DNA of 38,073 nt from assembly GCA_024686135.1 (NCBI GenBank), contig JAIBDQ010000011.1, forward strand, positions 1-38,073, in the 5' to 3' direction. A program made the translations under genes and the position numbers. This document shows positions 1-38,073 of this stretch, one piece after another. Position 1 is the stretch's first letter, and each line of letters starts with the position of its first letter. Source of the stretch: Halobacteriovorax sp. Lineage in GTDB: Bacteria; Bdellovibrionota; Bacteriovoracia; Bacteriovoracales; Bacteriovoracaceae. The notes below the pieces were generated by a model, which worked only from the letters and a program-made list of their open reading frames with translations, was not told the DNA's origin and made no database searches.

Positions 1-1
1 A

Positions 2-274
2 AATGATTTAAGTTTTGATATGGATCAAGGTATAAGACTTCTCATCGCAATTGGAGAAGTCTTTGATCATCTAAGTGAATGTAGTTGTAACGCCCTTCAG
101 GATCTAACATTCAAGGCCGCTAAATCTAAAATTATCATTCGCAAGCCCGGAGGCTGTGAAGTTAAAAAGAAGTTCAGGCTTCAACTCACTGATATATTAC
201 TATCTCAAATTGATGCTTCTTTTATAGTGAAAGAGGATACATCAAATTGTTCTTATGAAATTCAGTTTAAATAA
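2..274 (+). CDS. Hypothetical protein, 3' end only (cut by left window edge)
   Basis: The reading frame is open back to the first bases of the window, so the visible piece is probably the C-terminus of a longer protein. An internal ATG at 20 would otherwise give 84 residues. No ribosome binding site precedes that ATG, which supports the partial reading. The visible residues contain several cysteines (Cys-Ser-Cys near the middle, Gly-Gly-Cys later, Asn-Cys-Ser near the end) and no recognisable domain, signal peptide or membrane segment. It converges with the cold-shock gene at 332, with 57 bases between the two stops. I do not recognise the family. Confidence 0.5.
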   Translation, partial: NDLSFDMDQGIRLLIAIGEVFDHLSECSCNALQDLTFKAAKSKIIIRKPGGCEVKKKFRLQLTDILLSQIDASFIVKEDTSNCSYEIQFK

Positions 275-331
275 AGGAATGTATAGGGATTTTCCTCTAG
301 GTTAAAGAGTCCAGGTGGAAGTTCAAAAGTA

Positions 332-739
332 TTATTCCTTCAAATAAACAATATGAATTGCAATAGGTCCTTTGGGACCAATACTCATCTCAAACTCTAC
401 ACGGTCATTCTCGTAGAGCTTCTTGCCCCCTAGAGCAGTTGAATGAAAGAAGAGGTCTTCCCCGTCAGAGTCTGGGTCAATAAAACCAAAGCCTTTTTCT
501 TCATCGTAGAACTTAACTATTCCTCTTAAGAGAGTTCCTTCTACGTTTTTTTTGGTTTTTGGCTTAATAATGGCTTCGCCCCAAATAATTTCAGAGATGA
601 CTTCAATTTTGTCGCCTTTATGGATTTTCTCTAATTTTTTTATTACCGCTTCTTCAGTTTTAGCGTCGACTATTAAATTAGCTCTTTTTCTCTTTTTGGT
701 TTTTTTAGTATCGTATTTAACGAGTTCAACATTTATCAC
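332..739 (-). CDS. Cold-shock-domain protein with lysine-rich N-terminal extension
   Basis: A nucleic-acid-binding protein of 135 residues. Residues about 70-135 form a cold-shock domain: GIVKFYDEEKGFGFIDPD carries the RNP1 core KGFGFI, followed by RNP2-like DLFFHSTAL. Ordinary Csp proteins are only about 65-70 residues. Here a basic, Lys-rich N-terminal half of about 68 residues precedes the domain and matches nothing I know. The start is GTG (739), with AAAGGA about 11 bases upstream; no in-frame ATG is available. It lies 34 bases downstream of the guaA stop on the same strand, so it may be the last gene of the guaB-guaA transcript. The role is likely RNA chaperoning or regulation. The cold-shock domain is clear; the function is inferred. 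Confidence 0.85.
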   Translation of the reverse strand: MINVELVKYDTKKTKKRKRANLIVDAKTEEAVIKKLEKIHKGDKIEVISEIIWGEAIIKPKTKKNVEGTLLRGIVKFYDEEKGFGFIDPDSDGEDLFFHSTALGGKKLYENDRVEFEMSIGPKGPIAIHIVYLKE

Positions 740-773
740 TGAAATAATAATCCTTTAAAGGTGAGGAACTTTT

Positions 774-2330
774 TCATTCCCACTCAATTGTCCCTGGAGG
801 TTTACTGGTTATATCATAAACAACTCGGGTAATGCCGGCGACTTCGTTTGTTATTCTAGAGCTGGCCTTTGATAGAAAGTCTCTTGGGACGTCAGACCAT
901 TCTGCGGTCATACCGTCCGTTGAGTTTACAAGACGGATACAGATAACTTGTTCGTAGGCACGGGCGTCGCCCTTAACGCCTACAGTATTAACTGGAAGAA
1001 GAACGGTGAAGGCCTGCCAAACGGCATCATATACTTTGAAATTATGTAGTTCCTCAAAAAGAATTTGATCTGAGTCCTGAACTTTTTTAATGGAGGCTTC
1101 GTCAATTTCACCAAGGACACGGATTCCAATTCCAGGTCCCGGGAATGGGTGGCGATGAACCCATTCATGTTTAAGCCCTAGTTGCTCACCCATCACTCTA
1201 ACTTCGTCTTTAAATAAAAAGCGAAGAGGTTCAAGAAGCTCGAGGTTCATTCTCTCTGGAAGTCCGCCCACATTATGGTGAGACTTAATGGTTGAAGACT
1301 TACCGTCTTCATCGTGGGGAGAAAGTGACTCAATGACATCTGGGTACAGGGTTCCCTGAAGCAGGTACTTAAATTTAATATTATGAGAATCTTCGTAATC
1401 ATGTACTTTTTTCTCAAAGACTTCAATAAAGGTGGTTCCAATGGCCTTACGTTTTGCCTCAGGATCCCCTTCACCTTTAAGCTTTCCAAGAAAAAGATCT
1501 TTAGCATCGATGATTTCAATATTAAGCGGTGTTTTTTCTTTTAGGAGTTCAATATGATGATAATCCTGCGGTCTTAAAAGTCCATTATCAACAAAGAAGC
1601 AATGAACCTTGTCGCCAAGAACTTCGTGGCAAAGTGTTGCTGCCACAAGAGAGTCAACGCCTCCAGAAAAAGCGCAAAGAACATAATCTTCTTTCACTGA
1701 AGCTGCCAGCTCTTTTGCTTCTTCAAGCATTGCGGCCGCGGACCAGTCTTTTTGAAGTAGGGCCATGTCTTCGTAAAAATGTCTTAGAATATCTTTACCA
1801 TGCTCGGAATGTTCCACCTCTGGGTGAAACTGAAGAGCAAGCAAGGCCTTTTCTTTATGTTTAATTCCGGCTAATAGATTATTATTGCTCATAAGAACCG
1901 CTTCAAATCCATCTGGAACTTTTGTTACATGGTCAAAATGGCTCATCCAAACATTAAAGTCATTTGGACAGCCTGGAAACTTCTCACCTTGAAAGTGAAT
2001 CTTAGCGTGACCGTATTCCCCTTGAATTCCTTTTTCTACAGTTCCGCCATAGTGACGGGCCATAAGCTGCATACCATAGCAAATACCAAGGGTAGGAATA
2101 TCATCAAGACCGATTAGGAACTCATAGTCGTTCTTATCTTCTGAGACACTCATGGGTCCACCTGAAAGAACGAAGGCCTTAGGACGCTGTCCCGCTTCGA
2201 TTCTTTTACGACTTTCTTTTAGAGTTATGATTTCACTTGAGTAACCAAGTTCACGAGACTTTCTTGTAATAAGCTGTGTGTATTGTGATCCAAAATCAAC
2301 AATCCAAATCAATCTTTCTTGCTGCTCCAT
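774..2330 (-). CDS. guaA: GMP synthase (glutamine-hydrolysing)
   Basis: Converts XMP, ATP and glutamine to GMP in the cytoplasm, the last step of de novo guanine nucleotide synthesis. It has 518 residues, close to the usual 515-525. The N-terminal class I glutamine amidotransferase domain shows LSGGPMSV, nucleophile Cys84 in GICYGMQ, and His169/Glu171 in FHPEVEHS. The ATP-pyrophosphatase loop SGGVDS is at 222-227. The C-terminal dimerisation domain ends with the canonical SKPPGTIEWE. The ATG at 2330 is preceded by AAGGA about 9 bases upstream. It starts 21 bases after the guaB stop, so the two form a guaB-guaA operon as in many bacteria. Confidence 0.98.
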   Translation of the reverse strand: MEQQERLIWIVDFGSQYTQLITRKSRELGYSSEIITLKESRKRIEAGQRPKAFVLSGGPMSVSEDKNDYEFLIGLDDIPTLGICYGMQLMARHYGGTVEKGIQGEYGHAKIHFQGEKFPGCPNDFNVWMSHFDHVTKVPDGFEAVLMSNNNLLAGIKHKEKALLALQFHPEVEHSEHGKDILRHFYEDMALLQKDWSAAAMLEEAKELAASVKEDYVLCAFSGGVDSLVAATLCHEVLGDKVHCFFVDNGLLRPQDYHHIELLKEKTPLNIEIIDAKDLFLGKLKGEGDPEAKRKAIGTTFIEVFEKKVHDYEDSHNIKFKYLLQGTLYPDVIESLSPHDEDGKSSTIKSHHNVGGLPERMNLELLEPLRFLFKDEVRVMGEQLGLKHEWVHRHPFPGPGIGIRVLGEIDEASIKKVQDSDQILFEELHNFKVYDAVWQAFTVLLPVNTVGVKGDARAYEQVICIRLVNSTDGMTAEWSDVPRDFLSKASSRITNEVAGITRVVYDITSKPPGTIEWE

Positions 2331-2351
2331 CTTCCGTCCTTAAATAATGGA

Positions 2352-3818
2352 TTAACTAATTGAATAGTTAGGTGCTTCTTTTGTAATGATCACATCGTGG
2401 GGATGACTTTCTTTTAGAGAAGCGGCCGTAATGCTTACAAACTGTGCTTTTTCTCTAAGATCCGTAAGAGTTTTCGCTCCCACATAACCCATTCCCGACC
2501 TAATACCACCAAGAAGCTGATAAATATTTGAATGAAGACTTCCTCTATAAGGAACTTGTCCTTCAATTCCTTCTGGAACAAGCTTTCCAATTTCATCTAC
2601 TGAACCTTGCCCATAACGATCTTTTGATCCAAGAGTCATGGCACCGATTGAGCCCATGCCTCGGTATACTTTGTATGAACGTCCTTGATAAAGAATCATC
2701 TCACCTGGAGCCTCATCAGTTCCCGCAAAAAGAGATCCGATCATAATACATTTTGCTCCAGCCGCTAAGGCCTTAACAATATCGCCAGAGTACTTAATCC
2801 CACCATCAGCAATATAGGGAACCCCCGCTTTTTCACATACTTCTCTAGCATCCATTAGAGCGCTTAACTGAGGTACACCAATACCAGCGATAACTCTTGT
2901 AGTACAAATCGAACCTGGTCCAATCCCGACTTTGATTCCGTCGGCACCTGCGTCGATTAGGGCCTTACAGCCTTCAGCAGTTCCAACGTTTCCAGCGACC
3001 ACATCGCATTTTAATTCTTTTTTAAGACGCTTTACCATTTCTATAACGCCTTTAGAGTGACCATGGGCCGTATCAACAACAACGGCGTCAACACCCGCTT
3101 CACTTAAGGCCATAGCGCGGTCATATTCTTTATCCCCAACACCAATCGCGGCAGCACATCTTAGGCGACCTTGATCGTCTTTACTGGCATTCGGATAATT
3201 GATGTCTTTAAGAATATCCTTGATCGTAATAAGGCCTTTTAGTTTTCCAGCACCATCAACCACAGGAAGTTTTTCAATTCTATGCTTATGAAGAAGAGCT
3301 TTAGCTTCATCTAGAGGAATATTCTCTCTCGCCGTGACCAGTTCTTCTTTAGGAGTCATCACGTCTTTAACTTTTTGACTTAGGTTATTTTCAAACTGCA
3401 TATCTCGGCTGGTTAGAATACCTACTGCTAAATTATTTTCATCTACAACGGGAACACCAGTAATCTTATGAGTAGAGATAAGCTCTACCAATTTAAAAAG
3501 TGTTTCATCCGGATGAATGGTGATGGGGTCAGTGATCATACCGGCCTCAAACTTTTTTACTTTTTTAACTTCTCTTGCCTGGTCTTCAATAGAAAGATTC
3601 TTGTGGATAACACCAATTCCCCCTTCTTTTGCCATGGTGATGGCGGTATCTGATTCAGTGACGGTATCCATAGCGGAAGAGACAATAGGAATCTTGATCG
3701 AAATATTCTTTGAAAACCATGTATCCATCTGGGCTTCACTAGGAAGGATCTCTGAATAACCAGGTTTTAAAAGAACGTCGTCATAAGTTAATGCGGGGTG
3801 ATCGGAAATCTTGGACAT
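2352..3818 (-). CDS. guaB: Inosine-5'-monophosphate dehydrogenase
   Basis: Oxidises IMP to XMP with NAD+, the committed and rate-limiting step of GMP synthesis. It has 488 residues, the normal size. The catalytic TIM barrel is interrupted by a pair of CBS domains at about 95-210. The active-site loop GPGSICTTR contains catalytic Cys305, followed by the GGIKYSGD phosphate-binding region, the RGMGS motif and the RYGQ flap. ATG 3818 is preceded by GAGGT, which lies in the 3' arm of an inverted repeat. guaA follows 21 bases downstream. The promoter with its palindrome (separate entry) probably controls this gene, which would allow purine-responsive regulation independent of the FecR gene upstream. 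Confidence 0.98.
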
Positions 3819-3823
3819 GAGAA

Positions 3824-3869
3824 CCTCAGGCTTTTTGTGAAGTATAACACTGCCTGAGGACGATGAAAA
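3824..3869 (-). promoter_or_regulatory. Predicted guaB promoter inside a perfect 8-bp inverted repeat
   Basis: On the minus strand there is a -35-like TTTTCA (3869-3864), a 17-base spacer and an extended -10 TGTTATACT (3849-3841). The hexamer TATACT matches 5 of 6 consensus bases. The arms CCTCAGGC (3859-3852) and GCCTGAGG (3831-3824) are perfect reverse complements, 20 bases apart. The -10 hexamer sits almost exactly at the dyad centre, as expected of an operator. The 3' arm also contains the guaB ribosome binding site GAGGT. In a read-through transcript from the FecR gene the repeat could therefore fold and hide that site. No T-tract follows, so a terminator is unlikely. Confidence 0.55.
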
Positions 3870-3872
3870 TAA

Positions 3873-5165
3873 TTAGTATGAGCGCTGATAGTCCTGATCA
3901 TAGCTCTCAAGCTCATTAATCAGGTCATTTACCTCATTTGTGTGACGCGTCTGTCTCTTATACTCTTTTCTAAGAGTTGACTCAAACACGTCCTTTGGCG
4001 CTTCAGTAGGCCTTGGAACTGAAGCTGGAGCTCTTTTCTTGGGTGTGACCTTTTTAGGGGCCTGGGCTGCTTTTTGAGCAGCTTCAAAACGCTTCTGGTT
4101 ATAGATACGAATATCACCCTGTTCTTTTTTGGCCTTAGGTGCCCAATCAGCACCAAAGACATAAACCTTAGCACCGCTTTTCTTTGAATAATCGATCTTG
4201 TTCTTAACCACTCTTTTCTTAGGCTTCATCTTTTTAAGTCTAGAGTTGTAGTAGTTGAGAAACGAATCCTTCTCACTTGCTGAAGTTTTTGCCCTAACAA
4301 CAGGAGCTTTGTACTTTGGCTTATAAGAAGGAGTGACTGTGGCAGCCGACGCTTTTCCGCCATTAGCAATTTCGCGAATAAGAGCCGTGCTATCTGAGGT
4401 CGTTGTTGTTCTTGCTGGGAACTGGTCACCTTCAACATGAGAAGCGATTCCTCGACTTCCTCTAACCATTGGAGGAAGAGCTGTTCTCTCTTCTTCTTTT
4501 GGCTTGGCTGCATGTATTTGAAAGTCACGTGAAGCCTGTTGATCAAGAGACTTAACTCCCCCAAAAAGACTTACCACTTTTTTGTAAGAGGCCTGCCCAA
4601 TAGGAGTTGGTTGTCTTGGTGATCCATTTTCATAGTCTTTTGAGATAAAAGAAAACTGACCGTCCTGAAGTAGAGCGGTTCTGTATTTTTCAAACTTATT
4701 TGAAAAATCCCAAGTACCACTAATAGTCATCAGCTGACTTTTTCCGCTATAAGCATCAAAAGAGATGACAGACTCTCCGTACATATAATTGATATGAGCA
4801 TTTGCCGTCTCTACAGTGAAAGACTCCTCTCTATTATAAGACTGTAGCCAAAGATAACCACCTTTAAGCTCCAGAGTTTTTCCATTTAATTTTACATGTC
4901 CGCTTCCAGAAAGGTGATACTGATGATCGTAGTAATCAGAAAATGTGACCTGACTCCCTACCTCAGTAAAGATTTCAGAAAAGTTGTGGATCTGATCCCC
5001 AACCTTAACCTTTTTAGTTTTACCCAAATGATGAATAAAAGCGTTACCTTTAACACTTCCCACCATCGCAATTGGTGCTATTGCAAAAGCGTTGGCGATA
5101 AAGCCAAAACCTGCAATCAGGGTAATAAGAAGACTACTTCTTGTATTTTTGAACAATCTTTTCAT
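3873..5165 (-). CDS. Secreted FecR-domain protein
   Basis: An exported protein with an N-terminal signal peptide (MKRLFKNTRSSLLITLIAGF, then a probable cut after ANAFA). A FecR-type beta domain follows: VGSVKGNAF, then VGDQIHNFSEIFTEVGSQVTF, a GSGHVKLNGKTLELKGG stretch and a typical GESVISFDAYSGKS turn. In other FecR-domain proteins this fold sits in the periplasm or at the surface and contacts a polymer or receptor. The C-terminal half (about 220-430) is low in complexity, rich in Lys, Pro and Ala, and probably disordered. I start at ATG 5165; a GTG at 5174 in the same frame would add three residues, and neither has a clear ribosome site. The start overlaps the 3' end of the upstream lipoprotein gene by 32 bases, so the two are co-transcribed. 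The partner is unknown. Confidence 0.75.
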   Translation of the reverse strand: MKRLFKNTRSSLLITLIAGFGFIANAFAIAPIAMVGSVKGNAFIHHLGKTKKVKVGDQIHNFSEIFTEVGSQVTFSDYYDHQYHLSGSGHVKLNGKTLELKGGYLWLQSYNREESFTVETANAHINYMYGESVISFDAYSGKSQLMTISGTWDFSNKFEKYRTALLQDGQFSFISKDYENGSPRQPTPIGQASYKKVVSLFGGVKSLDQQASRDFQIHAAKPKEEERTALPPMVRGSRGIASHVEGDQFPARTTTTSDSTALIREIANGGKASAATVTPSYKPKYKAPVVRAKTSASEKDSFLNYYNSRLKKMKPKKRVVKNKIDYSKKSGAKVYVFGADWAPKAKKEQGDIRIYNQKRFEAAQKAAQAPKKVTPKKRAPASVPRPTEAPKDVFESTLRKEYKRQTRHTNEVNDLINELESYDQDYQRSY

Positions 5166-5850
5166 AATGACCACTCAGGATTTTCCACTCGTCAGTGTTT
5201 CTATATTTCAATCTAAATTCTTCTACGGTATCGAAGAACTGATCGTTGTTACCTTGTTTTAAATGTGTCAAGGCCGCCCAAAGTCTTGCTCCTCTATAAA
5301 ATTTAGAAGCTGGGTATTCCTTAACTAATCTATCTAAATGAGTAATAACCCATTCCGGATGCTCACCTGATTCAAAAGCTGCAACTCCAGCTTGAAAAAG
5401 ATATTTATCATTGATTTCTCTATGCTCTGGATAGTGAACAGCGAGAGCGTGGAAGAACTGTGCGGCTTTTTCAAATTCTTGTTTCTTAAAAGCTGTTTCA
5501 GCTGTGGCAAGAATTTGGTTTGGACTCCACTTATAGATGTCGTACTTAACAAGATCATTTTGTGGAGCTACTGGAGCAACAGAGGCTAAACCTCTTCCCT
5601 TTTCTTCTTTTTGCTTATCATCGAGCTTTAGCTTTAAAAAGTTATTGGTACTTTTTAAACCTTGAATTTCAAAACGAAGACGTTCAATATCCATTTTGAG
5701 TTCTCTATTTTCTCTAGCTAAAGCTAGTGCTGAGCGCTCATAGTTATTGATAACCTCTGCTCTTGATTCAATCTTTTCCATCAAGTCACATGATGAAAAC
5801 AGTGCCGTAGAAGCAACTAGGAGGATAAATTTTTTGTTTTTTACGTTCAT
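5134..5850 (-). CDS. TPR lipoprotein with coiled coil, CpoB/YbgF-like layout
   Basis: A probable lipoprotein of 238 residues. A basic n-region and hydrophobic stretch lead to LFSSC, a reasonable though imperfect lipobox. A coiled coil of about 60 residues follows (heptads around ENRELKMDIERLRFEIQGL). The C-terminal half carries TPR-like helices such as AETAFKKQEFEKAAQFFHAL and YLFQAGVAAFESGEHPE. The coiled coil followed by TPRs resembles CpoB/YbgF of the Tol-Pal system, but no tol genes are nearby and the likeness may be only architectural. I chose ATG 5850 because GGA lies 7 bases before it. An in-frame ATG at 5862 would add four residues but has no ribosome site. It overlaps the FecR-domain gene downstream. 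Confidence 0.72.
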   Translation of the reverse strand: MNVKNKKFILLVASTALFSSCDLMEKIESRAEVINNYERSALALARENRELKMDIERLRFEIQGLKSTNNFLKLKLDDKQKEEKGRGLASVAPVAPQNDLVKYDIYKWSPNQILATAETAFKKQEFEKAAQFFHALAVHYPEHREINDKYLFQAGVAAFESGEHPEWVITHLDRLVKEYPASKFYRGARLWAALTHLKQGNNDQFFDTVEEFRLKYRNTDEWKILSGHYEKIVQKYKK

Positions 5851-5951
5851 AACTAAGTCCATAAAATTGACTATTACTATTCTTCATACGTCTAATCGGG
5901 TTCTTAGCAGAAAAACTTAAATAATCTCTTATAGTTAAAAGTGGTTTAGTC

Positions 5952-5979
5952 GGGTATTAGGGACAACTACCCAATATCC
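5952..5979 (+). other. Bulged hairpin / inverted repeat upstream of the ROK kinase promoter
   Basis: GGGTATT-A-GGG pairs with CCC-AATATCC around a 7-base loop (ACAACTA). This gives 10 pairs with one bulged A and one G-U pair. It ends exactly where the -35 hexamer of the ROK promoter begins. No T-tract follows on either strand, so it is not a terminator; an operator site is possible. The whole divergent gap of 154-166 bases between the lipoprotein gene and the kinase holds nothing else I can name. Confidence 0.35.
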
Positions 5980-6008
5980 TTGACTGAGGCCCCTAAAGCC
6001 CGAATAAT
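5980..6008 (+). promoter_or_regulatory. Sigma70-type promoter giving a leaderless ROK kinase mRNA
   Basis: The -35 TTGACT (5980-5985) matches 5 of 6 bases. A 17-base spacer is followed by the -10 AATAAT (6003-6008), also 5 of 6. Only eight bases separate the -10 box from the ATG at 6017, so transcription should begin at or within about three bases of the start codon. No purine-rich ribosome site exists between the -10 box and the ATG. Confidence 0.65.
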
Positions 6009-6016
6009 TTTAATCT

Positions 6017-6982
6017 ATGGAGCATTTACTCGGATTTGATATTGGTGGAACCAAGACTGAAGTTAGCCTCTTTGCCCTCGGAGGCGGAGACGGAGACTTT
6101 AAGGTTTCCACAAAGGATGGAAAGTCCGACCTTAAGGTTCTGGCCTCTAAGAGGATGCCTACATCAAGACAAGATGGCTATGAGACCTATCTTAAAAACC
6201 TCTTAGAGCTTATTCCGGCCGTTACAAAAGAAGGCTCTATAGAGATAGATGATCTAGAAGGAATGGGTCTTGGTCTTCCTGGATCTGTTCACCCAGAAAC
6301 GGGCAAAATGCTTAACGGCAATACTCATATGATGATAGGAAAAGATGTGGCGGGAGATATTAGAGAGGCTCTTGGCTTTAGATCCCCTATTGCAGTAAAT
6401 AATGATGCTAGCTGTTTTGCTCTAGCGGAGGCTCTTTGCGGAGCTGGTCTTAAGTATGAAGCAGATCATGGGCTTCCTATTTCTAGACAACAATCAATTG
6501 GCATTATTTTAGGAACGGGCTGCGGAGGCGGTTTAATTTACGGCGGTAAAATTCTAAACGGAGGTAAAGGCGGCGGCGGAGAAATTGGTCATACGACATT
6601 AGTAACTGACGGTCATCCTTGCTATTGCGGAAGAATGGGTTGTGCGGAACTGTATCTAGCAGGACCGGCACTTGAAAAAAATATGCCAGGTAAAAAGGCT
6701 ACTGAAATTTTTGAATTAGCCGAAAAAAAAGACCCCGCAGCACTTGCTGTTGTTAATGACTACCGTCAAAAACTTTGCGACTTCTTAATTAATCTAAATA
6801 ACTTCTACGATCCTCACTATATTGTTTTAGGTGGAGGGGTTAGTAAGCAGACAGTTATTTATGAAGGTCTTGAAGAAGAGCTCGGTAAAAAAATGTTTGT
6901 CTCTGGAAAGACGCCAAATATTTATCAACATCAATTATCTGATAGTGCCGGAGTTCTTGGTGCTGCCATTATGGTTTTATAA
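6017..6982 (+). CDS. ROK-family sugar kinase (glucokinase, fructokinase or GlcNAc kinase type)
   Basis: Phosphorylates a hexose or N-acetylhexosamine with ATP in the cytoplasm; the substrate cannot be settled from sequence alone. It has 321 residues, typical of ROK kinases. The ATP-binding motif FDIGGTKTEV begins at residue 7, which fixes the start at ATG 6017. The catalytic aspartate is Asp130 in VNNDASCF. The sugar-contacting EIGH motif is at 189-192. The structural zinc site is His200 with Cys202, Cys204 and Cys209 in HPCYCGRMGC. Glycine-rich loops GTGCGGG and GGKGGGG follow family pattern. The gene stands alone and its stop codon directly abuts the stop of the convergent gene at 6983. Translation appears leaderless. 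Confidence 0.93.
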   Translation: MEHLLGFDIGGTKTEVSLFALGGGDGDFKVSTKDGKSDLKVLASKRMPTSRQDGYETYLKNLLELIPAVTKEGSIEIDDLEGMGLGLPGSVHPETGKMLNGNTHMMIGKDVAGDIREALGFRSPIAVNNDASCFALAEALCGAGLKYEADHGLPISRQQSIGIILGTGCGGGLIYGGKILNGGKGGGGEIGHTTLVTDGHPCYCGRMGCAELYLAGPALEKNMPGKKATEIFELAEKKDPAALAVVNDYRQKLCDFLINLNNFYDPHYIVLGGGVSKQTVIYEGLEEELGKKMFVSGKTPNIYQHQLSDSAGVLGAAIMVL

Positions 6983-8395
6983 TTAGAAGCTGACTTTTAC
7001 GCCAACGGTGTGAATAAGCTCATTTCCTTCAGATCCAGTTTGGAACATTCGATCTGATTCTTGATTATATTGTTCGATACCTAAATAAGGTTGAACTTTA
7101 GACTTACCCCATTTAAATGAGGTGGATACTTTCGCTCCATACATACTTTCATATTCACCATCCGTATCAATACTCTGACTTGTGTAAGCATCAATGGCGA
7201 GCCAAGGATTATCTTTTTCTCTTCCTCCCCATGATCCTGAATCAAGCCCAACAGAGGCGTTCACTTCAAACTCGGCCCTATCCATCCCCCAAAGATCAAC
7301 GCCGGCCAATCCTTCAACAGTGGCACGGCAACGCCATTTTCCAAGGTCACCTTCAGTTTTAAACCCAACTCCAGCCTTAGCCTCAAGAGAGTATTCATCA
7401 TCCATATGTTCTAAATAATTGTAGCGAACTGAGCCACTGAGTTCATGCCAATAATCTTGAATTGATTGGGATCCTCTATCTTTGTCTGTTCTCTCGCGAA
7501 AAGAAAGAGTCCCTATTCCATAAAGTCGTTTATCATCTTGAAAGTTTTTTGTTCCTCTTAAAGAAAGAGTCGTCTCTTCCATGGCCTCAATATATTTTCT
7601 GCCATCTTCATCTCGGTAATAGCTATAACCAAAATTTCCTTTTTGAGGTGCCTCTCTAGAGAAAAGGTTACTTGAATAACGAATTCTAAAACTACCATCA
7701 TCCCCTTCTTCATCATATTGAAGAGCGTGTCCATAAGTTCTCGCCCGATCATCAGCAGTCTGCTTTCCTGTTAACGCAATACCGCCGCCGTGAAGAAAGT
7801 TGTCATTATAAGTATCTGTAGTAATGCTTCTTTTTCTATTTTTACCAAGCCAGTGATTCATAAAACTTCTTTTCTCTCGTGCGAGATCAGCTTCTTTTTT
7901 CGCGTCAAAGTCGGGACTTAATTCTTTTTCTGAAGGGGCTGCGCAGAACCAGCCTTTTTGTTTCTTACTTCTACTTTTAGCTGAGCTGAAGAGCTTATTC
8001 ATAGGAGCTTCACTTCTAACAGGACAAGAAACTCCTGAATTAGAAGGTAGGGTTGCAATTGATTGAATGGCCTCTAAGTTCTTGGTTCCCACTTCAACAA
8101 GTTGTTTTTCTGATGGGGCTTCAAGAGTCTTCATAAGATTGCTATTTAAAAGAAGGGGTAACTCTTCAGAGATGTTCCCACCGAGCTCTTGAACCAGTTT
8201 GGTCATCTTCGCAATATCTGTATATTCCTGAATCATCCTCTTACTATTAAGTTTTCCATCTTTAAAAACCTCATAGACATCATCTTTTTGGTTATAAACT
8301 AGGCTCACTCCATTACTTTCATAAATGGGTTCGCTGGCCACGGCCGTGGCAAGACAAAAAAGCGACAATAAAAATGCGAATATTAGTACCTTCAA
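6983..8395 (-). CDS. Exported protein with probable outer-membrane beta-barrel C-terminus
   Basis: A protein of 470 residues with a clear type I signal peptide (MKVLIFAFLLSLFCLATAVA, probable cut just after it). The first half is mixed, with a Lys/Arg-rich stretch around residue 150-190. The second half has many alternating strands, such as YGIGTLSFRERTD and VGVGFKTEGDL-like segments, and it ends in GVKVSF. An aromatic last residue is characteristic of outer-membrane barrels. The start is a TTG at 8395 with a good AGAGGA six bases before it. Its stop touches the ROK kinase stop, with no terminator between the converging genes. I do not recognise a family; the barrel assignment is inference. 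Confidence 0.65.
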   Translation of the reverse strand: MKVLIFAFLLSLFCLATAVASEPIYESNGVSLVYNQKDDVYEVFKDGKLNSKRMIQEYTDIAKMTKLVQELGGNISEELPLLLNSNLMKTLEAPSEKQLVEVGTKNLEAIQSIATLPSNSGVSCPVRSEAPMNKLFSSAKSRSKKQKGWFCAAPSEKELSPDFDAKKEADLAREKRSFMNHWLGKNRKRSITTDTYNDNFLHGGGIALTGKQTADDRARTYGHALQYDEEGDDGSFRIRYSSNLFSREAPQKGNFGYSYYRDEDGRKYIEAMEETTLSLRGTKNFQDDKRLYGIGTLSFRERTDKDRGSQSIQDYWHELSGSVRYNYLEHMDDEYSLEAKAGVGFKTEGDLGKWRCRATVEGLAGVDLWGMDRAEFEVNASVGLDSGSWGGREKDNPWLAIDAYTSQSIDTDGEYESMYGAKVSTSFKWGKSKVQPYLGIEQYNQESDRMFQTGSEGNELIHTVGVKVSF

Positions 8396-8471
8396 GTAAA
8401 TCCTCTCACCTTAATATCGGGAGGAAATGACAAAAACTTGACTCAAATCAAAGACTTAATAGACAAAGTTT

Positions 8472-8494
8472 TGCTAAGATAGATCCGATAAGGA
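8472..8494 (+). promoter_or_regulatory. Possible extended -10 promoter and ribosome site of dsbD
   Basis: TGCTAAGAT at 8472-8480 is an extended -10 element (hexamer 4 of 6), with no convincing -35. AAGGA at 8490-8494 is the ribosome site. It lies 4 bases before the first of two adjacent ATGs (8499) and 7 before the second (8502). Confidence 0.3.
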
Positions 8495-8498
8495 CGTT

Positions 8499-10736
8499 AT
8501 GATGAATAAGTTTTTTAGCCTCTTAGTCTTAGGCTTTTTAAGTTTTCAAGTATTTGCAGATAATTCTATTCCAGAAACCGTTGTAAAACATGGAGGCCAA
8601 CTCCTAAGTCATAACGGCTCAACATATCTTGTTTTAAATTTCGATGCCGCTCCAAAATGGCATACCTACTGGAAAAATCCAGGTGACGCAGGTCTTCCTA
8701 CCAGTACTGAAATGACTCTTGCTGGAGAGCCTTTAAAGCTTGAGGCCCTGGAATGGCCTGCACCAAATAGATATTTTGAACAAGGTAATATGCTGGCCTA
8801 TGGTTATGAGTCGGCCTACAGCTTCTTTTTTAAACCTAGTCCCACCCAACTCGCGAAGATTGAATCATCAGAAATAACGATCACATCTAAGTGGCTTGTT
8901 TGTAAGCATATTTGTATTCCAGGTAAAAAAGTTATTACTCTAGATCGCGGAAAATCTAGCGGCGACTCCCTTATCTCTAGAGAGGAAGCTATAGCGAGAT
9001 TTGAAGCTCTTCCAGAACTAGTCCCACTTCCCACTTCGCTTGATCTGGTTTTGGCAAAAGATCCAGACTCTAGTGGACTTCTTCTTTTTGCAAACCTAAC
9101 TGACTACTCTTCTGAGAATTTAAACAAGAGCTTAAATCTAATCACTCCTTTTCCTAAGGAGCCTTTTACTTTTAAGCACGAAAAAAAGTTTCAGGATAAA
9201 AAAGGAAATATCTATGCCAAGCTACCCATCGAGTGGGATGGTGAGTATATGGATCCGGCGATCAACTTACCTGCCGATGGAAAGTTTAAAACTCCGTATA
9301 AGCTAAGATTCCTTTTTGCCAATCCATCTTCAGGAAAGGTTCAAGTTATCGAAAAGTCCTTTTCTTCCTTTAGCCTAGATGCAGGAAAAAGGCTTAATGG
9401 TTTCTTAGAAATCTTAAAGCCCCTCCCTCACGAGGCGAAGAGCAAAATGGAGACTGGAGCTACTGAAGACAAAATGGGTAAAGTTGACCAAGAGCTTGTT
9501 AAGAAGCCCCAAAGTTCTTCTTTTTTATATTTTATTCTTTTCGCCTTTATTGGTGGTCTAATTTTAAACATCATGCCTTGTGTGCTGCCGGTGATTTCAC
9601 TAAAGCTCTTTGGTCTTATTTCTCATTCAGAGGAATCAAAGGCCCGTATCCTAAAACATAATATCTTCTATACGATGGGAGTCCTCGCCACCTTCCTTCT
9701 TATGGCAGTCATCGTCGTTCTGGTAAAAATTAATGGTGAGTCTATTGGTTGGGGCTTTCAACTTCAATCACCTCGCTTTATTGCGGTCATGTTAATCATT
9801 CTTTTCCTAATGGCCTTAAATCTTTTCGGACTCTTTGAATTTAAAACTCCAGGGGGAAGTAAACTTGGCGGCGTTGAATTAAAAGACGGCTTTGCGGGTG
9901 ATTTTTTCGGCGGAGTTCTGGCCACAATACTCTCAACTCCATGTAGCGCACCTTTTTTAGGTACGGCTCTTACTTTTGCTTTTACCGGATCAAACCTCGA
10001 TGTCTTCGCCATCTTTGTTTCAATTGGTCTTGGTCTATCCGCTCCTTTTATTCTTACGGGAATCTTTCCGAGCATGATTAAGTGGCTACCTAAGCCTGGC
10101 ATGTGGATGGAACATGTTAAGAAAATTCTTGGAGTAACTCTTTTACTAACGATGGTTTGGCTTCTTGACGTCTTCACCACTCAAGCAGAAGGGACCAGCG
10201 CACTTATTAAATTAAATACGGCCATCGTACTACTTTTCTTTGCTATTTATGCTCATCAGAAGATGACTAAGAAACTTTATCTTCGTGCCATCCTTTACTT
10301 ATTTCCTATAGCTCTTATGGTCAGCCTTTTAGTGACTCCAATCACTAGTCCTGATATTGGATCAGGAGAAAGCTCTATGGTGAGAGAGAAAAGGGCCAAA
10401 GGACTTCCTTGGGAAAAATGGAGCGAAGAGGCCATGAAAAATCATATTGAAGATGGAAACCTAGTCTTCATGGATTTTACGGCCAAGTGGTGCTTTACCT
10501 GTAAGATCAATGAAAAGGCCGTGATTGAAACTAAGGGTTTCAAAGAACTTACTGAGAGAAAAGGCGTTAAACTACTCCTCGCCGATTGGACAAAAAGAGA
10601 TCCCATTATCGGAGATTGGCTTAAATCTAAAGGCTATGTGGGAGTTCCGGCCTACTTTATTCAAAAACCAGATGGCACCTTGATTGATTTAGGTGAAACC
10701 ATTACCCTAAAAGAGATAGAAAAAAACCTCGATTAG
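8499..10736 (+). CDS. dsbD: Thiol:disulfide interchange protein DsbD (ScsB-like N-terminus)
   Basis: Carries electrons from cytoplasmic thioredoxin across the inner membrane to periplasmic disulfide-repair or cytochrome-maturation proteins. It has 745 residues. The signal peptide is at 1-20. A periplasmic N-terminal domain has a CxxxC pair, Cys135/Cys139 in WLVCKHIC, resembling ScsB-type DsbD. A multi-span membrane domain from about 340 to 615 has the paired cysteines Cys361 in NIMPCVLPV and Cys482 in STPCSAP. The C-terminal thioredoxin-like domain has WCFTC with Cys665/Cys668. The translation starts at the first of two adjacent ATGs; the second (8502) is better spaced from AAGGA. The START-domain gene follows after eight bases and is probably translationally coupled. 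Confidence 0.92.
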   Translation: MMNKFFSLLVLGFLSFQVFADNSIPETVVKHGGQLLSHNGSTYLVLNFDAAPKWHTYWKNPGDAGLPTSTEMTLAGEPLKLEALEWPAPNRYFEQGNMLAYGYESAYSFFFKPSPTQLAKIESSEITITSKWLVCKHICIPGKKVITLDRGKSSGDSLISREEAIARFEALPELVPLPTSLDLVLAKDPDSSGLLLFANLTDYSSENLNKSLNLITPFPKEPFTFKHEKKFQDKKGNIYAKLPIEWDGEYMDPAINLPADGKFKTPYKLRFLFANPSSGKVQVIEKSFSSFSLDAGKRLNGFLEILKPLPHEAKSKMETGATEDKMGKVDQELVKKPQSSSFLYFILFAFIGGLILNIMPCVLPVISLKLFGLISHSEESKARILKHNIFYTMGVLATFLLMAVIVVLVKINGESIGWGFQLQSPRFIAVMLIILFLMALNLFGLFEFKTPGGSKLGGVELKDGFAGDFFGGVLATILSTPCSAPFLGTALTFAFTGSNLDVFAIFVSIGLGLSAPFILTGIFPSMIKWLPKPGMWMEHVKKILGVTLLLTMVWLLDVFTTQAEGTSALIKLNTAIVLLFFAIYAHQKMTKKLYLRAILYLFPIALMVSLLVTPITSPDIGSGESSMVREKRAKGLPWEKWSEEAMKNHIEDGNLVFMDFTAKWCFTCKINEKAVIETKGFKELTERKGVKLLLADWTKRDPIIGDWLKSKGYVGVPAYFIQKPDGTLIDLGETITLKEIEKNLD

Positions 10737-10747
10737 GAGGAAGTATA
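10735..10747 (+). promoter_or_regulatory. Strong ribosome site positioned on an ATA start codon
   Basis: AGGAGG at 10735-10740 overlaps the dsbD stop and is followed, after AAGT, by ATA at 10745-10747. The codons that follow ATA encode a textbook signal peptide. No ATG, GTG, TTG or CTG lies in this frame between the last upstream stop and codon TTG 10922, which is far inside the domain. The site therefore points to ATA as the initiation codon. Confidence 0.6.
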
Positions 10748-11452
10748 AAAGTACTTAGTTTTCTTTTTCTCTTTTTAATCAGCACTCCTGGCTTTACTGC
10801 TCAGGAGTGGACCCTCATAGAAAAACAAGACAAGATTGAACTCTACACGGGATCAAACCCCATTGATGATATTTATCCCTACAAGGCCAAAGTCTGGCTC
10901 CCCTATTCCATCCCTAAAATCTTGGCCGTCTTCTTAGATAGCAAAAGAAAAAAGGAGTGGGTCCCAAGACTATGGGAGACCTGGATAGAAAATGACTCTA
11001 CAAAAACCGGATCAAGAATTGAGTACGGTGAAGTTTTAGTCCCCTGGCCTTTTAATAATCGAGACGTCTTAGTCAAAATTGAAACTAAGGTTGTTGGAAA
11101 TATAAACCACGTCATCTTATTAGCCGCCTCTGTTCAAAACGATCGAATTATAAAAGACTCCGCTGTTAGGGCCATCGTCCACCCAAGTAAACTCGCCTTG
11201 ATATGGGATGCCGAGAAAAAAGAAACCTTACTTGAGACGGTTTCCTTTACTGACCCCAAAGGCTATATCCCCGCTTGGATAGTAAATCTTTTTCAAAAAA
11301 CAGAAGCTATAACTATGGTTGAGTCTCTTAGAAGACAATTGGCCAAAAATCTCTATTCCCAAAAGCAAATTGAAGAAATTGAGCAAGGCCTAGAGGGTAT
11401 TTTAAAAAATGCGGGAAAAAAAGAGCTTGTTAACAAAGCCTCCTCACCTTAA
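10745..11452 (+). CDS. Exported START-domain (lipid-transfer type) protein, apparent ATA start
   Basis: Probably binds a hydrophobic ligand in the envelope. Read from ATA 10745 it has 235 residues. Residues 1-19 are a signal peptide (MKVLSFLFLFLISTPGFTA), then a START-like domain. Features include the WTLIEKQDKIELYTG opening, a conserved Trp in KEWVPRLWE, VPWPFNNRDVLV, and the late signature DPKGYIPAWIVNLFQK seen in bacterial START proteins. Beginning at the first standard start (TTG 10922) would remove the signal peptide and the first strands of the domain. That makes the non-standard start the better reading. It is coupled to dsbD upstream and followed by a receiver-domain gene. The ligand is unknown. 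Confidence 0.75.
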   Translation: MKVLSFLFLFLISTPGFTAQEWTLIEKQDKIELYTGSNPIDDIYPYKAKVWLPYSIPKILAVFLDSKRKKEWVPRLWETWIENDSTKTGSRIEYGEVLVPWPFNNRDVLVKIETKVVGNINHVILLAASVQNDRIIKDSAVRAIVHPSKLALIWDAEKKETLLETVSFTDPKGYIPAWIVNLFQKTEAITMVESLRRQLAKNLYSQKQIEEIEQGLEGILKNAGKKELVNKASSP

Positions 11453-11462
11453 AATCTTCCAT

Positions 11463-11912
11463 ATGCCAGAAGACTCTGAATTCATCACATTCTCTAAAAA
11501 CCCTCGTTTTGCGAAAATGCCCAAAAAAACTAACTTCTTAGTTTTGGATGATATGGACTCAATGCAAGTGGCAGTGTCTAGAGACCTTAAGAGAATTGGT
11601 TTTACCGGAAATTTTTATGGTGTAAAAACAATCGCAGAAGCTAAAGAGGCTTTAGAAACACATGATATACATTTTATTTTTGCAGACTGGAATCTTCAAG
11701 ACGGTGAGATAGGACTAGACTTTTTGAAGCATGTTCGTAAGCACCATAAGCAACCACTTTTTCCAGTGGTGATGTTTACTACTGAAAGTGAAGTTGAAAA
11801 TATTCTTGAGGCCGTCGAGGCTGGAGCCTCCAATTATCTCGTAAAACCCTGGGAAATCGAGGAACTAAGAGAAAAAGTCTCTCATGCCTATAATGGATTT
11901 ATTAACGGATAA
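11463..11912 (+). CDS. CheY-like single-domain response regulator
   Basis: A receiver domain with no output domain, so it probably signals by protein contact. Hallmarks are the acidic pair in FLVLDDMDSM, the phospho-acceptor Asp in IFADWNLQDG, a switch Thr in VMFTTES and the invariant Lys in YLVKPWE. The first 18 or so residues are a short leader before the domain. No start has a good ribosome site. ATG 11463 leaves 10 bases after the START gene; ATG 11409 would overlap it by 44 bases, and ATG 11517 would still keep the whole domain. No histidine kinase is adjacent. It converges with the zinc dehydrogenase gene, with five bases between stops. Confidence 0.88.
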   Translation: MPEDSEFITFSKNPRFAKMPKKTNFLVLDDMDSMQVAVSRDLKRIGFTGNFYGVKTIAEAKEALETHDIHFIFADWNLQDGEIGLDFLKHVRKHHKQPLFPVVMFTTESEVENILEAVEAGASNYLVKPWEIEELREKVSHAYNGFING

Positions 11913-11917
11913 AATTC

Positions 11918-12940
11918 TCAAAGGTCTTCTTCTAAAGAGATTACCACTTTAATCGTTTTATCTCTTTTCAAAGCTATTTCAAAAGCTTTAGAGACATCTT
12001 TAAAAGAGTATTTTTGAGTGATCATTTTTTTTGAAATGTCCTCAATATCTTTTTTCCAGTACTCGTAACAGTTTGAAATTATATTTTGAGGCATCCCTTT
12101 CATCCACTTTATGGTGGCATTTCGAACAGCGAATTGATTTGAGTTAATATTTGGGCTATTGATATACTTTCCAACGATCAAGATATTTACCCCTACAGCA
12201 GAAAAAAAGTTTGCGAACTTCCAAAAGCCTTGCTTTTGATTTCCATCTCCAGAGCAATCAATAATATAAGGAAAAGCGCCCGATTGATCAGCATCCATCA
12301 ACTTAATAGGTGTATACTCCACATTTAGCCCAAGGCTCGCTGCAAATTCAACTCTGTATTTATCGACTTCAAGCAACTGATAATCATAATTCTCTCTTTT
12401 AGCTTGAAGAGCACAGAAAAGCCCAACAGGACCGGCTCCAAAGATAAGAAGTTTTTGTTCTTTTTTAAAACCTAATCTTTTAATTTGAGAAATTGCCTCA
12501 AAGCTGACTGCTGCAACTTCAATAAGGACCGAAGCTTCTTTGCTAAGTCCTGAAACTAAAACAAGATTTTCTTCTTGTAAAATTACTTTTTCTCTTAATG
12601 CTCCAATTTCAGTACCACCAAAAACACTTCCCTTTGCACATAGATTAGTCTCTCCCTGTTTACAGGTCGGGCATTCCCCACAGCCCAAAAAGGCAGCACT
12701 TGTAACATTATCTCCGACTTTAAACTTCTTTGAACTTGATTGAATAACTTCTCCAACCCACTCATGCCCTAGATGTAGTTCAGTTTTCTCATCCGCTACT
12801 TCTATTGCAAATAGATCAGAGCCACAGATACCAACCATTAAAGGTTTTATTAAGAGTTCACCTTCTTTAAGCTCGTCCGGTGAATCGATCTCTTCAAGTT
12901 TAAAGCCTTTATTGCGAAAGACCCATTCACGCAGTTTCAT
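11918..12940 (-). CDS. Zinc-dependent medium-chain alcohol/polyol dehydrogenase
   Basis: Expected to oxidise a sugar, polyol or cyclitol alcohol with NAD(P)+. It has 340 residues, normal for the MDR family. Catalytic-zinc ligands are Cys39 in GICGSD and His59-Glu60 in LGHEW. The structural zinc site is Cys87, Cys90, Cys93 and Cys101 in CGECPTCKQGETNLC. The Rossmann loop GAGPVG is at 168-173. It is the last gene of the kdsB-to-dehydrogenase operon, overlapping the radical-SAM/aminotransferase fusion by 14 bases, so the two probably act on one pathway. Enzymes of this family (NeoA/KanE type) carry out the dehydrogenation in 2-deoxystreptamine synthesis, but threonine or sorbitol dehydrogenase-like activity cannot be excluded. 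Confidence 0.88.
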   Translation of the reverse strand: MKLREWVFRNKGFKLEEIDSPDELKEGELLIKPLMVGICGSDLFAIEVADEKTELHLGHEWVGEVIQSSSKKFKVGDNVTSAAFLGCGECPTCKQGETNLCAKGSVFGGTEIGALREKVILQEENLVLVSGLSKEASVLIEVAAVSFEAISQIKRLGFKKEQKLLIFGAGPVGLFCALQAKRENYDYQLLEVDKYRVEFAASLGLNVEYTPIKLMDADQSGAFPYIIDCSGDGNQKQGFWKFANFFSAVGVNILIVGKYINSPNINSNQFAVRNATIKWMKGMPQNIISNCYEYWKKDIEDISKKMITQKYSFKDVSKAFEIALKRDKTIKVVISLEEDL

Positions 12941-14873
12941 TTAATTCCCCAATAATTTTCACCATCAAATTTGCCATCTCTTTGACCTCATCAAGAGATA
13001 ACGTAATATCGATTTCTCCTCTCAAGGTTCCCATTAGGGTATCTAATGATTCAATATAGTTAATCTTTTTAAATTCGTATTTCTTTGCAGTATTTGAATA
13101 AGGATCTCTCCTTTTATCAAAAGTTCTTCCTTCTTTTAGATAGTCATGCCATTTCCATACGCTGTGGGCAACTCTCATAGATAGTGGGATCATCATAATC
13201 CCTCTGGCCAAGAGTTTTTTAGAAAGAATCACGGCCTGATCTGGCGAATTTAATTGCAGGTGAAAAGTAGAAAAGGTTTGACCATCATATTCGTTTGAAT
13301 CTACTAGTTTAAAATAATCTCCATAAAAAGGACTCTTCTTTAGGGACTCATCAATGATTCTTTTTCTTTTTTCGTTTTCCTCTAAGATTCTATCTACTTT
13401 TTTTAGCTGAACTCTAAGCATCGCTCCAGAAATTTCTGAGATTCTCATAGAAGCACCAAGCATAGGACTTATATGCTTAAACTTGTCTTTGTGAAGGGGG
13501 TTAAAGGCATAAGCCTGATCGGTTATACATAAAAGCTTCTCGGCCAAAACTTCATCACTTGTAGTAACAGCTCCACCTTCCCCACAAGAAATAGTCTTGT
13601 CTTTATTAAAAGAAAAACAGCCTAAATCACCGAAGGACCCTAGTTTTTTTCCTTTATAAGAGGCACCAAGGGCCTGAGCCACATCTTCAATTAAAAAGAT
13701 TCCTTCTTTTTTTGCAAAATCAGAGATTTTATCGATCTCACATTGCAAGCCATCCATATGAACAGGAATTATTGCTTTAGTATTTTCAGTTACCGAACCT
13801 TTGACTTCCTCAAGTGAGATTAAAAGGTCTTTTCCAATATTCACTACAACTGGAATAGCCCCAACGTTAAGGACTGCACTTGCCGTAGCAAAAAAAGTAT
13901 AAGAAGGAATGATAACCTCATCTCCTTCGCCAATTTCTAAGGCCAGTAAAGAAGCAATCAATGCATTAGTTCCACTTGTTAAGGACACAGTCGACTTTGT
14001 TCCTAAAAACTTAGAGAACTCTTGATCAAAAAGTTCGCATTCTCCCGGTTCTTGCTGATATCTAAAAAACTTTCCACTTTCTAAGACCGCTTTAATAGCC
14101 TCTAGTTCCTCTTCATCAATTAAATGTTTATTTTTATTGCTCATATCTCTATCTACTCTATTGCAAGAACTACAAGTTTTATATAAATCTCTTTTTCCAT
14201 TTTTTAGATCATTTCTAAACTTTTCATATTCAGGACTATTCCAAATTTCAATGGCATTTCTTTTATTAACATTCCCAAAATCGTATATTTGATTGAAGTC
14301 TTCAAAACAAGAAAGAACATTACCTTTTACAGTTATGGTCAGAATATGCTCTGGTAAACTACAGGGCTTTCGCCTCGTTTCATCCCCACTTCCAAGTTTT
14401 GGTAAGACACCCGCTCTATTATATTTAATTATTTCATTATGACCTTTAAGAGATATTATCGATTTCTGAGATTCAGATAGTTCAGAGTAGAATTCATCGA
14501 TGGCCAATTTTTTGACCTCTTCATGTTTAGTGATGATAAACTTATCAACACCAAATGATATAAGCTCTTCGAATCTTTCTTTAGAATTAATTTTCATACC
14601 GTTGGAGTAGAGAATTAATGTCATATTTGGAAGGTCAGTTTTAGCCTTTTTAATAAATTCGTCTATATGAGTACATAAGAGGGGCTCATTATAAAACTCA
14701 AAAGCCATTTGACCTGAGTAATTATATTTCTTTAACTGTTCTATAATTTTTTCAAATAGAACCGGGTCCATATCCCCTTGCTCAATTCTTTCGGCGACAG
14801 AGTTAGGACAATAGCTACAAGAAAGATTGCAATGACTATTTATCTCAATCTCAACTAAACGAGGTAGCTTCAT
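12927..14873 (-). CDS. Fusion: BtrN-like radical-SAM dehydrogenase + DegT/DnrJ/EryC1 aminotransferase
   Basis: One 648-residue frame with two enzymes. Residues 1-240: radical SAM domain with Cys15, Cys19 and Cys22 (CxxxCxxC) and YNEP at 61-64. A twitch-type auxiliary cluster follows with Cys171, Cys189, Cys234 and Cys237. From memory, this spacing and blocks such as CPNSV, MDP, FYxEPLLC and GNVLxCFEDFNQ match BtrN, the butirosin dehydrogenase. Residues 250-648: a full fold-type I aminotransferase with SGTNAL, GDEVIIPSYTF, IIPVHMDG, EDVAQALGA and SFNKDKTISCGEGG, where Lys426 is the likely PLP lysine. The linker is under 15 residues, with no internal stop. An internal ATG at 14144 might also yield the aminotransferase alone. 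The start ATG overlaps the gpsA stop (ATGA). Likely role: oxidise an alcohol and aminate the product; the substrate is unknown. Confidence 0.85.
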   Translation of the reverse strand: MKLPRLVEIEINSHCNLSCSYCPNSVAERIEQGDMDPVLFEKIIEQLKKYNYSGQMAFEFYNEPLLCTHIDEFIKKAKTDLPNMTLILYSNGMKINSKERFEELISFGVDKFIITKHEEVKKLAIDEFYSELSESQKSIISLKGHNEIIKYNRAGVLPKLGSGDETRRKPCSLPEHILTITVKGNVLSCFEDFNQIYDFGNVNKRNAIEIWNSPEYEKFRNDLKNGKRDLYKTCSSCNRVDRDMSNKNKHLIDEEELEAIKAVLESGKFFRYQQEPGECELFDQEFSKFLGTKSTVSLTSGTNALIASLLALEIGEGDEVIIPSYTFFATASAVLNVGAIPVVVNIGKDLLISLEEVKGSVTENTKAIIPVHMDGLQCEIDKISDFAKKEGIFLIEDVAQALGASYKGKKLGSFGDLGCFSFNKDKTISCGEGGAVTTSDEVLAEKLLCITDQAYAFNPLHKDKFKHISPMLGASMRISEISGAMLRVQLKKVDRILEENEKRKRIIDESLKKSPFYGDYFKLVDSNEYDGQTFSTFHLQLNSPDQAVILSKKLLARGIMMIPLSMRVAHSVWKWHDYLKEGRTFDKRRDPYSNTAKKYEFKKINYIESLDTLMGTLRGEIDITLSLDEVKEMANLMVKIIGELNETA

Positions 14874-15901
14874 TCTAGTTCAAATCTCGATGGAATCCGC
14901 ATTAACGTTTCAATAACTTCTTTTGCTTTTTTACCTTGAAATAAGACTTCATGGGTTGCATTAAAGATATTGGCCCTAATCTCGTACTTCTCAGAAAGAA
15001 GATGCACGGCTTGGGTTGTTTTATATCCTTCCACTGTTGTTCTTTGAGAATTGATAATATCTTCTGGCGTTCTTCCCTTTGCCAACTCTAATCCAAACTG
15101 CTTATTTCTTGATAGACCACCTGTGGTCGTGAGAATTAAGTCCCCCATTCCAGAAAGACCATAAAAGGTTTCTGGTCTTGCATTAAAGACTCTTCCAAAA
15201 CGAAGCATTTCGGCAATTCCTCTCGTAATCATGGCGGCCCTAGTATTATCGTTATAGCCAAGCCCCTCAATAACACCCCCGGCAATGGCCAGAACGTTCT
15301 TCAGGGCTCCTCCAAGAAGTACTCCTTTAACATCATATGATGGAAGAGCTTTAAAATATGGAGCTTCAAACATCTTAGATACCTGAGTTAGAGTTTTCCT
15401 TGAACGTCCCGCCAGAGTGACAAGAGTGATCTGCTCTTGGACAATCTCTTTAGCAAAACTAGGTCCTGATAAAAAAGTAAAAAGCTCTTTATGATGGGGA
15501 AACATTTCATAGAAAAGGTCATCAGCCATTTCCAAGGTGACCGGATCAATGCCTTTTGAAAGTGAAACTACTGGTATTTTTTTTTCTAAATATTTTTGAA
15601 AGCGATCTTGGTTTTCTTCGTAGAATTTTCCAATAGCCGCAGTGGGAAGACCTGAGACAATAAGCTCAATCTCTCCATCAACAAGTTCATCTACTTCTTC
15701 CCATGTAAGCGCCGGAATAAGATGACTTGGAAGTTTTAAACCTGGAAGATAAACCGCGTTTTCATCATTATCTTTTATAGGGGTGTAAACATCCTCAGAA
15801 CGAACTTTTAAGATAACCTTTTCAAAGTTATTGGCGACAACTGAAGCGATGGCCGTTCCAAAGGCACCGGCACCAATGACAAGGGCAGTTTTTTGAGACA
15901 T
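14870..15901 (-). CDS. gpsA: Glycerol-3-phosphate dehydrogenase [NAD(P)+]
   Basis: Reduces dihydroxyacetone phosphate to sn-glycerol-3-phosphate, the backbone of phospholipids. It has 343 residues, near the usual 330-340. The N-terminal dinucleotide-binding motif is VIGAGAFGTA at 8-17. FLSGPSFAKEI is at about 143-153. Lys201 in GGALKNVLAIAGG is the catalytic lysine, and the NDNTRAA substrate loop and GLSGMGDLILTTTG follow. The start is nine bases after the DUF493 gene, and its stop overlaps the next gene by ATGA. It belongs to the envelope operon that also makes CMP-Kdo. Confidence 0.96.
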   Translation of the reverse strand: MSQKTALVIGAGAFGTAIASVVANNFEKVILKVRSEDVYTPIKDNDENAVYLPGLKLPSHLIPALTWEEVDELVDGEIELIVSGLPTAAIGKFYEENQDRFQKYLEKKIPVVSLSKGIDPVTLEMADDLFYEMFPHHKELFTFLSGPSFAKEIVQEQITLVTLAGRSRKTLTQVSKMFEAPYFKALPSYDVKGVLLGGALKNVLAIAGGVIEGLGYNDNTRAAMITRGIAEMLRFGRVFNARPETFYGLSGMGDLILTTTGGLSRNKQFGLELAKGRTPEDIINSQRTTVEGYKTTQAVHLLSEKYEIRANIFNATHEVLFQGKKAKEVIETLMRIPSRFELE

Positions 15902-15910
15902 GCTCTCTCC

Positions 15911-16174
15911 TTAAAGTGAGATAATTCCTTCTATTGAGGATACTCTAAGATAGATTGTAATGACATCTTCAGAAGATTGAAGATGTTTTTTTACTGTGAT
16001 GCTCATATAGTTCCCTTTTTTACTTGGTCTTAGGGTTATGTCGGCATCACCGATTAAAGTAATCAAGCTTTCTTGCTGATCCACGGGCACAATAAACTTA
16101 AAAATGTAGGGGCTAGGCCACTCCATAGTTTCATCTAATACCGCTTTTAATTGATTTAATTTTTTCTCATCCAT
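15911..16174 (-). CDS. DUF493 / YbeD-family small protein
   Basis: A protein of 87 residues, the same length as E. coli YbeD, with the family pattern: WPSPYIFKFIVP near the start, RPSKKGNYMSITV in the middle and VITIYLRVSSIEGIISL at the end. These proteins have an ACT-like alpha/beta fold; YbeD is proposed to be regulatory, and the biochemical role is not known. The chosen start, ATG 16174, lies one base after the kdsC stop. A longer in-frame ATG at 16204 would overlap kdsC by 29 bases and exceed family length. It sits between kdsC and gpsA. Confidence 0.8.
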   Translation of the reverse strand: MDEKKLNQLKAVLDETMEWPSPYIFKFIVPVDQQESLITLIGDADITLRPSKKGNYMSITVKKHLQSSEDVITIYLRVSSIEGIISL

Positions 16175-16175
16175 A

Positions 16176-16733
16176 CTAATCAAATTGAGGAATTGGTATA
16201 TCAATCCCGTTTGCGTAACGAAAAATATCTATAACTTCCCTAACGCATCCTTTCCCGCCTTCACGGTAACAGATATAGTCAGCCACTTCTCTTACTTCAT
16301 GGGAAGCGTGAGTAACTGTAGCTGAAAATCCTGCTTTTTTAAGAAGGGGCATATCAAAGAACTCATCGCCCATATAAAGGATTTCTTCTGCTTTAAACCC
16401 TTCGGCCATTAACTCTTTAAAGGCTTCGCGCTTATCTTCTTTTCCAACATAGACAAAATCAAGATTTAGATTTTCTTCAAATCGTTTAATCACACCAAGA
16501 CTATCGCCGCCGGTGATAATCCCAACTTTATACCCAAGTCTTTGCATAGCACGCATTCCGTAACCATCAAGTACATTGAAGCTTCTATTAAAGCCGCATT
16601 CTTCTCCATCCCACTGAATAGTTCCATCAGTGAGAATCCCATCGACATCAAAGGCCAAAACTTTTATTGGCTCAAGTTTAGCTTTAAAGTGACGGCCAAT
16701 GGCACGAAAATCAGGAAGATCGTGATTATGCAT
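16176..16733 (-). CDS. kdsC: 3-deoxy-D-manno-octulosonate 8-phosphate phosphatase
   Basis: Dephosphorylates Kdo-8-phosphate to Kdo. It is a HAD-superfamily C0-type phosphatase of 185 residues. The nucleophile motif is DVDGILTDG with Asp29 and Asp31. The second motif is GIITGG. The acidic motif MGDEFFDMPLL has Asp123 and Asp127. The C-terminal CYREGGKGCVREVID is characteristic of KdsC. The start codon overlaps the kdsA stop by one base (TAATG), showing translational coupling. Confidence 0.96.
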   Translation of the reverse strand: MHNHDLPDFRAIGRHFKAKLEPIKVLAFDVDGILTDGTIQWDGEECGFNRSFNVLDGYGMRAMQRLGYKVGIITGGDSLGVIKRFEENLNLDFVYVGKEDKREAFKELMAEGFKAEEILYMGDEFFDMPLLKKAGFSATVTHASHEVREVADYICYREGGKGCVREVIDIFRYANGIDIPIPQFD

Positions 16734-17533
16734 TAGACTACCTCGTAAATTTTAAGAAGTGATTCCACTATTTTTGGAACCGTATTTAAATCTAAACAGT
16801 TTGTTGGATCACTTTTAGCCTGATCAGGTGTTGGATGAGTTTCCATAAAAACTCCATCCGCACCGGCAGCGATAGCAGCCTTTGCCAGAGCAGGTATCTG
16901 CTCTCTAGCCCCACCCGTACTCGTCCCAAGACCACCAGGTCTTTGCACACAGTGAGTGGCATCATGTATGGCCTTAACACCAAAGCTTTTCATAATTTCA
17001 AAAGAGGCCATATCAACAATAAGGCGATTGTAACCAAATGTTGTTCCTCTCTCAGTTAGAAGTATTGAGTCTTCCTTAAGAAAAGTTTTTGCTTTTGAAA
17101 CAATATTTGAAGTTTCCTCAGGGGATAAGAACTGTCCCTTCTTTACTTTTAATCGGCTTCCATTTTTAGCGCATGCCTCTGCTCCTGCTAAGATCATATC
17201 CGTTTGGCGGCATAAAAAAGCCGGCACCTGAAGGACATCGCAAACCTCAGATACAGGTAGGGCCTGATCTGGATAATGAAAGTCCGTGATAACGGGAAAA
17301 CCAAAGTCGTCTTTAATTTTTTGAAGGATACGAAGACCTTCCTCCAGCCCTGGTCCTCTATAAGAATCAATGGAAGAACGGTTGGCCTTATCAAAGCTCC
17401 CTTTAAAAGTGAGTTTGATCTTTTCTTCAAATGGTTCAAGGGACTTCTTTAAGGACTCAGCAATTTCCATAGCCAGAGCTTCAGACTCTAAAACACAAGG
17501 ACCTATAAATAGTTCGAGCGGTTGTTTACTCAT
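16733..17533 (-). CDS. kdsA: Kdo-8-phosphate synthase
   Basis: Condenses phosphoenolpyruvate with arabinose-5-phosphate to form Kdo-8-phosphate. It has 266 residues. Family motifs are IGPCVLES near the N-terminus, FKGSFDKANRSS, VITDFHYPDQ, LCRQTDMILA, HDATHCVQRPGG and METHPTP. The Cys13 in GPC corresponds to the metal-ligand cysteine of metal-dependent (Aquifex-type) enzymes, whereas the E. coli enzyme has Asn there. A metal-dependent mechanism is therefore expected. It overlaps pyrG and kdsC by one base at each end (TAATG). Confidence 0.96.
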   Translation of the reverse strand: MSKQPLELFIGPCVLESEALAMEIAESLKKSLEPFEEKIKLTFKGSFDKANRSSIDSYRGPGLEEGLRILQKIKDDFGFPVITDFHYPDQALPVSEVCDVLQVPAFLCRQTDMILAGAEACAKNGSRLKVKKGQFLSPEETSNIVSKAKTFLKEDSILLTERGTTFGYNRLIVDMASFEIMKSFGVKAIHDATHCVQRPGGLGTSTGGAREQIPALAKAAIAAGADGVFMETHPTPDQAKSDPTNCLDLNTVPKIVESLLKIYEVV

Positions 17534-19158
17534 TAGTTTTGCTGTCCTTTATCTGCTGCCTCTATAAATGTTTTAAAAAGTGGATGGGCCGCAAAAGGTC
17601 TTGATTTAAATTCAGGATGATACTGACAAGCAATAAAGTAAGGATGGTCTTCAAGCTCAATCACTTCAACAAGATTCAAGTCTTTATTAATTCCAGAAAT
17701 TACCATTCCGGCCTGCTTAACTTTATCTACATATTCGTTATTAACTTCAAGTCTATGACGATGCCTTTCACTGATATCAGATTTACCATAAATCTTATGA
17801 GCAAAAGTTCCCTTCTCAAGATGACAATCATAAGCTCCTAGTCTCATGGTAGCACCTTTAGAGCCATCTTTAGTTTGACCTTCCATATAGTGGATCAATG
17901 TAGAACCAGAAGTATCAAACTCTGCACTAGTGGCATCTTTTATTCCAGCCACATTTCTAGCAAACTCGACCATAGCAAGTTGCATACCAAGGCAAATCCC
18001 AAAGTAAGGGACTTTCTTTTCTCTAGCGTATTTAACGGCGCGAATCTTTCCTTCCGTGCCTCTTTCACCAAAGCCGCCCGGAACTAAAATCCCGTGGCAT
18101 TCAGAAAGAATGTCATCTACTTTTGATTCATCTTCTAATTCTTCGGCATCGATATAAGTTGTCACTAGCTTTAATTGATTAGCTAGTGCCCCGTGAGTAA
18201 GCGCTTCACCTAAAGACTTATAAGATTCATGTAAGTCCGTATATTTCCCTACAATGCCAATCTTCACTTCTCTTAGTGGGTTATTATGGTTGTAAACTAC
18301 CTTTTCTAAATCCCCAACTTTTGGAGTGGTTGTCCACATACCTAGAAGTTCAGTTAACTTGTTATCAAGCCCCTGCTGATGAAAAGCTAGAGGAACTTTA
18401 TAAATTGAATCTGCATCCATAGAAGCAAAAACATTTCCTTTTGGAACATTACAAAAAAGTGAGATTTTATCGATGATATTTGGCTCGATCTCATGCTCTG
18501 ATCTTAGAATAATAATATGCGGAAAAAGCCCCATTGATCTAAGTTCTTTCACCGAGTGCTGAGCTGGTTTTGATTTTAATTCCCCAGCCGCACTTAAATA
18601 CGGAAGTAATACTAAATGAACAAAGAGAACATTCTCTGGTCCTACATCGTGAGCGAATTGTCTGATAGCTTCGATATAAGGCTGTGATTCAATATCACCA
18701 ACAGTACCGCCAATCTCTCCTAGAAGAAGCTCGCAGTCTTCAGCGGCCACATGAATTCTTCTTTTGATTTCATCTGTAATATGAGGAACAACCTGAACCG
18801 TTTTCCCTAAGTACTTACCTTCTCTTTCATTCTCAATAACCTGCAAATAAACTTGCCCAGTTGTAAAGTTAGAGCTCTTACTTAAAGTAAGGGAAGTAAA
18901 TCTTTCGTAATGTCCTAAATCAAGATCCGTTTCCGCTCCATCATCAGTTACAAAAACTTCGCCATGCTGAGTAGGACTCATTGTCCCCGGATCCACATTA
19001 ATATAAGGGTCCATCTTAAGCATATTGATCTTGATGCCTCTTCTTTCTAGAAGAGATGCAACAGAGGCCGCCGCTAGCCCTTTGCCTAATGAACTTGCAA
19101 CACCGCCAGTAATGAAAACAAACTTTTTGCTGGGTTTTCCCCTTTTTGCACTATTCAT
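17533..19158 (-). CDS. pyrG: CTP synthase
   Basis: Converts UTP, ATP and glutamine to CTP. CTP is the co-substrate of KdsB, which explains the location in the kds operon. It has 541 residues from the chosen ATG. The N-terminal synthetase domain has VFITGGVASSLGKG and MDPYINVDPGTM. The C-terminal glutaminase domain has nucleophile Cys389 in FGICLGMQ and His514/Glu516 in YHPEF. I chose ATG 19158 because GAGGGG lies seven bases upstream; an adjacent TTG at 19161 is also possible. The start overlaps the kdsB stop by eight bases. Confidence 0.97.
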   Translation of the reverse strand: MNSAKRGKPSKKFVFITGGVASSLGKGLAAASVASLLERRGIKINMLKMDPYINVDPGTMSPTQHGEVFVTDDGAETDLDLGHYERFTSLTLSKSSNFTTGQVYLQVIENEREGKYLGKTVQVVPHITDEIKRRIHVAAEDCELLLGEIGGTVGDIESQPYIEAIRQFAHDVGPENVLFVHLVLLPYLSAAGELKSKPAQHSVKELRSMGLFPHIIILRSEHEIEPNIIDKISLFCNVPKGNVFASMDADSIYKVPLAFHQQGLDNKLTELLGMWTTTPKVGDLEKVVYNHNNPLREVKIGIVGKYTDLHESYKSLGEALTHGALANQLKLVTTYIDAEELEDESKVDDILSECHGILVPGGFGERGTEGKIRAVKYAREKKVPYFGICLGMQLAMVEFARNVAGIKDATSAEFDTSGSTLIHYMEGQTKDGSKGATMRLGAYDCHLEKGTFAHKIYGKSDISERHRHRLEVNNEYVDKVKQAGMVISGINKDLNLVEVIELEDHPYFIACQYHPEFKSRPFAAHPLFKTFIEAADKGQQN

Positions 19159-19903
19159 CAAACATCCCCTCTAATTTCTTTAAGTCTTCTGGAGTATCAA
19201 CTCCAATTAAATTAAGGCTGCTAACCAAGGCACCAATACTCATACCTTGTTCCATTGCTCTTAATTGTTCTAATTTTTCTATATTTTCATAAACTCCCAT
19301 TGGAGATTCACAAAATTTCTGAAGGGCCACTGGCCTATAAGAATAGACACCAATATGCTGCCACCACGACTTAAGCTCACTTCCATCTCTATCAAAAGGA
19401 ACTGAGCCTCTTGAAAAATATAAACAGCGACCAGTTGGTGCCACTACGGCCTTTACAATATTTGGGTTTTTAAGTTCTTCTAGGTCTTTATTCTTTTTAA
19501 CAAGCGTGGCGATATCAAACTCACTATCTAAATGAAATTGAGCGAGCCTTTCAAGCTCATCTCCAGAAAGAAGAGGCTCGTCACCTTGTACATTTATAAT
19601 AAGATCAAATTTCTTATCTGAAGACTTCTGAAAAGCCAGATAGATTCTTTCAGTTCCACTTTGAACGTCATCATCTACGCGAATAACATTCCCACCAAAT
19701 TCTTTTACATGATTTTCTATTTTTTGATCGTCCGTAACAACATAGGCTTGGCAATCAAAGGAGGGAGAGGCGCCCATTGAAGTACAATTCTCGAAAACTC
19801 TTTGAATCATACTCTTGCCATTAATCTGGGCCAGGGGCTTTCCAGGAAATCTCGTGGAAGCATACCTAGCCGGAATGAGGACCAAAACACGATTTTTGGC
19901 CAA
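19151..19903 (-). CDS. kdsB: CMP-Kdo synthetase (3-deoxy-manno-octulosonate cytidylyltransferase)
   Basis: Activates Kdo with CTP to CMP-Kdo for LPS core assembly. It has 250 residues, the usual size. The motif LIPARYASTRFPGKPL is at the N-terminus, with NVQGDEPLL in the middle, the R-x-VPFDRDG region and HIGVYSYR. The start is TTG 19903, preceded by GGAG at about seven bases. It is the first gene of a long minus-strand operon ending at 11918. The divergent gap of 76 bases to the gene at 19980 holds its promoter. Confidence 0.95.
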   Translation of the reverse strand: MAKNRVLVLIPARYASTRFPGKPLAQINGKSMIQRVFENCTSMGASPSFDCQAYVVTDDQKIENHVKEFGGNVIRVDDDVQSGTERIYLAFQKSSDKKFDLIINVQGDEPLLSGDELERLAQFHLDSEFDIATLVKKNKDLEELKNPNIVKAVVAPTGRCLYFSRGSVPFDRDGSELKSWWQHIGVYSYRPVALQKFCESPMGVYENIEKLEQLRAMEQGMSIGALVSSLNLIGVDTPEDLKKLEGMFDE

Positions 19904-19925
19904 AACTACTCCGAGGGCTAAAAGT

Positions 19926-19940
19926 TGATAGAATTTATCA
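19926..19940 (-). promoter_or_regulatory. Possible promoter of the kdsB operon
   Basis: On the minus strand TGATAAATT (19940-19932) is an extended -10-like element with no good -35. The same segment read on the plus strand is TGATAGAAT (19926-19934), which recurs at 19965-19973. The arms TGATA and TATCA form a small palindrome with a five-base spacer. It could be a shared control site for the divergent genes. Confidence 0.3.
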
Positions 19941-19964
19941 CGAACTCACCTCTTCGCAAAATTA

Positions 19965-19973
19965 TGATAGAAT
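19965..19973 (+). promoter_or_regulatory. Extended -10 promoter giving a leaderless mRNA
   Basis: TGATAGAAT is an extended -10 element (hexamer TAGAAT, 5 of 6) ending only six bases before the ATG at 19980. Transcription would begin at or next to the start codon. No ribosome site is present between this box and the ATG. Confidence 0.5.
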
Positions 19974-19979
19974 ATTTAT

Positions 19980-20318
19980 ATGAAAACTTTAATTAGCGCA
20001 CTGCTCCTCGTCATTTCATCTTGTCTATTTGCTCAAGACTATAGAAGTACTGTGGTGACGGATCCTTCAATTTCAAGAAGATGCGATGCGCTAATGAATA
20101 AAAGAAACCTTAAAATCGACCATAAGCAAAAACTCAAGTCCCTTATTGTTCGAAATCAAAAGATTCAAAAGATTGTCCCTGGAGAAAAGAAGTCCGTAAA
20201 ACAAGGCCTACAAAAGAACCTACGTCACCTTGAACACGAGCTTAAGCTAACTCTAGTTCAAATTCAAAACCAAGAAGAGAATATCATAAGAAAAGGATGC
20301 CCAGGCATCACTCTTTAA
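19980..20318 (+). CDS. Small exported protein, possible lipoprotein
   Basis: A protein of 112 residues with an N-terminal export signal (MKTLISALLLVISSC, then LFAQ). The sequence VISSC could be a lipobox, or signal peptidase I could cut after LFA. The mature part is basic and helical, with two further cysteines, one in SRRCDAL and one in RKGCPG near the C-terminus, that could form a disulfide. I do not recognise a family. It diverges from the kds operon and precedes the TolC-like gene by 86 bases. Translation appears leaderless. Confidence 0.6.
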   Translation: MKTLISALLLVISSCLFAQDYRSTVVTDPSISRRCDALMNKRNLKIDHKQKLKSLIVRNQKIQKIVPGEKKSVKQGLQKNLRHLEHELKLTLVQIQNQEENIIRKGCPGITL

Positions 20319-20320
20319 AA

Positions 20321-20337
20321 CCAACTTTTTCGGTTGG
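20321..20337 (+). terminator. Weak hairpin after the small exported protein gene
   Basis: CCAAC and GTTGG pair around a seven-base loop (TTTTTCG) just after the stop codon. A second, four-pair hairpin (GCAC-CCTC-GTGC) follows and is trailed by TTTCT. Both are weak and lack a proper T-tract, so termination here would be partial at best. Confidence 0.25.
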
Positions 20338-20404
20338 CACCCTCGTGCTTTCTATGCAATGATTTTCAAACACACACAACGTCACGGAATAGACGAGAGA
20401 AATT

Positions 20405-21949
20405 TTGATTCAAAAATTAAGTTTAGCTGCGAGCCTTATTGCGCTCCTATATTCACTTCCCGTTTCAGCTCAGAAGTCTAAGACTACTTATGACACTGAC
20501 AATGAGCTGTTAAAGAAACCTCAAGTTATAAAAAATCAAAAAAAATACAAGCTCAATGACGAATCATATGTTCAACAAGTTGAGCGCTTTGATTTTAAGG
20601 ATAACTTCAAGTCCTTGGCCCTTAACGACGTGCTTGAACAAGGTCTTAGAAAAAACCATGACCAACAACAAAGAGTTAATCAGGATGAGATCTTTGACCT
20701 AGGTTGGAAAGATACTTGGGAAGACTTTTGGATCCCTAAATTAAATATCACTCTTAGCTCTGGAGAGCAGGCCATAGGAAAATGGCGAGAGGGCGGTAAA
20801 GGTAGAACAGGGCGAGATATTGTCCCAGGTGGGACATTAGGTCTTAATATTGGAGACTATACCGTTTTCAATTGGGGAAAAGATTATCTTAATTATCTCA
20901 ATGCAAGAGCCACTTACGAAAGAAATACTGAAATCTTAAAAGAACAAAGAAGAGATCTACGACACGATCTTATTATTAAATATTTCGAAGTTTATAAAAC
21001 AAAGCAAGTTGAAAAGATTAGAAGAAATCAACTTCGCCATGCCAGTTTTATCTATAGAATGAACCGCGAGAAGATCACCATTAGAAAGATTCCTCGACAA
21101 GATTATTATCAAGCCAGAGCCGAGTATCTTAAAGCGCAAAATGATTATCATGACGCCAAGATCGCGGCTTCAACAGCTGATGAAGAGATGGCCTTTCTAC
21201 TGGCTGATACCCCTGGCACTAGATATCTTCTCTTAGATGAGCTCGATTATAAACAGCTCAACGTGGCCTACACGGAAGCGATCTCACTGAGTAAAGATAA
21301 CAACTCCACTGTTAAAACGGCTAAGACCCTAGTGGCCAATGCCAAGAGAACATACACCAGAACTCTTAGAGAGAACCTTCCCCTACCAAAAATAACCATG
21401 AACCTTGGGGCCTATACCCATAGTTTTGGTAGAAACCAGCACCGAACAAGATACGAAACGGCTACCACCGTTGGAGGTGGTATGGTTGGAACAAATACTT
21501 CCGATATTGAATTAGTAGCAACAGTAAATGCCACCTGGAGCCTCACAGGAACGGGCGGTCTACTCAATGGTCGCTCCACAAGAACAAAACTTCTTGAAAG
21601 AGACCTGGCTTTTCAAAACTTATCTGAGGTCGCTCATTTTACTAATTCCAATATCAGAACTCATTATAATAAAATTAAGAACTTTCAAAATCAGATAACT
21701 ATTCTTGAAGCAAGAATGGCGAATCTTCAAAAAAGTTTTGATACCATCTTAGAAAACTATATCAATCGTAAGACTATCTATGAGAACTTTCATACTTCTC
21801 TTAATGAAATGATCGAAACAGAAGTTCTTCATATGGAAACCTTGTATGGACACTTAAGAGAAAAAGTTGAATTAGCTAGATCAATTGGTCTCGAGGATTT
21901 TCCTGGAGAAAACTTTGAGTCGGTTGCTAAGAAGGTGCAAAAAAGATGA
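20405..21949 (+). CDS. TolC-like outer membrane efflux protein
   Basis: A probable outer-membrane and periplasmic channel of 514 residues. The signal peptide is MIQKLSLAASLIALLYSLPVSA. After a polar linker of about 55 residues comes a domain typical of outer-membrane efflux proteins: SLALNDVLEQGLRKN, long helical stretches such as LRHDLIIKYFEVYKTKQVEKI, a strand-rich segment around NLGAYTHSFGRN, and a second long helical repeat. The start is TTG 20405, because no ATG precedes the signal peptide. No inner-membrane transporter or adaptor gene is next to it, so its partner is encoded elsewhere. Its stop overlaps the next start (ATGA), linking it to the beta-barrel gene. Confidence 0.82.
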   Translation: MIQKLSLAASLIALLYSLPVSAQKSKTTYDTDNELLKKPQVIKNQKKYKLNDESYVQQVERFDFKDNFKSLALNDVLEQGLRKNHDQQQRVNQDEIFDLGWKDTWEDFWIPKLNITLSSGEQAIGKWREGGKGRTGRDIVPGGTLGLNIGDYTVFNWGKDYLNYLNARATYERNTEILKEQRRDLRHDLIIKYFEVYKTKQVEKIRRNQLRHASFIYRMNREKITIRKIPRQDYYQARAEYLKAQNDYHDAKIAASTADEEMAFLLADTPGTRYLLLDELDYKQLNVAYTEAISLSKDNNSTVKTAKTLVANAKRTYTRTLRENLPLPKITMNLGAYTHSFGRNQHRTRYETATTVGGGMVGTNTSDIELVATVNATWSLTGTGGLLNGRSTRTKLLERDLAFQNLSEVAHFTNSNIRTHYNKIKNFQNQITILEARMANLQKSFDTILENYINRKTIYENFHTSLNEMIETEVLHMETLYGHLREKVELARSIGLEDFPGENFESVAKKVQKR

Positions 21950-22779
21950 TCTTCCCATTCGTTAAATCACTTTTAATCTTATTACTGCTCATTGGCTTAA
22001 CCTCTCATTCTATGGCCCAAATAGCCAATGACTCTGGTGCGCTTACGGATGTTGAACAAGCAGAACTTGATGCTCTTGAAAGAGGTGAAAAGTTAGATCG
22101 CTCTAAGAATGTTAAGCAAAAAGAAGAAGAAAATACTAATGTTTACACTGAGATGAAAGACTCCGATCAAGACATTATTATCAGCCAAATCGATAAAGAG
22201 CTTGGAATTTATTTGGAAGACTACTCCACTGACAATGATCAACACCGCTTTGGTCTCAACTATCACTTCAATTCTGACCTTAAGAATCCATTTGAAATAA
22301 CCACTATGGAAGCAAACTACGCTTACCGCCTTGGAGTTGCCTGGCTAGAAATTTGTGCTGCACTCACCACTGGTAAGTACCGTGAACTTACGCGACTTAA
22401 TGGCTCGATTGGAGCTGAAACAGAGAATCAAAGAGAAGAGAATGCTTCTAACCTTACATTTGGTGGTGGTTTAGGCTATAGGACGCGTTACATAAGAAAC
22501 TTGATCAATAGCAGTAATATTTTTGAAACTATCGCAGCATATTTGACCTACAACTCCTTTAGCGATAATTTTCGCTCTGAAAGTTATACAGGTTATGGAA
22601 TAAAAGCAGATTTCGGTGTTCACAAGAGAACCGGTGCTAGAAGTCACTGGGGAATGAAGATGAGCTACAACCTCGCCTCTGTTAGAAAAGCAAAACAGTT
22701 CGAGGGAGAAGGCTCAGCCGCCAGAAGTTTAACCATTACTTGGCTAACTTTTGGACTTGAATACAGTTTTTACTTTTAG
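21946..22779 (+). CDS. Probable outer-membrane beta-barrel protein
   Basis: A protein of 277 residues with a signal peptide (MIFPFVKSLLILLLLIGLTSHSMAQ). An acidic and polar segment of about 60 residues follows, then many short alternating strands: HRFGLNYHFNSDL, NLTFGGGLGYRTRYIRN, GYGIKADFGVHKR. The sequence ends in TFGLEYSFYF. The aromatic C-terminus and strand pattern indicate a small outer-membrane barrel. It is translationally coupled to the TolC-like gene, so it may assist that channel. The family is not recognised. Confidence 0.65.
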   Translation: MIFPFVKSLLILLLLIGLTSHSMAQIANDSGALTDVEQAELDALERGEKLDRSKNVKQKEEENTNVYTEMKDSDQDIIISQIDKELGIYLEDYSTDNDQHRFGLNYHFNSDLKNPFEITTMEANYAYRLGVAWLEICAALTTGKYRELTRLNGSIGAETENQREENASNLTFGGGLGYRTRYIRNLINSSNIFETIAAYLTYNSFSDNFRSESYTGYGIKADFGVHKRTGARSHWGMKMSYNLASVRKAKQFEGEGSAARSLTITWLTFGLEYSFYF

Positions 22780-22791
22780 CCCGGAGCCCAC

Positions 22792-24111
22792 ATGATCCCA
22801 CGGTACGAAAAAAAAGAGATTTCCAAAATTTGGGGGGATCACAATAAGTTTGAAACCTATCTAAAAGTTGAACTGGCTATTCTAAAGGCCCTTGAAGGAA
22901 CTAAGGTTCCAGATGGAACAACAGAAAAGATTAAAGCTAAGGCCGTCATTAACCCAGAAAGAATTGATGAAATTGAGAAGACGACTCGCCATGATATCAT
23001 CGCTTTTTGTACAAGTATCACCGAGAACGTAGAGCCTGAAGTTGGAAAATATTTTCACTTTGGCGTAACGTCATCAGATATCATCGACTCTTCAACCACT
23101 CTTCAAATTAAAGAAAGTATTGAAGTTGTTCTTCCTGTTTATCGGAGTCTTTTAAAAACTCTCCATACTAGAGCGGAAGAAATGAAAGGTGTTCTCACCA
23201 TCGGTAGAAGCCATGGTATGTACGCGGAGCCCATGAGCTTTGGTCAAAAACTTCTTGGTCATTACAATGAATTTTCTAGACGATATAAAGAGCTTGAAGA
23301 CTTTTATAAGAATGAGCTTACTATCCAGTTTTCTGGAGCCGTCGGGAACTATTGTATTCTGACTCCAGATCACGAAAAGAAAGCAGCTGATCTCTTAGGA
23401 TTAAAAGTTGAGCCCGTCTCGACCCAAGTAATCCCTAGAGATCGTATCGCAAAGCTAGTAACACTTAATTCACTTACTGCTAGCGCCATTGAGCGTATCT
23501 CTGTTGAGATTCGTCACCTCCATAGAAGTGATGTTGGAGAACTCGCTGAAGGCTTTAAGAAAGGCCAAAAAGGCTCTTCAACAATGCCTCACAAGAAGAA
23601 CCCCATCTCTGGTGAAAACTTAACTGGTATGGCGAGGATTCTTCGCTCACATTCCTCTATGGCCATAGATAATATTGTTCTTTGGCATGAAAGAGATATC
23701 AGTCATAGTTCAGCAGAACGTATGTACCTTCCTGATCATTTCGGAATCTTAACTTATGCTCTAGAAAGATTAGACAACACAATTCGCGACCTCGTATTCC
23801 ATAACGACGTCATCGAAAACCGGGTTCTTGAAGGAACTGGATATCTATCGAGTTACTACCTTCACCATTTGGTAGAAAAAACAGATGTTAAAAGAGAAGA
23901 CCTTTACTATTGGGTTCAAGATGCAGCTTTTGTAGGCGCACAGGAAAAAAGCGCTGAGGCTTTTCATAATAAGCTTTTAGAAATTGCTGAGAGTAAAGGT
24001 CATAAGCTAGACCTTGTGAAACCTGACCTCGAAGAGATCAGAAGAATCTATACCTGCCAGACTGATAAAGTTTTTGCTAGGTCCCTAGAGCAATATCCCT
24101 TGCCTAAATAG
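22792..24111 (+). CDS. purB: Adenylosuccinate lyase
   Basis: Splits SAICAR and adenylosuccinate, releasing fumarate, in purine synthesis. It has 439 residues, typical of the bacterial short form. The catalytic His is in IGRSHGMYAEP (His141). The fumarase-superfamily signature GSSTMPHKKNP spans 261-271 and carries the catalytic serine. ATG 22792 is preceded by GGAG at six bases. It is 12 bases after the barrel gene. The convergent manC-type gene ends only five bases away, with no terminator hairpin visible. Confidence 0.97.
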   Translation: MIPRYEKKEISKIWGDHNKFETYLKVELAILKALEGTKVPDGTTEKIKAKAVINPERIDEIEKTTRHDIIAFCTSITENVEPEVGKYFHFGVTSSDIIDSSTTLQIKESIEVVLPVYRSLLKTLHTRAEEMKGVLTIGRSHGMYAEPMSFGQKLLGHYNEFSRRYKELEDFYKNELTIQFSGAVGNYCILTPDHEKKAADLLGLKVEPVSTQVIPRDRIAKLVTLNSLTASAIERISVEIRHLHRSDVGELAEGFKKGQKGSSTMPHKKNPISGENLTGMARILRSHSSMAIDNIVLWHERDISHSSAERMYLPDHFGILTYALERLDNTIRDLVFHNDVIENRVLEGTGYLSSYYLHHLVEKTDVKREDLYYWVQDAAFVGAQEKSAEAFHNKLLEIAESKGHKLDLVKPDLEEIRRIYTCQTDKVFARSLEQYPLPK

Positions 24112-24116
24112 AATGA

Positions 24117-25196
24117 CTATAAGTGTTCCTTGCCAAAGTCCGTGGTTTTTAAATACTCCACGGCTTTTTTCACTTCCTGTGCTTTTTCTTTAGGGACTAC
24201 AAGAACATTATCTTCTGTAGATACGACCACAAGCCCATTAACGTCTATTAGTGATACAAACTTTCCAGGAGCAAACACAATATTATCTTTCGCATCCTGA
24301 AAGAATGTTCCTTTTGCTTGTCCTGTGTAGTTATCATTTTCTTTTTCAAGAACTGTTTCTAGAGCATCCCAAGAACCAAGATCATTCCAATCAAACTCCG
24401 CAGGAATGGTCATAACCTCTTTAGATTTTTCCATGATGGCGTAATCTATTGAATCCTTGGGAATCTTTTCATAGATTTCTCCAGTCTTCTCAAAATTATT
24501 AGCATTTTCTTTAAGATCATTATAATGAGAAAACATCTCAGGTGCACAGCTTTCAAACTCTTTTAAAAGTCTATCGATTGTTCCCACAAACATTCCGGCA
24601 TTCCAAAAGTATTCACCAGAGGCGACATAGTTTTTAGCGGTCTCAAGGTCCGGCTTTTCCTTAAACTCTTTTACATCAAAAGAGCTATCACGAACCTCCT
24701 CACCGCGATGAATATACCCAAATCCGGTGTGGGGAAAATTGGGTTTGATTCCAATCGTCACTATTTTTGAAAGACCTACAGAAAGCTCTGCTGCTTTCTT
24801 AAGAGTATCTTTAAACCCTTGATGATTAAGAATTACATGGTCACTTGGAACAATGGCAACCACATCTGATTCAGAAGCACCATTGGCAACAAGGTTAGCT
24901 AGGCTTAATAAAATACATGGCCCCGTATTACGTCCACTCGGTTCGAAGATAATTCCATTCTTGCCAATACGCTCACCCGCTGAATCTTTAACCAGCTGCT
25001 CTTGCGCTTTCACAGTAATGACATAACGATCCTCCGGTCCCACAAGATCGTCAAAACGAACTAGAGTTTCCTCTAATAGACTTTTATCACTTACCAGTGG
25101 TAAATACTGTTTAGGTTTTTTGGTTACCGATGAGGGCCAAAAACGAGTTCCCTGACCACCGGCCATAACAAGACAATATAATTTTGATTCTTTCAT
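24117..25196 (-). CDS. manC: Mannose-1-phosphate guanylyltransferase
   Basis: Makes GDP-mannose from GTP and mannose-1-phosphate for surface polysaccharide or glycan synthesis. It has 359 residues, the single-domain form without the isomerase domain of AlgA-type enzymes. The nucleotide-binding motif AGGQGTRFWPSS is near residues 11-22, followed by KPKQYLPL. VPSDH and the sugar-binding FKEKPDLETA are present, as is YFWNAGMF. It starts six bases after the SPOR gene stop, so the two form an operon. Confidence in the family is high; manC is used here in a broad sense. Confidence 0.92.
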   Translation of the reverse strand: MKESKLYCLVMAGGQGTRFWPSSVTKKPKQYLPLVSDKSLLEETLVRFDDLVGPEDRYVITVKAQEQLVKDSAGERIGKNGIIFEPSGRNTGPCILLSLANLVANGASESDVVAIVPSDHVILNHQGFKDTLKKAAELSVGLSKIVTIGIKPNFPHTGFGYIHRGEEVRDSSFDVKEFKEKPDLETAKNYVASGEYFWNAGMFVGTIDRLLKEFESCAPEMFSHYNDLKENANNFEKTGEIYEKIPKDSIDYAIMEKSKEVMTIPAEFDWNDLGSWDALETVLEKENDNYTGQAKGTFFQDAKDNIVFAPGKFVSLIDVNGLVVVSTEDNVLVVPKEKAQEVKKAVEYLKTTDFGKEHL

Positions 25197-25202
25197 ATTA
25201 GG

Positions 25203-25811
25203 TTATTCGAAGCGCCCAATGACGTAATCTTGACCACGGAAGAGTTCCATTTCTTTTTTAATATAGGCCTTCGCCTCCTCTATAGAGGAGAATACTCCTA
25301 AACTGGTTCTATACCAAGTCCCTCTGCCGCTAATATCAACCTCATTAATAATTGGGTTATATCCTCGGTATTTAAATCCATTGGCGAACTCCTCAGCTTC
25401 AGACTTAGAGCGATGAGATCCTAATTGAATAGTAAATTTCCCTGCAAAGTCATCTCCTGAAACTTGAGTAGTTTCATTCCCTTCAGTTGCAGTGGGAGTG
25501 GCCTCTACTTTCTCAGGCGCTTCCAGCTCTTCCTTAAGTCTCTCTTGAAGAGCTTTATGGGTATCATCCTTCAACTTCTGAGGATCTACCTGTTCTCTTT
25601 TTTCAATAGTTTTATTTAACTGTTCTTCTTCTCCCGAGAGCATTTCAACTTTTGCTCTATCTTCAGGAGTGTACCCTGCTTGAAGGTAAGAATAGTTTTT
25701 TCCAATCTTTACCCCAAGGACAAAAGCCGAAATGGCTATAAGCACCATAAAGATGAAAATTAGGGCAACCTCTTTTTTAGCGAAGACGTAAAGCTTTGTA
25801 TTTTCGTTCAT
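25203..25811 (-). CDS. Single-span membrane protein with C-terminal SPOR domain
   Basis: A protein of 202 residues. A short cytoplasmic N-terminus is followed by a membrane segment at about 15-34 (VALIFIFMVLIAISAFVLGV). A charged, low-complexity periplasmic linker follows. The SPOR domain is at about 124-202 (KFTIQLGSHRSKSEAEEFAN and TSLGVFSSIEEAKAYI). SPOR domains bind denuded peptidoglycan at the septum, so a cell-division or cell-wall role is likely, as for FtsN or DedD. The start is ATG 25811. It is followed closely by the guanylyltransferase gene. Confidence 0.88.
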   Translation of the reverse strand: MNENTKLYVFAKKEVALIFIFMVLIAISAFVLGVKIGKNYSYLQAGYTPEDRAKVEMLSGEEEQLNKTIEKREQVDPQKLKDDTHKALQERLKEELEAPEKVEATPTATEGNETTQVSGDDFAGKFTIQLGSHRSKSEAEEFANGFKYRGYNPIINEVDISGRGTWYRTSLGVFSSIEEAKAYIKKEMELFRGQDYVIGRFE

Positions 25812-25848
25812 ATGATAATTTTAAATTGAACTTATATATGATGCAAAA

Positions 25849-25868
25849 AAAAATTGGGATCAATTTTT
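25849..25868 (+). repeat. Perfect 8-bp hairpin between the SPOR gene and the pilin gene
   Basis: AAAAATTG and CAATTTTT flank a GGAT loop inside the 183-base divergent gap. The left arm is preceded by four more A residues. Read on the minus strand it lies next to a nine-T run upstream of the SPOR gene. It may be a promoter-associated or operator element. The rest of the gap holds only an AAGGAG ribosome site at 25982-25987 for the pilin gene. Confidence 0.4.
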
Positions 25869-25994
25869 GCACCTGTATTCAAATTCTAAACCCCTTAAAT
25901 ATCGACCTCAATAATTCCAACAGAACTACTCAGGAAATGGCACCTCCCTTAATGCAACTCCCTTCAAGCCCATGAACAGGGAAGGAGAATCAAT

Positions 25995-26180
25995 ATGAAA
26001 AAGTCTGGATCAAAAACAATATTAAATAATCAAAACGGCCAAGGAGTTCTTGAGTATGTCATTCTGGCCAGCCTCATAGGAATTTTCTGCCTAGCTGCAG
26101 TAAAGCAGTTTGGTTCAGTCATCAACACAAGAATTAATCACATGCGTAAAACTGTAGTAGAGCAGATTTCTACTAACTAA
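25995..26180 (+). CDS. Flp-type (type IVb) pilin
   Basis: A 61-residue major pilin candidate. A short basic leader ends in NG, and the probable prepilin peptidase cut is after Gly15. The mature protein begins QGVLEYVILASLIGI, with Glu at position +5 followed by Tyr, the Flp signature. One hydrophobic helix and a short polar tail follow. AAGGAG seven bases before the ATG gives strong translation. It heads a plus-strand Tad cluster with pseudopilin-like genes, a secretin and an ATPase. Confidence 0.88.
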   Translation: MKKSGSKTILNNQNGQGVLEYVILASLIGIFCLAAVKQFGSVINTRINHMRKTVVEQISTN

Positions 26181-26267
26181 AGATGATCAGCTGGATTTCA
26201 AATGCTTCGTTTCTTTGCATTGTTTTCTTCCAAATCATTCAACTTTTTTCAAAGGGAGCTTGTAAAC

Positions 26268-27026
26268 ATGAAGAGATACATAATGCATTTACTCAAATAT
26301 CAATTGTGCTCCTTAAAAGAAGAGAAGTTGGTATCAGGCAGTTTTACTCATGTAGGAATAAGAGCATCTTTAAGTTTGATAAATCATTTTTTAAAGCAAA
26401 GTCCTTTAAGCTCGAATCTGAATCCTTGCCGTAATCAGAATGGACTCACCCATATCTCTCTTGTCTTATCCGTGCTCATCATTTCATTTGGTTATCTTTT
26501 AACTTTGAAAGCTCTCAATGAAAATTTGAGGATAAAGGAAAAAGCGAACCTTCTCCTTTGCCAAAAAGAATTTGAATTTTCAAAAAGATCTTATATCAAA
26601 AGAATGTCTCAATTTAATATTGCCATTAAAGCAGCTTTTAACTTGCGCTTCATACCAGTAACGGCTCCTTATGCACTAAAAATACAAGAAGGAGCAAAAA
26701 AGTTTCAGCAACTCTATCATATATCTGAAATTAAAAGCCCTCTTAGTTTCAAACACTGTTCCTCCCAAGTGAGGATCACATATTTCAAAAATCTTCCTTA
26801 TAAGACTCGAAAAAAACTTTTTCTTACCAGACGTTTCGATGGAACTGTTCCCGTAAGAAAAGAAATCTGGAATGAGGTCATATGGTCAAAACAAAAAAAT
26901 ATATTCATAAAAAGCCAATTCACTCTAAAGGGCAGGTTTCAAGGGACTCCCACAGTAAATCGAAAGTTCTATTCGAAGGAGGTTTTGCAGAATTGGAGGC
27001 CATTTTATGGATCTTACTACTTGTGA
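26268..27026 (+). CDS. Tad pseudopilin-like protein (TadG/TadE type, tentative)
   Basis: A protein of 252 residues with one membrane segment near residues 70-90, in the context NQNGLTHISLVLSVLIISFG. That resembles a prepilin-type cut after Gly, although the usual Glu at +5 is missing. The part after the helix is basic and polar with scattered aromatics. The leader would be unusually long. I chose ATG 26268 because GGGAG lies about nine bases before it; the frame is open to 26202. Its last 145 bases overlap the next gene in another frame. The assignment rests on position in the Tad cluster and the single helix. Confidence 0.5.
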   Translation: MKRYIMHLLKYQLCSLKEEKLVSGSFTHVGIRASLSLINHFLKQSPLSSNLNPCRNQNGLTHISLVLSVLIISFGYLLTLKALNENLRIKEKANLLLCQKEFEFSKRSYIKRMSQFNIAIKAAFNLRFIPVTAPYALKIQEGAKKFQQLYHISEIKSPLSFKHCSSQVRITYFKNLPYKTRKKLFLTRRFDGTVPVRKEIWNEVIWSKQKNIFIKSQFTLKGRFQGTPTVNRKFYSKEVLQNWRPFYGSYYL

Positions 27027-27127
27027 TCTTAACTTCTAGCCTCTGGGTAACTTATCAATCAATCGAAAGAAATAGCTTGAAAACAATTAAAGGATTTGAA
27101 GATGAATGGAATAAAATTAAAGTCTAA
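26882..27127 (+). CDS. TadE/TadF-like pseudopilin
   Basis: A protein of 81 residues. After a basic stretch of about 33 residues comes GGFAELEAILWILLLVILTSS, a prepilin-like junction (Gly-Gly-Phe with Glu at +3 and +5) followed by a membrane helix, as in TadE/TadF proteins. GAGG lies five bases before ATG 26882. The gene overlaps the preceding one by 145 bases and the following one by 26. The strong match of its junction to pseudopilins supports this frame over the C-terminus of the upstream gene. Confidence 0.6.
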   Translation: MVKTKKYIHKKPIHSKGQVSRDSHSKSKVLFEGGFAELEAILWILLLVILTSSLWVTYQSIERNSLKTIKGFEDEWNKIKV

Positions 27128-27560
27128 TCAAATTTCCCCCATCAAAATGGAAAGAATAAAGTGGGTTTGTATTCTTCTCTTTTCCCATTTACTCATGGCT
27201 TTTTTAGATTTCAATACTCCAGAGATAATTCAGAAGGACCATATGTCACCAAGAAGCGGTCATACAAGGCTTCAGTTACAAATTAAAAGTAAGGTTCCCA
27301 TTTTAAATAAAGAGACCAAAATTATTTTATTAACGAAAGACCTAGACCTTGTCTCAAGACAAGCTATCTTGCTTAAGAAAATTGACTTAAATAACTCAAT
27401 CGATAACACAAAAGATTCCTATCTCGTAGATATTCCAGAGTCAGATTTAAACAATCTTATCAAATATCGAAAAAAAGGTTTAATAGCCTACCCCTCTTCA
27501 AAAAAAATTCTCACCAATAAGTCAAAACAAAGGAAAACAAACTATGAAATTTACTTTTAG
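27102..27560 (+). CDS. Hypothetical Tad-cluster protein, possibly a reduced CpaB/RcpC
   Basis: A protein of 152 residues. A membrane or signal segment lies near residues 20-34 (IKWVCILLFSHLLMAFL). A strand-rich region follows with LQLQIKSKVPILNKETKIILL and RQAILLKKIDL, ending in a basic tail. The position between pseudopilins and the secretin, and the layout of one N-terminal helix plus beta region, would fit CpaB/RcpC, the periplasmic partner of the secretin. No SAF-domain signature is clear, and CpaB is normally longer. AAGGA seven bases before ATG 27102 sets the start. Confidence 0.5.
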   Translation: MNGIKLKSNQISPIKMERIKWVCILLFSHLLMAFLDFNTPEIIQKDHMSPRSGHTRLQLQIKSKVPILNKETKIILLTKDLDLVSRQAILLKKIDLNNSIDNTKDSYLVDIPESDLNNLIKYRKKGLIAYPSSKKILTNKSKQRKTNYEIYF

Positions 27561-27873
27561 TATTGGCCTTCTAATAATTTTTTATCTTATCCCTATTGAA
27601 GCTAAAGAGGTCATCCTCTTTTCTTATCATCCCTCTCAATCACAAATGAGCACGACACTTAAAAAGATTATGCATGAGAATATGGATTTTCCAGAGGACT
27701 TGGTTGAATTTATTGAAAGTGATGAGCCTTGCAAACGTAAAGAGGTTTCAGCTGCTCATATTTGTATTAAGGAAAATGGAGAAATGGATTTTCCAATTAT
27801 TTATACGGAAACAATGAAAGAAACTCTTGGGGTATTCTGGAATGAAGTTAGGAATGAACTTGAAAATAATTAA
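27544..27873 (+). CDS. Small exported protein of the Tad cluster
   Basis: A protein of 109 residues with a signal peptide (MKFTFSIGLLIIFYLIPIEA). The mature part is acidic and helical, with two cysteines (DEPCKRKE and AHICIKENG). I do not recognise a family. AGGA is found about nine bases before ATG 27544. It overlaps the previous gene by 17 bases and the secretin gene by 32, so it is an integral part of the transcript. A chaperone or accessory of the secretin is possible, but nothing in the sequence proves it. Confidence 0.55.
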   Translation: MKFTFSIGLLIIFYLIPIEAKEVILFSYHPSQSQMSTTLKKIMHENMDFPEDLVEFIESDEPCKRKEVSAAHICIKENGEMDFPIIYTETMKETLGVFWNEVRNELENN

Positions 27874-29398
27874 AAGCCCGAACACTAAAAAGTGTCAGGG
27901 CCTAAAAACTATATTTAAAGATTGGACTTACTTATCTTGGTGGATAGCAAACTTAGGAGTTGTTCCTTTATTGTTGTTTGCAGCCTTTCTTTTCTTACCA
28001 GCATTTGATTTTTTGCGGGCTCTTCTATTTTTTGTAACACGAGTATTTGAAACCATTTTAATTCTCCTTCAACGAATACAGCTGTGCGAACATCGTAGAT
28101 TCAAGTATTTACCGAGAATACAAACATCTGTCAAAGCTTTAGCTATGGGAATACTACTGGTTTTCAGTGCTAATGCCCAGTTAACGAGAAAACCCATTAA
28201 AAAACAAAGCCTTATCTTAAGTATTGGGGAGGTTCAGGAGCTTCATTTTCCAAAATTAAAGAGGTTCACAATTGGAAACAATGACTCGCTGTCCCATAAG
28301 TTTTTCCAAAAAAGAAAGAGCCTTCTCTTAAAAGGAAAAAAGCTCGGGCTCTCACAACTTCATGTCTGGAAGCAAAACGGAGACCATCAAATTTTCCAGA
28401 TCTACATTCTATCCAAGGCCAATCAACTAAAGCTATTAAGCCTTACCGAATCAATTCTTAATATGGGACTAGATGTAGAAAATAAGGGACCCTGGCTACT
28501 ACTAAGTGGGGAGCTTGAAAGAACGAGTCACTATAACCAACTTCTTAAGATTCTTCGTGCCAATAAAGAGAAACTTCAATTAGAGGTTAGCTTAAGCCCT
28601 ATTTTAAAAAAGAGACTTCTTTCAGAGGTCATAAAAGCCCTATTTGATGACCATATCAGTGATTTCAAATGTCTTTTTAAGAACATCGAGTTTATCTGCC
28701 ATTTAAGCGATGGACGAAGTCCCTCGCCAGAACTTAAAAAGTATTTAAAAGAAAAATATGCTGTTAAATTTATAAAACACAAAGAACAGCACAGACAGTC
28801 CAACTACCGACTCAAGATTAAAATTATTCAGTTAGAGTCCACTGAAGCTGAAGCCGCAGGTTTTGGACTTAATCAACTCTCCGGAAACTTAAAAGGAATT
28901 TTTGACCAAGGCTGGCAAACTCTTTATGAGAACAATCAAGTCCTACTAAAAGATCACGGAATTGAGGCGGGTCTACTAGCAGAACCAGTCATGCTTGCTA
29001 GACCAAATAAAAAAATGATGATCCAGGTTGGCTCTGAAATCCCTTATCAGTCTATAAATAAAGATGGACAAACTTCTACCGACTTTAAATTCGCAGGACT
29101 TAGACTTCGCCTTCTCATGCAAAAAGAGGGCGATGGATTTCTTTTAAACTATAGCGCTGAAATTACAAAGCCAGGGAATTCCGGTGAGATTAGTGGTAGC
29201 AAAGAGTCTGCCTCGGCTAGGATTTCCCCCAACGTTCCCATTGAGCTTTTCGAGATCAGCTTTCAAACAGACGCTCTTAACAAAGAAAGTCTCCCCTTTA
29301 CCAGTCAAGTTCCCCTTTTTGGAAATATTTTTTCGAATAACAACCAGACCAAAAGCTATAAGAAGATAACGGGTGTTGTCTTAATGGAGAAGTTTTAA
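27842..29398 (+). CDS. Tad/type II-like secretin (CpaC/RcpA family) with a membrane-type N-terminal extension
   Basis: Outer-membrane channel for the Flp pilus. A pilus-type N domain is visible after a second signal-like segment: SLILSIGEVQELHFPKL and KGKKLGLSQLHVWKQNGDHQIF. The secretin domain occupies the last 200 or so residues, with KIIQLESTEAEAAGFGL, PNKKMMIQVGSEIPYQS, FAGLRLRL and FTSQVPLFGNIF. Unusually, about 100 residues precede the signal-like SVKALAMGILLVFSANAQ, and they contain long hydrophobic stretches (ANLGVVPLLLFAAFLFLPAF). I start at ATG 27842; TTG 27827 and ATG 27854 are alternatives. The stop overlaps the ATPase start by one base (TAATG). Confidence 0.78.
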   Translation: MKLGMNLKIIKSPNTKKCQGLKTIFKDWTYLSWWIANLGVVPLLLFAAFLFLPAFDFLRALLFFVTRVFETILILLQRIQLCEHRRFKYLPRIQTSVKALAMGILLVFSANAQLTRKPIKKQSLILSIGEVQELHFPKLKRFTIGNNDSLSHKFFQKRKSLLLKGKKLGLSQLHVWKQNGDHQIFQIYILSKANQLKLLSLTESILNMGLDVENKGPWLLLSGELERTSHYNQLLKILRANKEKLQLEVSLSPILKKRLLSEVIKALFDDHISDFKCLFKNIEFICHLSDGRSPSPELKKYLKEKYAVKFIKHKEQHRQSNYRLKIKIIQLESTEAEAAGFGLNQLSGNLKGIFDQGWQTLYENNQVLLKDHGIEAGLLAEPVMLARPNKKMMIQVGSEIPYQSINKDGQTSTDFKFAGLRLRLLMQKEGDGFLLNYSAEITKPGNSGEISGSKESASARISPNVPIELFEISFQTDALNKESLPFTSQVPLFGNIFSNNNQTKSYKKITGVVLMEKF

Positions 29399-30408
29399 TG
29401 AGAAGTTCTGCTCTTGAAGACTTTTATACTGAAGTAAATCAAAATAGGTCTGCTCTATTAAATAAGGATTTTAAGTCCACATGGGGTTTCCTAGGTCTAA
29501 ATCCGGAGTTTTTAGAAAAGGAATCATGTGAGAAATGGTATAAAGAAGTTTTTCAGTATCATTTCTTAGAGCAACTTCTAGAGAACAATCAAAGTAACGA
29601 GATCTTTATCCACGAAGATTCAAGTCTATGTGATGAGGATTTGCTCTATGCCTTAGAAAATATTGCTCTCGTTCATAATCAGAGTTGGAATACGAGAAAT
29701 CCCTACCTCTCTACCAAGGTGACTTTAAATAAAGAAAATTTTCGATTAACAATGATCCATCCCCATATTATTTCTCAAACAAGACCAAGAGCTTTTTTAA
29801 GAAGGCATAAGTCTAGACCGATAGATCTTAAAAGCTATTTGCCCCATGTTAAGTTAAGAGGATTTGTAGATAAAAAGAATAATATCCTTATTTCCGGTAG
29901 CACAGGTTCTGGAAAAACAACTCTTGCGCAAAGCCTTCTTAGCTCTTGTAAAAAAGACGAACATATCGTTATTTTAGAAGATACACATGAGCTTTCTATA
30001 GAGGGAGGTCTTTGTACTCATTTTCTAAGTGACGAAAAGAATTCCTTGATAGAATTTTGTTCATACGCCTTAAGGATCAGCCCAGATCGCATTGTTCTAG
30101 GAGAACTTAGAGGTGAAGAAGTCTTGCCTCTGACCTTGGCCATGAACACAGGTCATAATGGTTTTATCAGCACTATTCATTCAAATAATGCAGTCGGTGC
30201 ACTTCATCGGCTTAAGACACTTTTAGAGTTCTTCTCACCTAAGACGAAAACAGGGTTTCAATTAATTTGTCAGAATATTGATATTGTCATCCACATGGAA
30301 AATAAAAAGATTGTGGAGATGATAAAAGTCTTAGGAACCGATGGCGAACGGCCAATGTTTCAAAGGATTTTTAGTAGTGGGAAAGAACAACTTTGTGAAG
30401 CTCAATAA
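29398..30408 (+). CDS. CpaF/TadA-type secretion ATPase
   Basis: Powers pilus assembly at the inner membrane. It has 336 residues, shorter than typical CpaF (over 400); the N-terminal region is reduced. Walker A is ISGSTGSGKTT, the Asp box is VILEDTHEL, Walker B is RIVLGELRGEE and the His box is NGFISTIHSNN. All are canonical for GspE/CpaF ATPases. It is translationally coupled to the secretin. No TadB or TadC gene follows directly: the 3' end overlaps the convergent aspartokinase gene by 38 bases. Confidence 0.88.
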   Translation: MRSSALEDFYTEVNQNRSALLNKDFKSTWGFLGLNPEFLEKESCEKWYKEVFQYHFLEQLLENNQSNEIFIHEDSSLCDEDLLYALENIALVHNQSWNTRNPYLSTKVTLNKENFRLTMIHPHIISQTRPRAFLRRHKSRPIDLKSYLPHVKLRGFVDKKNNILISGSTGSGKTTLAQSLLSSCKKDEHIVILEDTHELSIEGGLCTHFLSDEKNSLIEFCSYALRISPDRIVLGELRGEEVLPLTLAMNTGHNGFISTIHSNNAVGALHRLKTLLEFFSPKTKTGFQLICQNIDIVIHMENKKIVEMIKVLGTDGERPMFQRIFSSGKEQLCEAQ

Positions 30409-31468
30409 GAGCTTCATCAAGTTTTTCATCTTCAACTAAAAAGCTTTGGCTTACAGAAGATTCACCCACTTTTTTATAGGGAATATCTAAATCGCCAAGT
30501 TCAGCTCCAACCAATGAGAGAAGGTTACCTTCACTATTTTTAAGAAAACTAAGTCCTCTTGGTCCAGTCTTTCTCTCGCAGTTACCGTGAATTCGAGTTC
30601 CTCCGGCCTTTGGGTCTAAGGTTGATCCTACAAAGACAGGAATATTTTTTCTTTTTGCTGGGAATAGCGTTTTCGGATAAAGAACCTTAGCTCCAAGCAG
30701 AGCTAAAGTGGAAGCTTCTTCATAAGAAAGCTCTCCTATAAATCTCGTATCATCAATAAGTCTTGGGTCAAAAGTTGCCACACCTGCCACGTCCGTCCAG
30801 ATTTGAACTTCATTGGCCCCGATGGCCTCACCAATGAGAGTCGCAGAATAATCCGACCCCTCTCTACCTAAGGTTGTGTTTCTCCCCTGTTCGTCAGTCC
30901 CGATAAATCCTTGAGTCACTATAATGGAGTCACTCGATAAATCAGGAAGTAATTCTTTTGCTACAGCGGCACTAATCTGATCAACCTGAGCCACAGCGGC
31001 GCAAAATGTTGAATCTGTTTTAATAAATCTTCTGGCATCTTTTAAAATGACTTTTTTCTTTGTTTTTGACTGAAGAAGCTTTGTAAATAGAAAGCTGCTC
31101 ATTCTCTCGCCAAGACAATACAGAGAGTCCATATCCTCTTTTGAATAATCTTTCTTCTTTGAAATTTCGTTAACAAGGACTCGCGCCTCTTTTAGAATCT
31201 CTCCTAAAAAGGCTTTATTTTCCGGTAGGTCTTCGATGTCTGAACAAATTTCGCAATGACGTTTCTCTAGATGATCAACTAATTTTAAAGAGTCTTCAAC
31301 AAGACCTTCTTTAGCGGTTCCAGCAATAAGCTCCAATTCATTTGTTGTGTTTTTCGTTGCAGAAACCACGACCACAGATAGTGCATCCTGGGCACAAATG
31401 AGGTCGGCACAGCGATTCATCGCAACCGCATCTTTAACTGAAGATCCACCAAACTTTGCTACTTTCAA
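30371..31468 (-). CDS. lysC: Aspartate kinase, short form with reduced ACT region
   Basis: Phosphorylates aspartate, the first step to lysine, threonine, methionine and diaminopimelate. The kinase domain is intact: KFGGSSV at the N-terminus, VVSATKNTTNEL, TQGFIGTDEQG, TTLGREGSDYSAT and a VLYPKT region. The total is 365 residues, against about 400-450 for relatives with two ACT domains. After about residue 295 only one partial ACT-like segment remains (LLSLVGAEL to EALIELHKVV), so allosteric control by lysine or threonine may be altered. The start is TTG 31468, 17 bases after ettA. The 3' end overlaps the ATPase gene by 38 bases. Confidence 0.88.
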   Translation of the reverse strand: MKVAKFGGSSVKDAVAMNRCADLICAQDALSVVVVSATKNTTNELELIAGTAKEGLVEDSLKLVDHLEKRHCEICSDIEDLPENKAFLGEILKEARVLVNEISKKKDYSKEDMDSLYCLGERMSSFLFTKLLQSKTKKKVILKDARRFIKTDSTFCAAVAQVDQISAAVAKELLPDLSSDSIIVTQGFIGTDEQGRNTTLGREGSDYSATLIGEAIGANEVQIWTDVAGVATFDPRLIDDTRFIGELSYEEASTLALLGAKVLYPKTLFPAKRKNIPVFVGSTLDPKAGGTRIHGNCERKTGPRGLSFLKNSEGNLLSLVGAELGDLDIPYKKVGESSVSQSFLVEDEKLDEALIELHKVVLSHY

Positions 31469-31485
31469 ACTTCCCTCGAGGTTTC

Positions 31486-33174
31486 TTAGTCTCGTTTTAG
31501 TTTTTTGTAGGTCAATCTCTTAGGATTAAGGGCCGAATCCCCTAAACGCTTGATCTTATCTTCCTCATATTCAGAGAAGTTACCGTCAAACCATACGACT
31601 TTTGAATCACCTTCAAAGGCCAAAATATGGGTAGCAATCCTATCTAGAAAGAACCTATCGTGGGAGATTACTACCGCACAACCTGGATATTCTAAAAGAG
31701 CATTCTCTAGAGCACGTAAAGTATTCACATCTAGGTCGTTGGTCGGCTCATCTAATAACAATACGTTACCTTCTTCTTTAAGCATGGCCGCTAGATGGAC
31801 TCGATTTCTTTCCCCCCCAGAGAGTTCTGAAACCTTTTTCTTTTGATCTTCTCCTGAAAAGTTAAATTTTGCGATATAGGCGCGACCATTAATATCTCGG
31901 CCTCCCAGCTTTAGTAACTCTGTTCCGCCAGTGACAACATCAACAATTGTTTTATCTCCATCAAGCTCACGACCTTGATCAACATAAGCAATCTTTGCCG
32001 TATCACCTATTCTAAAATCACCTTCATCAGGTTTTTCCGCTCCGGTAATCATTTTAAACATAGTCGTCTTACCAGCACCGTTAGGACCAATGATCCCCAC
32101 GATTCCACCGGCAGGTAACTTGAAGTTCAAGTCATCATAAAGAAGCTTATCTCCAAAGGCCTTTCTCACGTGATCGGCTTCAATAACAACATCACCAAGA
32201 CGTGGACCTGGTGGAATCCAAAGTTCTTTGGTTTCGTTTGTGTCACCTTTGGTCTGTTCATTAAGTCTTTGCTCGTAATCTTTAATACGGGCCTTACTTT
32301 TAGACTGACGTGCTTTAGGTGAAGCCTTGATCCACTCAAGCTCTTCTTTCATTTTCTTTTGTCTTTTTGATTCTGTTTTTTCTTCTTTTTCTAATCTCTT
32401 GGCCTTTGTTTCTAACCAATCGGAATAGTTTCCTTCAAAGGGTATCCCCTCGCCTCTATCAAGTTCAAGAATCCAGCCTGCAACATTATCTAGAAAATAT
32501 CTATCGTGGGTAACAGCAATAACGGTTCCCTTATATTGTTGAAGATGTCTTTCAAGCCACCAAACCGTTTCTGCATCTAAATGGTTGGTTGGCTCATCCA
32601 AAAGAAGAATTTCTGGTTCTTGAAGAAGAAGCCTACAAAGCGCCACTCTTCTTTTTTCACCACCAGAAAGAGAACCGCATTTTTGATCGTTTGGTGGGCA
32701 GTTTAGTGATTCCATCGCCAGGTCTAATCTTGAATCAAGATCCCAAGCATTGGCCGCATCTAACTTGTCTTGAAGCTTAGCTTGTTTTGCTAAAAGCTTA
32801 TCCATATCTTCATCGCTCATTTCTTCAGCGAACTTTTCATTTACTGCATCAAACTCTTTAAGAAGATCGACTACCTCTTGGCAACCTTCAGATACAATCT
32901 CGCGAACTGTTTTTTCTGGATCAAGTTGTGGCTCTTGCTCTAGAAGACCAACTCTGTATCCCTTTTGCATCGTTGTTGTTCCAAGATGATCCTCATCTAT
33001 TCCTGCTAAGATTCTTAAAAGAGTCGACTTACCTGAGCCGTTTAGACCTAAGACACCAATCTTCGCCCCATAAAAATAAGAAAGACTAATATCTTTTAAA
33101 ACATGCTTATTTTTATAAACCTTTCCAACTTTATGCATGGAATAAATAATTTGTTTATCGCCACCATTACTCAT
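31486..33174 (-). CDS. ettA: Energy-dependent translational throttle protein (ABC-F)
   Basis: A soluble ABC-F ATPase that binds the ribosomal E site and gates translation by ATP/ADP level. It has 562 residues; E. coli EttA has 555. The first ATPase has LGLNGSGKST, LSGGEKRRVAL and LLLDEPTNHLD. The second has IGPNGAGKTT, LSGGERNRVHL and LLLDEPTNDLD. The linker between them is basic and helical. The sequence ends in LTYKKLKRD. AAAGGA lies eight bases before ATG 33174. It is followed by lysC in the same transcript. Confidence 0.95.
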   Translation of the reverse strand: MSNGGDKQIIYSMHKVGKVYKNKHVLKDISLSYFYGAKIGVLGLNGSGKSTLLRILAGIDEDHLGTTTMQKGYRVGLLEQEPQLDPEKTVREIVSEGCQEVVDLLKEFDAVNEKFAEEMSDEDMDKLLAKQAKLQDKLDAANAWDLDSRLDLAMESLNCPPNDQKCGSLSGGEKRRVALCRLLLQEPEILLLDEPTNHLDAETVWWLERHLQQYKGTVIAVTHDRYFLDNVAGWILELDRGEGIPFEGNYSDWLETKAKRLEKEEKTESKRQKKMKEELEWIKASPKARQSKSKARIKDYEQRLNEQTKGDTNETKELWIPPGPRLGDVVIEADHVRKAFGDKLLYDDLNFKLPAGGIVGIIGPNGAGKTTMFKMITGAEKPDEGDFRIGDTAKIAYVDQGRELDGDKTIVDVVTGGTELLKLGGRDINGRAYIAKFNFSGEDQKKKVSELSGGERNRVHLAAMLKEEGNVLLLDEPTNDLDVNTLRALENALLEYPGCAVVISHDRFFLDRIATHILAFEGDSKVVWFDGNFSEYEEDKIKRLGDSALNPKRLTYKKLKRD

Positions 33175-33235
33175 AGGTCATTTCCTTTATCGAAGATTAA
33201 TTTGTCCCTTAAACTAGTTTAATTTCTCCTCTTCA

Positions 33236-34102
33236 TCAATAGCTTAACGCCAGTTGTCTAATAAGTGATAAGGTAACCAGGAGATAACCGAATAAATAAA
33301 ATACGACCATATGTATAAAGCGAATTCCACCAAGTTTTAGCTCAAACTTCCTTCTTCTCTCATCTCTTAAAAAGCTTACCTCTCCTAGAAGCTCTTCAAG
33401 TTCCTTATCTATTTGCTCACCTGAACTTGTCCATCTTTGTGAAAGTCTTAGAAGCTCAGACGCCAATTTTGAGATCTGCTTGTCCTTCGTATCAAGAATT
33501 TGATCTGCCTTTGAACGAAGGAGAACTTCTCCCACTGACATCCCTACAGGCTTTAAGGTCTTAAAGAGAAAAGCTCTTTCAAAGAGCTCCTCCAAAAAAG
33601 AGAAGTGCTTCTTCTTTTGACTGCGGTAAAAAAAGAGAAAGGAAAAAAAGCCGCTAACTTGAAGACAGGTAAATAAAAGCCAAGTCGACTTAATCCCAAG
33701 ACTATATTTTGCATTTAGGTAGAAGATCCACGTAAACGACGAGAGTACTCCAAACTGAGCGAGAGAGTTCTTTAAGATACTTTGAGCTTTTTCTTCAAAT
33801 TGAATATCTTCCGTTAACCATTTTCTAAGACAACCTAGAACTGCTGATGACCCAACTCCATGTTTTAGCTGTTGCTCTCGAAGTTCCAAACATAAGGGGT
33901 TAAAAAATTTATACTGGGGTAAGAAAATTGAATCTCCGGGGCCTGAAAAGAAGTCTCGTAATCTAAGCTTTAACTCCCTCCCATTTTTGGGGCTATGCCC
34001 AAAACTCCTATAAATAGCTAAACTTCCATATAAAGCCTGCTCAAACTTTCCATGTCCCAAAAAGCCTAGAGCGATAAGTAAAAAGAGAATAGCTAAGTCC
34101 AT
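33236..34102 (-). CDS. Membrane protein resembling Tad platform proteins (TadB/TadC type)
   Basis: A protein of 288 residues. It has an N-terminal membrane helix, two helices in the middle (about 118-165: FGVLSSFTWIFYLNAKYSLG and LLFTCLQVSGFFSFLFFY), a long charged helical segment, and a final helix (VVFYLFGYLLVTLSLIRQL). The final block, ELLGEVSFLRDERRRKFELK then a helix, is reminiscent of TadB/TadC T2SSF-type platforms. The Tad cluster 3 kb away lacks such a gene, which supports the guess, but the lengths of the loops differ. AAGGAGGT three bases before ATG 34102 is a near-perfect ribosome site. It is separated from ettA by 61 bases. Confidence 0.55.
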   Translation of the reverse strand: MDLAILFLLIALGFLGHGKFEQALYGSLAIYRSFGHSPKNGRELKLRLRDFFSGPGDSIFLPQYKFFNPLCLELREQQLKHGVGSSAVLGCLRKWLTEDIQFEEKAQSILKNSLAQFGVLSSFTWIFYLNAKYSLGIKSTWLLFTCLQVSGFFSFLFFYRSQKKKHFSFLEELFERAFLFKTLKPVGMSVGEVLLRSKADQILDTKDKQISKLASELLRLSQRWTSSGEQIDKELEELLGEVSFLRDERRRKFELKLGGIRFIHMVVFYLFGYLLVTLSLIRQLALSY

Positions 34103-34178
34103 AAAACCTCCTTTCCAACACTTGCAAATATGACGCCGAGCTTTTGACTACTTGTCTTTACATTGGGAAACTCCGGAC

Positions 34179-34442
34179 ATGGTACCAAACGAAGCAATGC
34201 ATTCATCTGAGCATCCGACGCTCATCGATCTAAATATGTTAGAAAAACGCGTCAAAAAGCTCGAAAGATTATGCCAGGAAGTCGATCCCTTTATTCCGCT
34301 TTCTGAAGAACTAAAAAATGAGCTCTCCTTATTTGGAATCATTAATTGGAGAGATCCAGATCATTTAACGAAACAGATCATTCTTATGTTTGAAGATTCA
34401 GTTAAAGAGTTAAGGGATTTACAAGAATCTAAAATTCAATGA
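34179..34442 (+). CDS. Small hypothetical protein coupled to the methyltransferase
   Basis: A protein of 87 residues from ATG 34179, or 96 from an in-frame TTG at 34152; neither has a clear ribosome site. It is hydrophilic and helical, with a coiled-coil-like stretch DLNMLEKRVKKLERLCQEVD and a C-terminal helix. There is no signal peptide or membrane segment. Its stop overlaps the next start (ATGA), so it is co-translated with the methyltransferase gene. I do not recognise the family. Confidence 0.6.
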   Translation: MVPNEAMHSSEHPTLIDLNMLEKRVKKLERLCQEVDPFIPLSEELKNELSLFGIINWRDPDHLTKQIILMFEDSVKELRDLQESKIQ

Positions 34443-35662
34443 AAAACCTTCCTAAGACCAGAAAAGTAAAAATTCATCATGCCTCTTTGAAATACATAAA
34501 AAAAGGGCACCCTTGGATCACTGCCGATACTTTCACAAAGAAATTTCCAAAAGGTGAAGAGTTTCTCCAGGTCGAAGAAAACGATACCAAACTACTTCTT
34601 CTTCACGATCCAAATCATCCTAAAATTAAAGCAAGAGTATGGGCCTTTGGTGATGGCCGCGAACATAGGTTTAATTTTCCAAGAGAATTAAAAGAGAGAT
34701 TAAGCGCTGCCTTTAACCGTAGAAAAGAAATGGATGTTACCACAGATCGTGAAAACTTTTATTTAGTTTTCGGTGAAGCTGACTTAATACCAGGTCTCTT
34801 CATTCAGGCTCTAGGCTCTCATGTACTGGTACAAACGACCTGTAACTTTTGGGTCCTACATAAAAAAAGAATTGCTGACCTTGTAAGGGATCTATGGGAA
34901 GAGCATTTTCCCGAAAAAAAATATATTAATGGCTGGTGGTCGGACCGCGATACTGAAGCAAAGAGTAGAATCACTGCTCTAAAGCAAGGAACAAGTCCTC
35001 CAGAACAAATTACAATTTCTGAATTTGGGATTAACTATATTCTAAAACCAACACTTGCTCACGACCCAGGTATTTATACTGATATGTCGGCCATAAGAAA
35101 GAAACTCTTCCCTATTTTAGAAGAGTCAAAGTCTGTTTTAAATCTATATGCCTATACGGGAGCTTATTCACTAGCGGCCTTAAAGCTTGGGGCAGAAGAA
35201 GTTCATAGTGTTGATCTATCTCAGAACTATTTAGAATGGGTGGATGAAAACTTAAAAGAAAACCCTGAATTAGATTCTTCTAAACATCAATCTCATTGCT
35301 TGTCCGTTGAAGATGCCCTAAAAAAATTTAAGGCTGAGGGAAAGAAGTTTGATCTTATCATCTGCGACCCTCCATCCGCGTCTAGTGATGGAAAAAAGAT
35401 GGGAAAGGCATCTGACTCTTATGCCAGAGATCTGCCATTGATGAATGATCTTCTAAGCGAAGAAGGGCATTTAGTCGTTTTTCTCAATACTCATAATGTT
35501 TCATGGAAGAAGTTCAATTCAAATTTAGACGAGATAGTAAAAAGTAAAAGTTTGAAACTCGAATCTAAAGAACAATTACGCCTAGCTGATGACTGTCCTT
35601 TAAAAGGTGGCTTTCAAGAAGGTGACTATTTAAAGGGGCGAGTCTTCAAGAGGCTTAAATAG
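34439..35662 (+). CDS. Class I SAM-dependent rRNA methyltransferase, RlmI family
   Basis: Probably methylates a cytosine of 23S rRNA. It has 407 residues, similar to RlmI (about 396). A PUA-like RNA-binding domain covers about residues 8-75 (GHPWITADTF, LLLLHDPNHP, VWAFG). An alpha/beta linker domain follows with DLIPGLFIQALG. The Rossmann methyltransferase domain has motif I in VLNLYAYTGAYSLAALKLGA, motif II in VHSVDLSQNYLEW and the catalytic-type LIICDPPSASSD. The last 33 bases overlap the convergent Wzz-type gene. Confidence 0.88.
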   Translation: MKNLPKTRKVKIHHASLKYIKKGHPWITADTFTKKFPKGEEFLQVEENDTKLLLLHDPNHPKIKARVWAFGDGREHRFNFPRELKERLSAAFNRRKEMDVTTDRENFYLVFGEADLIPGLFIQALGSHVLVQTTCNFWVLHKKRIADLVRDLWEEHFPEKKYINGWWSDRDTEAKSRITALKQGTSPPEQITISEFGINYILKPTLAHDPGIYTDMSAIRKKLFPILEESKSVLNLYAYTGAYSLAALKLGAEEVHSVDLSQNYLEWVDENLKENPELDSSKHQSHCLSVEDALKKFKAEGKKFDLIICDPPSASSDGKKMGKASDSYARDLPLMNDLLSEEGHLVVFLNTHNVSWKKFNSNLDEIVKSKSLKLESKEQLRLADDCPLKGGFQEGDYLKGRVFKRLK

Positions 35663-36871
35663 CTCAAAAAGATAAATCCCAGCCAGTCCAATAACCTGAG
35701 AAATCATGATAGAAATTAACATCATCATAAGAAGACCAGGCCGCGAACGAACACGGCTCATTCTATCCCCTTCTAATATTTCAACCTTATTTTTCATATA
35801 AGTTTTCTGTAATCCAATTTTAGCTAAGCTATCTCTTAAATTCTCATAGATTTTATATTCAAAAGTGTAGTTTGCTTTCATTCTTTCAATTTCAGATTGA
35901 ACAGGTAGAAGTTTCTTTCCTTTACCACCAAACCTTTTAAGATAACTTCTCTTTGTTCGAAGCTTTGCCTTAAGTGCTTTGTACTCGTCCGTTACCATCT
36001 TTAATCTGCTGGCTGCACCGAATTTATTTAAAGTTAAATCGCCATTGTATTTTTCTCTTTTCACTTTTTTACGAAGTAAAACAACTTCTGTTCCTGTTTC
36101 AGTAATCTTCATTTCAATATCATTAATTTCTTTTTGAAGATTAGATAGGTATTGGCTTGTTTCACCTTTTTGCATCTCAACTGTTAAAGCTCCCTTGCCG
36201 GATAGCTTTCCGATCTGCTGCTCCTCTAATTTTTCAAGCCTTGCCTTAACTTCTTCGATCTTTTCTTTAAAGTATCTCTCGGCCGAGTCAAAGTCTTGAA
36301 GTTCCCTTTCAACTAGCTTTTCTTTAGCTAAGCTAAGGGCATAGTTCACAATAAAAACGGATCTCTCTTTTCTTTTGGATTTTACTTTTACAATAATCTG
36401 ACCACCCTTACTTGGTGAAAAGGTAATCTTCGATCTAAGCCAATTTGCAACGGCCTGATTAAAGGCTTCATCCCCTGGCTTAATCTTAAAAGAAGTAAAG
36501 ATTTCTGTTATTACTTTCTTATGTTCTTCTGAAGCATCTTCTTTAAGATAATTTTGCATTCCTTCTACCATGGATAAAAAGAAATCATTCGTGTCTAAGA
36601 AAGAAGCTGCTTTAGTGGCCGTATCATACCCTTTTGAAACACTAAGCCCTCCAACATTCCCCACCATTCCAGAGATAAAAGACTGAATCTGGGAGTTTTT
36701 TGGATCTTTAATCAGAAGCTTTCCCTGAGAGGGATAAACCGGAAAGAACTTATGCTTAACTAAAGCCCCCAAAATTCCAATTAGGGCCAAAATCACCAAA
36801 TATTTCCATTTGCTGATAAAAACCTGCATAACCTGATACATGGATATTTCTTCGTTAATGTCCGTTTCCAC
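35630..36871 (-). CDS. Wzz-type polysaccharide chain-length / copolymerase protein
   Basis: An inner-membrane protein of 413 residues that probably regulates O-antigen or exopolysaccharide length. It has the typical layout: a short cytoplasmic N-terminus, a membrane helix at about 22-40 (KYLVILALIGILGALV), a large periplasmic region with long coiled coils (AERYFKEKIEEVKARLEKLE), a YxIYENLRD segment before the second helix, and a second helix near the C-terminus (LLMMMLISIMISQVIGLAGI). No cytoplasmic tyrosine kinase domain follows. The start is GTG 36871 with GGGGA close before it; ATG 36841 is an alternative. It diverges from the SLBB gene, its likely functional partner. Confidence 0.87.
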   Translation of the reverse strand: METDINEEISMYQVMQVFISKWKYLVILALIGILGALVKHKFFPVYPSQGKLLIKDPKNSQIQSFISGMVGNVGGLSVSKGYDTATKAASFLDTNDFFLSMVEGMQNYLKEDASEEHKKVITEIFTSFKIKPGDEAFNQAVANWLRSKITFSPSKGGQIIVKVKSKRKERSVFIVNYALSLAKEKLVERELQDFDSAERYFKEKIEEVKARLEKLEEQQIGKLSGKGALTVEMQKGETSQYLSNLQKEINDIEMKITETGTEVVLLRKKVKREKYNGDLTLNKFGAASRLKMVTDEYKALKAKLRTKRSYLKRFGGKGKKLLPVQSEIERMKANYTFEYKIYENLRDSLAKIGLQKTYMKNKVEILEGDRMSRVRSRPGLLMMMLISIMISQVIGLAGIYLFELFKPLEDSPL

Positions 36872-36979
36872 GATTCCCCTAACTTATTGAAAAATTTATA
36901 ATATCTATTCGGGAATATTGACTAAATACTTAAATTTAGACTAATTTGGCCTTTTCTACTTTTAAAAAAGGTTGAGTTA

Positions 36980-37522
36980 ATGAACAGAAAATTTCTGGCC
37001 AGTCTTCTATCCGCCCTATTGATGGTGCTTTCGAATCAGGTCCTCGCATTTGAATTATCAGAGAGAACCAGTCAGCAACTCAAGCTTGCAAGACCCAGTG
37101 AGTTTCTATTCCAGAACTATAAGAATCAAGAACTCATCTCAATCAGACTCCTTGGTGCCGTTAAAAAGCCAGGTCTCTATCATGTTCCCAAGAACGTTAA
37201 CCTAGTGACTCTTCTAACTCTAGCTGGGGGACCTACTCAAAACGCAGATATTGAAAAGATCAAGGTTGGAAACGATTCAAAGGCTTTCACAGGGAAAAAC
37301 TCTGTAGCTACCTTTAAGCAAAAGAACCTAACTCTTAATCTTAATAGGGCCATAACCGCTGGTTCAGACCCAAAATACAATCTTCAAACCAATGACATTG
37401 TTTTAGTAAATCAAAAGAAGGCCTGGATCTCTAGTGATACCTTTAGATTAGTTTCAATTCTTTCGGTGGTTTTAAGTGGTGTGCTTACAGCTCTTGTTAT
37501 TGACGATCGTTTAGAAAATTAG
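36980..37522 (+). CDS. SLBB-domain polysaccharide export-type protein
   Basis: An exported protein of 180 residues with a signal peptide (cut probably after NQVLA). It has one SLBB-type beta-grasp repeat: SIRLLGAVKKPGLYHVPKNV, then LLTLAGGPTQNADIEKIKV and a LQTNDIVLVNQ end motif. A C-terminal membrane helix follows (TFRLVSILSVVLSGVLTALV). It is far shorter than Wza and lacks the polysaccharide export domain, so it may be an accessory of a Wza-type channel. It diverges from the Wzz gene by 108 bases. AAGG and GAG upstream of ATG 36980 give a weak ribosome site. Its stop overlaps the stop of the convergent gene. Confidence 0.8.
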   Translation: MNRKFLASLLSALLMVLSNQVLAFELSERTSQQLKLARPSEFLFQNYKNQELISIRLLGAVKKPGLYHVPKNVNLVTLLTLAGGPTQNADIEKIKVGNDSKAFTGKNSVATFKQKNLTLNLNRAITAGSDPKYNLQTNDIVLVNQKKAWISSDTFRLVSILSVVLSGVLTALVIDDRLEN

Positions 37523-38073
37523 AAGCCCGTAAAGTCGACATAAGGGTCCATGGAGAACAAGGCATTCACATTAAAGTCTGTACCAGAAACGCCAAAAACC
37601 ATTGGGCTAACAATACTACTACCTCCAGGGCCAGGTATTGAGGTGGGACTAGGAGTGGTCCCATAGGTTCCACAGGTACCAGCGGCATCGTTAAAACTTG
37701 CGTAAGAACAAGAATTAACGGCAGAGCCAGAAAAGACTACGTCAGTATTACTACTAATAATATTACTATAATCGTTAACTAAAAAAGTACCTGTTACATC
37801 AACCTGGGCTCCAATTCTGTTAAAATAAGCATTTCCAGCGTAGTGTTCCATACTGAAAATCTCATATGAGGTAAGATTTGTTTTTTGAAAATAAGTCCAC
37901 TCTATATTCTCAACAGAACCAGTAGTATCTTCTCTGTACTCAACAAGCTCTACAGCGGAACTTGAAACGGTACTATGATTCACAAAGACTTCTTGCCAGG
38001 AGGAACCATACTCACTGTCTCCCAATTCTTCTTCGTAGAACCAAAGAACATCTGTATCGCCATTCGTTCCACC
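37519..38073 (-). CDS. C-terminal part of a large exported or surface-type protein, cut by right window edge
   Basis: The frame stays open to the last base of the window, so the 168-residue segment from TTG 38025 is not the true start. The visible portion is acidic and rich in Ser, Thr, Asn, Gly and Tyr, with an unusual SPTSIPGPGGSS linker near residue 130 of that segment. It has two Cys in a row of short strands (VNSCSYASF and GTCGTYG). This composition is typical of secreted or cell-surface proteins with repeated beta domains. No family is recognised. The stop codon overlaps that of the SLBB gene (TTAG). Confidence 0.6.
   Translation of the reverse strand, partial: GGTNGDTDVLWFYEEELGDSEYGSSWQEVFVNHSTVSSSAVELVEYREDTTGSVENIEWTYFQKTNLTSYEIFSMEHYAGNAYFNRIGAQVDVTGTFLVNDYSNIISSNTDVVFSGSAVNSCSYASFNDAAGTCGTYGTTPSPTSIPGPGGSSIVSPMVFGVSGTDFNVNALFSMDPYVDFTGF

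Follow-up and report, generated by a model that had tools for sequence, protein, structure and literature searches.

We found a single reading frame in Halobacteriovorax sp. that joins a BtrN-type radical SAM domain to a DegT-family aminotransferase. We consider it probable that this fusion protein is a two-step alcohol-to-amine enzyme, which makes an aminosugar for an exported surface glycan and has a zinc-dependent dehydrogenase as its pathway partner. Both halves belong to known families, which work together as separate proteins in butirosin synthesis. A literature search found no published description of radical SAM and DegT domains in a single chain, in agreement with the preliminary description of this DNA, which knew of no characterised enzyme with such a domain order. 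The relevant features of the window, i.e., the whole stretch of 38,073 nucleotides that was analysed, are the following:

12927..14873, minus strand: fusion gene, 648 amino acids, BtrN-type radical SAM/twitch domain plus DegT aminotransferase (Pfam, PDB search, model)
14151..14873, minus strand: BtrN-like radical SAM/twitch domain, residues 1-241
14808..14831, minus strand: CX3CX2C motif of the predicted SAM cluster, Cys15/19/22, which maps on BtrN Cys16/20/23
14415..14417, minus strand: Arg153, equivalent of BtrN Arg152, in 43/43 rows
14163..14363, minus strand: predicted auxiliary [4Fe-4S] cluster ligands Cys171, Cys189, Cys234 and Cys237 (BtrN Cys169/187/232/235)
14121..14150, minus strand: linker of about ten residues, residues 242-251
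12930..14120, minus strand: DegT/KdnA-like PLP aminotransferase domain, residues 252-648
13596..13598, minus strand: Lys426, PLP lysine, in 33/33 aminotransferase rows
11918..12940, minus strand: Zn-dependent medium-chain alcohol dehydrogenase, whose start overlaps the fusion stop by 14 bases
14870..19903, minus strand: upstream genes gpsA, DUF493 protein, kdsC, kdsA, pyrG and kdsB, with a 4-base overlap between gpsA and the start of the fusion

The fusion frame has an ATG start, 648 codons and zero internal stops. All three Pfam domains of the protein (Radical_SAM 10-112, SPASM 171-238, DegT 252-515) exceed their curated cut-offs, and a sequence search against PDB chains returned first BtrN (E 5e-56, residues 2-265) and then KdnA (E 3e-53, residues 252-559). 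Since the radical SAM and DegT domains are both complete, a chance joining of partial frames was ruled out. The single uninterrupted frame that the preliminary description had claimed is thus borne out at exactly these coordinates and on this strand, and its content, a BtrN-like radical SAM domain and a full DegT enzyme in one chain, is upheld by the Pfam and PDB matches and by the conserved residues detailed below.

The radical SAM half has a single close relative of solved structure, BtrN (PDB 4m7s, 4m7t), which carries out a two-electron oxidation of an amino-cyclitol alcohol, the likely electron acceptor being an auxiliary cluster (PMC9012708); the SAM-cluster cysteines of BtrN are Cys16/20/23, and its auxiliary [4Fe-4S] cluster is fully ligated (PMC9012708; PMC6231123). 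The N-terminal half of the fusion matches this protein over its full length with approximately 36% identity. The three SAM-cluster and four auxiliary-cluster cysteines named in the preliminary description pair one-to-one with the BtrN ligands, and Arg152 and Glu189 (Glu191 in the fusion) are likewise shared; Arg152 is presumably catalytic in BtrN. Across the family, Cys15/19/22 are kept in 42/43 rows, the exception being a row cut by a contig end, and Cys171/189/234/237 in 43/43. The fusion is therefore predicted to possess a twitch domain with four ligand cysteines for one fully bound auxiliary [4Fe-4S] cluster; Pfam names this region SPASM, an assignment that we rejected because the number of cysteines and the similarity to BtrN indicate a twitch domain. 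Unlike the fusion, BtrN is a single-domain protein from an antibiotic cluster, where it serves as the 2-deoxy-scyllo-inosamine dehydrogenase of butirosin synthesis, whereas here the domain is joined to an aminotransferase and accompanied by no evident cyclitol-forming gene.

The DegT half scores 261.6 bits against Pfam DegT (cut-off 19.8). Lys426, already proposed as the PLP lysine, proved invariant in all 33 aminotransferase rows, KdnA among them, as did the ED motif Glu396-Asp397 in the DegT alignments. These residues and the twitch cysteines are thus kept across homologues. KdnA, the 8-amino-3,8-dideoxy-manno-octulosonate transaminase of Shewanella (PDB 5k8b), is the closest solved relative of this half (316 bits vs 240 for the next); it shares a VHM motif and a C-terminal H/W motif, but it is unfused and only about 30% identical, and its partner oxidase in Shewanella, KdnB, is an iron-type alcohol dehydrogenase. 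BtrR, the partner of BtrN in butirosin synthesis, also belongs to the DegT family, but is a separate protein with 26% identity.

Structure prediction supports this division of the chain. The final AlphaFold2 model, built from 41 rows (the nine fusions described below plus stand-alone relatives of each half), reached pLDDT 93.9 and pTM 0.80 and replaced a first model from 9 rows (pLDDT 75); residues 244-246 of the linker are its sole stretch with pLDDT <50. When the model was compared to the PDB with Foldseek, KdnA ranked first (TM 0.90 by target length, rmsd 2.8), BtrN gave TM 0.91 (rmsd 1.7 Å over 239 columns) and BtrR TM 0.77-0.79. The radical SAM half is thus predicted to have the BtrN fold over its full length. 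Of the superposition on BtrN and BtrS that the preliminary description had suggested, the BtrN part succeeded on the model, while the BtrS/BtrR fit fell behind that of KdnA. As KdnA is nearer to the DegT half than BtrS/BtrR by both sequence and fold, the analogy with butirosin synthesis is weak where BtrS is concerned.

We searched 59 relatives and then 369 genomes of the phylum; beyond the phylum, the search covered close relatives, plus plasmids and phages. Among the 369 genomes, the fusion is present in nine from six genera of the Bacteriovoracaceae-type family (G000, which is the window genome, G004, G035, G077, G091, G093, G094, G095 and G110), whereas the DegT clade as a whole occurs in 34. 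As far as their sequences extend, all nine fusions retain the cysteines and the PLP lysine; the start of the G095 fusion is missing at a contig end. A homologue at locus L083 is 64% identical to the window protein. An assembly error, or relatives that are always two genes, had been named as what would speak against the fusion. With the fused frame in nine genomes of six genera, among them a two-contig assembly and, in G004, a 3.4-Mb contig, chance or misassembly is excluded.

Maximum-likelihood analysis unites the nine radical SAM halves of the fusions in a single clade (98/92), and the DegT halves cluster together with two stand-alone DegT genes inside, from G001 and G075. G001 belongs to the window's genus and carries its DegT gene alone at the same kds site (L041:8762-9883); this gene is 55% identical to the window's DegT half and its sister in the tree (98/95). 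The upstream neighbours in G001 are 91-98% identical to those in the window, and the zinc dehydrogenase is absent. The simplest history suggested by these sequences is one fusion event, after which G001, and probably also G075, lost the radical SAM half. In another family of the same phylum, separate radical SAM and DegT genes lie adjacent in the same order (L091, L092), an arrangement that is likely the precursor of the fusion. The window encodes a response regulator at 11409-11912 (within 10922-11912), and G001 an unrelated esterase-like gene in that place (L041:7112-8761); the region is therefore variable within the genus.

The zinc dehydrogenase and the glycan gene cluster described below had both been passed over in the preliminary description. 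The Cys, His and Glu zinc ligands of the dehydrogenase are invariant in 20/20 orthologues, and its best curated match is scyllo-inosose 3-dehydrogenase, at 106 bits far under the cut-off of 450. Orthologues occur in 25 of the 369 genomes, all 25 inside the 34 DegT genomes (P ~1e-31), and the radical SAM family in 31, of which 28 are inside these 34 (P ~7e-33); both values ignore shared descent, and counting by genus gives 3e-14 for the dehydrogenase and 8e-21 for the radical SAM family. Among the 34 DegT genomes the dehydrogenase is absent in nine, including G035, which has the fusion, and the radical SAM gene in six; neither is thus indispensable. The dehydrogenase gene lies directly next to the fusion in five genomes (G000, G004, G077, G095, G110), and at another locus (L044) radical SAM, DegT and dehydrogenase form a trio of separate genes, while in many genomes the trio genes are far apart. 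The radical SAM paralogues fall into two groups in the tree: genomes with the fusion-holding group have the dehydrogenase in 21/23 cases, against 4/11 of the DegT genomes that lack this group (P 0.0017). Because dehydrogenase and radical SAM protein co-occur, a role of the former as mere substitute for the latter is disfavoured; that the two oxidases go together instead of replacing each other suggests two oxidation steps in one pathway.

In most genomes with these genes, at least one of them belongs to a cluster that also encodes family-1 glycosyltransferases, a NodU-type O-carbamoyltransferase and an ABC-2 exporter, along with small proteins, a PqqD-like protein and a second radical SAM/SPASM protein; from this content we infer an exported surface glycan as the product of the cluster. 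The fusion itself is inside the cluster in G093 and G094. In the window genome, the cluster is on another contig (C111), where it includes a BtrN-like protein of its own (L052), and the fusion is behind the kds genes. One cluster-marker family, c10, was broader than expected (77/369 genomes at E 1e-10); of its strong matches only, 24/26 track the DegT clade. Conserved loci of this cluster (L052:3-12000 on C111 of G000, L047, L048, L128, L084, L086) include a BtrN-like radical SAM protein, a radical SAM protein with N-terminal SPASM domain, an S24-like small protein, and nucleotidyltransferase-like and PqqD proteins. In G062 (L097:5847-8651), an O-carbamoyltransferase and a SPASM/radical SAM protein are apparently fused in one frame of 934 amino acids.

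The two-step function is favoured by the retained cluster ligands and the fit of the model to BtrN and KdnA, because the fusion has a single origin and its halves recur as adjacent genes (L091, L092) and in the L044 trio, i.e., by Rosetta-stone logic, and because the trio co-occurs over the 369 genomes and is surrounded by the glycan cluster. The proposed enzyme would work as follows: the BtrN-type domain would use SAM and its [4Fe-4S] cluster to generate a 5'-deoxyadenosyl radical, which would remove a hydrogen atom from the C-OH carbon of a sugar-like substrate; the auxiliary cluster would accept the second electron, yielding a ketone or aldehyde, and the C-terminal PLP domain would transaminate this carbonyl to an amine. 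The chemistry of the radical step is carried over by analogy from the characterised BtrN, and that of the transamination from the DegT family. The zinc dehydrogenase would catalyse another oxidation in the same pathway and may supply the aminotransferase with a second carbonyl. The product would most likely be an aminosugar, possibly a diaminosugar, for the surface glycan of Bacteriovoracaceae-type bacteria. The identity of the substrate, the number of aminations and a direct carbonyl transfer between the sites are our guesses. That one aminotransferase domain serves the zinc dehydrogenase as well as the radical SAM domain of its own chain, placing two amines on one sugar of the glycan with the carbonyl passed between the fused domains, is a tentative and rather improbable extension; the diamine and the unreleased ketone of the preliminary description are speculation, although two unlike oxidases that accompany one aminotransferase leave room for the diamine.

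The fusion brings together two families that, as separate proteins, cooperate in aminoglycoside synthesis, and points to a use of BtrN-type enzymes outside antibiotic clusters. It makes the conversion of C-OH to C-NH2 by a single chain directly testable and could give access to a hitherto undescribed surface glycan, probably carbamoylated, in Bdellovibrio-type bacteria.

A synthesis of 8-amino-8-deoxy-Kdo (Kdo8N) is the alternative that survives best, although we consider it unlikely. Here, the radical SAM domain would oxidise Kdo at C8 to the aldehyde, replacing KdnB, and the KdnA-like half would aminate it before activation by KdsB. The kinship of the DegT half to KdnA in sequence and fold is in line with this, as are the position of the fusion gene behind kdsB-pyrG-kdsA-kdsC-gpsA, the same-clade DegT gene at the same site in G001, cytidylyltransferases near two further loci (L040, L046), and the precedent of Shewanella, in which KdnB oxidises Kdo at C8 (PMC5125639). 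However, among the loci examined, kds neighbours of the DegT clade are confined to the window and G001, hence to one genus, and the other loci are within the glycan cluster, close to it, or at different places. The low identity to KdnA also argues against Kdo8N, and the KdnA pathway has one oxidase, whereas the fusion genomes usually have two.

It is less probable still that the product is an aminocyclitol resembling 2-deoxystreptamine or streptamine, formed as in butirosin synthesis with the aminotransferase acting twice. Stand-alone radical SAM relatives are up to 48% identical to BtrN, the dehydrogenase has its top curated match in scyllo-inosose 3-dehydrogenase, though far below the cut-off, and the glycan cluster contains an O-carbamoyltransferase and glycosyltransferases. 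Yet the DegT half is not nearest to BtrR, and myo-inositol-phosphate synthase was found in 0/9 fusion genomes, inositol uptake being another possible source. Nor was a 2-deoxy-scyllo-inosose synthase found beside AroB: each fusion genome has at most one match to the DHQ-synthase family, at 30-36% identity, which is presumably AroB itself, the window genome being 82% complete. Without inositol-phosphate synthase and with at most one DHQ-synthase-family gene, scyllo-inosamine and amino-deoxy-scyllo-inosose, the butirosin-like substrates put forward in the preliminary description, are unlikely natural substrates. As the cyclitol is disfavoured and the kds location occurs in one genus only, an aminosugar of an exported glycan is the favoured product. 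That the halves catalyse steps which are unrelated or do not follow one another, and are fused only to be held together or kept equal in amount, is similarly improbable: G001, and probably G075, lost the radical SAM half but retained DegT, and the two genes are far apart in many genomes, but one fusion was retained across six genera, and the separate genes are repeatedly adjacent and co-occurring.

The fusion was not found in the plasmids and phages searched, which yielded related arrangements. Plasmid pHS1 of Sodalis praecaptivus (L149) has, like the loci studied here, a gene for a BtrN-like radical SAM/SPASM protein next to those for a glycosyltransferase and an ABC-2 exporter; unlike the fusion genomes, it has an annotated 2-deoxy-scyllo-inosose synthase nearby. 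The BtrN-like protein is 37% identical to BtrN, compared to the up to 48% of the Bacteriovoracaceae proteins, and L149 is possibly an aminoglycoside-type cluster in a relative of the enterobacteria. A PIG-L deacetylase and ABC-2 transporters are also encoded there (L149:7178-10699). On the Smac51 plasmid of a Deltaproteobacteria bacterium, outside the sampled genomes of the phylum, a separate radical SAM/SPASM gene directly precedes a DegT gene (L147:8944-11042), with several other radical SAM genes around, and on a Rhizobium plasmid a DegT relative adjoins a GMC oxidoreductase and NRPS/PKS genes.
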